Positions 1 to 51,137 of a stretch of DNA of 51,137 nt are shown here, piece by piece. The notes below the pieces were generated by a model, which did not search any database, had not been told where the DNA came from, and worked only from the letters and a program-made list of their open reading frames with translations. The DNA lies in NCBI GenBank assembly GCA_937860145.1, contig CALMBF010000004.1, forward strand, positions 1 through 51,137, given 5' to 3'. This stretch comes from an uncultured Geobacter sp. Its GTDB lineage: Bacteria > Desulfobacterota > Desulfuromonadia > Geobacterales > DSM-12255. The position numbers and the translations under genes are program-made. How positions within the stretch are numbered: position 1 is the stretch's first letter; each line of letters starts with the position of its first letter.

Positions 1-22
1 ACGCACGGTGGTGTGGGAGGAC

Positions 23-40
23 GGCGGGGGTGACCCCGCC
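23..40 (-). terminator. GC-rich hairpin downstream of atpE (weak terminator candidate)
   Basis: Just past the atpE stop on the minus strand, GGCGGGG and CCCCGCC form a perfect 7-bp stem around a 4-base loop. It is not followed by a clear T-tract, so it may be an mRNA-stabilising or Rho-assisted 3' end rather than a classical intrinsic terminator. Confidence 0.4.
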
Positions 41-67
41 TCCTACCCGATCCCGTGGAGGGGAAAA

Positions 68-343
68 TTACTTTGCTACGGTTTCTGCCAGCTTAACGGC
101 GATGTCCTTGTAGGGGTTGGCGAAGAGGATGATCAGGCAGACAACGAGGACGTAGATTGCCAGGGACTCGATCATGGCGAGACCGATCATCATGGTGGTG
201 AGGATCTTGCCGGAAGCGCCGGGGTTGCGGGAAACGCCTTCAACGGCGCTCTTGACTGCGAGACCCTGACCGAGACCGGTACCGAAAGCACCGATAGCCA
301 TACCGAAACCTGCTGCCAGCATACACATCGTGAAAAAGCTCAT
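68..343 (-). CDS. atpE: ATP synthase Fo subunit c
   Basis: This 91-residue protein is the proteolipid of the Fo rotor, which carries ions across the membrane during ATP synthesis. Two hydrophobic helices flank a polar loop (SRNPG, residues 38-42), the classic hairpin of the family, and the length is normal. The ion-binding carboxylate is Glu59 in GLAMIES. Gln26, Ser60 and Tyr64 lie where Na+-type c subunits have ligands, but the following Thr is Leu61, so ion specificity cannot be decided from sequence. An AGGAG Shine-Dalgarno sequence lies close upstream of the ATG at 343. It follows atpB in the same operon after a roughly 100-bp gap that holds an inverted repeat. Identification is secure. 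Confidence 0.97.
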   Translation of the reverse strand: MSFFTMCMLAAGFGMAIGAFGTGLGQGLAVKSAVEGVSRNPGASGKILTTMMIGLAMIESLAIYVLVVCLIILFANPYKDIAVKLAETVAK

Positions 344-371
344 TGTTCTTCTCCTTCTGGTTGGTTTTATA

Positions 372-392
372 TTTCCTAAATTGTATAGGAAA
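372..392 (-). promoter_or_regulatory. Inverted repeat in the atpB-atpE intergenic leader
   Basis: TTTCCTA and TAGGAAA form a perfect 7-bp inverted repeat with a 7-base spacer, about 30 bases upstream of atpE. In the transcript it could fold as a hairpin that stabilises or punctuates the atpE message, which must be translated more than atpB. That function is inferred. Confidence 0.4.
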
Positions 393-442
393 ATAGATTA
401 TCGAAGTGTGTTACCGCCGATGTTCCCGGCAAGCCCTGATTG

Positions 443-1132
443 TTAGTGTGCGTGCTCCAAAGAGCCCTGGATGTAGATCATTGCCAGGAGCATGAAGACG
501 AACGCCTGGATGAAGGAGACCAGCACACCCATCAGCATCATCGGGAGCGGTACCAGGAACGGTGCGAGGCCGAAGAAGATCATCAGCACCAGTTCATGGC
601 CGTTCATGTTGCCGAAAAGACGGAGCGTCAGGGAGATGACCCTGCTGAGGTGGCCGATGACCTCGATGAAGAACATCATCGGCGCGAGCCAGACGATCGG
701 TCCGAGGAAGTGCTTGATGTAGCTGGCGCCGTGCTCCTTGATCCCTACCACGTGGGTCATGACGAAGACAACGATGGCGCATGCCGCGGTGGTGTTGATG
801 TTGGCCGTCGGCGGGAAGAAGCCGGGGACGAGGCCGATCAGGTTGGAGATCAGGATGAAGATGGCCAGGGTGGCCACGAGGGGGAAGAACGGACGGCCGT
901 GTTCACCCATGGTCTCGACGATCATGTTCTCGATGCCGCCGATGACCACTTCCATGAAATTCTGCATGCCGGTGGGGACCGCCTTGACAGCCTTGGTGGC
1001 GATGAGCGACACCAGCAGCAGCATGATGATGATCAGCCAGGTGTAGGCTACGGCATCGGCACTTGCGGGTTGAAGTCCCAGAGGGGCAAGCAGCTCGCGG
1101 AAAAATTGCAGAAAGAGTATTGGGTGGACCAT
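443..1132 (-). CDS. atpB: ATP synthase Fo subunit a
   Basis: This 229-residue integral membrane protein forms the stator half-channels that pass ions to and from the c-ring. It has five to six hydrophobic segments. The essential stator arginine is Arg171 in [13 protein letters not shown], and Gln209 in the last helix (FIQAF) matches the conserved polar position of the family. The gene lies directly downstream of an AtpI-type gene and upstream of atpE, the usual Fo order. The b, delta, alpha, gamma, beta and epsilon subunit genes are not in this window, consistent with a split atp operon. The ATG at 1132 lies three bases past the atpI stop, so coupling is likely. Confidence 0.97.
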
Positions 1133-1135
1133 GAA

Positions 1136-1522
1136 CTAATCTCCTTTTGACTTCATCAGAGTATATAGGGAAAAAACGGTCGTTGTAAGAACCAGAACCG
1201 AGAGGCCGAGCAAGAGGCCGGCAATATCGGCTCCCATCTTCAGGGCTGCCAGTACCACGAGCGCCAGAAGCAGATATCTCAGGAAAAAGCGGATCAGTGC
1301 GTAACTGGCCGCGTCCCGGCGCTGCTGGATGAGTATGCGTTGCATGATGTTGCGCAGCCAGTAATTGTTACCCAGGGCGGCGATTCCGCCGACGAGGATA
1401 CTGAGCCCGAAGTTTCCTGAGCCGAGTAGCAGCCCCGTAACGGTGAGGATGGCCAACAGGATCCAGCTTGACTTCATCAGCGCCGGCAGAAGGTTTTCCT
1501 CAGTTATCCTGATTCCGGTCAT
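1136..1522 (-). CDS. atpI: ATP synthase subunit I family protein
   Basis: This small membrane protein of about 128 residues has four hydrophobic segments and resembles the ATP synthase I-chain family encoded at the head of atp operons, which helps assemble the c-ring or load Mg2+. The reading frame stays open upstream to 1576, but I place the start at the ATG at 1522 (MTGIRITEE). That gives a short, 23-bp overlap with the preceding atpZ-like gene and puts an AAGG immediately before the ATG. The spacing of that AAGG is too tight to be decisive, so the start is tentative. The gene sits between atpZ and atpB on the same strand, which supports the call more than any single motif does. Confidence 0.8.
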   Translation of the reverse strand: MTGIRITEENLLPALMKSSWILLAILTVTGLLLGSGNFGLSILVGGIAALGNNYWLRNIMQRILIQQRRDAASYALIRFFLRYLLLALVVLAALKMGADIAGLLLGLSVLVLTTTVFSLYTLMKSKGD

Positions 1523-1739
1523 CCTTGTGTATTTCTTTGCCGGAAATGAGGTAGATGTTTCTGAAGCCGGCAGCAATACCTATGAATAGAAATATGAAAA
1601 AGAACCACGGAGCCGTGCCGAGCCACTTGTCGAGCTGCAGGCCTATGATGACGCCGATGGCGATGGCGACCGCAACCGAGATCCCCATGCTTGAAACCAT
1701 GCCCAGGGTCTGCAGCAGCTCCTTTTTCTCTTTGTTCAT
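1500..1739 (-). CDS. atpZ: AtpZ/AtpI-type small membrane protein of the ATP synthase operon
   Basis: This 79-residue protein has a charged N-terminus (MNKEKKELL) and two transmembrane helices separated by a short LDKWLGT turn. It matches the small AtpZ-type proteins that open many atp operons and are thought to act with AtpI in ion transport or synthase assembly. It is the first gene after a strong sigma70-like promoter and overlaps the next gene by 23 bp. The family call rests on size, topology and position. The exact role is not established by sequence. Confidence 0.8.
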   Translation of the reverse strand: MNKEKKELLQTLGMVSSMGISVAVAIAIGVIIGLQLDKWLGTAPWFFFIFLFIGIAAGFRNIYLISGKEIHKDDRNQDN

Positions 1740-1789
1740 CTCCGGCAGACCCTTGCGTACAAATGCCTACAAGTGGATAAAACCGCTAC

Positions 1790-1818
1790 TTCATAGCATG
1801 TCCGAAGGCTGCTGTCAA
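1790..1818 (-). promoter_or_regulatory. sigma70-type promoter for the atp Fo operon
   Basis: Reading on the minus strand, TTGACA (1818-1813) and TATGAA (1795-1790) are separated by exactly 17 bases. It overlaps the last few bases upstream of the hemL stop region and faces atpZ, leaving a leader of about 45 bases. Confidence 0.75.
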
Positions 1819-1830
1819 TGTTGATTTTGG

Positions 1831-3114
1831 TTACAGCAGCCTGAAGCATCTGGCTGCCGCGGCGATCGTCCGGTCGAGTTCCTCGGTTGAGTGGGCAATG
1901 GAGACGAATGCCGTCTCGAATTGGGAGGGGGCCAGGTAGATCCCTTCTTCGAGCATCGCCCTGAAGAAGGTCGCAAACGCCTTGGTGTCGCAGGTCGCAG
2001 CACTGTCCCAATCATGCACTTCGTTACCGGTGAAAAAGGTACAGACCATGCTTCCCACTCTGGTGGAGTAGATCGGATAGCCGGCGGCAGCGGCAGCCTT
2101 GGCAATGCCATTGGCGAGGTAGGCGCTCTTCTCTTCGAGCCGGTTGTAAAACCCGGGCTGCTGCAGGAGCCTGAGGGTCGTGATGCCGGCACTCATCGCC
2201 AGGGGGTTGCCGGAGAGTGTACCCGCCTGGTAGACCCCCCCGGAAGGGGAGAGGATGGACATGATCTCCTTCTTGCCGCCGAAAGCGCCGACGGGGAGTC
2301 CGCCGCCGATGATCTTGCCGAGGGTCGTCATGTCGGGAGTTACGCCGTAGACCTCCTGGGCGCCACCGTAGGCGACGCGGAAACCGGACATGACCTCGTC
2401 GAAGATGAGCACGATCCCTTCCCGGGTGCAGAGGTCGCGGAGAGCCTGGAGAAAGCCCGGTCTTGGAGGGACCGTCCCCATGTTGCCGGCGATCGGCTCG
2501 ATGATGATGCAGGCGACCTGGCCGCTATTGGCTGCCACGAGTTCCTTGACCGATTCGATGTCGTTGTAGCGGGCGGTCAGGGTGTGCTTGGCAAAATCCT
2601 GGGGGACGCCCGGCGAGTCAGGGACGCCGAACGTCGCCGCACCCGAGCCTGCCTTGACCAGGAGGGAGTCGGAGTGACCGTGGTAGCAACCGGAGAACTT
2701 GAGGATCTTGTCCCGTCCCGTGTAACCGCGGGCAAGGCGGATGGCGCTCATGGTCGCCTCGGTGCCGGAGCTTACCATCCTGACCATCTCGATGGAGGGG
2801 ACCGCGGCGATGACCATTTCGGCAAGGGTTATTTCCAGTTCGGTAGGAGCGCCGAAGCTGCAGCCGCTTTCGGCGGTCTTCTTGATGGCCGCGACAACTT
2901 CGGGGTGACAGTGGCCGAGAATCATCGGGCCCCAGGAACCGACATAATCGATGTAGTCGTTGCCGTCCACGTCGAAGACGTGCGAGCCCGCGGCCCTGCT
3001 GATGAAGACTGGATCGGTACCCACGGATTTGAAGGCGCGCACCGGGCTGTTGACCCCGCCCGGGATGATTTCCTTGGCTGCTGCGAAAAACTGATGGGAG
3101 TTGGCGTGTTCCAT
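1831..3114 (-). CDS. hemL: Glutamate-1-semialdehyde 2,1-aminomutase
   Basis: HemL converts glutamate-1-semialdehyde to 5-aminolevulinate, the C5-route entry to haem, a heavy demand in cytochrome-rich bacteria. The 427-residue product has the class-III aminotransferase layout. It shows the VSSGTEA phosphate-binding motif (residues 114-120), FDEVMSGFR (238-246) and the PLP lysine Lys267 in [11 protein letters not shown] place the start at the ATG at 3114 rather than 3126 because a GAGG Shine-Dalgarno lies about 7 bases before it and the resulting length is standard for the family. It is divergent from nuoA and upstream of the atp genes. Confidence 0.97.
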
Positions 3115-3269
3115 GGATGACCTCATCGCAAATTAGTATTATCCGACAATTTACACGGAGTTAGCACAGAACATTTTAGAGTGTCAAGCCATTAATCCCG
3201 ATAGGTGGCGAGCGGGTGCGGACCACGATATTCAAAGGACTTTATCGGGAAAATTAGAGATTTTTTCCC

Positions 3270-3298
3270 TTGACAAAGAGGGGTAAATGACCTAGATT
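3270..3298 (+). promoter_or_regulatory. sigma70-type promoter for the nuo operon
   Basis: TTGACA (3270-3275) and TAGATT (3293-3298) are separated by 17 bases, placing the expected transcription start near 3305. This gives a leader of about 100 bases before nuoA. Confidence 0.75.
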
Positions 3299-3307
3299 GC
3301 GCAGCGT

Positions 3308-3322
3308 TGTATACTGTATACA
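3308..3322. promoter_or_regulatory. Perfect palindromic operator candidate at the nuo transcription start
   Basis: TGTATAC-T-GTATACA is a perfect 7-bp inverted repeat around a single central base, lying at about +4 to +18 of the predicted nuo transcript. The form and position suit a dimeric repressor of the GntR/FadR type. In Geobacter the global repressor HgtR is known to control energy-metabolism genes, so it is one candidate, but assigning this site to HgtR is inference. Confidence 0.6.
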
Positions 3323-3407
3323 GAGAGCAATTGCGCGGTCCAATCCATTGAAAAAGCTTACATAATTGGGTGCGTCAGGACAATAACGAGAGCAGACGGA
3401 GGATCAG

Positions 3408-3764
3408 ATGTTAGGGGCATATCTCCCGATAATTTTACTGTTGGTGATTGCGGCCTGTTTCGGACTTGGCTCGGTTGTGTTTTCATCGCTCATCGGTCAG
3501 AAGAAGATTACGCCGGTGAAGTTGCAGCCCTATGAGTGCGGATGCGAGCCGGTCGGCAGCGCCCAGGAGCGCTTCTCGATCAAGTTCTATCTGATCGCCA
3601 TGCTCTTTATCCTGTTCGATATAGAGTGTGTGTTCCTCTATCCGTGGGCAGTGCTTTTCAAGCGCCTCGGCATGTTCGGTCTGATTGAGATGGGGGTATT
3701 CGTCGTAATCCTCTTCGTCGGCTATATCTATGTTTGGAAAAAAGGAGCCTTGGAATGGGAGTAG
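3408..3764 (+). CDS. nuoA: NADH-quinone oxidoreductase subunit A
   Basis: NuoA is a 118-residue membrane subunit of complex I (ND3 homologue) at the junction of the peripheral and membrane arms. It has three hydrophobic helices. The loop after helix 1 carries the conserved YECGCEP motif (residues 42-48), the cysteine region that moves during quinone turnover. [11 protein letters not shown] (around residues 70-80) is the family signature in helix 2. A GGAGG Shine-Dalgarno precedes the ATG at 3408. It is the first gene of the operon, and its last 10 bases overlap nuoB. Confidence 0.97.
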
Positions 3765-4267
3765 ATAATCCGTTGGGCGATAACATCATTACCGCGTCAC
3801 TGGACGGACTCGTCAACTGGGCGCGCAAATCATCAATCTGGCCGATGACCTTCGGTCTTGCCTGCTGCGCCATCGAGATGATGGCCACCGGTGCATCGAC
3901 CCATGACCTTGACCGCTTCGGCATCATTTTCCGCGCGTCACCGCGTCAGTCCGACTGCATCATCATTGCCGGCACCGTTACCAAGAAGATGCTTCCCGTT
4001 ATCAAGACAGTCTACGAGCAGATGCCGGAACCCAAGTGGGTAATCGCCATGGGTGCCTGTGCCTGTTCGGGGGGGATCTTTGACACGTACAGCGTGGTTC
4101 AGGGAGTTGACGAGGCTCTTCCGGTCGATGTGTACATCCCCGGCTGTCCTCCGCGGCCTGAGGCGCTGCTGTACGGCCTTATCAAGCTCCAGGAAAAGAT
4201 CGCGCAGGAGCGCAACTCGTTCGGTTCCACCATCGGTCTCGGCGAGCGGATCCTCCCTGCTGCATAA
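3755..4267 (+). CDS. nuoB: NADH-quinone oxidoreductase subunit B
   Basis: NuoB holds cluster N2, the last [4Fe-4S] centre before quinone in complex I. The 170-residue protein shows the N2 ligands: adjacent Cys37-Cys38 in [10 protein letters not shown], Cys102 in GACACSGG and Cys131 in PGCPPRPE. An upstream in-frame ATG exists at 3734, but the AAGGAG at 3742-3747 lies 7 bases before the ATG at 3755 (MGVDNPLG), so I use that start. It overlaps nuoA by 10 bp, which implies translational coupling. Confidence 0.97.
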
Positions 4268-4291
4268 GCTATCAAGACCAAAGGAAGAGGT

Positions 4292-4786
4292 ATGGTTGAT
4301 ATGGCAGAAAACAATCGTGCAGTAATCAAGCTGAGGGAGCGCTTTGCGGCCGACATCGTCGAAGTGAAGGAGTTCCGCGGCGAAGTCACCGTGACCGTTA
4401 CGAAGAACAATATAGTCGAGATCTGTAACTATCTGAAGACGGCCCTCGGCTACAACCTCCTGACGGACGTTACCGCTGTCGATTATCTTGGCAAGTCACC
4501 GCGCTTTCAGGTGGTTTACAACATGTACTCCATCCCCTCCAAGGACAGGCTGCGGGTCAAGGCCCAGGTAGAAGAGGCGGATGCGACCATCGACAGCGTG
4601 TCCGGGGTGTGGTCATCGGCCAACTGGCTGGAGAGAGAGACGTACGACCTCTTCGGGATCACTTTTGCCGGCCATCCCGACCTGCGGCGTATCCTGATGA
4701 CCGACGACTGGGTCGGCCATCCGCTGCGCAAGGACTACCCGCTCCAGGGGCCCGACAGGGAGCCTTACAAGGGGCGGCTCTCCTAG
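4292..4786 (+). CDS. nuoC: NADH-quinone oxidoreductase subunit C
   Basis: NuoC (30-kDa subunit) is a 164-residue peripheral-arm protein that packs against NuoD near the quinone site. The family signature region WLERETYDLFGI (around residues 112-123) and the C-terminal HPLRKDYPL are intact. It is separate from nuoD, unlike the fused NuoCD of enterobacteria. Two starts are possible, ATG at 4292 or ATG at 4301 (MAENNRA). A purine-rich AAGGAAGAGG run serves either, and the choice changes only three residues. Confidence 0.95.
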   Translation: MVDMAENNRAVIKLRERFAADIVEVKEFRGEVTVTVTKNNIVEICNYLKTALGYNLLTDVTAVDYLGKSPRFQVVYNMYSIPSKDRLRVKAQVEEADATIDSVSGVWSSANWLERETYDLFGITFAGHPDLRRILMTDDWVGHPLRKDYPLQGPDREPYKGRLS

Positions 4787-4839
4787 GCAATCATTCTATT
4801 CACTAATCGTATTCAACACTCTGCAGGGGTGATAAATCA

Positions 4840-6012
4840 ATGGCACAAAAAGAGACAATGACAGTAAATATGGGGCCGCAGCATCCGTCAACCCACGGCG
4901 TGCTCAGGCTCGTCATCGAACTCGATGGTGAGATCATCGATAAGATAACCCCCCACATCGGGTATCTGCACCGCGGTATCGAAAAGCTCTCCGAGCATCG
5001 CACTTACCATCAGGCTCTGCCCCTGACCGACCGGATGGACTACCTTGCGCCGATGAGCAACAATCTCGGCTACGTCCTTGCCGTGGAGAAGTTGCTCGGT
5101 GTCGAGGTGCCGGAACGTGCCAAGACCGTACGGGTCATTACCGCCGAGTTGACACGTCTCAAGTCCCATCTTGTCTGGCTTGCCTGTCATGCACTCGACA
5201 TCGGTGCCATGACGGTGTTCCTTTACTGCTTCCGCGAGCGGGAGAAGGTGATGGAGATCTACGAGAAACTCTCCGGAGCCCGGATGACCAGCAACTACTA
5301 CCGGGTGGGCGGGCTCTCCGCCGATGTCTACGCCGGGTTCGAGAAGGACGTTCAGGAGATTATCGATACGTTCCCCGGTTTCTTCGATACCTACGAAGGG
5401 CTCCTCACCAAGAACACCATCTGGCTGCAGCGGACCGTCGGCAATGGCGTCATCTCCGCAGAGGATGCCATCGATGCGGGTATCACCGGTCCGGCACTCC
5501 GCGGTTCCGGCGTTGATTGGGACCTGCGGCGCGACAATCCCTACAGCGGTTACGAGAAGTACAGTTTCAAGGTTCCTGTCGGCGAGAAGTGCGACACCTT
5601 CGACCGCTACAAGGTGCGTCTGGTAGAGATGCGTGAGGCCGTGAAAATCATCTCCCAGGCTCTCAATGACCTCAAGCCCGGACCCGTACTCGCCGATCTC
5701 CCCCAGGTCTGCTATCCGCCGAAGGAAAACGTCTATAACTCCATCGAAGGACTCATCCACCACTTCAAGATTGCCAGCGAAGGTTTTGCCGCTCCTGAAG
5801 GGGAAGTGTATCAGGGGGTCGAGAATCCTAAAGGTGAGCTCGGGTACTACCTTGTCAGTGACGGCAGTAACAAGCCGTACCGGATGAGGGTTCGTCCGCC
5901 GTCATTCGTCAACCTGTCGGCCATCGAGAAAATGGCCAAAGGTTCGATGATTGCGGACCTGGTTGCCGTCATCGGTACCCTCGATATCGTGCTCGGTGAA
6001 ATCGACCGTTAA
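4840..6012 (+). CDS. nuoD: NADH-quinone oxidoreductase subunit D
   Basis: NuoD (49-kDa subunit) is a 390-residue peripheral-arm protein evolved from the large subunit of [NiFe] hydrogenases, and it forms much of the quinone-binding cavity. MGPQHPSTHG near residues 8-17 is the conserved quinone-site loop with the key histidine. HIGYLHRGIEK, RLKSHLVWL and DRYKVR are further family motifs, and the C-terminus ends in the usual GEIDR. An AGGGGTGA Shine-Dalgarno precedes the ATG. It is a stand-alone gene, 53 bp after nuoC. Confidence 0.97.
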   Translation: MAQKETMTVNMGPQHPSTHGVLRLVIELDGEIIDKITPHIGYLHRGIEKLSEHRTYHQALPLTDRMDYLAPMSNNLGYVLAVEKLLGVEVPERAKTVRVITAELTRLKSHLVWLACHALDIGAMTVFLYCFREREKVMEIYEKLSGARMTSNYYRVGGLSADVYAGFEKDVQEIIDTFPGFFDTYEGLLTKNTIWLQRTVGNGVISAEDAIDAGITGPALRGSGVDWDLRRDNPYSGYEKYSFKVPVGEKCDTFDRYKVRLVEMREAVKIISQALNDLKPGPVLADLPQVCYPPKENVYNSIEGLIHHFKIASEGFAAPEGEVYQGVENPKGELGYYLVSDGSNKPYRMRVRPPSFVNLSAIEKMAKGSMIADLVAVIGTLDIVLGEIDR

Positions 6013-6037
6013 AACCGCTGTAAAGGAGACGGAGTTC

Positions 6038-6562
6038 ATGAGTAACGCTCCCGCAGAAAAAGCAACAACTGAAGAGAATGCTCCTGAAGAGGTAATCGAC
6101 CTTACAGCAGCGAACGAGGTTATAGACAAATATCTAACCCTCCCCGGCAATCTCATGCCGGTACTCCAGGGTATTCAGGATGAGTACGGGTACGTTCCCA
6201 AGCCGGCCATCGACTTGGTCGCCGAGCGACTTAACGTCTACCCGAGCCAGATTTTCGGCGTACTGACATTTTATGCCCAGTTCCACCTCAAACCCCGTGG
6301 ACGCTACATCATCAGGGTCTGCGTCGGAACTGCCTGCCACGTTCAGGGTGCTACGAGGATAGTTGATACCTTCTTCGACAAGCTTGGTATCGGTCATGCC
6401 GAAACGACACCGGACCTTCGCTATACCTTCGAAAAGGTCGCCTGTCTCGGCGCCTGCGGTATGGCTCCTCTGGCAATGGTCAACGATGACACCTTCGGCA
6501 AGATGACGGTTCAGAAAGTTGACGAAATAGTCGCTGAGTACAACCAGCGGCCGATGAAATAG
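6038..6562 (+). CDS. nuoE: NADH-quinone oxidoreductase subunit E
   Basis: NuoE is the 24-kDa subunit with the N1a [2Fe-2S] cluster in a thioredoxin-like fold, next to FMN in NuoF. Cluster ligands are Cys95 and Cys100 (CVGTAC) and Cys136 and Cys140 (CLGAC). The frame is open upstream into nuoD, but the ATG at 6038 (MSNAPAEK) follows AAGGAG at 6023-6028 and GGAG at 6031-6034, giving a normal 174-residue protein. The first 25 residues form an acidic, low-complexity tail that is not part of the fold. Confidence 0.96.
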   Translation: MSNAPAEKATTEENAPEEVIDLTAANEVIDKYLTLPGNLMPVLQGIQDEYGYVPKPAIDLVAERLNVYPSQIFGVLTFYAQFHLKPRGRYIIRVCVGTACHVQGATRIVDTFFDKLGIGHAETTPDLRYTFEKVACLGACGMAPLAMVNDDTFGKMTVQKVDEIVAEYNQRPMK

Positions 6563-6594
6563 AACCCCAAACACTCCAAGAGGATACGAAAGTT

Positions 6595-8370
6595 ATGGGC
6601 GAAGCTATCAAAATTCTGATCTGTCAAGGCACAGGCGGGATCTCAGCCGGCGCTAAAAAAGTTGAAGCCGAATTTACCAGGGTCATCAAGGAAAAGGGTA
6701 TTGACGCAGTTGTCGGCAAGCGCTGTGACGTCATCAAGACCGGCTGTCGCGGGCTCTGTGCGAACGACGTTCTCGTTGACATCATCACGCCGGAACAGGG
6801 GCGGGTAACCTATGACTTCGTTCTCCCCGAAGAGGTGGAGAAGATTGTTGACGAGCATATCGTCAACAAGGAGGTTCTTGAGAAACGGAAAGCCAAACCT
6901 TACTACAATACCTTCGTCGATCAGCAGATGCGGGTGGTCATGACCGGTTGCGGTCAGATCGACCCTGACAGCCTGGAAGCGTACCTGGAAGAGGACGGTT
7001 TCAAGGCGATCGAGAAGTGCGTCAAGTCCATGAAGCCGGCCGAGGTCATCGACGAGGTCAAGAAGTCCGGACTGCGTGGCCGTGGGGGCGGGGGCTTCCC
7101 CACCGGCATGAAGTGGTCTTTCTGTGCCGCTTCCCCTGGCGATAAGAAATACCTGATCTGCAACGCCGACGAAGGGGACCCTGGTGCCTTCATGGACCGC
7201 TCCATCCTCGAAGGTGACCCCTTTTGCATCATAGAAGGGATGATGATCGCAGCCTATGCCATCGGCTGTTACTACGGCTACGTGTATGTCCGTGCCGAGT
7301 ACCCGCTGGCCATCCAGCGCCTCCAGCACGCCATCGACATCTGCCACGAGAAGGGTTGGCTCGGCAAGAACATCCAGGGGTGGGGTTTCGATTTCGACAT
7401 GCGCATCAAGATGGGTGCGGGCGCGTTCGTCTGCGGCGAGGAAACGGCACTCATGGCTTCCATCGAAGGCGAGCGAGGCATGCCCCGTCCCCGTCCGCCG
7501 TTCCCTGCGGTCAAGGGCCTGTGGGGCAAGCCGACCAACATCAACAACGTCGAGACGTTTGCCAACGTACGGCATATCATCAACAAGGGTGCCGACTGGT
7601 ATGCGTCCCTCGGGACCGATACTACCAAAGGTACAAAGATATTCGCGGTTACCGGCAAGGTGAAGCACACCGGACTTGTGGAAGTCCCGGCCGGCATGTC
7701 GGTCCGCGAGGTTATCTACAGCGTCTGCGGCGGCATCGCCAACAACCGCAAGTTCAAGGCTGTTCAGGCCGGTGGCCCCTCCGGTGGCTGCATCCCCTCG
7801 GAGGTTCTCGACACGCCGGTTGACTATGATTCGCTCATCAAGGCCGGCGCCATGATGGGTTCCGGCGGTCTGGTCGTCATGGACGAGACGACCTGCATGG
7901 TCGACGTTGCCCGCTTCTTCCTTACCTTTACCAGGATGGAGTCGTGCGGCAAGTGCGTCCCCTGCCGTATAGGCCTGAAGGCGATGCTCGACATCCTTGA
8001 AAAGATCACCGAAGGGCGTGGCGAGCCTGATGACATCGAGAAACTCCTCGAGATGGGGACGACCATCAAGAAGGCATCGCTGTGCGGTCTCGGCCAGACG
8101 GCGCCGAACCCCATTCTTTCCACCATCAAGTACTTCCGTCACGAGTACGAAGCCCATATCAATGACAAGCGCTGCCCGTCAAACTGCTGCAAGGAGTTGC
8201 TCCTGTGGCAGGTAATCCCCGAGAAATGTGTCAAGTGCGGGGCCTGTCTCAAGGCATGCCCAGTTGATGCCATCAAGTGGGAAAAGGGACAGGTCGCCGA
8301 ACTGATCAAGGAAAAGTGTACCCAGTGCAAATCGTGTTACGATGCCTGCCGCTTCATGGCTATTGAGTAA
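6595..8370 (+). CDS. nuoF: NADH-quinone oxidoreductase subunit F, extended form with extra Fe-S domains
   Basis: NuoF binds NADH and FMN and passes electrons to the N3 cluster. The core shows the FMN/NADH glycine-rich GLRGRGGGGFPTG, the NADEGDPGAFMDR motif, GAGAFVCGEETALM, and N3 cysteines in ESCGKCVPCR plus a later CGLGQTAPN. At 591 residues it is much longer than the roughly 440-residue E. coli subunit. An N-terminal thioredoxin-like ferredoxin domain has Cys10, Cys44, Cys51 and Cys55. A C-terminal dicluster ferredoxin domain has CVKCGACLKACP and Cys575, 578, 581 and 585. This layout resembles NADP-reducing or bifurcating hydrogenase flavoprotein subunits. Context within nuo supports the complex I role. 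Confidence 0.95.
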   Translation: MGEAIKILICQGTGGISAGAKKVEAEFTRVIKEKGIDAVVGKRCDVIKTGCRGLCANDVLVDIITPEQGRVTYDFVLPEEVEKIVDEHIVNKEVLEKRKAKPYYNTFVDQQMRVVMTGCGQIDPDSLEAYLEEDGFKAIEKCVKSMKPAEVIDEVKKSGLRGRGGGGFPTGMKWSFCAASPGDKKYLICNADEGDPGAFMDRSILEGDPFCIIEGMMIAAYAIGCYYGYVYVRAEYPLAIQRLQHAIDICHEKGWLGKNIQGWGFDFDMRIKMGAGAFVCGEETALMASIEGERGMPRPRPPFPAVKGLWGKPTNINNVETFANVRHIINKGADWYASLGTDTTKGTKIFAVTGKVKHTGLVEVPAGMSVREVIYSVCGGIANNRKFKAVQAGGPSGGCIPSEVLDTPVDYDSLIKAGAMMGSGGLVVMDETTCMVDVARFFLTFTRMESCGKCVPCRIGLKAMLDILEKITEGRGEPDDIEKLLEMGTTIKKASLCGLGQTAPNPILSTIKYFRHEYEAHINDKRCPSNCCKELLLWQVIPEKCVKCGACLKACPVDAIKWEKGQVAELIKEKCTQCKSCYDACRFMAIE

Positions 8371-8411
8371 CAGTTTCACCTGAGAAATCCCGAGGGAGAA
8401 CAGAGGTCGAG

Positions 8412-10889
8412 ATGGTTAATCTTACTATAGACGACAAACAGATAGCGGTTGAGCGTGACGCCACCATTTACGATGCAGCCAAGGCTGCCGGAATCAGGAT
8501 ACCGATACTCTGCCATGACAAGAAGCTGCACCCGTTCGGCGGGTGTCGCATGTGTCTGATTGAGGTCGAGCAGATGAAGGGCCGGCTCATCCCGGCCTGC
8601 ACGACACCGGTGTCAGAGGGTATGATCGTCCGCACCATGACCGACGAGATCATCAAGGCAAGGAAGCTGGTCCTCGAGCTCCTCCTGCTCAAGCATCCCC
8701 TTGACTGCCCCGTGTGCGACGCCGCCGGCGACTGCGATCTGCAGAATCTCACCTACGAGTACAAGGTTAACAGCAACAATTTCACCGACGAAAAATTCCA
8801 CTGGGAGATCGACTATGACAACCCGCTGATCGAGCGGGACCAGAATCGCTGCATCCACTGCGGCAAGTGCGCCCGCATCTGCGACGAGATCGTCTCCTTT
8901 GGTGCCTACTCCTTTGTCAACAGGGGCATCGAGGCTAAGATCGGGACTCCCTTCGACGGTCCCTTGAGCTGCGAATACTGCGGCTCCTGCATCTCCGTCT
9001 GCCCGGTCGGCGCACTGATCGCCAAGCCGTTCAAGTTCAAGGCCAGGTGGTGGGCTCTGAACAAGGTCAAGTCCGTCTGCTCCTACTGCGGTACCGGTTG
9101 CCAGCTGACGTTGGGCGTGAAGGACAACAAGGTGCTGACGACGATCTATGACGAGGACCAGGGATTCCACAACGGCCAGCTCTGTGGTCGGGGTCGCTTC
9201 GGTTACCAGTTCGTCAACAGTGACCAGCGCCTGACGACCCCTCTCGTGCGCAAGAACGGTTCTCTGGTGCCGGCAAGCTGGGAGGAGGCTCTGGAGCTGG
9301 TCACCGCCAAGCTCAAGGAAGCCAAGCAGAGCGACCCTGCATCGGTCGCCGCCCTGGCAACCCCCCGTCTTACCAACGAGGAGCTGTTCCTCTTCAGGAA
9401 ACTCTTCAGGGATGTCATCGGGACTGACAGCATCGACCACTCGGCCGGTTACGCCCACAAGGCTCTGACCGCCGGCCTGAAGGAGAGCCTCGGCATAACC
9501 GCATCACCGTCGGTGATCTCCGATATCCATAAGAGCAATCTTCTCCTCGTGGTGAAGACCGACGCCTACGAAACCCACCCGGTCATTGGCTTCGAGATCA
9601 ACCTTGGCGTGAAACGCAAGGATATCGACCTGCGTATCATCTCCGACAAGAAGGGCAAGCTCGCCAAGCTTCCGAAAGCTGTTACGTACCTCCACAAGCC
9701 CGCCTCAGAGCTGCTCCTGGTCAACGCCCTCGCCAAGGTGATCATTGACGAGAACCTGGCCAATGCCGACGCCCAGACCCTGCCGGGGATGGACGCGCTC
9801 CGGTCTCTTCTTTCCGGTATCAGCCTTGCTGACGTGGCTGCGGTTACCGGCGTTGCGGTGGAATCGATCAGGGAGCTTGCCACGGCCTACGCCAAGACGG
9901 AAAAAGCACTCATCATCATGCCGACAGGCATTGCCTATCCTGGCCACGGCAAGGAACTCGCCCAGGCCCTGACCAATCTGGCGCTGCTCACCGGCAAGAT
10001 CGGCAAGGAGGGGAGCGGCATCCTGGTCCTCGGCGAGAAGAACAACAGCCAGGGGGCTGCCGACCTGGGTATCCATCCGATTGCAAACGGCAGGGATGCT
10101 GCAGCAATCATCGATGGTTGCGCCAGCGGTTCGGTCAAACTGCTCTACATCGCCGGTGAAAACCCCGTCGTGTCGTACCCCGACAGGGCAAAAACTGAGA
10201 AGTCGCTCGAAGCTGCCCCCTTTGTCGTTGTGCAGGATCTTTTCCTCACCGAAACAGCCCGGATGGCGGATGTCGTCCTTCCCGTCAAGTCCTTTGCCGA
10301 GAAGTGCGGTACCTTTACCAGTGTTGGCCGTCATGTACAGAGAATCAGAAAGGCCATCAGTGCCGTCGGCGAGTCGCGGAGTGATCGGGAAATCCTCGCT
10401 GAGCTCGTTTCCAAGATATCCGGTGAGAAATTTGAAGCCGACTCGGCAACACTTTTCAAGCAGATCGATTGCTATGCTACCGTCGACTACGCCGCGCTCG
10501 GCGACACGGGAGCGATCTACCCCGTTGCCGTCAAACCACAGCTGGTTGCCGCGGCAGGGTCTGCTCCTGCAGCGGAGGAAGGCAAGTTTGCACTCCTGAC
10601 CGGCAGCGCCCTCTACCACTCTGGAACCATGTCCCTGTACGGCGTGGGTCCGCTGCTTGTCTGTCCTGAGCAGTACATCGAGCTGAGCCGTACCGATGCC
10701 GGCAAGCTTGGTGTGGTCGAGGGGGACAAACTCAAGGTGAAATCCGCTTCGGGTGAACTGACCCTGCCCGTCAAGGTAGGCCTCCGCATGCCCGAAGGAG
10801 TTGTCTTCTCGCCGTATCATTTTGCGTCCGCCTCCATCAACAGCATTGCAAGCGGTAAGCCCGTTACCTGGGTAAGCTTAAGCAAATAG
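8412..10889 (+). CDS. nuoG: NADH-quinone oxidoreductase subunit G
   Basis: NuoG is the largest peripheral-arm subunit and carries the electron wire from NuoF toward NuoI. The 825-residue protein starts with a [2Fe-2S] domain (Cys34, Cys45, Cys48, Cys63). Next come the His-ligated N5 cluster (His95, Cys99, Cys102, Cys108) and two ferredoxin motifs (CIHCGKCARIC and CEYCGSCISVCP). A molybdopterin-oxidoreductase-like region follows, beginning with CSYCGTGCQ, the N7-type [4Fe-4S] site. The two ferredoxin-type motifs are more than E. coli NuoG carries. No molybdopterin function is expected. It lies 41 bp after nuoF. Confidence 0.95.
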   Translation: MVNLTIDDKQIAVERDATIYDAAKAAGIRIPILCHDKKLHPFGGCRMCLIEVEQMKGRLIPACTTPVSEGMIVRTMTDEIIKARKLVLELLLLKHPLDCPVCDAAGDCDLQNLTYEYKVNSNNFTDEKFHWEIDYDNPLIERDQNRCIHCGKCARICDEIVSFGAYSFVNRGIEAKIGTPFDGPLSCEYCGSCISVCPVGALIAKPFKFKARWWALNKVKSVCSYCGTGCQLTLGVKDNKVLTTIYDEDQGFHNGQLCGRGRFGYQFVNSDQRLTTPLVRKNGSLVPASWEEALELVTAKLKEAKQSDPASVAALATPRLTNEELFLFRKLFRDVIGTDSIDHSAGYAHKALTAGLKESLGITASPSVISDIHKSNLLLVVKTDAYETHPVIGFEINLGVKRKDIDLRIISDKKGKLAKLPKAVTYLHKPASELLLVNALAKVIIDENLANADAQTLPGMDALRSLLSGISLADVAAVTGVAVESIRELATAYAKTEKALIIMPTGIAYPGHGKELAQALTNLALLTGKIGKEGSGILVLGEKNNSQGAADLGIHPIANGRDAAAIIDGCASGSVKLLYIAGENPVVSYPDRAKTEKSLEAAPFVVVQDLFLTETARMADVVLPVKSFAEKCGTFTSVGRHVQRIRKAISAVGESRSDREILAELVSKISGEKFEADSATLFKQIDCYATVDYAALGDTGAIYPVAVKPQLVAAAGSAPAAEEGKFALLTGSALYHSGTMSLYGVGPLLVCPEQYIELSRTDAGKLGVVEGDKLKVKSASGELTLPVKVGLRMPEGVVFSPYHFASASINSIASGKPVTWVSLSK

Positions 10890-10928
10890 ACAGCCGTACA
10901 AACTTCTTGAAGAGGAGAAGAAACTAGC

Positions 10929-11975
10929 ATGGAAATAATGGGACTGCCGCTCATATACTACGGAGCCATGATTCTCAAGGTACTACTGGCGTTCGTGTTT
11001 GTCCTCCTGACCGTGGCCTACGCAACGTATGCCGAGAGAAAGATAATCGGTCACATGCAGGTACGGATCGGTCCCAACCGGACCGGCCCCATGGGACTTC
11101 TCCAACCGATTGCCGACGGCATCAAGCTCTTCTTCAAAGAAGAGATCATTCCTGCGCAAGCGAGCAAATTTGCCTTCGTACTTGCTCCGCTGGTTGCCCT
11201 TATCCCGGCCTTCATCTCTTTCGCCGTCATCCCCTTCGGTGACACCTTCGAGATCGCAGGGTACAAGGTTCCGCTGCAGATAGCAGCCTATGCCGACCAG
11301 GCCGGCAAGGTTTTCGACCTCAACATCGGTGTGCTCTACATCCTGGCGATGGCGTCCCTCGGTGTGTATGGTATCGTGCTCGCCGGCTGGTCCTCGAACA
11401 GCAAGTACTCGCTGCTCGGCGGTCTGCGTGCCTCCGCCCAGATGATTTCCTACGAACTGGCTGCCGGCCTGGCGATAGTCTGCGTGTTCATGGTCTCCGA
11501 GTCGCTCTCCCTGCAGCAGATTGTCTCTGATCAGGGCGGCCTGTTCGGCTGGTACATCTTCCGCACGCCCTTTACCTTCGTTGCCGGCATTATCTTCTTC
11601 ATCTGCTCCCTCGCAGAAATCAACCGGACCCCCTTTGACCTCCCCGAGGCGGAGACGGAGCTCGTATCGGGTTTCTGTACCGAGTACTCAAGCATGAAGT
11701 ACGCCATGTTCTTTATGGCGGAATACGCCAACATGGTTACAGTCTGCGCTGTTACCACCACCCTGTTCCTGGGCGGATGGCACGGCCCGCTGCCCCCGGT
11801 CCTCAATTTCATCGCCAAGGTCTATATCCTGATGTTCGTCTGCATGTGGGTGCGTGCCACCTATCCTCGCTACCGGTACGACCAGTTGATGAAGCTCGGC
11901 TGGAAGGTGTTCCTGCCGACGACCCTCTTCCTGATCGTTGGCAACGCATTCTGGATTACACTGTTTCAGAAGTAA
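10929..11975 (+). CDS. nuoH: NADH-quinone oxidoreductase subunit H
   Basis: NuoH (ND1) is the 348-residue membrane subunit that forms the quinone entry channel and the heel of complex I. It has about eight hydrophobic helices. The conserved TYAERKIIGHMQVRIGPNR stretch spans roughly residues 33-51. The cytosolic loop EINRTPFDLPEAETELV (around residues 230-246) carries the acidic residues that couple quinone chemistry to proton pumping. A GAGGAGAAG precedes the ATG. Confidence 0.97.
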   Translation: MEIMGLPLIYYGAMILKVLLAFVFVLLTVAYATYAERKIIGHMQVRIGPNRTGPMGLLQPIADGIKLFFKEEIIPAQASKFAFVLAPLVALIPAFISFAVIPFGDTFEIAGYKVPLQIAAYADQAGKVFDLNIGVLYILAMASLGVYGIVLAGWSSNSKYSLLGGLRASAQMISYELAAGLAIVCVFMVSESLSLQQIVSDQGGLFGWYIFRTPFTFVAGIIFFICSLAEINRTPFDLPEAETELVSGFCTEYSSMKYAMFFMAEYANMVTVCAVTTTLFLGGWHGPLPPVLNFIAKVYILMFVCMWVRATYPRYRYDQLMKLGWKVFLPTTLFLIVGNAFWITLFQK

Positions 11976-12024
11976 TTATACAAGTATATCACCTACTGAC
12001 TGAATCCGTAGAGAGGATACGCAA

Positions 12025-12423
12025 ATGATAGCACCCCTTATCAAAGGTCTGCAAATAACGCTGAAGCACCTTTTCAAGAAACCGATAACTCTCATGTATC
12101 CTGAAGAGAAACCGGTCGTGGCCCCGAATTTCCGTGGTCTGCACACTCTCAAGGTGTCCCACGACAAGGCGAAATGCGTTGCCTGTTACCTCTGCCCGAC
12201 CGTCTGCCCCGCAAAGTGCATCACCGTCGAGGCAGGTGAGGATGCGAAGCACGATAAGTTTGCCGCCAAATATGAAATCGATCTGCTGCGCTGCATTTTC
12301 TGCGGCTACTGCGTGGAAGCCTGCCCGGTCGATGCCCTGGGGATGACCCAGACATTCGAACTCGCCAATTACAAACGTTCGGATTTCGTCTTTACCAAAG
12401 AACGTCTGTTAGAAAAGAAATAA
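12025..12423 (+). CDS. nuoI: NADH-quinone oxidoreductase subunit I
   Basis: NuoI carries the N6a and N6b [4Fe-4S] clusters that feed N2. Two canonical ferredoxin motifs are present, CVACYLCPTVCP near residue 50 and CIFCGYCVEACP near residue 90. At 132 residues it is at the short end of the family, lacking the longer C-terminal tail of some homologues, but all eight ligands are present. It sits in its usual place between nuoH and nuoJ. Confidence 0.96.
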   Translation: MIAPLIKGLQITLKHLFKKPITLMYPEEKPVVAPNFRGLHTLKVSHDKAKCVACYLCPTVCPAKCITVEAGEDAKHDKFAAKYEIDLLRCIFCGYCVEACPVDALGMTQTFELANYKRSDFVFTKERLLEKK

Positions 12424-12433
12424 AGGAGCAGCA

Positions 12434-12937
12434 ATGGAAACCTTGTTTTTCAGCATCGTGGCCGCAGTCGCCATCCTGATGAGCATCCTGGTTATCAGGT
12501 GCAAAAACCCGATCAACAGCGCCCTCTCCTTGATCATGACATTCTTCTGTCTTGCGACTCTGTATGTCATGCTCGAAGCACCGTTCATGGCTGCCATTCA
12601 GGTCATCGTGTACGCCGGCGCCATCATGGTCCTGATCGTTTTCGTCATCATGCTGCTCAATATACGCACCGAGTCCGGGCGCAGAACGCAGCATGCCCTT
12701 TTCCTCGGCGCAGCAACAGGGCTCTTCCTTCTTTTCCAGACATGGTATCTCCTGAGCAGAAGTTCACTCACCGGGACGAAGGGGCCGATCGATTCTGCTG
12801 CACTTGCACGGTTCGGTCATACCGAACTGATCGGTCAGTCGCTCTTCACTGAATTCCTGCTGCCGTTCGAGATCACCTCCATACTGCTTCTCGTAGCAAT
12901 TGTGGGTGCAGTTGTGCTTGCCAAGAAAAAACTGTAA
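12434..12937 (+). CDS. nuoJ: NADH-quinone oxidoreductase subunit J
   Basis: NuoJ (ND6) is a 167-residue membrane subunit with five hydrophobic helices. The third helix region VIVYAGAIMVLIVFVIML includes the family signature and the pi-bulge segment that rotates during the catalytic cycle. An AAAGGAG Shine-Dalgarno lies close before the ATG, only 10 bp after the nuoI stop. Confidence 0.96.
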   Translation: METLFFSIVAAVAILMSILVIRCKNPINSALSLIMTFFCLATLYVMLEAPFMAAIQVIVYAGAIMVLIVFVIMLLNIRTESGRRTQHALFLGAATGLFLLFQTWYLLSRSSLTGTKGPIDSAALARFGHTELIGQSLFTEFLLPFEITSILLLVAIVGAVVLAKKKL

Positions 12938-12955
12938 GAGTCAGGAGATATAACC

Positions 12956-13258
12956 ATGGTTTCCCTTCACAGCTATCTGATACTGAGCGCAATCCTCTTC
13001 TCCATCGGAACGATCGGTGTACTGACGCGGCGTAACGCGATAGTCATCTTCATGTGTATCGAAATGATGCTCAATGCGGTGAACCTCACGTTTATCGCCT
13101 TCTCCAAGTTCCTGGGTAACCTGGACGGCCAGATTTTCGTCTTCTTCGTCATGACTGTCGCCGCCGCGGAAGCTGCTGTCGGTCTGGCTCTCATGATCGC
13201 CTTCTTCAAGAATCGCGAGTCCATCGACGTAGAAGACCTGAACCTGATGAAGTGGTAG
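12956..13258 (+). CDS. nuoK: NADH-quinone oxidoreductase subunit K
   Basis: NuoK (ND4L) is a 100-residue three-helix membrane subunit of complex I. Its second helix has the conserved glutamate in [12 protein letters not shown] (around residue 36), and the third helix has [16 protein letters not shown] with the second key glutamate. Both belong to the first proton-transfer path. It has an AGGAG Shine-Dalgarno and lies 18 bp after nuoJ. Confidence 0.97.
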
Positions 13259-13303
13259 TCAGGTACTGCTGCACAACGAATCATTTCACTCAAGGAGTCT
13301 GGA

Positions 13304-15298
13304 ATGCTTGACAATGTTTGGCTCATACCACTGTTCCCCCTGATCGGTTTCCTGATCAACGGCTTTTTCGGCAAGAAGATCAAGAATGAGGCGGTAATCG
13401 GCGGGATCGGCACACTGATGATCTTCTGCTCGTTCCTCGTATCGTGCGGAATACTGATGCAGCTCATCGGTCTCCCCGCGGAACAGCGTGTATTCGAGAA
13501 GGTAATATTCCCGTGGATCCATGCGGGTAACTTCAAGGCGGACATGGCATTTCTGGTCGATCCCCTTTCGGCTGTCATGATCATGGTCGTTACCGGTGTC
13601 GGTACGTTGATCCACCTCTACTCCATCGGTTACATGCATGGGGAGGAAGGCTTCTACCGTTTCTTCGCCTATCTGAACCTCTTCTGCATGTCCATGCTCC
13701 TCCTCGTTCTCGGCGCCAACATGCTGGTCATGTTCATCGGTTGGGAGGGTGTCGGTCTCTGTTCCTACCTCCTCATCGGCTACTACTTCGAGAAGAAATC
13801 CGCCGGCGACGCTGCAAAGAAAGCATTCGTCATGAACAGGGTCGGTGACTTCGGCTTCCTTATCGGCCTCTTCACGCTCTTCTGGTGGCTCGGGAGCAAC
13901 CACAACATCTGGACCATCAACTTCATGGAGATCAAGGCCGCTTCCCACTTTCTCCCCTACGGTGGCGTGGTCACCGTGGCGACCCTCTGCTTCTTCCTCG
14001 GTGCAACCGGTAAGTCGGCTCAGATACCCCTCTACACCTGGTTGCCTGACGCCATGGAAGGCCCGACCCCCGTTTCCGCCCTCATCCACGCTGCAACCAT
14101 GGTTACCGCCGGTGTCTACATGATCGGCCGGATGAGCTTCGTCTTTATCAAGGCCCCGGAGACCATGCTCGTCGTTGCCGTGGTCGGTGCAGCTACCGCG
14201 ATTTTCGCTGCCACCATCGGTACGGCACAGAATGACATCAAGCGGGTACTTGCTTACTCGACCGTCTCCCAGCTCGGTTTCATGTTCCTTGCCATGGGGG
14301 TCGGTGCCTTCGGTGCCGGCATCTTCCACCTCATGACCCACGCATTCTTCAAGGCCTGTCTCTTCCTCGGGTCGGGATCCGTTATTCACGCCATGCACCA
14401 TGCCCTGCACCACGGCCATCTGCACGATGACCCCCAGGATATGCGCAACATGGGTGGTCTGAAGAAGTACATGCCGATAACATTCCTGACGTTCCTCGTT
14501 TCTACTATCGCCATTGCCGGTATCCCGGGTTTCTCGGGCTTCTTCTCCAAGGACGAAATCCTCTGGCAGGCATTCGCCAACCCCTACCACGGCAGCGTCA
14601 ATATCGTTCTCTGGGGGATTGGTTGCATCGCCGCCCTGTTTACCGCTTTCTACATGTTCCGTCTCGTGTTCATGACGTTCTTTGGCGAATGCCGCATCAA
14701 TCCGAAGGTTAAGGACCACCTCCATGAGTCTCCCCTTGTCATTACCATCCCCCTCATGGTTCTCGGTTTCCTTGCAGTCTTTGGCGGTTATTTGGGTATG
14801 CCCAAACTCATGGGAATGCTTCCCAACTACCTCGAACACTGGCTCGACCCGGTCTTCGAACTCGCCAACGAGTATGGCAAGCAGTACGCCCATACCGGTG
14901 CCCACCACTCCCATGCCCTCGAATGGGGCCTCATGGGTGGGTCGGTCGTGATTGCGGTAATCGGTATCACCATAGCCTTCACCCTGTACATGGCGAACAA
15001 GTCGCTCCCCGAGAAATTTACCACCGCGTTCCCCGCACTTCACCGTGCCGTGTTCAACAAGTGGTACATCGACGAGCTCTACGACTTCCTGTTCGTCAAT
15101 CCGTGCAAATCCCTCGGCAATCTCCTTTGGAAAGGGTTTGACGTTGTCATCGTTGACGGGATCGTCAACGGGGTGGCCAAGCTGGTGATGGCATTTTCCG
15201 CCGGTCTCAAGGGGCTGCAGTCCGGTTATGTTCACAATTACGCAATGGGCATGACCCTTGGCGTTGTTGTCATTATCGCATTCTACGTATTCCGTTAA
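13304..15298 (+). CDS. nuoL: NADH-quinone oxidoreductase subunit L
   Basis: NuoL (ND5) is the distal antiporter-like proton-pumping subunit. The 664-residue protein has about 14-16 transmembrane helices, the conserved FIGWEGVGLCSYLLIG segment, TWLPDAMEGPTPVSALIHA with the channel residues, and a long C-terminal lateral helix with a terminal anchor. The histidine-rich loop HAMHHALHHGHLHDD (around residues 363-378) is typical of NuoL. An AAGGAG precedes the ATG at 13304. Confidence 0.97.
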   Translation: MLDNVWLIPLFPLIGFLINGFFGKKIKNEAVIGGIGTLMIFCSFLVSCGILMQLIGLPAEQRVFEKVIFPWIHAGNFKADMAFLVDPLSAVMIMVVTGVGTLIHLYSIGYMHGEEGFYRFFAYLNLFCMSMLLLVLGANMLVMFIGWEGVGLCSYLLIGYYFEKKSAGDAAKKAFVMNRVGDFGFLIGLFTLFWWLGSNHNIWTINFMEIKAASHFLPYGGVVTVATLCFFLGATGKSAQIPLYTWLPDAMEGPTPVSALIHAATMVTAGVYMIGRMSFVFIKAPETMLVVAVVGAATAIFAATIGTAQNDIKRVLAYSTVSQLGFMFLAMGVGAFGAGIFHLMTHAFFKACLFLGSGSVIHAMHHALHHGHLHDDPQDMRNMGGLKKYMPITFLTFLVSTIAIAGIPGFSGFFSKDEILWQAFANPYHGSVNIVLWGIGCIAALFTAFYMFRLVFMTFFGECRINPKVKDHLHESPLVITIPLMVLGFLAVFGGYLGMPKLMGMLPNYLEHWLDPVFELANEYGKQYAHTGAHHSHALEWGLMGGSVVIAVIGITIAFTLYMANKSLPEKFTTAFPALHRAVFNKWYIDELYDFLFVNPCKSLGNLLWKGFDVVIVDGIVNGVAKLVMAFSAGLKGLQSGYVHNYAMGMTLGVVVIIAFYVFR

Positions 15299-15336
15299 TA
15301 GACTTTGACTGTTGAGTTCATAAAGGAGCAGATTCA

Positions 15337-16929
15337 ATGAACGAAGTTATCCTGAGCCTGATAACCTTTCTACCGCTGCTGGGTGTTTTCCTGCTGCTGT
15401 TCATCCCCAAGGAGAATCACGGCCTTTTGAGAGGGTTTACTCTTGCGGTGACACTGGTGACATTTGTCCTGTCACTGCCGCTGGTCTCCGGGTTCGTCAC
15501 GAATGCCGACTACCAGTTCGTCCAGAATATTCCCTGGATACAGGCCGGCCCCTTCAAGATGAACTACCACGTCGGTATTGACGGCATCAGCCTCTGGCTG
15601 GTCATGCTGACGACCTTCATCATGCCGATTGCCGTCCTTTCCACCTGGACGGCGGTCGAGGAGAAGGTGAAAGGGTACATGGCGTGTCTGCTCCTGCTCC
15701 AGGTGGGGATGATCGGTGCATTCATCTCCCTCGACCTTTTCCTCTTCTACATCTTCTGGGAAGTCATGCTGATCCCGATGTATTTCATTATCGGCATCTG
15801 GGGCGGCAAGAACAGGATCTACGCCGCAGTCAAGTTCTTCATCTACACCATGGTCGGTTCGCTCCTCATGCTTGTGGCTATCATCGCCCTGTACTTCAAG
15901 GGGCTGAATGCCGGCGCCACCGATTTCAGCCTCATGAATTTCTTCTCCCTGAATCTAGACCCTGTAACCCAGACATGGATGTTCCTGGCATTCGCCCTTG
16001 CCTTTGCCATCAAGGTTCCCATGTTCCCGCTGCACACCTGGTTGCCTGATGCCCACACCGAAGCACCCACTGCGGGCTCCGTCATCCTTGCCGCCGTTCT
16101 GCTCAAGATGGGTACCTACGGTTATGTCCGCTTTGCCATGCCGCTCTTCCCGAACGCCGTGGCACAGTTCACCCCCCTCATTGCCACCCTCTCCGTTATC
16201 GGCGTCATCTACGCCTCACTGGTAGCCATGGTGCAGGAAGATGTGAAGAAACTGGTTGCCTACTCGTCGGTCGCTCACCTAGGCTTCGTCATGCTGGGTG
16301 TCTTCGCTCTCAACCAGATGGGCCTACAGGGCGGCATGCTGCAGATGCTCAACCACGGTGTTTCCACCGGCGCACTCTTCCTTATCGTCGGTTTCATCTA
16401 TGAACGTCGCCATACTCGTCTGATTACCGATTTCGGCGGTCTTGCCAAGCAGATGCCTGTCTTTGCCACTATCTTCATGATCGTCACCTTCTCGTCCATC
16501 GGTCTGCCGGGCACGAATGGTTTTGTCGGCGAATTCCTCGTCCTCATCGGTGCATTCGAGAGTTCCCTCCGCTGGTGGGCGATCGTGGCTTCCAGTGGCG
16601 TCATCCTCTCCGCGGTATACATGCTCTGGATGTTCCAGAGGGTGATGTTCGGCAAACTCGACAATCCGAAGAACCAGAAACTGCAGGACCTGAACGGTCG
16701 CGAGATCGCCACCATGGTTCCGCTCATCTTCCTGATCTTCTTCATGGGGCTGTATCCCGCACCCTTTACCTCGACCATGGCCCCGGCACTGGACAAGGTA
16801 ATCAAACAGAGCAGGATTCAACCTGCCACCGCAGCAGCGCAGCCCGTAGCGGTGCCGGTACTCCCCGGTGCGCCTGCAGTTGCCCCTGAAGGGGGCCCTG
16901 CCGGCCATCCTGCTGTTGAACCGAAATAG
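15337..16929 (+). CDS. nuoM: NADH-quinone oxidoreductase subunit M
   Basis: NuoM (ND4) is the second antiporter-like proton-pumping subunit. The 530-residue protein has 14 hydrophobic helices, the FYIFWEVMLIPMYFIIG segment with the key glutamate, and TWLPDAHTEAPTAGSVILA. The last 40 or so residues form an Ala/Pro/Val-rich tail beyond the final helix, which is unusual in length and probably disordered. An AAAGGAG Shine-Dalgarno precedes the ATG. Confidence 0.97.
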   Translation: MNEVILSLITFLPLLGVFLLLFIPKENHGLLRGFTLAVTLVTFVLSLPLVSGFVTNADYQFVQNIPWIQAGPFKMNYHVGIDGISLWLVMLTTFIMPIAVLSTWTAVEEKVKGYMACLLLLQVGMIGAFISLDLFLFYIFWEVMLIPMYFIIGIWGGKNRIYAAVKFFIYTMVGSLLMLVAIIALYFKGLNAGATDFSLMNFFSLNLDPVTQTWMFLAFALAFAIKVPMFPLHTWLPDAHTEAPTAGSVILAAVLLKMGTYGYVRFAMPLFPNAVAQFTPLIATLSVIGVIYASLVAMVQEDVKKLVAYSSVAHLGFVMLGVFALNQMGLQGGMLQMLNHGVSTGALFLIVGFIYERRHTRLITDFGGLAKQMPVFATIFMIVTFSSIGLPGTNGFVGEFLVLIGAFESSLRWWAIVASSGVILSAVYMLWMFQRVMFGKLDNPKNQKLQDLNGREIATMVPLIFLIFFMGLYPAPFTSTMAPALDKVIKQSRIQPATAAAQPVAVPVLPGAPAVAPEGGPAGHPAVEPK

Positions 16930-16962
16930 AGTTGACCGCTAAATAGATACTGGAGGAAATTG

Positions 16963-18414
16963 ATGGAAACAATTGCAATCCCAGCGATAAATATGTCTGT
17001 AATCGCTCCGGAGATGATTCTGTCAGTCGTGGCAATGGCACTGCTGCTGATCAATGTCTTTGTCAGGGGTGAACAGAAGGGTTATCTCGGTTATCTCAGC
17101 ATAGCCGGTATTCTGGTAACCCTCTACTCGCTGACTGTCGGCTGGGGCTCCCCACAGGATGGCTTCGGTGGGTCGGTTGTGCAAGATAACTTTGCAATCT
17201 TCTTCAAGGGGATTTTCCTTGTCTCGGCAGCACTGAGCATTCTCATCACTGACCAGTACCTGCAGCGTGAAGAGTGCAATCAGGGCGAGATCTACCCGCT
17301 CATGCTCTTTGCCACTGTCGGCATGATGCTCATGGCTTCGGGTACCGACCTGATGACCATTTTCCTCGGCCTTGAGGTTCTTTCTGTCTCTCTCTACGTT
17401 CTTGCCGGCTTCAACCGTGCAAGCATCAGGTCAAACGAGGCCGGATTGAAGTACTTCCTCCTCGGGGCGTTTTCGACCGGTTTCCTCCTCTACGGCATGG
17501 CGCTCACCTACGGTGCAACGGGAACTACCAAGGTAGCAAAAATCGCCGCAGCGGCACAGAGCGGCATGGTCTCCTCGAACCTCATGCTCATCGCCGGGAT
17601 GCTGCTCATGGCAACGGGGTTTGCCTTCAAGGTAGCGGCTGCACCGTTCCACATGTGGACGCCTGATGTCTACGAGGGCGCACCGACTCCGGTCACCGCC
17701 TTCATGTCGGTCGGCCCCAAGGCTGCAGGTTTCGCCGCGTTCCTGCGCGTCTTCCTCGTCGCGCTGCCGGTGTTCAAGGCTGACTGGGCATCCCTGGTCT
17801 GGATTCTTGCCGTCCTGACGATGACCGCCGGTAATATCACCGCTCTCTACCAGCAGAACATCAAGAGAATGCTGGCCTACTCATCCATTGCCCACGCCGG
17901 TTACATCCTGGTCGGATTTACCGCTGGTAACGCAGTAAGCACAGCCGGTATCCTTTTCTACATGCTCAGCTACGCTTTCATGAATATCGGTGCCTTTGCC
18001 GTTATCGTGCTGGTAGGCAAGAAGGGGGAGGCGAACAACAACCTCTCCGACTACGCCGGATTCGGCTACAAGCACCCTGCCCTTGGTATTGCCATGTGCG
18101 TGTTTCTCTTCTCCCTTGCAGGAATTCCTCCTGCAGCAGGTTTTGTCGGCAAGTTCTATCTCTTCTCCGGCGCAATCCAGGCCGGCTACATCTGGCTCGC
18201 AATCATCGGTGTTCTCAACAGCGCCGCATCGGTCTACTACTACCTGCGTGTCATGGTGTACATGTACTTCAAGGAGCCGACCGAGGACTTCGCCTGGGTC
18301 AAGCTCTCCCCTGCCTTCGTCATCTGCCTGATCATCGCCATTGCCGGCGTCATGATCCCCGGTGTTGTCCCCAGTACGATTCTCGAACTGGCACAAAAAG
18401 CAATACTGATGTAA
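16963..18414 (+). CDS. nuoN: NADH-quinone oxidoreductase subunit N
   Basis: NuoN (ND2) is the third antiporter-like proton-pumping subunit and closes the operon. The 483-residue protein has about 14 helices, the FLGLEVLSVSLYVLAGF segment with the conserved glutamate, and HMWTPDVYEGAPTPVTAF. A TTG lies in frame just before, but the ATG at 16963 is preceded by GGAGG at an ideal spacing of 6. A strong intrinsic terminator follows within 25 bp. Confidence 0.97.
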   Translation: METIAIPAINMSVIAPEMILSVVAMALLLINVFVRGEQKGYLGYLSIAGILVTLYSLTVGWGSPQDGFGGSVVQDNFAIFFKGIFLVSAALSILITDQYLQREECNQGEIYPLMLFATVGMMLMASGTDLMTIFLGLEVLSVSLYVLAGFNRASIRSNEAGLKYFLLGAFSTGFLLYGMALTYGATGTTKVAKIAAAAQSGMVSSNLMLIAGMLLMATGFAFKVAAAPFHMWTPDVYEGAPTPVTAFMSVGPKAAGFAAFLRVFLVALPVFKADWASLVWILAVLTMTAGNITALYQQNIKRMLAYSSIAHAGYILVGFTAGNAVSTAGILFYMLSYAFMNIGAFAVIVLVGKKGEANNNLSDYAGFGYKHPALGIAMCVFLFSLAGIPPAAGFVGKFYLFSGAIQAGYIWLAIIGVLNSAASVYYYLRVMVYMYFKEPTEDFAWVKLSPAFVICLIIAIAGVMIPGVVPSTILELAQKAILM

Positions 18415-18437
18415 TGCTGAAACGGTACTGAATCATG

Positions 18438-18469
18438 AACCCTTCTTCCTTCTGGCAGAAGGGTTTTTT
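18438..18469 (+). terminator. Intrinsic terminator of the nuo operon
   Basis: AACCCTTCT (18438-18446) pairs perfectly with AGAAGGGTT (18457-18465), giving a 9-bp stem with a 10-base loop that runs into six Ts. Confidence 0.9.
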
Positions 18470-18470
18470 A

Positions 18471-18499
18471 TTGCCTGACAGGGGAAAGGGGGGTATGTT
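18471..18499 (+). promoter_or_regulatory. Candidate promoter for the patatin-like gene
   Basis: TTGCCT (18471-18476) and TATGTT (18494-18499) are 17 bases apart, directly after the nuo terminator and 35 bases before the next start codon. Confidence 0.45.
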
Positions 18500-18534
18500 T
18501 GTACACATGACTCCCAGTCCACGACGAGATTTCA

Positions 18535-19398
18535 ATGACTGATTCAATGCAATCCGCAGGGCAGAAAGTTGCACCAAATGAACCCTTTGTCCTCATGATG
18601 GTCGGCGGCGGCAACAGGTACCCTGCATTCATCGGTGCACTGCAGGCGATCGAGGAAAGCGGCATGCGGACCGCGAAGATAGTTGCGTCTTCCACCGGCG
18701 CGATCGTCGCCTCGCTCTACGCTGCGGGGTGCACCCCTCGGGAACTGCTCGACCACTCGCTGTCACTCGATTCAAGCAGATTCAAGGATGTCAGTTTGAG
18801 GTCGTTGATCAGGAACTACGGCCTCTGCTCGGGAAAGGCTTTGGAGTCCTGGCTTGAGTCGAAGCTGGAGTCCCGCACATTCTCGTCTGAACTCAGGGTG
18901 CCTCTGGAAATTGTTGCGACGGACATGATCAAGTACCGACCCGTTATCTTTTCCCGGGATACCTTTGCCGATCTGTCGATAGCTACTGCTGCTGCGGCAT
19001 CCACCCACATACCCGGTGTATTCGGCTACCGTGCCCTCGAATATGGCACCAGAAAATATGCCCTCGTGGATGGCTCCCTCATGACAGGCATTGTCGAAGG
19101 CCGCATGGACCGTTCACTGAAGACTCTCGTTGTCAAGGTGATGTCGAAACGAACCCTGAAGAGAAACTCCGCGAAACCCCTGACTTTCAGGAAATATCTC
19201 CATGAAATGCTCACATTCTCGTTGCATGCCCAGGAAAAGGAGTTTCTGAAGGGGGGGAAGTGGAAGGACACAATTCTGATATACTGTTCAGAAATATCAC
19301 CGTCAATCTTTTCCCTTACCAGCGACGAGAAGAAATTCCTGTATGAGCAGGGATATGAACAGACCAAAAAATACCTCGAATATAAATGGGGGGTATGA
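18535..19398 (+). CDS. Patatin-like phospholipase family protein
   Basis: This 287-residue protein has the patatin fold landmarks. The oxyanion-hole loop GGGNR is at residues 24-28. The nucleophile elbow is at residues 51-55 and reads ASSTG, so the catalytic Ser53 is kept but the first Gly of GxSxG is Ala. The dyad aspartate Asp179 lies in VDGS. Patatins are lipid acyl hydrolases acting on membrane lipids; the substrate here is unknown. No signal peptide is visible, so it is probably cytoplasmic. Its stop is followed one base later by the GTG of the lipoprotein gene, implying co-translation. Confidence 0.85.
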   Translation: MTDSMQSAGQKVAPNEPFVLMMVGGGNRYPAFIGALQAIEESGMRTAKIVASSTGAIVASLYAAGCTPRELLDHSLSLDSSRFKDVSLRSLIRNYGLCSGKALESWLESKLESRTFSSELRVPLEIVATDMIKYRPVIFSRDTFADLSIATAAAASTHIPGVFGYRALEYGTRKYALVDGSLMTGIVEGRMDRSLKTLVVKVMSKRTLKRNSAKPLTFRKYLHEMLTFSLHAQEKEFLKGGKWKDTILIYCSEISPSIFSLTSDEKKFLYEQGYEQTKKYLEYKWGV

Positions 19399-19399
19399 C

Positions 19400-19750
19400 G
19401 TGAAACATGCCATGAAGGCCTTCGTGCTATCCATGCTGTTCATCTGTGCCGTGCCCATGCTCGTGTCGTGCACGATGTTCACCGCATGGCGCGCTATCCC
19501 GGCTCCGGGGGGGTGTGAGGAGTGCCACAAGGTACCCATATCGGCAAACTGGCAGGTCACCTATCGGCCGGCAGTGCTCTCGGACGAGCGAAACAGGGTC
19601 TACTTCCAGACGGACGAGTATTCCCAGCCTGTGGGGGCCAAGCCTGCGTCGCCGGCGGATAAGAGGAAACTCGAGGAGCTGGCATGCTTTGAGTGTCACA
19701 ATGCGCCAGACAGCGCGCACAGAGCCATGAAGGGCAAATTTCACCATTAG
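19400..19750 (+). CDS. Small dihaem c-type cytochrome lipoprotein
   Basis: This 116-residue protein begins with a lipoprotein signal peptide ending in LVSC, so Cys24 should be lipidated. The mature part has two haem-binding motifs, CEECH (residues 39-43) and CFECH (96-100), and several later histidines (including the C-terminal HH) that could serve as distal ligands. It is therefore probably a membrane-anchored periplasmic electron carrier. I choose the GTG at 19400, with a G-rich ribosome site 6 bases before it. An ATG further up at 19343 would place the start inside the preceding gene and spoil the signal peptide. The exact family is not recognised. Confidence 0.8.
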   Translation: MKHAMKAFVLSMLFICAVPMLVSCTMFTAWRAIPAPGGCEECHKVPISANWQVTYRPAVLSDERNRVYFQTDEYSQPVGAKPASPADKRKLEELACFECHNAPDSAHRAMKGKFHH

Positions 19751-19759
19751 GGTGCCGGC

Positions 19760-21190
19760 ATGAACGGAAAAGGTCGGAAAACAAAGATCATCGCCACGCT
19801 CGGCCCTGCCAGCTCGACAAGCGGGCTCATCAGCAAGTTGATGGACGCGGGAGTGGATGTCTTCAGGCTCAACTTCTCCCACGGGTCGAATGCCGACAAG
19901 GGAAGAATCATCGACCTGATCAGGTCGCTCAGCAATCGTCGCGAAAAGGAGATCGCCATTCTCGCCGACCTGCAGGGGCCGAAAATCAGGACCGGGCGGA
20001 TGGAAAACGGGGCGATCCCCCTGAGGAAGGGTGAAAGCATCTCCATCACAACGGAAGAGGTGCTCGGCCAGCCGGGGATGATCTCCACCATCTACAAGGC
20101 GCTGCCCGACGACGTCAAGCCGGGGTCGCGCATTCTCATGGACGACGGCCTGATCGAGCTGAAGGTGCAGAGCGTTGAGGACGGGATTGTCAACTGCACG
20201 GTTGTCGAGGGGGGGATTTTAAAGGATCTGAAGGGGATCAATCTTCCGGGTGTAAACGTTTCGAGCCCGTCCTTGACCGACAAGGACAGGATCGACCTTG
20301 AGTTCTGTCTTGAGAAGGGGGTCGACTACATCGCGCTCTCATTCGTGCGCCAGAGCCAGGATGTGGAGGAGCTGAAGAAGATCATTGCCGCTCGCGGGCT
20401 TTCCACGCCGGTCATTGCGAAGATAGAGAAACCGGAAGCGCTCAGGAACTTCAAATCGATACTCCATGCGGCGGATGCCGTCATGGTCGCGCGGGGGGAC
20501 CTGGGGGTCGAGATTCATGCCGAAAAGGTGCCGTTGATCCAGAAGAAAATAATCAACGACTGCAATGAAGCGGGCAAGCCGGTCATAACCGCAACCCAGA
20601 TGCTTGAATCGATGATTCTGCATCCGAGGCCGACGCGGGCGGAAACGTCAGACGTTGCCAATGCGATTCTTGACGGAACCGATGCGGTCATGCTTTCCGG
20701 TGAGACTGCGTCAGGAAGTTTCCCCGTGGAGGCGGTGCGTACCATGGTGAAGATTGCCCTCGACGTGGAAGGGAGCGGTCTTAAGAGCATGGTGACCAGG
20801 CAGCCTCCCCCCCTGGCCAGTGCCATCCCGGTAGCCGTCGCGGAAGCCGCCTGCCTTGCCGCCGGGACGGTCAAGGCCAAAGCAGTGGTCGTCTTTACCC
20901 AGTCCGGAGCCACCGCAGGGCGAATCGCCAGGTTCCGGCCACAGCTGCCGATCATCGCCTTTACCTCTTCCCTCGACATCCGGCGCCGGCTTGCTCTGTT
21001 CTGGGGGGTCAAGGCACTGCCGGTGGGGACGATGGCCAACACCGATCAGCAGATTGCCCTCGTTGAGGAAACCCTTCTGGAAACCGGCTTCAAGAAAGGG
21101 GATGTGGTCGTCATTACCATGGGGGTGCCCCTGGGGAGCAGTGGTTCCACGAACCTGATGAAAGTCCTCAAGCTGGGGCAGAAGAAGTAG
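19760..21190 (+). CDS. pyk: Pyruvate kinase
   Basis: Pyruvate kinase converts phosphoenolpyruvate and ADP to pyruvate and ATP, the last step of glycolysis. The 476-residue protein has the family start KTKIIATLGPASS, the FRLNFSHG motif, the catalytic lysine region KIEKPEAL, the MVARGDLGVE Mg2+-binding motif and GKPVITATQMLESM. The C-terminal allosteric domain (from about residue 350) is present. A short gap of 9 bp separates it from the cytochrome gene, and AGGGTG serves as ribosome site. It converges with prfC. Confidence 0.97.
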   Translation: MNGKGRKTKIIATLGPASSTSGLISKLMDAGVDVFRLNFSHGSNADKGRIIDLIRSLSNRREKEIAILADLQGPKIRTGRMENGAIPLRKGESISITTEEVLGQPGMISTIYKALPDDVKPGSRILMDDGLIELKVQSVEDGIVNCTVVEGGILKDLKGINLPGVNVSSPSLTDKDRIDLEFCLEKGVDYIALSFVRQSQDVEELKKIIAARGLSTPVIAKIEKPEALRNFKSILHAADAVMVARGDLGVEIHAEKVPLIQKKIINDCNEAGKPVITATQMLESMILHPRPTRAETSDVANAILDGTDAVMLSGETASGSFPVEAVRTMVKIALDVEGSGLKSMVTRQPPPLASAIPVAVAEAACLAAGTVKAKAVVVFTQSGATAGRIARFRPQLPIIAFTSSLDIRRRLALFWGVKALPVGTMANTDQQIALVEETLLETGFKKGDVVVITMGVPLGSSGSTNLMKVLKLGQKK

Positions 21191-21208
21191 GGGCCCCGTT
21201 TCTCCTGC

Positions 21209-22795
21209 TCAGCTGTGCTCCCGGGTCTCCAGGAACTCGAGCTCCTTCCAGTTTTCCATGGTGTTTTCCAGCCGCCACTGGCTCCCGGCCAGGTAGGTGA
21301 GATTCCCTTCGCCGTCGATATAGCAGTGCATCGCCTCCTTGCGCTGGAACTCTTCCAGCTTTTTCCTGTCACCGGTTACCCACCGTGCCGTCACGTAACT
21401 CACCGGCTCATAGGTTGCCTTCACCTTGTACTCGTGCTCGAGTCGGTGCATGACCACGTCGAACTGGAGCAGGCCGACGGCACCGACAATCCAGTCGCTC
21501 CCCATCTGGGGGCGGAAAACCTGGGTGGTTCCTTCCTCGGCCAGCTGGACGAGACCCTTTTCCAAGGCCTTTGATTTCATCGGGTCGAGCAGCCTGACCT
21601 TACGGAAATGCTCCGGAGCGAAATTGGGGATGCCGGTGAACTTCAGCTCTTCCCCCTGGGTGAAGGTGTCGCCGATCTTGATGGTGCCGTGGTTGTGAAT
21701 GCCAATGATATCGCCGGGAAAGGCTTCTTCCACGTTGGTCCTGTCCTGGGCCATGAAGATGGTGGCATTGGCGATCTGCATGTCGCGGCCGAGGCGAAGG
21801 TGGCGCACCTTCATCCCGCGGGTGAATCTGCCCGAACAGATTCTGAAAAAGGCGATGCGGTCACGATGGGCAGGGTCCATGTTTGCCTGGATCTTGAAGA
21901 CGAAGCCGCTGAACTGCTCTTCGCCGGGAGAGACGACGCGGGTTGCTGTTTCGCGGGGGAGGGGGGGCGGCGCATGCTCGACAAAGGTCTCCAGCAGCTG
22001 CTGCACGCCGAAGGTGTTGATGGCGCTGCCGAAGAAAACGGGTGTCTGCAGCCCCGCCAGGTAGGCCTCCTGATCGAAGGGGTGGGAGGCCCCTTCCAGG
22101 AGTTCCACGTCGTTGCGGAGTTCATCGACCTGGGAACCGAGAAGTTCGTCGAGGCGGGGATCGTCCAGGCCTTTCACGGTGACGATGCTGCCGACGCCCC
22201 GGTCAGCTTCCGGGTCGAAGAATGCCAGCTCCTTCGTGTAGAGGTGGTAGGTGCCGCGAAACCTCTTCCCCATCCCTACCGGCCAGGTCATGGGTGCACA
22301 CTGGATCTTGAGCACGTTCTCGATCTCGTCGATGATATCCAGCGGCTCCCGCCCCTCCCGGTCCAGCTTGTTGATGAAGGTCATGATCGGGGTGTGGCGC
22401 AGACGACAGACCTCCAGCAGCTTTTTGGTCTGACTTTCCACCCCCTTCACCGAGTCGATGACCATCAGAACCGAGTCGACAGCCGTCAGGACGCGGTAGG
22501 TATCCTCTGAGAAATCGTTGTGGCCGGGGGTATCGAGGAGGTTGATTTCATAATCGTTGTAATTGAACTTCATGACCGATGAGGTGACGGAGATGCCGCG
22601 CTGCTTCTCCATCTCCATCCAGTCCGAGGTCGCGTGCCGAGCCGCTTTCCGTGCGCGCACCTCTCCTGCCTGCTGGATGGCGCCGCCAAAGAGGAGAAGT
22701 TTCTCTGTTATGGTCGTTTTACCGGCGTCGGGGTGGCTGATGATGGCAAAGGTACGGCGCCGGCTGATTTCGTCCTGGTTGTGCATGGTCGACAT
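21209..22795 (-). CDS. prfC: Peptide chain release factor 3
   Basis: RF3 is a translational GTPase that removes RF1 or RF2 from the ribosome after termination. The 528-residue product has the G1 motif [17 protein letters not shown] (G3) and NKLDREGR (G4), and the RF3-specific [13 protein letters not shown] switch region. The frame is open to 22945, but the ATG at 22795 (MSTMHNQDE) has a GGAG 5 bases upstream and gives the standard RF3 length. It is divergent from tatD. Confidence 0.95.
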
Positions 22796-22862
22796 GATAC
22801 TCCGCTGTTGTAGGGTAGATGCTGATCCCGGGGGAACCGGTGTCCGCCGGATGACGCAATAA

Positions 22863-22885
22863 AGGCGAAGAGTCTCTCTTCGCCT
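22863..22885. promoter_or_regulatory. Perfect 10-bp hairpin between prfC and tatD
   Basis: AGGCGAAGAG and CTCTTCGCCT form a perfect stem around TCT. It lies about 70 bases upstream of prfC. On the prfC strand it is followed by TTTATT, so it could act as an attenuator or terminator-like element in the prfC leader. It is less likely to serve tatD. Confidence 0.5.
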
Positions 22886-22965
22886 CTTCTGATAATGACA
22901 TCCCCGCCGGAAAAGGGCAACAAAAAACAGAGTAAAAACATGCACTAAACGTGCTAAAGTAAGTC

Positions 22966-23745
22966 ATGTTCTTCGACACCCACTGCCATCTCGATCTCCC
23001 CCCGCTGCGTGACGAGCTTGAACAGGTGCTGTGGCGTGCAGGGAGGGCGGGTGTCGGCAGGTTTCTCGTCCCCGCCGTGGCGCCTGAGGGGTGGACCCGC
23101 ATCAGGGAGCTTGCCGTGCGCGATCGCCGGATTCTGCCGGCCTTCGGGATTCACCCCCTGTGGAGTGGCCGTGTCGATGATGCCCTACTTGACGACCTTG
23201 CCTCTCTTCTGGAGGGTGCCGCCGCAGTGGGGGAAGTGGGGCTCGACTACTCGGTCCGCGAGCCGTCCCGACAGGTTCAGCAGGAGCTCCTGCGCAGCCA
23301 GTGCCGACTTGCCGTTGCCCGCGGGGTCCCGCTCATCATTCACTGCCGGGGGGGATTTGCCGATCTGCTGCGCATCATGAGGGAAGAGCGGGTCGATCGG
23401 GTAGGAGGGTTCATGCACGCCTTCTCCGGCAGCACGGAGATCGCCAGGGAGTGCATACGGCTCGGCTTCTACATCTCCGTGTGCGGTACGGTCACGTACG
23501 CCAATGCCGTCAGGCCGCTCAGGGTCGTGAGGGATATCCCCCTCGACCGGCTGGTTCTTGAGACCGATGCCCCTGACCTGTCCCCCGAACCATTCCGCAC
23601 CCTCCCCAACGAACCGGCATTCCTGGTGGAGAGCGCCCGGGCCGTGGCGCTGATCAAGGGGGTCTGCCTGGAGGAGGTGGCGGCGATGACAACGGCGAAT
23701 GCCAGAGCGGCATTGCATATACCGGAAGATTATTTCCCAACATGA
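22966..23745 (+). CDS. tatD: TatD-family metal-dependent hydrolase
   Basis: TatD proteins are TIM-barrel metalloenzymes with DNase activity, involved in DNA repair or turnover. The 259-residue protein starts with the metal-binding FDTHCHLD (His6, His8). It also has GEVGLDYS with the ligand glutamate, IIHCRG, HAFSGS and the late LETDAPDLSP with the final aspartate ligand. Length and motifs fit the family. It lies 12 bp upstream of tcdA, so the two are probably co-transcribed. Confidence 0.92.
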   Translation: MFFDTHCHLDLPPLRDELEQVLWRAGRAGVGRFLVPAVAPEGWTRIRELAVRDRRILPAFGIHPLWSGRVDDALLDDLASLLEGAAAVGEVGLDYSVREPSRQVQQELLRSQCRLAVARGVPLIIHCRGGFADLLRIMREERVDRVGGFMHAFSGSTEIARECIRLGFYISVCGTVTYANAVRPLRVVRDIPLDRLVLETDAPDLSPEPFRTLPNEPAFLVESARAVALIKGVCLEEVAAMTTANARAALHIPEDYFPT

Positions 23746-23757
23746 TGGAGATGCACC

Positions 23758-24534
23758 ATGGGTAAACTGCATAGATTTTCACGCACTGAAATACTCCTGG
23801 GGGGTGAAGGCGTCGATCGCCTCAGCCGGGCGTCCGTGGCCGTCTTCGGTCTCGGCGGTGTCGGCAGCTACTCTGCCGAGGCGCTCTGTCGTGCCGGTGT
23901 CGGCCGACTCGTCCTGGTGGATTTCGACGACATCTGCCTTACCAATGTGAACCGCCAGATTCACGCCATGGAGGGTAACATCGGCCGACCGAAGGCGGAA
24001 GCGATGGCCGAGAGACTGCGGCTGATCAATCCGGGCGCCGATATCATCCCCCTCAAGGAGTTCTACTGTGCGGAGAAGAGCGCTGAACTCCTCTGCGACA
24101 GGCTTGACTATGTGGTCGACGCCATCGACCATTTCACCAGCAAGATCCACCTCCTGAAAAGCTGCCGCGAACGGGACATCCCGGTCGTTTCCAGTATGGG
24201 AGCCGCCATGAAGCTCGACCCGACGCTCGTCAGGGTTGCCGATATCTCGGAGACCAGCAGGTGCCGCATGGCAAAATCGGTCCGGAAGCTGCTGCGCAAG
24301 GAAGGGATCGAGGCAGGCATCAAGGTCGTGTACTCCCTGGAGGAGTTCCGTCAGCCACTGGTGGACGGCGGGTGCAAAAGCAACTGCATCTGCCCGAACA
24401 AGGATGACCAGCGCTTTTCCTGCGAGCACCGGCGGGTCGTGCTGGGGAGCATTTCCTACCTGCCCGCCATTTTCGGCATGACCATGGCCGGTGAGGTGAT
24501 CAAGGCGCTGCTTGGCGAAAAAAATAATGAGTGA
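23758..24534 (+). CDS. tcdA: tRNA threonylcarbamoyladenosine dehydratase (E1-like)
   Basis: TcdA (CsdL) uses ATP to cyclise t6A at position 37 of ANN-decoding tRNAs to ct6A. The 258-residue protein has the E1-like nucleotide-binding GLGGVGSYSAEALCRAG (residues 24-40), the DFDDICLTNVNRQ motif with the catalytic arginine, and a cysteine-rich late segment (CKSNCICPNK). MoeB and ThiF are paralogous alternatives, but the start RFSRTEILLG and lack of a paired zinc CxxC pair favour TcdA. Confidence 0.88.
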   Translation: MGKLHRFSRTEILLGGEGVDRLSRASVAVFGLGGVGSYSAEALCRAGVGRLVLVDFDDICLTNVNRQIHAMEGNIGRPKAEAMAERLRLINPGADIIPLKEFYCAEKSAELLCDRLDYVVDAIDHFTSKIHLLKSCRERDIPVVSSMGAAMKLDPTLVRVADISETSRCRMAKSVRKLLRKEGIEAGIKVVYSLEEFRQPLVDGGCKSNCICPNKDDQRFSCEHRRVVLGSISYLPAIFGMTMAGEVIKALLGEKNNE

Positions 24535-24563
24535 GGTTGAAGAGGAGGGAATTGGCTGTAAAC

Positions 24564-24588
24564 TTCTGTATACCAATTTTATACAGAA
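24564..24588. promoter_or_regulatory. Inverted repeat upstream of the rubrerythrin-like gene
   Basis: TTCTGTATA (24564-24572) and TATACAGAA (24580-24588) form a perfect 9-bp inverted repeat with a 7-base spacer, ending 14 bases before the start codon. It may be a repressor operator or a leader hairpin that hides the ribosome site. Its half-sites resemble those of the nuo palindrome. Confidence 0.55.
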
Positions 24589-24602
24589 AGGGAGGGATCT
24601 TT

Positions 24603-25100
24603 ATGGGTAAGGAGTATTCACTGCAGGAAGCGCTGAAACTGGCGATAAAGGGTGAAAAGGACAGCATCGATTTTTACCGCAAAGCTGCGGAGTCAGCCAC
24701 CAACGAACGGGCCAAGAAGGTCTTTGAACTGCTTGCCAATGAAGAGGTCGGCCATCTCAAATCGTTCTTCGACCACTACAAGGGGGGGGAGTTCGGTGAT
24801 CTGGAAAGCTACATGAGGACCCCGCCCGACACGAACAATCCGACCTATAAGGCTCTCCTGAAGGCGGTATCCGGGAGTACGATCGAGCAGCAGGCCCTGG
24901 AGATCGCCATGAAGGAAGAGAAGTCCGTCATCGATCAGTATACCGTCATGGCCCAGGACATCGTCGATCCGTTGGTAAAAGGGATTTTCGCAAGGGTTGT
25001 GAAGGAGACCCAGGGGCACTATGACATGATCGAGGACGAGTACATGCATATCATGGGGATGGTTGACAAGACCGACCAGGACACCTACGTGCGGGAGTGA
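24603..25100 (+). CDS. Rubrerythrin-like diiron (ferritin-like) protein
   Basis: This 165-residue four-helix protein looks like the diiron domain of rubrerythrin, which protects anaerobes by reducing peroxide, without the C-terminal rubredoxin domain. Helix 1 has Glu18 and helix 2 has Glu48-x-x-His51 (NEEVGH). Helix 3 has Glu105/106. Helix 4 reads KETQGH, where the glutamate is one residue off the ExxH position, so one iron ligand may be altered. GGGAGG lies upstream of the ATG at 24603, so the longer open frame is not used. The gene ends at an intrinsic terminator. Confidence 0.85.
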   Translation: MGKEYSLQEALKLAIKGEKDSIDFYRKAAESATNERAKKVFELLANEEVGHLKSFFDHYKGGEFGDLESYMRTPPDTNNPTYKALLKAVSGSTIEQQALEIAMKEEKSVIDQYTVMAQDIVDPLVKGIFARVVKETQGHYDMIEDEYMHIMGMVDKTDQDTYVRE

Positions 25101-25124
25101 CCGGGATTGAAACAGCCTGCAGTG

Positions 25125-25152
25125 AAAAAGGCCGGGTCTTCCCGGCTTTTTT
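25125..25152 (+). terminator. Intrinsic terminator after the rubrerythrin-like gene
   Basis: GCCGGG-TCTT-CCCGGC forms a tight 6-bp stem flanked by an A-run before and six Ts after, so it can terminate transcription on the plus strand and possibly also on the minus strand. Confidence 0.9.
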
Positions 25153-25157
25153 CATGA

Positions 25158-25370
25158 TTAGCGCCGGGCGGTCAGCAGCAGTCCCCCTGCTTCCCGTGCA
25201 ACCCGGCAGGAGGAGTAGCCGGTGCGCTTGAGGCGAAAGAGGAGAAACGGTGCCGCGATGCTCGCGGCATCCTGGAAGAGAATGGCGAGGGAGCCGTTCC
25301 TGTCGGCAAATGTGCCGATCGTGGCGATCGCAGCGGCAATCTGGTGCGCGGGTATGCTATGAATGACCAT
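25158..25370 (-). CDS. Hypothetical 70-residue protein
   Basis: I do not recognise this protein. The frame stays open upstream to 25706, but the ATG at 25370 (MVIHSIPAHQ) has AAGGA 5 bases before it, and codon use downstream of it is the GC-ending pattern of neighbouring genes. The product starts with a mildly hydrophobic Ala/Ile-rich helix (residues 8-20) and ends in a basic segment. It sits alone between a terminator and the divergent methyltransferase gene. A chance open frame remains possible. Confidence 0.45.
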   Translation of the reverse strand: MVIHSIPAHQIAAAIATIGTFADRNGSLAILFQDAASIAAPFLLFRLKRTGYSSCRVAREAGGLLLTARR

Positions 25371-25542
25371 GCCGTTCCTTGAGAACGTCGCGACTGATGG
25401 AGGTGTGTGCGCCGCCGGAGGAGACAGGGCGTAACATGACAGTGCAAGGGTCGCGTGTAATCGTGCCGTCAGTCCCATGGGCCGACTGTACCATTGCCCA
25501 TTGCCGAGGGCAATCTTTTCGACGTTATGAAGACACGGGGGC
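25371..25542. other. Intergenic stretch upstream of the CheR-like gene
   Basis: No convincing promoter, RNA gene or repeat was seen here. It separates the 70-residue minus-strand ORF from the divergent methyltransferase gene. Confidence 0.4.
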
Positions 25543-26661
25543 ATGCCACAACCGATGAGCCGTCCTGAGCATAGGGAGATGATGTTTTTCCCGGATCTTT
25601 CGGGGAAGGGGCTTGACGACGCCCTGTCGAGGTTGCTGCGCCGGGGAAGCCTGCTGGATGATCGCATCGAGCGGAGCTGCGAACGACTCGGCGACCGTTT
25701 CCGCACCTACGTCGACCGGGCTCCCGTCCCCCAGTGGGCACCGGGCTTGCTGCTGCAGGGCGACATGCGGAGTCTGCACGAGCTGTACCTCCCCATGGCT
25801 GAGCTCCGTCCGCCGTTTGTTCATCTCTGTCGGAAGAGCTGCCTCTATCCCGTTGATCTCAATGCAACGGCCCTTTTTTCCGCCTCTTCCTGGCCGGACT
25901 TCCTTGCCCGCCTGCAGCTCGACCCGCTGATATTCAACCCGGCGCGATTGCTGCGACACCTTGCCGAGGAGGAACCGTTCCGTCATGCCTTTCTCTGCGC
26001 CCTGTTCATCCCGCGCAGCTACGGCGGCTCGTTCGGGCGATATCCACGGCAAGCAGATTTCCTGGCGACATGGCTGGCCCGCAACAGGGAACGGCTCGCC
26101 GGCTCTGCGGCGGTGCTCGATGCCGCCTGCGGCTGTGGTGAAGGGACCTATGAGGTGCTGGAGCTCTTGCTGGGACAAGGGTATGCGCGGGAATCGCTCC
26201 GGGTTGCAGGCTCTACCCTGGAGCCATTGGAGCTGCTTGCAGCGGCATTCGGCAGCTATCCCAACGACCCGCAGCGTGCCGTTGCCTTCAAGGAGAGGGT
26301 AGGCGTCCTTCTCGGGGAGGGGAGGGCGATCCGCTTCTTTCGCGAGGATATACGCCACCCTGCCGCTCCGGACGAGCGGTACGACGTCATACTCTGCAAC
26401 GGTCTCCTGGGGGGGCCGCTTTTCCACAGCAGGGAGCGGTTGGCGGAGGGGGTGAAGTCCCTTGCGGACCGGCTTGAGCCGGGGGGGGTACTGCTGGTTG
26501 CCGACCGTTTTCACGGGGGGTGGAAAATGAAACAGCAGGGAGCACTGCTCTCCCTGCTGCGGGAAAATCTGTTGGAGGTTGTCGAGGCGGGGGAAGGGAT
26601 TGCCGGGATCAAAAGCGGATCAGCAGCCCACCCCAGGAGAGCCCGCCGCCAAAGCCCATGA
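25543..26661 (+). CDS. CheR-like SAM-dependent methyltransferase
   Basis: This protein of up to 372 residues contains a Rossmann-type methyltransferase domain. Motif I is LDAACGCGEGTYE (around residues 192-204), followed by an acidic strand and YDVILCNGLLGGPL, the CheR-like motif IV region. The first 180 residues are poorly defined and hold no motif I recognise. No chemotaxis genes are nearby, so the target is unknown. Starts at 25543, 25579 and 25582 are all possible and none has an ideal ribosome site. The last 53 bp overlap the 3' end of the convergent fabH gene. Confidence 0.75.
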   Translation: MPQPMSRPEHREMMFFPDLSGKGLDDALSRLLRRGSLLDDRIERSCERLGDRFRTYVDRAPVPQWAPGLLLQGDMRSLHELYLPMAELRPPFVHLCRKSCLYPVDLNATALFSASSWPDFLARLQLDPLIFNPARLLRHLAEEEPFRHAFLCALFIPRSYGGSFGRYPRQADFLATWLARNRERLAGSAAVLDAACGCGEGTYEVLELLLGQGYARESLRVAGSTLEPLELLAAAFGSYPNDPQRAVAFKERVGVLLGEGRAIRFFREDIRHPAAPDERYDVILCNGLLGGPLFHSRERLAEGVKSLADRLEPGGVLLVADRFHGGWKMKQQGALLSLLRENLLEVVEAGEGIAGIKSGSAAHPRRARRQSP

Positions 26662-27589
26662 CCAGCACCAGGTTGCCCGGCTTGATGGTGCCGTTGCGCC
26701 GGTTCTCGTCCATGACCAGGCCGACCGATGCTGCGGCGGTGTTGCCGAAGCGGTCGAGATTGAGGAGGAACTTTTCCCTCCCGATCCCGGTTTTCTTGGT
26801 GATGTGGTCGATGATTCTCAGGTTTGCCTGGTGGGGGATGATGAAATCGAGGTCCGCAGGTGTGATGCCGGCAGAGGCGGTGACCTCTTCGATGATTTTC
26901 GGGATGACGTCGGTGGCAAAGACAAAGACCTTTTTCCCTTCCATGAAAAAGGTGTTCTCCCTGGCGGCAATCGTCTCCGCAGTCACCGGTTTGCGTGAGC
27001 CGGAGGATGGTACCTGGATCAGGTCCCAGCCGCGGCCGTCGCTCTTTATCATGGTCTGAAGGAGCCCGGTGCGCTGTTCCGTTGCCCGGAGAATGACCGC
27101 CCCGGCGCCGTCACCGAACAGGGGGCACGATCCCTTGTCGTCGAAGTTGAGGATTTTGGAGTAGGTGTCCGCGCCGATGACCAGGGCGGTTCTGCATTTG
27201 CCCGCCTTGATGAAGCTGTCGGCCGTGTCGAGGGCGTAGACTAGGCTGCTGCAGACCGAGTTCATGTCAAAGGCGAACGCGTTGACGGCACCGATGTTCT
27301 TCTGCACCATGCAGGCGGTAGACGGCAGGATCATGTCCGGTGTGGAGGTGGCCACGATAATGCAGTCCAGCTCTGCCGGGTCGATGTTGCCCGCCGCCAG
27401 GGCGTTCAGGGCTGCTTCGGTGGCGATATCCGAGGTGGACTGCTGTTCGCCGACGAACCGCCGTTCACGGATCCCGGTACGGGAAAGAATCCAGTTGTCC
27501 GCATCCTCGACGAGGTAGTTGAAAAAATCATTGGGGACTATCCGGTTAGGGATGCCAGACCCCGTGGCGATCAATTCTGAAAAGAGCAT
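26609..27589 (-). CDS. fabH: 3-oxoacyl-ACP synthase III (KAS III)
   Basis: FabH condenses acetyl-CoA with malonyl-ACP to start fatty-acid synthesis. The 326-residue protein has the full Cys-His-Asn triad: Cys113 in SVCSSL, His253 in IPHQANLRI and Asn283 in FGNTAAAS. The C-terminal GFGGGLSWG is also typical. It stands alone rather than in a fab cluster, so it may be a second KAS III copy with a different primer preference; that is inference. AGAGGATC lies before the ATG at 27589. Confidence 0.95.
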   Translation of the reverse strand: MLFSELIATGSGIPNRIVPNDFFNYLVEDADNWILSRTGIRERRFVGEQQSTSDIATEAALNALAAGNIDPAELDCIIVATSTPDMILPSTACMVQKNIGAVNAFAFDMNSVCSSLVYALDTADSFIKAGKCRTALVIGADTYSKILNFDDKGSCPLFGDGAGAVILRATEQRTGLLQTMIKSDGRGWDLIQVPSSGSRKPVTAETIAARENTFFMEGKKVFVFATDVIPKIIEEVTASAGITPADLDFIIPHQANLRIIDHITKKTGIGREKFLLNLDRFGNTAAASVGLVMDENRRNGTIKPGNLVLVMGFGGGLSWGGLLIRF

Positions 27590-27638
27590 AGTGATCCTCT
27601 GTTAATTAAAAATAAAACAGTGGTTGTGATCATCTGGT

Positions 27639-27667
27639 TATATCGCACATAAAGGATTTTAAGTCAA
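27639..27667 (-). promoter_or_regulatory. Candidate promoter for fabH
   Basis: On the minus strand TTGACT (27667-27662) is followed 17 bases later by GATATA (27644-27639), or 19 bases later by the better TATAAC (27642-27637). The leader to fabH is about 45 bases, AT-rich. Confidence 0.4.
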
Positions 27668-27678
27668 ATTAAACATTC

Positions 27679-28014
27679 TCAAGGAGGTGGGTCATTGTCG
27701 CGGGGAGTCCGGGCAAGTGCCGCATCGACGACTGCGGCGAACCAGAGAACGATGAATCCGGACATGAGCCAGGTGATGTGCGGCGAATTCTGCCGTACGG
27801 TTTCCAGTACCTTGAGTGCTTCGCCCGTGCCCGACATGTTCGCCGTCAGCAGGAAGCTCCCCATCCCCTTCACGACGACGAAGAGGGCTGCGAGCAGGAA
27901 AATGTTCACAAGGGCCAGGATGATCCCCCCCTTGACCCTGTCTCCCTTGTAGAGCTGCCCCATGCCGGGGAGAACGAATGCGGAGAGAAGTGCTGCCTTG
28001 ATATGTATCTGCAT
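27679..28014 (-). CDS. Hypothetical small membrane protein
   Basis: This 111-residue protein has hydrophobic segments at about residues 5-18, 29-49 and 83-102. Its N-terminal segment LPGMGQLYKGDRVKGG resembles the glycine/tyrosine turn of TM2-type small membrane proteins. The C-terminus is proline- and aspartate-rich and cytoplasmic by the positive-inside rule. AGGG lies 8 bases before the ATG. It is just upstream of fabH on the same strand and divergent from a HEAT-repeat gene. Function unknown. Confidence 0.75.
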   Translation of the reverse strand: MQIHIKAALLSAFVLPGMGQLYKGDRVKGGIILALVNIFLLAALFVVVKGMGSFLLTANMSGTGEALKVLETVRQNSPHITWLMSGFIVLWFAAVVDAALARTPRDNDPPP

Positions 28015-28073
28015 GGCGATACCCTGAATCAGTGGTTGTAAATCGGAACGTTTTTGGTAATAATGCCTTAATC

Positions 28074-28655
28074 ATGGAACAGAGTGCAACGGCAAAAAGA
28101 AGAGCGGCTTTGATACCTCTGCTGAAGGACCCCGAAGGAGAGGTGAGTGCAGCGGCTGCGGCGGCACTTGAACAGCTTGAAGGGGTGCAGAGCCTGGAGA
28201 GCGTCGTCGAGCAGCTGAAAAAAGGAAACATGGCCGCAAAGGTCAGGGCCATCTATGCGCTTGCCGAGATTGGCGGGGAGAAGGTCATTGCGCCCCTCGT
28301 CTACTGTGCTTCCCGGCCCGAGGACGAGCTCAGGGGGGCCGCCATAGACGCTCTGGGCACACTGGCCAACCGTTCGACCCTGCAGGTCCTGACGGAACGC
28401 CTGAAGGACGGAAACACCGGTATCCAGGCCAGGGCGATCAGGGCTCTGGGGAATTTCCGCGATCCCGCCCTTATCCCGGCTCTCCTGCCCTTTCTCGATT
28501 CCGGCGACGGTCTTACCGATGTGGAGGCAGTCATTGCCCTCAGCAGGATCGACAACGGTTCGCTGGAGGAGAGGTTCATCGCCCTGACCCGTTCCCCCAA
28601 CGGTGCCACCCGTGCCGCGGCGGCAACAGCCCTTGGCCTGCTCAGGCTTGCCTGA
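28074..28655 (+). CDS. HEAT-repeat protein (193 residues)
   Basis: The protein is built almost entirely of HEAT/PBS-lyase-type helical repeats, with recurring units such as VRAIYALAEIGG, GAAIDALGTLAN, ARAIRALGNFRD and DVEAVIALSRID spaced about 31 residues apart. These repeats make protein-binding scaffolds and carry no catalytic residues. I start at the ATG at 28074 (MEQSATAK); an in-frame upstream GTG lacks support, and no strong ribosome site is visible. It converges with, and overlaps by 14 bp, the HD-GYP gene, whose operon partner is also a HEAT-repeat protein. Confidence 0.8.
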   Translation: MEQSATAKRRAALIPLLKDPEGEVSAAAAAALEQLEGVQSLESVVEQLKKGNMAAKVRAIYALAEIGGEKVIAPLVYCASRPEDELRGAAIDALGTLANRSTLQVLTERLKDGNTGIQARAIRALGNFRDPALIPALLPFLDSGDGLTDVEAVIALSRIDNGSLEERFIALTRSPNGATRAAAATALGLLRLA

Positions 28656-30012
28656 AGTACTCCCCCACGTCGATCCCCTTGGTCAGGGGGTTGATGACCG
28701 CAACGATTTTCACCCCGTTCCCCTGTCGCTCTTCAAGCTTCTCCGTAAACGGTTTTTCCACGAGATCCCCCTCGGCATCGAATAGTACCCTTATCTGTGG
28801 CAGCTCCTGGTTGTTCAGGTTCGCCTTCCAGACAAGGGCTATTTCGTTGGTCTCAAGCCGGACCAGGGTGCCGGGCGGATATTTGCCCATCATCTTGGCA
28901 AAGCTTTTGACCATCTCCGGATTCAGGAACTCCCCCGCGAGTCCCTGCATCAGGTTGATGGCCGTGGCCGGGGGCATCGGCAGCTGGTACGTCCGCAGGG
29001 TCGTGCAGGCGTCGAAGCAGTCGGCGATGGCGATGACCTGGCTGAGGTCGCTCAGGTCGAGCTCCTGGGCCCATTCCGGATACCCCTTGCGGTTATAGCG
29101 CAGATGATGCCCGAGAACGGCCTCTGCCACCTGCTTGGTAAGTCCCGACATCTTTTCGACGATCTTTACCCCGTCTTCAGGATGTTTCTTGATCTCGTTG
29201 AACTCGATGGTGGAGAGTTTGCCCGGCTTGTTGATGATGGATTTGGACACCATGGTCTTGCCGATGTCATGGAGGAAACCGGCAATACCCGCCTCCTCGA
29301 TGCGCTGGCGGTCCAGTTTCATGTGGGCGGCCAGGGCCATGGCGATGACACCGACATTGACGCTATGGTTGAAGGTATAGTTGTCGTAATCCTTGATCAT
29401 GGCAAGGCAGGCCACGACCAGGGGGTCCTGGACGGCGATGTCGGTAAACTGCCGTGTCGCTGCCAGCAGCCTCTCGCTGGATGGGATGCGGTGTTCCTCT
29501 ATATCGATGAACGCAGTCCTGATTGACTCCAGGGCCGTCTGGTAGGCGTTGCCTGCCTCGTGCAGCAGCCGTTCCTCCGTATCTTCGGAGGAGATGACGA
29601 GCAGGTGGGTGATGCCGGCTTCCTCCATGGCCTTGACGATGTTCCCGGTTGTCATGTTCCTGTCGGAAAGCAGCTTGGCCGTCTGGAAGAGTTCGTCCGC
29701 CTCAACCCCCTGCGTGATGATGATCGCGTCAATCTTGCGGGAGGCGAAGATGTTGGCAAGCTCCTCGACCGGCGGGGGGGCGGTGACGAAGAGGTGGTCC
29801 TCGACGAAGAGGATTTCGTCGGCCAGGCCGAGGCGGATGGAGTTCGCTGACAGGAGGTGTGTCGTGATAAGGCTGTGGAGGTCGTTGAGGGGGCGCGTCA
29901 GGGCCGGATTCCCCGGAGGGTAGAGGGTCGTGCTCCGGATGATGCCGGAAAAGATTGATGCCAGGCGCTGGGCATTGGCAAACGACAGTTTCGACGTTGT
30001 AGGGGTAATCAT
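28642..30012 (-). CDS. HD-GYP domain protein (putative cyclic-di-GMP phosphodiesterase)
   Basis: This 456-residue protein has an HD-GYP domain (around residues 200-370). The metal ligands and signature are present: His216 (NHSVNVG), HD248-249 with Lys252 (HDIGK), His277, HH302-303 and GYP at 310-312. HD-GYP enzymes hydrolyse cyclic-di-GMP. The N-terminal 150 residues have no receiver or PAS motif but share the YPPGNP-type segment with the upstream HEAT protein. The start codon shares one base with the HEAT gene stop (TAATG), so the two are translationally coupled. Confidence 0.9.
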   Translation of the reverse strand: MITPTTSKLSFANAQRLASIFSGIIRSTTLYPPGNPALTRPLNDLHSLITTHLLSANSIRLGLADEILFVEDHLFVTAPPPVEELANIFASRKIDAIIITQGVEADELFQTAKLLSDRNMTTGNIVKAMEEAGITHLLVISSEDTEERLLHEAGNAYQTALESIRTAFIDIEEHRIPSSERLLAATRQFTDIAVQDPLVVACLAMIKDYDNYTFNHSVNVGVIAMALAAHMKLDRQRIEEAGIAGFLHDIGKTMVSKSIINKPGKLSTIEFNEIKKHPEDGVKIVEKMSGLTKQVAEAVLGHHLRYNRKGYPEWAQELDLSDLSQVIAIADCFDACTTLRTYQLPMPPATAINLMQGLAGEFLNPEMVKSFAKMMGKYPPGTLVRLETNEIALVWKANLNNQELPQIRVLFDAEGDLVEKPFTEKLEERQGNGVKIVAVINPLTKGIDVGEYFRQA

Positions 30013-31607
30013 TATTTAGCCAGTCTCTCCAGGTTGTCGGCCGCTTCGCCGCAGGCTTTCCCCAGGGGGGAGTCCTGTCGCGCCATCTGCTTGAGCAGCG
30101 GAATGGCCGATTCGTCTCCCATCTGCCCTAGTGCGTTGGCAATCGCGATCTTGAGTTCCTGCCAGCGGCGTGGCGCCAGCCATCCCCTGCACCCCAGCAG
30201 GTTCAGCAATGCATCCGTCGCCTGTCTGTCACCGATTCTGCCGATGGCTACGAGTGCCTGCTTCTTCAGGGCAAGTTCCTTCAGAAAAGGGTCGGCAGTG
30301 GTGATGATCTCCAGCAGAGGCCGTACGGCGGCCCGTGCACGTATCGATCCCAGGGAGTAGATTGCCTGGCGGACCACGTCGGCATCGCTGTCGCCTATGA
30401 GGGAAACAAGGGTGCTCTCTGCACCGTGGGGACTTATTTTGAGCAGCGACTTGATGACCTCCTTGCGCACTTTCTGCTCGGGATGAGCCGCCGTCGACTG
30501 GAGAGCCTTCAATGCCGTCGGTGAGGCGATCTCACCCAGGATGGTCACCATGTTTCGTACCACGTACCAGCGTTCGTCCCTGAGCATGGAGAGGAGAGCG
30601 GGTATGCCGGCTTCGCCGGTCCTGGTGAGGAATGAGGCGATGGTTTTCCTCTCGTGAAGCGCGTCGGCAACACAGAGCCTTTGGATGAGGGGGTACGCCA
30701 TGCTCTTGCCGATGAGGGCGCAGAGCCCGCCGAGCAGCGCGATGCAGGCCCCGTTGTTCCGCAATGACTGGTCGAGGAGGTAGGAGGCCATGGGGCTGTC
30801 GGTCATCTGCTCGATGGTGAACCTGACATACTCCCGCTGCTGATCGCTCAGCTGCTGCTGGTCGTGCTCTGCCAGCATGACGGTGAGTGCCGGCACGAGG
30901 GGGGCGAATACCTCTTTTCTCCGCAGCTTTTCCGCAGCATCGATGATCCCCCGGAGCAGCTGGAGATAGCGCGGCTCGCTCGTTTCCTCCTTCAGTTGGG
31001 CAATGAGTGCATCCAGCTCCAGGGCCTCCTGGAGTTCCGCTTCGTTCTTCGAACCGGCCTTTGCCTGATTCTCCCCCTCCTCGTCCAGGTTCTCCCCGCT
31101 GATATCGGGGGTTTCCTCCTCTTTCTCCAGACCGTTTTTCAGGGCATCGAGGTCAACTTCATTGGCTCCGATGGTGGTGATTCCCGCGGCGGTCATCTCC
31201 GTTTCCACCCCGCCACGGGCAAGAATCGCCGGGGCTTCGATGGTCAGGATGGCGAGAAAGGCCGCGAGATCGCGCAGGGTGACTTCCGGAACGATGGTCA
31301 GGCGTTGCAGTTTGCGCGTCAGCATCTCCCGTGCGAGCCCTTTAGCGGTGAGGGAGCCGCTCTTCAGCGCGGGTCTGTCGGCAACGGTGCACGCCTCCCT
31401 GCTCCAGAGGAGGACGATCTCTTCCCCGTTGAGGAGCGGCTGCAGCTGCTGGAACGCCGAGGCGACACTCTCGTCCCTCTGGGGGTGTCCGGAAGGGTAG
31501 AACGTCAGGGCTTTCAAAGCCTTGGCCAGGGCGTTCAGGGCGTTTTCCAGCAGGACTTCTTCCCGCTGCCCTTTTCCCAGGAGCGAAGGCTGGTGCGGTG
31601 ATGCCAT
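30012..31607 (-). CDS. HEAT-repeat protein with N-terminal domain shared with the HD-GYP protein
   Basis: This 531-residue cytoplasmic protein has three parts. Residues 15-150 match the N-terminal region of the downstream HD-GYP protein (LTFYPSGHP versus LYPPGNP, then ARKLQRLTI-like and LRDLAAFL segments). Residues 160-200 form an acidic linker. Residues 220-525 are HEAT-type repeats (for example VRKEVIKSLLKI, VVRQAIYSLGSI, KIAIANALGQMGD). GAGG precedes the ATG at 31607. The coupling suggests it binds or regulates the HD-GYP enzyme; that is inference. Confidence 0.8.
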   Translation of the reverse strand: MASPHQPSLLGKGQREEVLLENALNALAKALKALTFYPSGHPQRDESVASAFQQLQPLLNGEEIVLLWSREACTVADRPALKSGSLTAKGLAREMLTRKLQRLTIVPEVTLRDLAAFLAILTIEAPAILARGGVETEMTAAGITTIGANEVDLDALKNGLEKEEETPDISGENLDEEGENQAKAGSKNEAELQEALELDALIAQLKEETSEPRYLQLLRGIIDAAEKLRRKEVFAPLVPALTVMLAEHDQQQLSDQQREYVRFTIEQMTDSPMASYLLDQSLRNNGACIALLGGLCALIGKSMAYPLIQRLCVADALHERKTIASFLTRTGEAGIPALLSMLRDERWYVVRNMVTILGEIASPTALKALQSTAAHPEQKVRKEVIKSLLKISPHGAESTLVSLIGDSDADVVRQAIYSLGSIRARAAVRPLLEIITTADPFLKELALKKQALVAIGRIGDRQATDALLNLLGCRGWLAPRRWQELKIAIANALGQMGDESAIPLLKQMARQDSPLGKACGEAADNLERLAK

Positions 31608-31640
31608 GTGAGCCTCTAATGATCGTAAATACGTCCCCTT

Positions 31641-31668
31641 ATCCTAGCGAAATTAGTTAAATTTGCAA
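31641..31668 (-). promoter_or_regulatory. Candidate promoter for the HEAT/HD-GYP operon
   Basis: On the minus strand TTGCAA (31668-31663) and TAGGAT (31646-31641) are separated by 16 bases, 34 bases before the start codon. Confidence 0.4.
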
Positions 31669-31706
31669 GTGCTATTCAAGTGACGGGGAACCTGCGGAGA
31701 GTCGGG

Positions 31707-31735
31707 TTGACAGCAGGGGGGGAGGAGCATAAAAT
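31707..31735 (+). promoter_or_regulatory. sigma70-type promoter for radA
   Basis: TTGACA (31707-31712) and TAAAAT (31730-31735) are separated by exactly 17 bases, 27 bases before the radA start. Confidence 0.75.
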
Positions 31736-31762
31736 CCGGCGGTAAATGGAAGGGGGAGATGC

Positions 31763-33109
31763 GTGAAGAACAGGGTCCTTTTTGCATGTCAGAAGTGCGG
31801 CCACCAGTCGGCCAAGTGGCTTGGCAGGTGCCCCGACTGCGGCTCGTGGAACAGCATGGCCGAGGAGGTTGCGGTCAAGAGCGGGTCGGCCGTGCCCCAC
31901 GCCGAAGCGGCAAAACCGGTCAGGATTTCCCAGGTGACCAGGGACGTGGAGGAGCGGCTCTCCTGCGGGATCTCGGAGCTGGACCGCGTCCTCGGGGGAG
32001 GTCTCGTGGCGGGGTCCATGGTCCTGATCGGCGGAGATCCGGGCATCGGCAAATCCACCCTGCTGCTCCAAGCATCAGCCTATCTCTCCGGTACTGCGGG
32101 GACGGTGCTGTACGTCTCCGCCGAGGAGTCTGCCCAGCAGATCAAGCTCAGATCGATCCGCATGGGTATCAACGCGGATGATCTCTTCCTGCTTGCCGAA
32201 ACGAACATCGAACGGATCCTGACCCACATCCAGCAGCTTAAACCGCGGGCGGTGATCGTTGACTCCATCCAGACCGTCTTCACCGGGGCGATTGAATCGG
32301 CGCCGGGGAGTGTCAGCCAGGTGCGCGAATCGGCCGGTCGGCTGATGCTCACCGCCAAGGGGAGCGGCATCCCCATCTTTCTCGTCGGCCACGTGACCAA
32401 GGATGGTGCCCTTGCCGGCCCGCGGGTGCTCGAGCACCTGGTGGATACGGTCCTCTATTTCGAAGGGGATGCCGGGCATGCGTTCCGGATCCTCCGCGCG
32501 GTGAAAAACCGTTTCGGTTCCACCAACGAGATCGGTGTCTTCGAGATGAAGGACAGCGGACTCTGCGAGGTCCGCAACCCTTCCGAGCTGTTCCTTGCCG
32601 AACGGCCGCTGGGGGTGTCCGGCTCCGTCGTCGTCGCCGCCCTGGAAGGGAGCAGGCCGCTCCTGGTGGAGCTGCAGGCCCTGGTAACCTCCTCCTCCTT
32701 CGGTAATCCGCGCCGGACCACCATCGGTATCGATCACAACCGGCTGGCTCTCCTGGTCGCCGTCCTGGAAAAAAAGGTCGGGCTGCATCTCTCCGGCCAG
32801 GATATTTTCCTCAACGCAGCCGGAGGCGTCCGCCTCAACGAGCCTTCGGCAGATCTTGCCATCGTCATGGCCGTGGCCTCGAGTCACCTCGACAAGACGG
32901 TCGATCCCCAATCGGTTTTTCTGGGGGAGGTCGGCCTGTCCGGGGAGGTGCGCGGCATATCCCAGCCCGAGCTCAGGGTAAAGGAGGCGGCCAAGCTCGG
33001 GTTTACCCGCTGCATCCTGCCGGCGGGAAATCTCAAGCAGGTCAAGGTGAAGGGAGTTGAACTGGTCGGGGTGAAAAATGTGGACGAGGCGCTGCAGCGG
33101 GCGCTCTAA
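31763..33109 (+). CDS. radA: DNA repair protein RadA (Sms)
   Basis: RadA is a RecA-like DNA helicase that helps process recombination intermediates. The 448-residue protein has an N-terminal zinc finger (Cys9, Cys12, Cys23, Cys26), Walker A GGDPGIGKST (90-99), the VIVDSIQT Walker B region, the RadA-specific KNRFG motif (248-252) and a C-terminal Lon-protease-like domain. It starts with GTG at 31763, with GGAAGGGGGAG upstream; an ATG just before is in another frame. Confidence 0.96.
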   Translation: MKNRVLFACQKCGHQSAKWLGRCPDCGSWNSMAEEVAVKSGSAVPHAEAAKPVRISQVTRDVEERLSCGISELDRVLGGGLVAGSMVLIGGDPGIGKSTLLLQASAYLSGTAGTVLYVSAEESAQQIKLRSIRMGINADDLFLLAETNIERILTHIQQLKPRAVIVDSIQTVFTGAIESAPGSVSQVRESAGRLMLTAKGSGIPIFLVGHVTKDGALAGPRVLEHLVDTVLYFEGDAGHAFRILRAVKNRFGSTNEIGVFEMKDSGLCEVRNPSELFLAERPLGVSGSVVVAALEGSRPLLVELQALVTSSSFGNPRRTTIGIDHNRLALLVAVLEKKVGLHLSGQDIFLNAAGGVRLNEPSADLAIVMAVASSHLDKTVDPQSVFLGEVGLSGEVRGISQPELRVKEAAKLGFTRCILPAGNLKQVKVKGVELVGVKNVDEALQRAL

Positions 33110-33136
33110 TGCCTTGATATTGAAAAATAACTTTAC

Positions 33137-33165
33137 TTGCTCGCGGAAATATTTTTTAATATACG
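33137..33165 (+). promoter_or_regulatory. Candidate promoter for the dksA-type gene
   Basis: TTGCTC (33137-33142) and TATACG (33160-33165) are separated by 17 AT-rich bases, 24 bases before the start codon. Confidence 0.5.
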
Positions 33166-33189
33166 CTTAAACTCAGGAGGCGGGCAGTT

Positions 33190-33546
33190 ATGGATCAAGA
33201 GAAGTTGGAATATTTCAGGCAGGTCCTCCACGAAGAGATGCGGGCACTGCTGGGTGAGGCGGGCAAAACGGTTTCCGAGATGACGGCGGAAAATGTGAAT
33301 TTTCCCGATCCCACCGACAGGGCGACCCAGGAATCGGACAGGAATTTCGAGCTCAGGATCCGGGACCGTGAGCGGAAGCTGATCCTCAAGATCCGTGAAG
33401 CCCTTGAGCGGATAGACAAGGGTGAGTTCGGCATCTGCGAACTGTGCGGAGAGGATATCAGCGAAGGGAGGCTGAAAGCCAGGCCGGTCACGACACTCTG
33501 CATCGACTGCAAGATAGAAGAGGAGCGCAAGGAAAAAATCCCCTGA
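33190..33546 (+). CDS. dksA: DksA/TraR-family RNA polymerase-binding protein
   Basis: DksA enters the RNA polymerase secondary channel and with ppGpp adjusts rRNA and amino-acid promoter output. The 118-residue protein has an N-terminal coiled coil with DPTDRAT at its tip (residues 40-46), carrying the two acidic residues that reach the active site. A C-terminal zinc finger has Cys83, Cys86, Cys104 and Cys107. An AGGAGG precedes the ATG. A short DksA paralogue is a possible alternative to the main DksA. Confidence 0.92.
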   Translation: MDQEKLEYFRQVLHEEMRALLGEAGKTVSEMTAENVNFPDPTDRATQESDRNFELRIRDRERKLILKIREALERIDKGEFGICELCGEDISEGRLKARPVTTLCIDCKIEEERKEKIP

Positions 33547-33715
33547 TTCGCTCCACCATATGCCAGTATCTCCGCCCTGGAGTCGAAATGACCGATCTTC
33601 ACGCACCCGCGAAGAGCCTCACTCCGTCAGCTAGTTCCTCCCCCACGGGGACCGCAGAGCTGTTGTCAGCCCGGTCCTTTCCCTGTCCCCCCGTGCATGC
33701 ATACCCGGTGAGTTG

Positions 33716-35674
33716 ATGTCCGCCCTGGCCGACCTCATATCTGCCGGTGAAGAAACGCTGATCCGCAAGGTGATCCGCTATGCCGAGCAGATGGGGTATG
33801 CCCGCTATACCCCTGATGACGTCACGGTCTGGCAGAAAGCCGTCCAGGGGTTGTCCCGCGGGCTTGTCAAGGCGCTGGAAACCTCAACCGAAATCCCCGA
33901 ATTATTCCCCGTGGTCAGCCGTATTGACGACAGCATCGCGTCGTTCGGTATCGAGCAGGCGAGGCTGCACCGGTCCCGCGGGGTTTCCCTGGAGATGTTC
34001 CTCGGCCTGATGAAATACTTCCGCCAGAGCTACCACGACCTGGTGGAGGAAGCGGTTCGGGAGGAGGCGCAACTCTCCTGGACCCGTACCTACATCGATC
34101 GTTACTTCGACAGGATCGAGCTCGGTTTCATCGCCGAGTGGGAAAGAGCGGCGGAAGAGCTCAGCACGAGGCACGAGGAGCTCCTCCTGTCACGCAATGC
34201 GGAGCTCCAGACGGCCAATGACAAGCTGCAGCGGGAGATCGCCGAGCGCAGGCGGGCCGAAGAGAAGATCCGGTGTCTCAACATCGAGCTGGAGCGCAGG
34301 GTTGCCGAGCGGACGGCGCAGTTGCAACTGATGGCCGACCAGAATAATTACAAGGTGAAGGAACTGGCCCTGCTGAACAGGTTCAGCAGTGTCAACCTTT
34401 CCACCATCAGGCTTAACAAGCTGACCTATCTGATCCTTGCCGCCCTGACGTCCCATGAACAGAAATTTTTTGAGCGTGCCATGCTGTTCATGGTCAACGA
34501 GCGCTCGGAAGCATTGCAGGGGATGTTCGGTATCCAGCGGGACAGTGTGCCGGCGTCGACTCCCTTTTCTGAGGAGAGTGGAGAGTGGATCCTTTCCGAG
34601 GAGGAGATGGCGAGGCATTTCAATTCCGACCTGAGCCGCCGGGTCCGTTCATGCCGCCTGGAACTGACCAAAGGTAAAGGGGTGGCCAGCCGTGCGGCGG
34701 CCGAGAAGAAGGTGTTCCGTGTGAGCGGGGCGGCCGGGAGGGAGGCGGTCAACTCCGAACTGGCCGAGTTCTTCGGAGAGAACTCCTTTGCCGTCATGCC
34801 CCTTGCGGGGAAGGGGCGGGTTTTCGGGCTGGTGATGGTGGACAACCCGGTCAGCGGTAAGGAGATCAGCCGGGACGACCTGAGGTTTCTCAAGCTCTTC
34901 TCCAACAGCGCCGGCGTTGCCATCGAAAACCAGATGCTCTTTACCAGCCTGGAAGAGGCCAACAGGAAGCTCAACGAAGCCCAGGAACAGCTGATGCATG
35001 GCGAACGTCTGGCAACCATCGGCGAGATGTCCGCGGGTATTGCCCACGAGCTGAAGGGACCCCTGGTTTCCATCGGCGGTTTCGCCCGCAGGCTGGCACG
35101 GGGGGTACGGGAAGATTCCCCCGAAGCCCAGTATGTCGCCACCATTATCGAGGAGGGGCAGCGGCTCGAGAACATACTGTCCGACATGCTTTCGTTCTCC
35201 AAGAAAACCACCATCTGCTATGACCGCTGCTCCATAACCGATGTGGTCGAAAGTGCCCTGGCCATCGTTGCCCACGCCCTTGAGAAAAACCGCATCACCC
35301 TCGTCAGGGCATACCCCCGCAAGGAGTTCTTCCTGTACGGCGACTGTCAGCAGTTGAAGCAGATTTTCATCAACCTCTTCCACAATGCACAGGATGTCAT
35401 GCCGGAGGGGGGGGAGTTGAAAGTGTCGATTGCGGGAGCTGTCCTTGGGCGGGAGAAGGCCGTGGTGATCAAGGTCTCCGACACCGGCTGCGGCATACCC
35501 CCGGGCCTGCTGCACAACATCTTCAGCCCCTTCTTCACCACGAAGAAGAGCGGAACCGGCCTCGGCCTGCCGATCGTCAACCGGATAGTGTCCAACCACA
35601 AGGGGAAGATTCGGGTGAGAAACCGGGCAAGCGGGGGAGCGGAATTTGCGGTAATCCTGCCGTGCAGGGGATGA
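33716..35674 (+). CDS. GAF-containing sensor histidine kinase
   Basis: This 652-residue protein lacks an obvious membrane segment and is probably cytoplasmic. Residues 1-145 form a helical sensor region. Residues 148-205 are coiled coil rich in RRAEEKIR-type heptads, and 215-410 look like a GAF domain. The HisKA box has the phospho-acceptor His444 (GIAHELKGPL). The ATPase domain has the N box NLFHNAQDVMP, G1 DTGCGIP, F box FSPFFTTK and G2 GTGLGLPI. There is no receiver domain and no response regulator gene next to it, so it is an orphan kinase. The ATG at 33716 is used; a TTG lies one codon earlier. Confidence 0.9.
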   Translation: MSALADLISAGEETLIRKVIRYAEQMGYARYTPDDVTVWQKAVQGLSRGLVKALETSTEIPELFPVVSRIDDSIASFGIEQARLHRSRGVSLEMFLGLMKYFRQSYHDLVEEAVREEAQLSWTRTYIDRYFDRIELGFIAEWERAAEELSTRHEELLLSRNAELQTANDKLQREIAERRRAEEKIRCLNIELERRVAERTAQLQLMADQNNYKVKELALLNRFSSVNLSTIRLNKLTYLILAALTSHEQKFFERAMLFMVNERSEALQGMFGIQRDSVPASTPFSEESGEWILSEEEMARHFNSDLSRRVRSCRLELTKGKGVASRAAAEKKVFRVSGAAGREAVNSELAEFFGENSFAVMPLAGKGRVFGLVMVDNPVSGKEISRDDLRFLKLFSNSAGVAIENQMLFTSLEEANRKLNEAQEQLMHGERLATIGEMSAGIAHELKGPLVSIGGFARRLARGVREDSPEAQYVATIIEEGQRLENILSDMLSFSKKTTICYDRCSITDVVESALAIVAHALEKNRITLVRAYPRKEFFLYGDCQQLKQIFINLFHNAQDVMPEGGELKVSIAGAVLGREKAVVIKVSDTGCGIPPGLLHNIFSPFFTTKKSGTGLGLPIVNRIVSNHKGKIRVRNRASGGAEFAVILPCRG

Positions 35675-35680
35675 AAACTC

Positions 35681-35709
35681 TTTTCAAGTTGCCGTCGTCG
35701 TAGTATACA
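35681..35709 (+). promoter_or_regulatory. Promoter of the tRNA-Ala gene
   Basis: TTTTCA (35681-35686) and TATACA (35704-35709) are separated by 17 bases, placing the start a few bases before the mature tRNA. Confidence 0.5.
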
Positions 35710-35722
35710 ATGGGTACGTAAT

Positions 35723-35798
35723 GGGGATGTAGCTCAGCTGGGAGAGCGATGCGTTCGCAACGCATAGGTCGACGGTTCGATCCCGTTCATCTCCACCA
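35723..35798 (+). tRNA. tRNA-Ala (anticodon CGC)
   Basis: A full 76-base cloverleaf with encoded CCA is visible. The acceptor stem GGGGATG pairs with CATCTCC, including the G3:U70 wobble that specifies alanine. The D-loop has AGCTGGGA, the anticodon stem ATGCG/CGCAT holds the loop TTCGCAA with CGC, and the T-arm has GTTCGATCC. It marks the boundary between core chromosome and the accessory region. Confidence 0.96.
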
Positions 35799-35809
35799 AT
35801 AAAAACAGT

Positions 35810-35838
35810 GGGTTGCAGCAATAGTTGCAGCCCTTTTT
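35810..35838 (+). terminator. Intrinsic terminator of the tRNA-Ala gene
   Basis: GGGTTGCAGC (35810-35819) pairs with GTTGCAGCCC (35824-35833) through ten pairs including two G-U, with an AATA loop, followed by five Ts. Confidence 0.85.
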
Positions 35839-35962
35839 CTTTCTAAGATGCTTTGCGTGTCCTCTGGCGTGTCCTTTTGCTCTTTGGTAAAAGGCATGAA
35901 AGCCGATTGCGCTTGGTAAAACTGGGTAGATATTAGATAGCAATTTGACTCGGATCTTGAAT

Positions 35963-35991
35963 GATTATTTGCGGTCTTTTGGCAAATAATC
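35963..35991. repeat. Perfect 10-bp inverted repeat
   Basis: GATTATTTGC (35963-35972) and GCAAATAATC (35982-35991) flank a 9-base spacer. It could be a recombinase core or arm site, a terminator stem, or a transfer-origin hairpin. No flanking T-run supports a terminator. Confidence 0.7.
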
Positions 35992-36128
35992 GTGAGAGAC
36001 CGAACAAGGCGAAGCCTTGATCACCTTGGCACAGATCTTGACCTTTTCACCTCTCTGCTATTCCTGCTGCTGAACTGCCAACCACTCTATTGAAGCAGGC
36101 GAATAGTAAATTACTCACAAGCGAGATT

Positions 36129-36152
36129 TGGCGGACGTGAACTGGCGGACGT
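36129..36152. repeat. Tandem direct repeat TGGCGGACGT
   Basis: TGGCGGACGT occurs at 36129-36138 and again at 36143-36152, a 14-base period, followed by a partial third copy (ATGGCGGG at 36158). The spacing is iteron-like. Confidence 0.65.
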
Positions 36153-36239
36153 AGAACATGGCGGGTTTACTTCGCAGGTGTGTTGGTGGATTTCTGGTTG
36201 GGTTTGGGTGGGATTATTCCTGAAGAGGCTTACGGAGGA

Positions 36240-36434
36240 TCATGCTACAGTTAGTTTGTTGTAGCTGGAGAAGATTAGCTTCAGTAACCGCTCACCGCAT
36301 CTAGCACAGGTGACGGTATACGCTGAATCCTTGTCCGGCAGGAAGAGGTTATGGTTGTTGTCGATGGTACCATGTTTGATGCCGTGGGCTGCCTCGTTGG
36401 GATGAATGATCTGGCCGCAGCACTCGCATCTCAT
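36240..36434 (-). CDS. Zinc-ribbon hypothetical protein (64 residues)
   Basis: This small protein carries two CxxC pairs, CECC at residues 3-6 and CARC at 43-46, which would bind one zinc. It also has several histidines and asparagines between them (HPNEAAHGIKHG, NNHN). Its ATG overlaps the radC stop in an ATGA, so it is translationally coupled to radC. I do not recognise a family; a DNA- or protein-binding accessory of the mobile module is likely. Confidence 0.75.
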   Translation of the reverse strand: MRCECCGQIIHPNEAAHGIKHGTIDNNHNLFLPDKDSAYTVTCARCGERLLKLIFSSYNKLTVA

Positions 36435-36931
36435 AGCAGCCCCTGTTCGACAAAGGAGAAGTAGCTCTGTCCCACAATGATGTGGTCAAGGACTCGAATT
36501 CCCAGAAGGTCGCCTGCCTCCTTCAGTCTCCTGGTAATCTCTCTATCCTCCCTGCTTGGTGTTGGGTCCAATGACGGGTGATTGTGCATCAACACAATGG
36601 CCGCTGCACTGGAGAGCAGGGCTGTCTTGAATACTTCCCGTGGATGGACAATGCTTTGGTTCAGGCTGCCAACTGACACCTCCTCCATGCACACAATCCT
36701 GTTCTTTCCATCCAAGTGCAGCGTCAGAAAATATTCCTTGGTCTCCTGCTGCAGGAAACTGAACATCTGGAAAATCTGCAATGGGCTCGTGAATCGGTTA
36801 CTGGGTGGAAGGTAACTGGCCACTTCCTCTCTGATTGTAAGGGTGTCAAATACCGCCTTGATTCGTTTGATTTTGATGCTGCGGGGTTTACAGGTCACTT
36901 CCTCGGGTCCGAATAGCGTGTTGATGGTCAT
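36431..36931 (-). CDS. radC: RadC-like JAB/MPN-domain protein
   Basis: This 166-residue protein has the JAMM metalloprotease-like motif of RadC family proteins: HNHPSLDPTPSRED with His116, His118, Ser126 and Asp129. It lacks the N-terminal helix-hairpin-helix region of chromosomal RadC, like the short RadC copies on plasmids and integrative elements. Despite the name a DNA-repair role is unproven. The frame is open to 37030, but the ATG at 36931 (MTINTLFG) follows AGGAG by 7 bases. Confidence 0.9.
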   Translation of the reverse strand: MTINTLFGPEEVTCKPRSIKIKRIKAVFDTLTIREEVASYLPPSNRFTSPLQIFQMFSFLQQETKEYFLTLHLDGKNRIVCMEEVSVGSLNQSIVHPREVFKTALLSSAAAIVLMHNHPSLDPTPSREDREITRRLKEAGDLLGIRVLDHIIVGQSYFSFVEQGLL

Positions 36932-36956
36932 TGTATTTCTCCTTTTGGTTGGGTGG

Positions 36957-37058
36957 TTACTTTCGTTCTGAACCGCATATGGCGCATAGATCGTCTTCAT
37001 CGTTGTATGTATAAGCCTGGCACTCTTCACACCAGTACAGCAGCCGGTTGATTGTCAT
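36957..37058 (-). CDS. 33-residue zinc-ribbon microprotein, copy 1
   Basis: An ATG at 37058 opens a 33-residue frame starting MTINRLLYWCEECQAYTYND and ending in CAICGSERK. The two CxxC pairs (Cys10, Cys13 and Cys25, Cys28) can bind one zinc ion. AAGGAGAGG lies upstream at good spacing, which argues that it is translated. It is closely similar to the microprotein at 37769-37870. It lies just upstream of radC on the same strand. The function is unknown; nucleic-acid or protein binding is the natural guess. Confidence 0.75.
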   Translation of the reverse strand: MTINRLLYWCEECQAYTYNDEDDLCAICGSERK

Positions 37059-37072
37059 GTGTTCCTCTCCTT

Positions 37073-37420
37073 TCAAATGAGGTATTCCATCAGCTTGATG
37101 GCGATGGCTTCTGGCTTCATGTTCTCCCACTTGCTGCCAAGGTATTCCCGGATCTGCCGGTTGTCGTGGAGGACAAAGAGGTTGATAGGGTCAGGCTCAG
37201 GAGTCATGTAGGCATACAGGCGAATGGTGCTGCGAGCCTTGTTGATGGTCAGCACATAGATTGCTGCTCCTGCGGTGAATACGTGGATGATGTCTTTGGT
37301 CCCTCCTTCCAGGTGGTAATTGTTGCCTCGATGTTCCAGTATCAGGGCGACTACTTCTGTTCCTGTTTCTGATGGGTGCTGGTAGGTAAGCAGTCTGATT
37401 TTAGGATTGATTCTTTCCAT
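37073..37420 (-). CDS. Hypothetical protein of the radC/ardC module (115 residues)
   Basis: I do not recognise a family. The protein is soluble, mixed alpha/beta and has no catalytic motif I can identify. It lies between the ardC-side genes and radC on the same strand, with AAGGAG 7 bases before the ATG, so it is very likely expressed. The microprotein copy 1 begins 14 bp after its stop. Confidence 0.75.
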   Translation of the reverse strand: MERINPKIRLLTYQHPSETGTEVVALILEHRGNNYHLEGGTKDIIHVFTAGAAIYVLTINKARSTIRLYAYMTPEPDPINLFVLHDNRQIREYLGSKWENMKPEAIAIKLMEYLI

Positions 37421-37578
37421 TGATATTCTCCTTAGTTAGTGTGGACAGGGGTATGCCTGTCTAAATTAAGAAAACGGCTTGTAGGGCTAATTTGGTAGTC
37501 TGCTGCTAGGTTAATGAGATAAGGTGCTGAGTAGATATGCGGTGATGCGGGGATATACTCTTATCGGAGGATCTTGGT

Positions 37579-37764
37579 ATGAGACTGCTGATTACTAAGG
37601 TATGGAACTGGTGGGATATTGCTCTGCTGAAGTGGTGCTGTGTGATGTATGGGATTGTGGTGGGTGCTTACTTCCATGAATATGTGCTGCCGTATGTCTG
37701 GGTGGTACTGGTTGCCGCAATTCTGCTGACGATCAGGCCAGCAATTGCTTATTGGAAGAAATAG
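37579..37764 (+). CDS. Small two-helix membrane protein (61 residues)
   Basis: This plus-strand gene opposes the module around it. The product has a tryptophan-rich start (VWNWWDIALLKWCC), and hydrophobic helices at about residues 14-32 and 36-54 ending in a basic tail (YWKK). GGAGG lies 8 bases before the ATG. It ends 4 bp before the stop of microprotein copy 2. Function unknown. Confidence 0.65.
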   Translation: MRLLITKVWNWWDIALLKWCCVMYGIVVGAYFHEYVLPYVWVVLVAAILLTIRPAIAYWKK

Positions 37765-37768
37765 TACA

Positions 37769-37870
37769 TTACCCTCTTTCGGCACCACAAACAGCGCAAT
37801 GATTTTCACGATCGTTGTAGGTGTAAGCCTGGCAATCCTCACACCAGTACATAAGTCTATTGATGCTCAT
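37769..37870 (-). CDS. 33-residue zinc-ribbon microprotein, copy 2
   Basis: The frame from ATG 37870 encodes MSINRLMYWCEDCQAYTYND and ends in CAVCGAERG, with Cys10, Cys13, Cys25 and Cys28 in the same places as copy 1; 24 of 33 residues are identical by eye. The ATG overlaps the ardC stop in ATGA, and AGGAGG lies 7 bases upstream inside ardC, so it is translationally coupled to the antirestriction gene. Duplicate retention of such a tiny gene argues for function. Confidence 0.78.
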   Translation of the reverse strand: MSINRLMYWCEDCQAYTYNDRENHCAVCGAERG

Positions 37871-38730
37871 GACAATTCCTCCTCTACTTGTCTACGACCA
37901 AGAATGTAATCTGCGGCTGCCTGTGCCTTGGCACTGGCAGTAATGATCATCCTCTTGTCCTTACGTAATACCGATAACCACCCATTCAGGTAAGATGCAC
38001 TCTGCTCAATGGTTTCATTACTGATACCAGCTTGGGCACAGAGATAACTTGAGCATAGATCGGCTACCAGTTCTTCAGCAGCATAGGGATCGGAACCGAA
38101 CTGGTGATATTCCATTACCTCTTTACGTGCGAGACGATGTTTAGCCCCTGTGCTGTGGCCTAGTTCGTGGTACAAAACCTGGTAGTAGAGTTCATCAGCA
38201 TCAAAGGTATGCTTGTTGGGCATCTTGATCCTGTCAACTAAGGGCTGGTAGCTAGCAGTATTCCCGCCATAGTGAATTGCAGGGCAGTCCTTGTATCCTT
38301 CAATGATCTGCTCTGCTCTTTCGATAGGTGTGAACTGGTTGACCGTCTCTTCTGGATCTGGAGGTACTTCTATCTCTTCACACTGCTCCGCAGAGAACAA
38401 TTGATAGTATCTGAGTAAGGGTATCTTGCCGTTGGCATTTGTGCTCTCTTCCTGGCTCACCTTGTCCAGTAGCTTCCAGAACACGACCAGAGATGATTTC
38501 TCGCCTTTCCTTACATGACCACCTAGGTCTTGAGCTTGCTTGTAGGTCAACCAGTATGGTGATGAGAACGGTGATGCTGATAGTAGGAATACATTGACAC
38601 CCCGATACTCCTTCTTGCTGACAAGGTTCCTCGGTATACCACTACCACCTTGCCAACACTTCCTCCAGGGGACAGCACCTCTTTCCAGTAAAGCAATGAC
38701 CTTGTCTGTTACAATTTGATACACGTCCAT
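37867..38730 (-). CDS. ardC: ArdC-like antirestriction protein (ssDNA-binding plus zincin)
   Basis: ArdC-type proteins are carried by plasmids and conjugative elements and protect incoming single-stranded DNA. The 287-residue protein has the N-terminal ArdC domain (VPWRKCW, NLVSKKEYRGVNVFLL, WLTYKQAQDLGGHVRKGEK). The C-terminal metallopeptidase has HELGH at residues 188-192 and the downstream EELVAD with the third zinc ligand. AAGGAGG lies 8 bases before the ATG. It heads a minus-strand module ending with radC. Confidence 0.92.
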   Translation of the reverse strand: MDVYQIVTDKVIALLERGAVPWRKCWQGGSGIPRNLVSKKEYRGVNVFLLSASPFSSPYWLTYKQAQDLGGHVRKGEKSSLVVFWKLLDKVSQEESTNANGKIPLLRYYQLFSAEQCEEIEVPPDPEETVNQFTPIERAEQIIEGYKDCPAIHYGGNTASYQPLVDRIKMPNKHTFDADELYYQVLYHELGHSTGAKHRLARKEVMEYHQFGSDPYAAEELVADLCSSYLCAQAGISNETIEQSASYLNGWLSVLRKDKRMIITASAKAQAAADYILGRRQVEEELS

Positions 38731-38759
38731 GATGATTCCTCCTTGTTTGGATTGCAGAC

Positions 38760-38798
38760 AAAAAAAAGACGCAAGTACCGGAGTGGTAAATGCGTCTT
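38760..38798 (-). terminator. Terminator/attenuator hairpin in the ardC leader
   Basis: On the minus strand AAGACGCA (38798-38791) pairs perfectly with TGCGTCTT (38773-38766) around a 17-base loop and runs into a long T-tract. It lies about 35 bases before the ardC start, so it would cut ardC transcription unless antiterminated. Confidence 0.65.
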
Positions 38799-39112
38799 CA
38801 TCTCTGCCGTTAGAGTTAGACTGCTGGATATACTGCTACTGGTTCACCTCCTTATGTTGTGACATTTGGCGAAAAAAGTGACCCCGGGGTTCCGGTTAAT
38901 TTTGATTTGGAGAGTGTCATAGGCTAGAGAGTGGTGACAGTAACTTTAGGTTTTGAAAATAGCGCGGGATTTTTACTTTCTTATGAGCTGCTATTCTGCA
39001 TAGATACGGTTCTCAATAGATGATGTCGTACGTGACACTCGTAATGTGAGTCACCTCATTGGGCTTACCTTTTGTCCAGCTTTTTCGATTGGCTGGACTG
39101 GTAGCAAGAAAT

Positions 39113-39143
39113 AAAAAAGGCCACTTCCTTTTTAGATGTGGCC
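39113..39143 (-). terminator. Intrinsic terminator after the Sel1-repeat gene
   Basis: On the minus strand GGCCAC (39143-39138) pairs with GTGGCC (39124-39119) and is followed by six Ts, 20 bases beyond the stop codon. Confidence 0.85.
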
Positions 39144-39163
39144 CTCTCAAGCTCTCGCCAGTA

Positions 39164-40018
39164 TTACATACCAGTTTCTAATCTGTAATACATCATACAC
39201 GCAGGGCTTTGTGGGTTCCTGCTATCTGATTCATCTCTACCGTAGCAGGCTCTCCGAAATGCGGATTTAGCATTATTATATTCACCAACTAACATATAAT
39301 TATTACCAAGCGCATATGCAGAATCGTCAGTAATTGGTTGAGATTTTAAAATATCTATATCTATAAAAGCTAATAGTTTTTTAGAGTTATCAATGTTGTG
39401 TTCAAATGATTTAGCACAATAGGTGCGTGCAGTATTAAGATCTCTTGGGCCATTGTCGTTGAAAAATATACTAGCAGCATAGTCATACTGAGCTTGCCCA
39501 TTATCCATATCAGCTGATTGCTTCATTAATGACATGCCCCTATTGATATCCTTTGCCATTATTTTACCTAGAAATAATTGCTTACCTAAATAACCCATAC
39601 TTTTATCGTTACCTTTGCTAGCAGAGTCTTCTAAAAGCCTGATACCTTCTCTGATATTTTTATTAATCCCTTGAGCTGCGCCTGTTAAATAATATAGACC
39701 TAAGAAATATTCTGCTTCATCATTCCCTTTTGCCGCAGATTTCTTATACCACATTTCAGCTTTCTGCAAGCTTGCTGGAACTCCATTACCCCTTGCATAT
39801 AAAGTTCCGAGTAAACATGCAGCTTTATCATTCCCGGAATTTGCTAATTTTATCAGTTCATTCAATCCTTTTTCAGTATTTTGATTGAATGTTTTTACAG
39901 CGGAGCTCACTTCATCATCAGCTTTGGTGCGTGCTTTAGCAGGAGACTTCTGACTGCTGACATTACCGTTACAACTAGATAATATGAGTAATAACATTAT
40001 TAGAGCTATGCTTTTCAC
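39164..40018 (-). CDS. Sel1-repeat lipoprotein
   Basis: The 284-residue protein starts with a lipoprotein signal ending in LSSC, so Cys16 should be lipidated and the protein anchored in the membrane. The mature part has Sel1-type helical repeats, for example DKAACLLGTLYARGNGV, DEAEYFLGLYYLTGAA and KSMGYLGKQLFLG, spaced about 36 residues apart; these serve protein binding. It starts with GTG at 40018, with AAGGAA 7 bases before. Very AT-rich codon use differs sharply from the core genes and suggests transfer. It closes the RHS-toxin gene cluster. Confidence 0.88.
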   Translation of the reverse strand: MKSIALIMLLLILSSCNGNVSSQKSPAKARTKADDEVSSAVKTFNQNTEKGLNELIKLANSGNDKAACLLGTLYARGNGVPASLQKAEMWYKKSAAKGNDEAEYFLGLYYLTGAAQGINKNIREGIRLLEDSASKGNDKSMGYLGKQLFLGKIMAKDINRGMSLMKQSADMDNGQAQYDYAASIFFNDNGPRDLNTARTYCAKSFEHNIDNSKKLLAFIDIDILKSQPITDDSAYALGNNYMLVGEYNNAKSAFRRACYGRDESDSRNPQSPACMMYYRLETGM

Positions 40019-40088
40019 AATATTTCCTTAATGTTTATTTGTACACAATCGCGTAATATCATGTCCTGAAACATAATTTAATCATATG

Positions 40089-40259
40089 TCATACACCCAA
40101 AATTGCTTTGCCAATAACCAGCAAAACAACTGTCAGAATCAACAAGAACACATAGCCCATAACCTTTATTACATAGTTGCCATCGCTTCTATTTTCTTTT
40201 GATATAAGGCTTATAACCCCGCAAAAAGTCAATATTGCAAATATTACTAAACCAGTCAT
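40089..40259 (-). CDS. 56-residue two-helix membrane protein
   Basis: The frame from ATG 40259 (MTGLVIFAILTFCGV) ends at 40089. It has two hydrophobic helices, residues 3-18 and 34-54, joined by a polar loop (SKENRSDGNY). GGAG lies 8 bases before the ATG. It lies between the DUF2085-like and Sel1 genes on the same strand. No family is recognised. Such tiny membrane proteins near RHS toxins can be immunity or accessory factors, but nothing proves that here. Confidence 0.6.
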   Translation of the reverse strand: MTGLVIFAILTFCGVISLISKENRSDGNYVIKVMGYVFLLILTVVLLVIGKAILGV

Positions 40260-40311
40260 ATATATTGCTCCATGTAATTATTTGTGTAGTTACTTAAAAT
40301 AGAATTGTAAT

Positions 40312-40635
40312 TCAGTTTGTAATAAGCTTAACAAAACAACCAATTCCAATGCCAGCAGGCAAGCCTGTAATGAAACGTCTTGAATTTGTGCTAACTAGCT
40401 TGAACCAATATTGTAAAATTCCATCAATTAACGTTGGGATTATCAATATTGATGCTAACCTGAGTGGCATGCTCACCATATAAACCGACAGCAATACACC
40501 CATTGAAATTGCAGTACATCTCCAGCACGCCACAAAGCAGTAACCAAATACATGTGGTGCTCGATCAGCTTGCGAATTACAAAGCGGTCTCTTGCCTATG
40601 TTGTAAACAAGCTTGTGACAATTTGAGAAGGCCAT
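40312..40635 (-). CDS. DUF2085-family membrane protein
   Basis: This 107-residue protein fits the DUF2085 pattern: an N-terminal NCHKL, a CWRCTAISMG motif in helix 1, then PTLIDGILQ and the late RRFITGLPAGIGIG. It has three hydrophobic helices. The family is widespread and of unknown function. A weak AAGAAG lies before the ATG at 40635. Codon use is AT-rich like the surrounding cluster. Confidence 0.75.
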   Translation of the reverse strand: MAFSNCHKLVYNIGKRPLCNSQADRAPHVFGYCFVACWRCTAISMGVLLSVYMVSMPLRLASILIIPTLIDGILQYWFKLVSTNSRRFITGLPAGIGIGCFVKLITN

Positions 40636-40643
40636 TTCTGTCG

Positions 40644-40895
40644 TTACTTCTTAGTTAGATAGTTACAGACAACACAGACCAATAAAATAAGCCCTATAGA
40701 TAACGGAAGAGGCATAAGCCCTTTTGTCTTTGATGTGATGACCTTCACAGTCACAATAAATTTCCCAAATGGTTTTATGGGGATGGACAACCCATATTTG
40801 ATATAGGACAGTAATTGAGCATTGTCGTGTAGCTTTATCAGATGAAAAAATATAATTCTCAAAAAAATATTACTGTACCACAAGACTCTCAACAA
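40644..40895 (-). CDS. Possible small membrane protein, start uncertain
   Basis: An open frame ends 8 bp before the DUF2085-like gene. Its last 30 residues form a hydrophobic helix (LPLSIGLILLVCVVCNYL) and a basic end, and the middle (IPIKPFGKFIVTVKV) looks like real protein. The ATG at 40895 lies inside the preceding gene and has no ribosome site, so the true start may be internal or a non-ATG codon. It could also be a chance frame. Confidence 0.35.
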   Translation of the reverse strand: MLRVLWYSNIFLRIIFFHLIKLHDNAQLLSYIKYGLSIPIKPFGKFIVTVKVITSKTKGLMPLPLSIGLILLVCVVCNYLTKK

Positions 40896-42153
40896 TCAAT
40901 TGCCCGCTGCTAACAGTGAGTGAACCATGCAGCACCGTTTCTCCGCCGTTATTTGATGTATAGTCGTCATTGTAACCACCAACTATAGTGACTGTTTTAG
41001 CCATGTATGCATTCAGATCCTCGAAGAAATCCAATGCTTGAACTTTCAACACACTTTGCTCGGCAGCTGCATCATAAGCTGCTTGCATTGTGGTGAAGAA
41101 ATTATTGCCGCCGTTTTCATTCAGGATTACTTTCGTTGGATCAAGGTCGAATTGCGCCGTAACGGTCTTGTCGGCATTCATGGTGACTGTGCAGCTTCCA
41201 GTGCCGCTGCAACTGTTTCCCCACAGGCTGAACTTAGAACCGAGTGACGGCGAATTGTACAATGAGACTTGAGTACCCGCAGCAAACAGAGCCGAGCAAT
41301 TCGTATTACAAGCAAGCTCCATGGGGTTGCTGACAACGAAGCCTTTTCCCGCGCCGGTAAAGTTAAGAGAGAGAGTATAAGTAGAACTTGTATAGGGGGT
41401 AAGGAGAAGGGATTTGCCGGTAAAATTGTAGACACCACCAGCAGCATTGGCAACTTCAACATAGTGAGTGCCGTCATTGAGCGAGACCCCGGAACCAAAG
41501 TCCTTGTTGGTAGTCTGGTCGAATGACTTGTAATCGAGGCGAATTTTGCCGTCTGGATAGAGCACGGCTTCAAAATTGTTCAGCCGATTGAATCCTGCAT
41601 CATCATAGGTTTCGGTGAGCCATTCGACAACCACGCAGTCTGGGGATGTTATGCGCTGAACGAACGCACCACCATAGTAGGTCGAATTCAGGTCGTTATT
41701 CCAAGCGGCGATAACTGGTCCTTTGCCGGTATTGATAAGATCGAACGAGTGGACGGGTGAGCTGTTTGCAAACCAGATGTTGCCGTTGGTATCCACGGTA
41801 ATCTGCCCATAGGCTTGCCCGTAAAAAGTGAACAACCATGGTAACGAATATGTAAAACTCTGCTCGTCACCATAGCGATAATCATAGTCGGTAGTCCGTG
41901 TTTTCAGCCGGTCAGCATAAGTTCCTTGCCATGAATAAGCCTGTTCTGAAGTTAGATAAATGCCTGCGGTGTCAGTAGTTGCTGAAGCGGACATCATTCC
42001 GGTATCAGTTGATACCGGGTCTGCACCATTTGTAGTGTAGTATATGGTCGCCGGTTCGTTGGCTACAAGATTCATGGCTTTTGCGGTAGATGGCAAGGTT
42101 ATGAGCAGTGTTACCCAAAAGAGGGTAAAAACTGTTATCCAAGTTGATTTCAA
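40870..42153 (-). CDS. Secreted repeat-domain protein (427 residues)
   Basis: A signal peptide (residues 1-26, cut after STAKA) leads to an exported protein. Residues 30-50 (IYYTTNGADPVSTDTG) resemble the chitobiase C-terminal-like domain. Residues 95-260 form a beta-rich domain seen in many secreted deltaproteobacterial proteins. Residues 265-340 are an InlB-like divergent repeat with FSLWGNSCSGTGSCTVTM. The C-terminus (VGGYNDDYTSNNGGETVLHG) looks like the start of a parallel beta-helix cut short. The start is TTG at 42153, with AAGGAG 6 bases before. It may be a truncated adhesin. Confidence 0.75.
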   Translation of the reverse strand: MKSTWITVFTLFWVTLLITLPSTAKAMNLVANEPATIYYTTNGADPVSTDTGMMSASATTDTAGIYLTSEQAYSWQGTYADRLKTRTTDYDYRYGDEQSFTYSLPWLFTFYGQAYGQITVDTNGNIWFANSSPVHSFDLINTGKGPVIAAWNNDLNSTYYGGAFVQRITSPDCVVVEWLTETYDDAGFNRLNNFEAVLYPDGKIRLDYKSFDQTTNKDFGSGVSLNDGTHYVEVANAAGGVYNFTGKSLLLTPYTSSTYTLSLNFTGAGKGFVVSNPMELACNTNCSALFAAGTQVSLYNSPSLGSKFSLWGNSCSGTGSCTVTMNADKTVTAQFDLDPTKVILNENGGNNFFTTMQAAYDAAAEQSVLKVQALDFFEDLNAYMAKTVTIVGGYNDDYTSNNGGETVLHGSLTVSSGQLIVESLVVQ

Positions 42154-42213
42154 CGTTGGCTCCTTATAGTAAGGCGGTTTTTATTCCAAATAATCAAGCA
42201 TTGGATATCAGTC

Positions 42214-42603
42214 CTAAACTATTAATATATCTATATCTAGTCCCGCATGTATCTTGTTAACCATGCTAATTACCTCTTTTGAAAAGTTAAGAACTGGATT
42301 GTCATCACCTTCAATAGAACAATTAAACACTAGTTCGCAATCACCGCATATGCTTAATATATTGTTTAAGATTGGTTCTAGTCTGGTAAATATATTTGTA
42401 ATGTGATCATCAAGAGTATTATCATCAGATAGCTTAGATAATATAAACCATGCATGCCTATCAAATTTAATTATATCTGATCTTGTTGATCTTGGCATCC
42501 CCTTGACCCAACATTTGTCATATGTTATTCCTAACATATTATTTAATTCTTTAGCTGAATATTTATCAGAATATATTCCTAGTTTTGCATAGTATTGATT
42601 CAT
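42214..42603 (-). CDS. DUF4279-like protein, probable immunity protein to the RHS toxin
   Basis: This 129-residue protein starts YYAKLGIYSDKYSAKELNN and has a late NPVLNFSKEVISMV and acidic LDIDILIV end, the pattern of DUF4279, a family found next to polymorphic toxins. It lies 6 bp after the RHS stop, and its GAGG ribosome site overlaps the end of the toxin gene, as expected for toxin-immunity pairs. It is cytoplasmic (no signal) and very AT-rich. The immunity role is inferred from position and family. Confidence 0.75.
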   Translation of the reverse strand: MNQYYAKLGIYSDKYSAKELNNMLGITYDKCWVKGMPRSTRSDIIKFDRHAWFILSKLSDDNTLDDHITNIFTRLEPILNNILSICGDCELVFNCSIEGDDNPVLNFSKEVISMVNKIHAGLDIDILIV

Positions 42604-42609
42604 ACATCC

Positions 42610-45600
42610 TCACATATAATCATTAATATTTAAACCTGTTGGTTCGCCTGAACCTTTGCCACCTTTAATAAATTGATAAATTTCGCCTGCCTTATTTTTA
42701 TATAAATCGTATTTTGAAGCATTACTTCCGCCCTTTATTGCATGTATATCTTCATTGGCTGATTTAAGCATTTTTATTTCTCCTTTTGAGAGCAACCTCA
42801 TTTCGTTTGCAGTCTGCACAGTTTGGGCAGCGCATTTTGCGCCTTTAATTGCTTTAACTGAAGCAATCGGAAGAAAACTTTCTAAAGATCGCTGAAATAC
42901 TTCCGGATCAAGGCGAGAAACATTTTCAGATTGTAACTTTCTTAATAAGTCACTATAGGGAGAAAGTCCAAACGGATCGACAAAGCTTACTGGATTGTCG
43001 CCTACATAACGATACAGGTTCGTATCCCCACCGCCAAATCCAAGCGGGTCCTTGCTGATGAAATTCCCGTCGAGAGGATCGCGATATCTCTCCCGGTAAT
43101 GATACAGGCCGGTTTCAGCGTCCCATTCCCTGCCGGTGTAGGTGTAGCTGTTGCGAAACAACGTTGACGGTTTCAACATGCCGTGGGAATCGTAGTCGTA
43201 GCTCTGGACGACGGTCTTGTTGGCGTCGCTGATTTTAACGATGCTCCCCAAGTTGTCAGCGTGGAAGTAGTACCATACTCCGTCACGTTCCATGGCGAGG
43301 GGTTCGTCGATGCCGGGACCGTGGATGTAATTGGTGGTGCTGCTGGTGGTGCCGGTGGAACTGGACTTGGTGTAAATCTCCTGGATTATGTCTTCACGGT
43401 CGTAAATGTAGGTATAGGTCTCGGTGCTGGTTCTGCCACTGACCGTGTTGACGAAGTTCTTTTCGATTCTTCTTCCGAAGGGGTCGTATTTGAAGGTGAC
43501 GGTTCTCTTGTCCGTACCTTGCGAGGTTACTTTGCTCCGTTCCACCTTGACCAGCCGGTTATTAAAGTCAAAAGTGCGCACTTCAGATTTATCATTTGCC
43601 GTTGCAAGGGTTCTGGTCGCCTGGTTGCCGATGTTGTCATAGCCGAAGCGGAATTCACGACCCGTGTCGATCTGGTTGGCAGCAGTGGGAATATACCCGG
43701 TGTCCTGTTGCCCCGGTCCCTTGGTGCGGTTGCCCACATCATCGTATGTGAATTCCTCGTAACTACTGGTGCCAAAGGCATAGTGCAGCCGGTAGTAATC
43801 GTCATACATGTAGGTAACTGGTTTTACCCCGAGCCGTGCCAAGCAGTTGCCTGCAGCGTCGAACTGGTTGCATACGTATGTTGATTCCGACCCGCTGCCA
43901 TTCAAGTTCACCTGGCTGATACTGGTGGTCCGGTCCAGATCGTCGTACTGGTACCAGGTTTCCGTACCGTTGGGGTATATCAACCGAGACCGTCTGCCGT
44001 AGGTGTCATAACGGAAGCCAAACCCTCTGTCAGGATCGCCGGTGCCTCGTCCCTTGGCGGTGATGCCATAGAGTCGGTTGGCGCTGTCGGGGGTGTAGAC
44101 GACAACTCGCTGATTCGGAGAACCGGACAGCAGCGTTACCTGTTTGAGTTGACCGATGCCGCTGTACTGGTCATAGGTGATGACGTTTCCCTTAGAATCG
44201 GTAACGCTTTTCAGCCAGTTGTTATCGTAGTACGTGAACGTATAGCTGATATTATTATTGACGGCGGTTTGCATCCGTCCATTGGCGTCATAGATGTAGG
44301 TATCGAAACCGCCGCCGTAGTAGCTGACACTCTTGGTCCGGCCTTCCTTGTCGTAGCCGTAGGTAGCAAGCACAACTTCTGGGGTTGCCGAGGCGTCGAT
44401 CATCTCTTTCAACTTATTGTTTGGGTGGTAGGTATAGCGGATGATTTTCCCTAGTGGGTCTATCTCCCGCTCAAGATTGCCCTTATTGTCGAAAAGGTAG
44501 GTAGTGGTCTGTTGTTTGGCGTCTTTAACCGTACCCAGGCGGGTCGTGCCACTGTCCCGGCAGGTGGCGCAGCCGGTACCCACGTAGTCGAAGGTGGACT
44601 TGTTGGTCTCGGTCCGGGATACTTCCTTGAGGTTTCCTTCAAAGGTGTATTTGTAGCTGACAGTGCGACCGGCGCTATCGATGGAGGAAGCCAGCCGGTT
44701 GTTGTGGTCATAGGTGTAGTTGACCGTTTCGGCGACCATGGTATTTGATGAGGTGGTTTTGCTCTTGACGCTGTTCAGGGCGGTGTAGGTATAAACAACG
44801 GTTTTGACGCCGCCAGTTGCGCCGGTAGTTGTGGTTTTCTTGATGTTGCCGTTGTTGTCATACTCCTCAATCTTGTAGAGAATATTGTCCGGCCCCTTAA
44901 CGGACTGAAGCAGGCCGTTAGAGTAATAAGTGTATGCTGTTGTCTTCAGTGTAGCGTCATAAATAGAGTTGATGCTGCCGTCGCTGTTGTAGATATAATC
45001 CGTTTCGTACAGTTCGGGGTCGAGGTAGTTGTCAGCTTTCAGCGAGGTGTTCGGCCAGGGCATGTCCCGGTAGATGTATGTCGTTAAGGAAACAGAACCC
45101 CGGTAGTCCGTGATTTGGGTCACCCGGTCGTAGGAGTCGTAGAAATAGGTAATGTCATCGTATATCGGCACGGAATCGGCGTCCTGAACCGCTTCCGGGT
45201 CAATTGGGGGATTCATTTTCGTCAGGTCGGCGGGTACCGTTTCCCGCGTCAGGTTGCCGTAATCGTCATATTTGTAGAAAACGGTGTAGCGGTAGCCGTC
45301 GGAAGCCAGGTAGGTTTTTGATTTAATCAACCCGTCGGCGTAGTAGGTGTAGGACGTTTCCACGCCGCTGGGATCGTACCGCTTCTTGAGCGTCCGGTTG
45401 CTGCCGTCAATGAGGAAGGTCCAACTGCCGCTATCCTTCTCGGTTACCGTACCGGTATCTATGCCGCTTGCATTTACCGGATAGCTGTAGCTGCGGGTGT
45501 GGGCTGCTGGGTTCACCTGCCATTCCGGGTCCTTTACGGTTGATACCCGATTATTGCCGTCATAGCCGTATTCAAAAGTATGCCCTTCTGGGTCTTTCTT

Positions 45601-47406
45601 GGTCTTCAGAAGGCTATTTTCATAGGTGTACTCCCAGTATCCCCGTTCCGTGGTGACTGCTGGATCTGCAACAGGGTTTGTCACCCGCCAGAGACGGCCG
45701 TTGCCGTCATACTGGAAGTCGTACTGGTTAAGGTTGGGATCTTTCACCCAGCTGAGTTTGCCACCGCTGTACTCAAGAGTTGTGACCCTTCCCGCTGTGT
45801 CGGTGATACTGGTCAGGTTTCCGCTGGTATAGCCGTAACTGACCGTGTTCAGGAAACGGTCTTTGGTCTTCGTTATCTTTCCCAGATAGTCGAACTGTTC
45901 ACTCATGCCGTTGCGATACGTCACTGTATAGGTAGTGGCAGTGCCGCTGCCGCTTTTGACCAGAGAGGAGGAGTCCCCCAGTTGGGGCCGATAAGTGCCG
46001 TTACCGTTGGAGAGGTAACGACGTGCTCCGCCGTCACCGTCCTTTATTACTATCGAGCTGTCGGGATTGAAGGTCATCCGCACGTCGTAGTTATGCCGCC
46101 AGCCTATTCCGAGAACTCCCGAATCGGTGTCGAGGCTATTGTAGTAGAGGGAGATGGCCGTGGAGAGGGCTCTGCCTTTGGTGGTGAAGAGTTCCTGGCT
46201 GTGAGAGAGATTGCCGGTGAGAATATTAGTGTTGGAGCCGGAGGCAACTACCAGTGAATTGGTTTCGGCATCACAGGTGTCTGGCGCGTCCGAGGGGGGG
46301 AGTGGCTGGGCTGCGGCAGTGACATTCAGGGTTGCTGCATCACCGCAGCCAGGATATTGCACTGACAGGGTTACAGGATATGTTTTCTCACTGACGATTG
46401 CACCCAGACTGTTAAGACCGTTCCAGGTGGCATTGATGGTGTGTCCGGTACCGCTGAAAGTACGGTCAGCAACGGCTATGCTCCATGATATGGGGTTAGT
46501 CGTCCCTGTCGTATAGTCGCCCCCGAAAGTGACCTGTTCGCTTGCGTTGGGGTTAAAACGGGTTACCGACTGGGTAAAGCTTGTAATGTTTATGTCGCAG
46601 GTGTTTTCCACGGTAACGGAAAGGGTCCTGCTCGTCTGGCACTGTCCGGCGCTCTGTGCGGTCAAGGTCGCCGTATAGGTGCCGTTGGGAACGATATTTC
46701 CATTGATGTCTTTCCCGTCCCACGTTACTGATACTGTGCCGCCGCTGCCGTAGAAGGGCCGGCCTGCCACTGTCAGGGTCCAGGTAATGGGATTACTCGA
46801 ACCGTCGGAGATATTTCCACTGAAGTTGACCGTACCTCCGCCCACAGGAACGAAGGTGTCAACCGATTTTGTGAACGTATTGATGACGAGGTTGCAGAGG
46901 ATGTTATAACAGAGCGTGAGTGACCAACCGTTCAACACCGCTCCCTGATGGCAACTGGTGCAATCGTTGTAATCCGGTCCCCAGGCGTTCGGCGACTGGT
47001 ACAGGCTGTCGTGGTACATGGACATGCGCCATGTGCCGTTAACCGGTGAGTTGTTGAAGGCAAGGATATTGTTTGCCGTGTAGGAGTAGTTGGTGAGGAA
47101 TATTCCAGAGGAGTCGGTAAGAAAATTGAACCAATTAGTGCCGTTGTTCAGCCGGTTCAGGTTGAATACCAGAGTCGCACCGGGGTTTTTGGAATAGGTG
47201 GGGGTGACGCTGGCGCTGGCGACAACTGCGTTACTGGGATAGCCGGAAAAGGTGATATCCGAGTAAGCTGCTTGGCCAAGATAAAACATTGGGGAAGCAT
47301 AGTTGTTGGTGCCGGTTACGCAGACTGCACGAGCATCCAGGGGGAAAAACAGAAAAAGGCTGAGCCATGCTAACGCAGCTACCATGGGCTTAATAAAACA
47401 ATTCAT
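42610..47406 (-). CDS. RHS-repeat polymorphic toxin with N-terminal signal peptide
   Basis: This 1598-residue exported protein has a signal peptide (1-27), then a proprotein-convertase P-domain-like region holding CTSCH (149-153). Two FlgD-like Ig domains follow (about 172-390), then a DUF6531-type opening (GIGWRHNYDVRM) and a long RHS/YD-repeat shell. The RHS core ends in DPFGL (1477-1481). The last 117 residues are a toxin tip ending GEPTGLNINDYM, resembling polymorphic toxin type 33; that subtype is tentative. I start at the ATG at 47406, with AGGAG 9 bases before it; a longer frame would bury the signal peptide. The tip DNA is AT-richer than the shell. Confidence 0.88.
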   Translation of the reverse strand: MNCFIKPMVAALAWLSLFLFFPLDARAVCVTGTNNYASPMFYLGQAAYSDITFSGYPSNAVVASASVTPTYSKNPGATLVFNLNRLNNGTNWFNFLTDSSGIFLTNYSYTANNILAFNNSPVNGTWRMSMYHDSLYQSPNAWGPDYNDCTSCHQGAVLNGWSLTLCYNILCNLVINTFTKSVDTFVPVGGGTVNFSGNISDGSSNPITWTLTVAGRPFYGSGGTVSVTWDGKDINGNIVPNGTYTATLTAQSAGQCQTSRTLSVTVENTCDINITSFTQSVTRFNPNASEQVTFGGDYTTGTTNPISWSIAVADRTFSGTGHTINATWNGLNSLGAIVSEKTYPVTLSVQYPGCGDAATLNVTAAAQPLPPSDAPDTCDAETNSLVVASGSNTNILTGNLSHSQELFTTKGRALSTAISLYYNSLDTDSGVLGIGWRHNYDVRMTFNPDSSIVIKDGDGGARRYLSNGNGTYRPQLGDSSSLVKSGSGTATTYTVTYRNGMSEQFDYLGKITKTKDRFLNTVSYGYTSGNLTSITDTAGRVTTLEYSGGKLSWVKDPNLNQYDFQYDGNGRLWRVTNPVADPAVTTERGYWEYTYENSLLKTKKDPEGHTFEYGYDGNNRVSTVKDPEWQVNPAAHTRSYSYPVNASGIDTGTVTEKDSGSWTFLIDGSNRTLKKRYDPSGVETSYTYYADGLIKSKTYLASDGYRYTVFYKYDDYGNLTRETVPADLTKMNPPIDPEAVQDADSVPIYDDITYFYDSYDRVTQITDYRGSVSLTTYIYRDMPWPNTSLKADNYLDPELYETDYIYNSDGSINSIYDATLKTTAYTYYSNGLLQSVKGPDNILYKIEEYDNNGNIKKTTTTGATGGVKTVVYTYTALNSVKSKTTSSNTMVAETVNYTYDHNNRLASSIDSAGRTVSYKYTFEGNLKEVSRTETNKSTFDYVGTGCATCRDSGTTRLGTVKDAKQQTTTYLFDNKGNLEREIDPLGKIIRYTYHPNNKLKEMIDASATPEVVLATYGYDKEGRTKSVSYYGGGFDTYIYDANGRMQTAVNNNISYTFTYYDNNWLKSVTDSKGNVITYDQYSGIGQLKQVTLLSGSPNQRVVVYTPDSANRLYGITAKGRGTGDPDRGFGFRYDTYGRRSRLIYPNGTETWYQYDDLDRTTSISQVNLNGSGSESTYVCNQFDAAGNCLARLGVKPVTYMYDDYYRLHYAFGTSSYEEFTYDDVGNRTKGPGQQDTGYIPTAANQIDTGREFRFGYDNIGNQATRTLATANDKSEVRTFDFNNRLVKVERSKVTSQGTDKRTVTFKYDPFGRRIEKNFVNTVSGRTSTETYTYIYDREDIIQEIYTKSSSTGTTSSTTNYIHGPGIDEPLAMERDGVWYYFHADNLGSIVKISDANKTVVQSYDYDSHGMLKPSTLFRNSYTYTGREWDAETGLYHYRERYRDPLDGNFISKDPLGFGGGDTNLYRYVGDNPVSFVDPFGLSPYSDLLRKLQSENVSRLDPEVFQRSLESFLPIASVKAIKGAKCAAQTVQTANEMRLLSKGEIKMLKSANEDIHAIKGGSNASKYDLYKNKAGEIYQFIKGGKGSGEPTGLNINDYM

Positions 47407-47484
47407 TCGCGGCAACTCCTGGAGTACATCGAGATCACATTTAATAGCCAAAAGGGGCTCATTAGCGAATGTATCCTTACACAA

Positions 47485-47986
47485 GAATAATTATTATTCC
47501 ACAACAATTATAATGATTAATCGATAACCTCATCGAGGCTGCTTTTATGTAAAATTGGAGGGGGGGTGGGTTCACTATGTTTTAAAATGGAAGTCTGATA
47601 TCGGACGGAAGCTTCAACTATGGAGAGGCAATGGTGGCACGAGAGAAAGGCAACCACTCGCTACCACACGCTAGATTGGCGTGAAATGTAGAATTATTAG
47701 TGGAAAAGTGGACACGTGAATGTAATGGGAATTTGCACTCACTACCGACATAATGTCATAACGAATCAGTATGCTGGGGATTTGTATTGAGTAGTAAGAT
47801 TTGTCGCGACCACCCAGGGTTGGCCCTGTCGAACTTGTGGAAACTTATGTCGGAATTGGTTGGGATCAGTTACAGGCTAAAAGCCGTGTGCTTTACGGCC
47901 ATCTGCTTTTCGCCGGTCAGTTTGGCGAGGTTGTCAGTGAATGTGCCTGCAATACGGAATTCCATGGAAGAACCGAGAGTAATAGA
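47485..47986. other. Gene-free stretch upstream of the RHS gene
   Basis: About 500 bp with no supported gene. Two overlapping plus-strand frames near 47787-48146 lack ribosome sites and run antisense into the next gene. A 90-base part near 47815-47960 is GC-richer than its surroundings and may be a decayed mobile-element fragment. No terminal inverted repeats were found. Confidence 0.4.
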
Positions 47987-48820
47987 TTATTCATCCAAAA
48001 GGGGCTGTTGTGGATCAGCTCCCAAGCTAATGTGGTCCAATCTCCATTTTTTCAGGAACTGTGATTGGCTGTATGTCAGAGCATGTTGGGATATTACTTC
48101 AACATGTCGGAGCTCAATATATTGCCAGCCAGTCTGTGCATTATAAAGTTTTGCCTTGAATGCATTCTCTATTGCAGCCATCACATTATTTGCAGCGGTC
48201 TCCGCCATATTAAAATCTGGCTCAACAGTATGCAGTAGATAGATATCAAGCACATAAACGTCATCTGGGGTGGTACGGGCCACCTCTTGTCCTTCATCTA
48301 CATCGAAAAAAACAGCCGTTATCAAATCGCCATGTGGCTTAACTGCTTTGGCAATTTTAGCATTTAGCTTTGCATCTGATAGCCGACGTTCAAATTCATC
48401 AGGAAATGCAGACCTGCGATACCGTGAAGCAAGCCAAAGTTGAAAGACGGTGATATTAGACGGTAAAAGCCTTGTTCTGGACTCTGGCTCAAAATCTGCG
48501 AGTATATTTTTATCGATGCAGGTCTTATTTGTAGTGACAAATTCAGCCAGTAGCGGCTCATCACCTTCGAAACTTATATGGAGAGTTCGTGAAGATTTTG
48601 CGTGGGTATAGTTGCCGTCAATTTCCATTATTCTACGACCAATCACAACCTCCACTTGTGGTTCTCTGTCTGGGTGTTGTGTGAGGTCACAATCGTGAGT
48701 GGCAATAACAACTAATGTATCTGTCGGAAATTCAGTGTGCGCCAACCCTATTGCAGTTACAGCCTCTGCGGTCAAAAGATGTCCTTGTCGCCATGGCGTA
48801 TTTCTTGACCATCCCGGCAT
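47987..48820 (-). CDS. Unrecognised 277-residue protein, last gene of the TIGR04255/HTH operon
   Basis: I do not recognise the family. The N-terminal segment WRQGHLL and the motif VVIATHDCDLTQHP (around residues 37-50) with PQVEVVIGR look conserved and could be a metal or catalytic site (His-Asp-Cys-Asp). The rest is mixed alpha/beta and soluble, with no membrane segment. It starts 8 bp after the HTH gene with no clear ribosome site, so it probably depends on coupling. Its strict grouping with the next two genes suggests a joint function, perhaps defence. Confidence 0.7.
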   Translation of the reverse strand: MPGWSRNTPWRQGHLLTAEAVTAIGLAHTEFPTDTLVVIATHDCDLTQHPDREPQVEVVIGRRIMEIDGNYTHAKSSRTLHISFEGDEPLLAEFVTTNKTCIDKNILADFEPESRTRLLPSNITVFQLWLASRYRRSAFPDEFERRLSDAKLNAKIAKAVKPHGDLITAVFFDVDEGQEVARTTPDDVYVLDIYLLHTVEPDFNMAETAANNVMAAIENAFKAKLYNAQTGWQYIELRHVEVISQHALTYSQSQFLKKWRLDHISLGADPQQPLLDE

Positions 48821-48828
48821 GGCGACAG

Positions 48829-49473
48829 TTACACCACATCATTTGCTGCCATTATGTCGGAGTCGGCAGATGATTTTGATGTAGATCGGCCTGCAAATCT
48901 CGCGGAAAGTCGCTGTTTTTGTTCGGCCTCGCGTTTGAAAATTTGCGCGAGTAGCTGGGCAGCATCGGTTGCCGATCCCCCAGATTGTACAAACTCAAAG
49001 ATGTTTTTACCCTCGATAAGCTTACGCTTCAGCAGTATCCCACTAATTGGAATTCCTGCATCAGCGATTGTGTCAGCTGCAAGCGCAAGGTCTCGAAGCT
49101 TTGCAGTATGCTCTGGTGTAGGCTGTTCACCATTCAGCCAATTGTAGATTGTTTGGCGAGACACGTTAAAGGTTTTGCCAAGATCAGAAACTGCCAGTGA
49201 AAATATGGTTCTAATTCGCCCCAAATTCTCAGCTGAAGTCCTTAAGGGGGATGTTTCGACAGTGCAATCCTTAATCGGGTTTGAAATGGTCGAGTTGCCC
49301 GCCTGAAGTTTTCTCAATTGCCCCAAGTCGTCAGCAGAAGCACCAGTTCCTGACATTACAGCAAAGCTCAACAAACCAGCTGCAACTATTGATGCCACTC
49401 TGACTGAAGATGAGCCTGTCGATTCCTGTTGGTTTGCAAACCAGCTGCTGCTATTTGGATAGCCTGCATTCAT
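48829..49473 (-). CDS. Membrane-anchored helix-turn-helix protein
   Basis: The 214-residue protein has an N-terminal hydrophobic helix (residues 24-42, VRVASIVAAGLLSFAVM) and a linker. A helix-turn-helix domain follows (about 87-125), with the recognition helix in VSRQTIYNWLNGE, and then a helical C-terminus. AGGAG lies 8 bases before the ATG at 49473, so the hydrophobic start is genuinely translated. The HTH should face the cytoplasm if the helix is a membrane anchor. It likely reads the TTTACAC repeats upstream of the operon; that is inference. A cleaved signal peptide would be odd for a DNA-binding protein. Confidence 0.75.
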   Translation of the reverse strand: MNAGYPNSSSWFANQQESTGSSSVRVASIVAAGLLSFAVMSGTGASADDLGQLRKLQAGNSTISNPIKDCTVETSPLRTSAENLGRIRTIFSLAVSDLGKTFNVSRQTIYNWLNGEQPTPEHTAKLRDLALAADTIADAGIPISGILLKRKLIEGKNIFEFVQSGGSATDAAQLLAQIFKREAEQKQRLSARFAGRSTSKSSADSDIMAANDVV

Positions 49474-49486
49474 TGCTGATCTCCTA

Positions 49487-50281
49487 TTATTTCCAAGTTT
49501 CCAGTGCGAATGGGGTTATAGTTGCATTAAACGATTTTTCTATTTCGTCATGAAGTTCTATAAGCTTTGAACCGATTTGTTCTGATCGGAATGGTTCTCG
49601 CTTTTCAATGGAAGCATCAATGTCGATAATAGCATGAAGACCTGTCTGCTCTTCAAATTTGGGGTTGATTTTTGGGGCGAGCATCCCAACTTCTGGAGGT
49701 AACCCGACTCGGCCATTTTGAATGATAACCCTAGAAACTAATTGACCAACAGTGTTCAGTGTAACTGTTTCGCTGTATGCATGAACAAAATTGCCTTCCA
49801 GCTTATTGAAAAGCCCCCGGACTTCATTGTTCAGATAATCAGTAAGTGATTCTCCTGATTTAGGTAATACGGCATCAAAATATCGCAGTCCAATTCTTTC
49901 AACAAAGTCGAGATTTATTATGTCATGGACGATGGCTAAGCCATCAACCATTGCCTTAAAGAAGGTCTCTGATGTGTCGTATGCAGTTGTCTGTAGCGCA
50001 ATAGAGTTGTGCTCAAGAACAATTTCGGTTGTGCGTTCAATGTCACCAAATACACATCGAGCTCTAGGCACAAAGGAAGGATTTGGCGGCTGTCCGCCCT
50101 CTACTGGAGGTGCAAAAGGAAGGATTAGTTGCTGTATGTTTTCTCGCTTAAAATCAGGGAAATGATTTTTCCTCATCCTCTCTTGAATTGCAGGTAAGTA
50201 TCCTTCCATGTCGAGAATAGGGTTGAAGCGTACCTGAGCTACTGTGAAATAGACCGGTGCGTTCCTCATTTTTTTACCCAT
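49487..50281 (-). CDS. TIGR04255-like protein
   Basis: This 264-residue soluble protein fits the sporadically distributed TIGR04255 family. It has an early NAPVYFTVAQVRFNP, a central VERIGLRYFDAVLP, and a late segment on DIDAS followed by a helical FNATITPFALE end. The function is unknown in the literature I know. The frame is open to 50365, but the ATG at 50281 (MGKKMRNAP) has GGGGG 6 bases upstream. It is the first gene of a three-gene operon, 13 bp before the HTH gene, and lies just below a four-copy repeat operator. Confidence 0.75.
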   Translation of the reverse strand: MGKKMRNAPVYFTVAQVRFNPILDMEGYLPAIQERMRKNHFPDFKRENIQQLILPFAPPVEGGQPPNPSFVPRARCVFGDIERTTEIVLEHNSIALQTTAYDTSETFFKAMVDGLAIVHDIINLDFVERIGLRYFDAVLPKSGESLTDYLNNEVRGLFNKLEGNFVHAYSETVTLNTVGQLVSRVIIQNGRVGLPPEVGMLAPKINPKFEEQTGLHAIIDIDASIEKREPFRSEQIGSKLIELHDEIEKSFNATITPFALETWK

Positions 50282-50299
50282 GGCTGCCCCCTGCATTGG

Positions 50300-50337
50300 T
50301 TTACACTGTGATTTACACTTTACACTCAGGTTGACAC
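50300..50337. promoter_or_regulatory. Four-copy TTTACAC operator array upstream of the TIGR04255 operon
   Basis: TTTACAC occurs at 50300, 50312 and 50319, and the variant TTGACAC at 50331. The spacing is 12, 7 and 12, meaning two 19-bp units of the form TTTACAC-N5-TTTACAC. They overlap the candidate promoter, so they look like a repressor-binding array. Confidence 0.7.
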
Positions 50338-50345
50338 TATTGCAA
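50317..50345 (-). promoter_or_regulatory. Candidate promoter for the TIGR04255/HTH operon
   Basis: On the minus strand TTGCAA (50345-50340) and TAAAGT (50322-50317) are separated by 17 bases. The -10 is embedded in the TTTACAC repeat array. Confidence 0.5.
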
Positions 50346-50375
50346 GCATTGTATATAGAATTCATTTCAAGGGTT

Positions 50376-50397
50376 GAGAGGGAGATTTCTCCCCCTC
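50376..50397. terminator. Hairpin between the radical-SAM fragment and the TIGR04255 operon
   Basis: GAGAGGGAGA and TCTCCCCCTC form a 10-bp stem with one G-U pair, about 20 bases past the stop of the minus-strand fragment. There is no T-run, so it is a weak terminator candidate. Confidence 0.45.
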
Positions 50398-50418
50398 ATG
50401 TTGATCAGCTGACTAGAA

Positions 50419-51083
50419 TCAGAAATTCAGTTTGACCTTGGGCTTCTTTCGTGGAACTGGTTTGTCTTGCTCCTGCAACTCCTGTCCACTCTCATCCATA
50501 CCCGTAACAGGCGGTTCTTCCACAACTTTGTCGGAAGTTAGCGTGTCGTCACTTGCGATATCTGCTACTGATTCGTCGAGCAGTCGGCCTCTTTTAGCGC
50601 AAACTTCTTGGATTGAGTCCTTCCAGGCAATTTTAGGTAATCCGCCCAGTTGATTGACAAGTTCAATAATCTCGTCGTCAGTCTGTTGCTCAAGAATCAG
50701 CTTAGCATGACTGGCAATTGCTGGGTCTGGATCATCCTTCATCCCTCCAATCCGGTTCATTTTCCCGAACCAGATTTCCTTAGTTACATACGGTTCCAGC
50801 AGGTGGTAGAGCTTCACCGCCTCTTCCTTGCCACCCAACATCGGTTCAGCGCTGACGCTTGTTGCATAACCGTTCTCGAAGGCCAACTTCAGGCATTCAA
50901 ACCGTTCGCTGAAGGAAGGGGCTCCCGGCTCCCAATGCCCCATTACGGCTTCGTCGAGACCGCCTATCGTAAAACGAAAGAGCAATTGGTCTCGGAATGG
51001 TAACGCATCGGCACAGATTGCCTGGATAGATTCTCGGTGCGGTTTGCTGACAACCAAGACATTATTCCCTGTACTGAGTAAGT
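50419..51083 (-). pseudogene. 5'-truncated radical-SAM (photolyase-like) gene
   Basis: The open frame resembles the C-terminal two thirds of the SPL-type radical-SAM family. It has NVLVVSKPHRESI, a FRFTIGGLDEAVMGHWEPGAP segment, the SVSAEPML strand and a basic tail (PRKKPKVKLNF). The N-terminal part with the CxxxCxxC iron-sulfur motif is missing. The native reading begins around LLSTGNN, and the DNA before it matches an insertion-sequence end. The frame can still be read from a GTG inside that element, but the protein would lack its catalytic core. Confidence 0.7.
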
Positions 51084-51137
51084 TGTGAATCGGCATGCAA
51101 AAATGACCCACCTATAGCCTAAATCGGCGTCCAAATT
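51084..51137. mobile_element. End of a probable IS21-family insertion sequence (runs out of the window)
   Basis: From TGTGAATCGG at 51084 the sequence contains two related direct repeats, CGGCATGCAAAAATGACCC at 51091 and CGGCGTCCAAATT at 51125. Such spaced terminal repeats are the hallmark I recall for IS21-type elements. Only the end is present, so the transposase genes cannot be checked. It interrupts the radical-SAM gene. Confidence 0.6.

Follow-up and report, generated by a model that had tools for sequence, protein, structure and literature searches.

Three adjacent genes of an uncultured Geobacter sp., here called A, B and C, are inherited together and probably form an anti-phage, toxin-antitoxin-like system that is so far undescribed. 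They lie in a stretch of DNA 51,137 nucleotides long, which is referred to below as the window. Coordinates of the genes, of the relevant parts of B and C and of a putative operator are given in Table 1.

Table 1. Features of the three-gene cassette in the window
Feature	Position	Strand	Evidence
Gene A, TIGR04255 family protein, 264 aa	49487..50281	-	NCBIfam match, predicted structure, fold searches
Gene B, helix-turn-helix protein, 214 aa	48829..49473	-	Weak helix-turn-helix matches, alignment of 12 homologues
Gene C, HDCD protein, 277 aa, presumed effector	47987..48820	-	Alignment of 34 sequences, predicted model
Hydrophobic stretch of B, residues 24-40, with a recurrent G-T-G motif after it	49354..49404	-	Hydropathy scan
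Helix-turn-helix core of B, residues 96-120	49114..49188	-	Stretches matched by Pfam
MazF/Kid/CcdB-like domain of C, residues 8-138	48407..48799	-	Foldseek and VIA on the predicted model
H-D-C-D motif codons of C, residues 42-45	48686..48697	-	Sequence, alignment column counts
Putative operator, 2 pairs of TGTMAA in tandem before A, each pair spaced 12 bp	50300..50336	-	Motif scans

The initial annotation had described these genes as an operon with a shared promoter. The three minus-strand open reading frames are present as claimed, with intergenic gaps of 13 and 8 bp. The start of A was placed at the ATG that fits its homologues; an in-frame ATG further upstream, at 50365, would give a protein of 292 aa. 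The promoter claim stood in part: a conserved operator array lies upstream of A, but the sigma-70 scan, at its threshold, listed no site on the minus strand just upstream of the gene. Rfam at gathering scores had no match in 47400-51137.

Linkage of the trio was assessed in 63 records (the window, L001-L004 and L006-L063), with the window's own copy, L005, left out. The order A-B-C was found in 60 of them, which confirms that the genes are linked in other genomes. The 3 exceptions are 2 records that start at a contig end cutting the cassette (L004 and L040) and one with only a partial C (L061). C is also shortened near a contig end in L063, and in L062 an open reading frame of 326 aa, transposase-like by eye, lies between B and C. 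Some of the 63 records are near-identical; 40 trios remain at less than 90% likeness of C, with L014 left out. We show that the genes are inherited together: among these 40 trios the protein distance matrices correlated at r = 0.959 (A-B), 0.966 (A-C) and 0.955 (B-C), and none of 2000 permutations of a Mantel test reached such a value for any gene pair.

The distribution of the trio is sporadic. Within the class of the window, C was found in 2 of 277 genomes, and a sample of 395 genomes from the phylum yielded 1; both counts include the genome of the window itself. DNA matches to the trio of L047 were found in 19 of 5426 E. coli genomes, 18 of them over at least 80% of the trio; 18 of the 19 were at 99% or more, and diverged copies could be missed by this count. 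So scattered an occurrence makes it very improbable that the genes are a metabolic or housekeeping operon carried by chance, and we found no evidence that supports such an origin. The carriers are plasmids, chromosomal contigs and prophages, both P2-like and of other kinds. A tblastn search with C of the window returned 8 plasmid records, and C of L047 added 2 from Vibrio, for a total of 10. The whole trio was confirmed in 9 (H5, from Gloeocapsopsis, was left out), with the hosts Klebsiella, Pseudomonas (2 records), Acinetobacter, Robbsia, Vibrio (2 records), Meiothermus and Gloeocapsa. A profile search also found relatives of C on 49 viral contigs.

Four of the 19 E. coli loci were examined, and in all 4 the trio lies between P2 genes A and Q: in a P2-like prophage, the replication endonuclease and DinI-like genes are followed by the trio and then by the portal gene, which is convergent. 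This site is described as an antiviral hotspot (PMC9122126), and a functional screen encountered it again (PMC9519451). Location between A and Q is not by itself proof of defense, because about one quarter of P2-like phages keep a putative plasmid partition system there (PMC9122126). In 27 of the 49 viral contigs, C is followed 36-353 bp downstream by a convergent portal gene of P2 type, and the remaining 22 had no portal match in the contig DNA examined. Identity of the 27 portal genes to the reference ranged from 57 to 99%; therefore, several phage lineages have the trio at this site. Such residence could also be expected of a prophage regulatory or superinfection-immunity cassette that acts on related phages only. 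We consider that alternative quite improbable, since unrelated bacteria, Meiothermus and Gloeocapsa among them, also have the trio on plasmids, and it is likewise present on chromosomal contigs.

The hotspot itself was then considered from its flanks. An exact flank pattern identified P2 hotspots in at least 120 contigs, of which 80 were used for clusters and 52 had the portal gene. These 52 complete hotspots held 133 open reading frames in 73 clusters, and the PADLOC models matched within them include AriA, RT_II-A, RT_XIII, ShosT, PD-T7-1 and PD-T4-9_A. The trio was in none of the 52 complete hotspots and in 1 of the 120 flank-matched contigs listed (L227, the same record as L051). It is, therefore, a rare guest at the P2 hotspot.

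Known defense genes lie near the trio at some other loci. In L003, a chromosomal contig, the trio lies approximately 350 bp from 2 ThsB TIR genes (E = 6.4e-104 and 3.1e-66), and TmtA-like and REase_III genes lie on its other side. Type I methylase genes are located 2.5-2.9 kb downstream of the trio in L009 and L012. Ten neighboring proteins were chosen by eye as likely defense genes, and 9 of them match PADLOC models (the exception is L261:5924-7129); because of that choice, the count is not a measure of enrichment. The setting of the trio in the window is the weakest evidence for a defense role. It had been annotated as an island with an RHS toxin, antirestriction genes and an insertion sequence. 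An RHS protein (PF05593) with a C-terminal Ntox33 domain and ArdC are indeed present by Pfam, but ArdC is the one antirestriction gene confirmed, and a Pfam scan of 20 of the window's open reading frames found no transposase or insertion sequence. No defense neighbor was found among the genes scanned with PADLOC at the window's own site, where RadC alone gave weak JAB rows. The proposal of a defense or stress system was thus partly supported, by the P2 hotspot, the plasmids and the Thoeris and restriction neighbors of some loci, and least by the surroundings in the window from which it had been drawn.

A repeat-containing operator upstream of A is a new observation. In the window, GTGTMAA half-sites are positioned at -56, -44, -37 and -25 from the start of A, a spacing of 12-7-12, and GTGTMAA half-sites are found upstream of A in most trio loci. 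TGTMA pairs at exactly 12 bp occurred 40 times upstream, compared to 0.03 expected from the rate elsewhere in the same loci. Other raised spacings were 7 bp (8 pairs), 19 bp (16 pairs) and 29 bp (4 pairs). The 12-bp pair was present in 34 of 39 trio loci, some of which are closely related. As for the 5 loci without it, L014 has almost no flank, L022 has diverged copies, and L013, L059 and L062 have by eye a variant operator, GGGTAA or GTGTAA. The pair was absent from all 19 of the TIGR04255 loci examined that do not have this trio, and presence of the operator is tied to presence of B. B is the likely reader of the operator and would bind it to act on its own operon. The host genome of 3.96 Mb has 2 exact copies of TGTMAA-N6-TGTAAA, both at 50300-50336; the backward-read control had 1.

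B had been annotated as a membrane-anchored helix-turn-helix protein. The helix-turn-helix is weak in the window, where the best Pfam row is HTH_Tnp_IS630 (19.7 bits, below the cut-off of 21.3; E = 9e-4), and passes in an E. coli homologue, which is above the cut-off of HTH_3 (23.6 against 23). The anchor is a prediction drawn solely from hydropathy. In the window, the hydrophobic stretch of B is VRVASIVAAGLLSFAVM, with a mean Kyte-Doolittle value of 2.02. A 17-residue stretch of at least 1.4 was present in 33 of 40 B proteins, compared to 9 of 40 for A and 12 of 40 for C; at 1.6 or more, the counts were 24, 1 and 1 of 40, respectively. The stretch is weak or missing (under 1.4) in 7 of the 40 B proteins. 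G-T-G often comes after it, and B proteins of the E. coli group have a positively charged region there as well, as judged by eye. Such features would suit a membrane-anchored one-component sensor, in which a single-pass B detects envelope damage during infection and activates A and C. We regard this sensor as possible but doubtful: both exact copies of the operator pattern are in the trio's promoter, so B would regulate its own operon alone, and the segment is weak or absent in the 7 proteins noted above. B is presumed to be an autorepressor and antitoxin-like.

C contains ATHDCDL, and thus the THDCDL motif that had been pointed out. In the alignment of 34 sequences, C44 and D45 are each conserved in 34, D43 in 31 and H42 in 29; D45 immediately follows the cysteine in every aligned row except L062. 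The description of C as an unrecognized protein also held at the level of sequence, as no Pfam, NCBIfam or PADLOC family matched at E up to 1. Neither C of the window nor C of E. coli matched any Pfam family at E up to 1, the toxin families (MazF, PemK and CcdB) included. Searches of the PDB by sequence and as a profile returned nothing useful, and PHROGs gave an unnamed family, phrog_34320 (E = 2e-5), and one further row at chance level.

The predicted structure was more informative. The AlphaFold model of C, made from the 34 sequences, had a pLDDT of 82.8 and a pTM of 0.59. The top 3 Foldseek matches were a Klebsiella toxin-antitoxin complex, CcdB and MazF (probability 0.97-0.99, E = 0.017-0.026), and matches from rank 4 on were mixed. 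With VIA-align, which re-aligns solely the structures ranked by Foldseek, the best 50 matches listed were all toxins of the MazF/CcdB/Kid kind, mostly over residues 8-138; the best had a Z of 9.1, with 100 residues aligned and an rmsd of 2.9. Forty-one of the 50 are named MazF, CcdB or Kid, and 9 are titled toxin, interferase, endoribonuclease, MoxT or YdcE, which we take to be toxins of the MazF/CcdB kind. In a search of viral models, 5 of the 50 matches listed were named PemK-like, among unrelated ones. The N-terminal domain of C is, therefore, predicted to adopt a MazF/CcdB toxin fold. In the secondary structure of the model, the HDCD motif lies between the strands at 35-39 and 55-64 of this domain, and a second domain occupies residues from about 139 to 277. 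C resembles MazF, PemK, Kid and CcdB in the predicted fold of residues 8-138, but differs from them in having no sequence-family match, in the HDCD motif and in the further part of about 140 residues.

A toxin-like fold raises the alternative of an addiction or stability module, that is, a toxin-antitoxin-like unit that retains a plasmid or prophage and is not directed against phages. The relatives of C on 10 plasmid records and 49 viral contigs, the predicted toxin fold and the autoregulatory-looking operator are all what such a module might display. However, repeated placement in the P2 antiviral hotspot and the chromosomal copy next to Thoeris genes suit defense better, and we judge retention of the carrier to be an unlikely function.

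A belongs to TIGR04255, as the initial annotation had suggested from likeness: the NCBIfam model was matched over its whole length (152.3 bits, with the cut-off at 30; E = 1.9e-44). The description of that model names no function, and A had no Pfam match at E up to 1. A Cas10 match (E = 0.34) was dismissed as chance. The AlphaFold model of A (pLDDT 90.3) has a duplicated alpha/beta arrangement. Fold searches returned guanidino kinases (Z up to 9.2), AdoMetDC (E = 1.4e-4) and TBP; kinship to these was rejected, as only the general arrangement is in common. The matches were not read as kinship because unlike proteins sit close together in Z. SecB was absent among the matches listed in the fold searches. 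On the predicted model, the fold of A is ambiguous and appears to give no pointer to a chaperone. A literature search confined to sources other than subscription papers, bioRxiv and supplements found no paper containing TIGR04255 and none on the HDCD motif.

The trio was compared with described systems by means of PADLOC 2.0.0, in which it had no match (E up to 1 for the window; E up to 10 for the trio of Robbsia and 2 from E. coli). The sole rows for the trio were weak helix-turn-helix rows for B. The PADLOC library includes models Hp1-Hp3, which we take to represent the three-gene system of Rousset et al. (2022) that blocks P1 and resides in the P2 hotspot. Each of these models matches one other hotspot protein, and none matched the trio at E up to 10 for 9 homologue proteins or up to 1 for the window. 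The trio shares with that system the P2 hotspot and 3 genes without clear domains (PMC9122126). We rejected the possibility that the trio is that P1-blocking system (PMC9122126) for want of an Hp1-Hp3 match, given the assumed identity of the models. The accessions of 6 E. coli trio proteins were not found in a literature search confined to sources other than preprints, supplements and newer defense catalogues. The suggestion that the system is undescribed thus holds within PADLOC and the literature searched, where no PADLOC 2.0.0 model or paper fits the trio.

The closest likeness in organization is to CmdTAC and other toxin-antitoxin-chaperone (TAC) systems, which also have 3 genes including a toxin-like protein. 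Several of the defense systems in the screen that reported CmdTAC are located in the P2 A-Q site, as are copies of the trio (PMC9519451). In CmdTAC, a capsid protein draws off the chaperone, which leads to degradation of the antitoxin and release of the toxin (PMC11618068). A TAC antitoxin has an aggregation-prone extension and depends on the chaperone (PMC6377645), which resembles the role proposed below for the hydrophobic stretch of B. However, the TAC extension is C-terminal, whereas the stretch of B is N-terminal. The components also differ: CmdT is an ADP-ribosyltransferase and C has a predicted MazF/CcdB fold, while the CmdTAC chaperone is SecB-like and A is a TIGR04255 protein of ambiguous fold. 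The CmdTAC toxin models in PADLOC (PD-T4-9, with PD-T4-9_A in the library) had no match to C of the window, E. coli or Robbsia.

Taken together, our preferred reading, in which our confidence is evenly balanced, is that the trio is an anti-phage cassette, mobile, toxin-antitoxin-like and made of three components, with C as the effector, B as the autorepressor and restraint, and A as a guard or sensor. C would halt growth or translation once released. B would repress the operon through the TGTMAA repeats and keep C inactive, and A would bind and stabilize B, probably through the hydrophobic N-terminal stretch. A would also sense infection, such that if A were lost or captured, B would fail and C would be freed. 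If the stretch of B is a true membrane anchor, the same switch could operate at the membrane. The logic would be that of chaperone-guarded systems such as CmdTAC, executed by different proteins. The guard role of A is the least supported step. Against a simple version of this mechanism count the lack of sequence kinship between C and MazF, the uneven hydropathy of B and the occurrence of TIGR04255 genes on their own. The trio ties TIGR04255, a family with no recorded role, and C, a protein with no domain match, into one cassette, and its private operator, predicted toxin-fold effector and residence at antiviral sites give both families a testable function. Since copies are found in ordinary E. 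coli P2-like prophages, the question could be answered in K-12 with standard phages.

TIGR04255 genes are also found in other company. The family was present in 23 of the 277 genomes of the class, compared to 2 of 277 for C, and 20 of the 23 loci were examined (the window, G195 and G192 were left out). One locus, L255, has the same A-B-C trio. In 4 loci (L254, L258, L261 and L262), A is accompanied by a protein of 105-117 aa that is hydrophobic near its start and by a protein of 200-213 aa with a QGD ... (S/T)N(S/T)CD motif. In 3 others (L257, L263 and L264), it is accompanied by a protein of 167-168 aa with a hydrophobic start and by a different protein of 129-139 aa; L260, near a contig end, has the first and third genes of this type of cassette. 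L272 has A with an SQECDL protein, and L256 and L259 have no such cassette. The TIGR04255 gene stands alone in the remaining 8 loci (L265-L271 and L273); therefore, the family has other roles. A 17-residue stretch of 1.52-1.81 lies near the start of each of the 7 sister middle proteins that were measured. In these cassettes, then, A is constant, as is a middle protein whose start is hydrophobic, and the effector-like gene varies. L254, L260 and L264 adjoin type I restriction genes, among neighbors chosen by eye.

A broader and more speculative reading, which we put forward tentatively and hold to be doubtful, is that a modular class of defense systems has TIGR04255 proteins as its shared sensor or guard. 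Their switch partners might be short-lived or membrane-tethered proteins recognized through a hydrophobic N-terminus, and the effectors controlled through these partners might be interchangeable, comprising the HDCD protein of predicted MazF fold, the QGD...CD proteins and the unrelated protein of 129-139 aa. If this were true, the TIGR04255 family would mark out a whole new defense architecture instead of one system. A profile comparison linked C to the QGD...CD proteins weakly (E = 0.003, probability 10.5%), and in it the QG and CD motifs co-align.

The trio of TIGR04255 protein (A), helix-turn-helix protein (B) and HDCD protein (C) is set in a dense defence island in L003, where two ThsB-like TIR genes lie on one side of it and TmtA/REase_III-like genes on the other. 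Tn7-like elements may also carry the trio as cargo. The cassette of Pseudomonas gingeri starts approximately 350 bp past a gene judged by eye to be glmS, and this side of glmS is the usual one for Tn7 attachment. Genes for TniB, a Mu-type transposase and TnsA were found downstream of the cassette on a P. putida plasmid.

Features near the trio, copies of C and other genes of the window
Record	Positions	Feature
L001	4255-7277	Cassette, P. gingeri
L003	4426-6252, 9696-15534	Defence genes on the two sides of the trio
L008	9763-12861	Cassette, P. putida plasmid
L009	6001-6807	C, Meiothermus
L061	4698-5207	C fragment
L062	4722-5702	ORF between B and C
Window	42214-47484	RHS and DUF4279 genes
Window	50419-51111	ORF close to contig end

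A viral-collection contig (L061) codes only for a fragment of C, corresponding to residues 6-97 (pieces 39-47% identical) and embedded among presumed structural genes, as judged by eye; neither A nor B was present in the 11 kb of this contig examined. This fragment may be either a remnant or a decoy carried by a phage. The Meiothermus C has, in the deposited sequence, an in-frame stop close to its start, and the ORF separating B from C in L062 (326 aa) appeared transposase-like by eye.

Further TIGR04255 cassettes, each with a hydrophobic start to the middle protein and a variable third gene, were observed in L254, L257, L258 and L260-L264; type I restriction genes adjoin those of L254, L260 and L264. 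Relatives from the same order as the window (L265-L271, L273) have lone TIGR04255 genes of a divergent subfamily, apparently chromosomal and with recurring neighbors.

Within the window, the ORF close to the contig end had no match in Pfam and a weak PHROG match (phrog_13321, E 3.5e-4). The RHS protein has Ntox33 at its C-terminal end, and the DUF4279 gene that follows could be its immunity gene.
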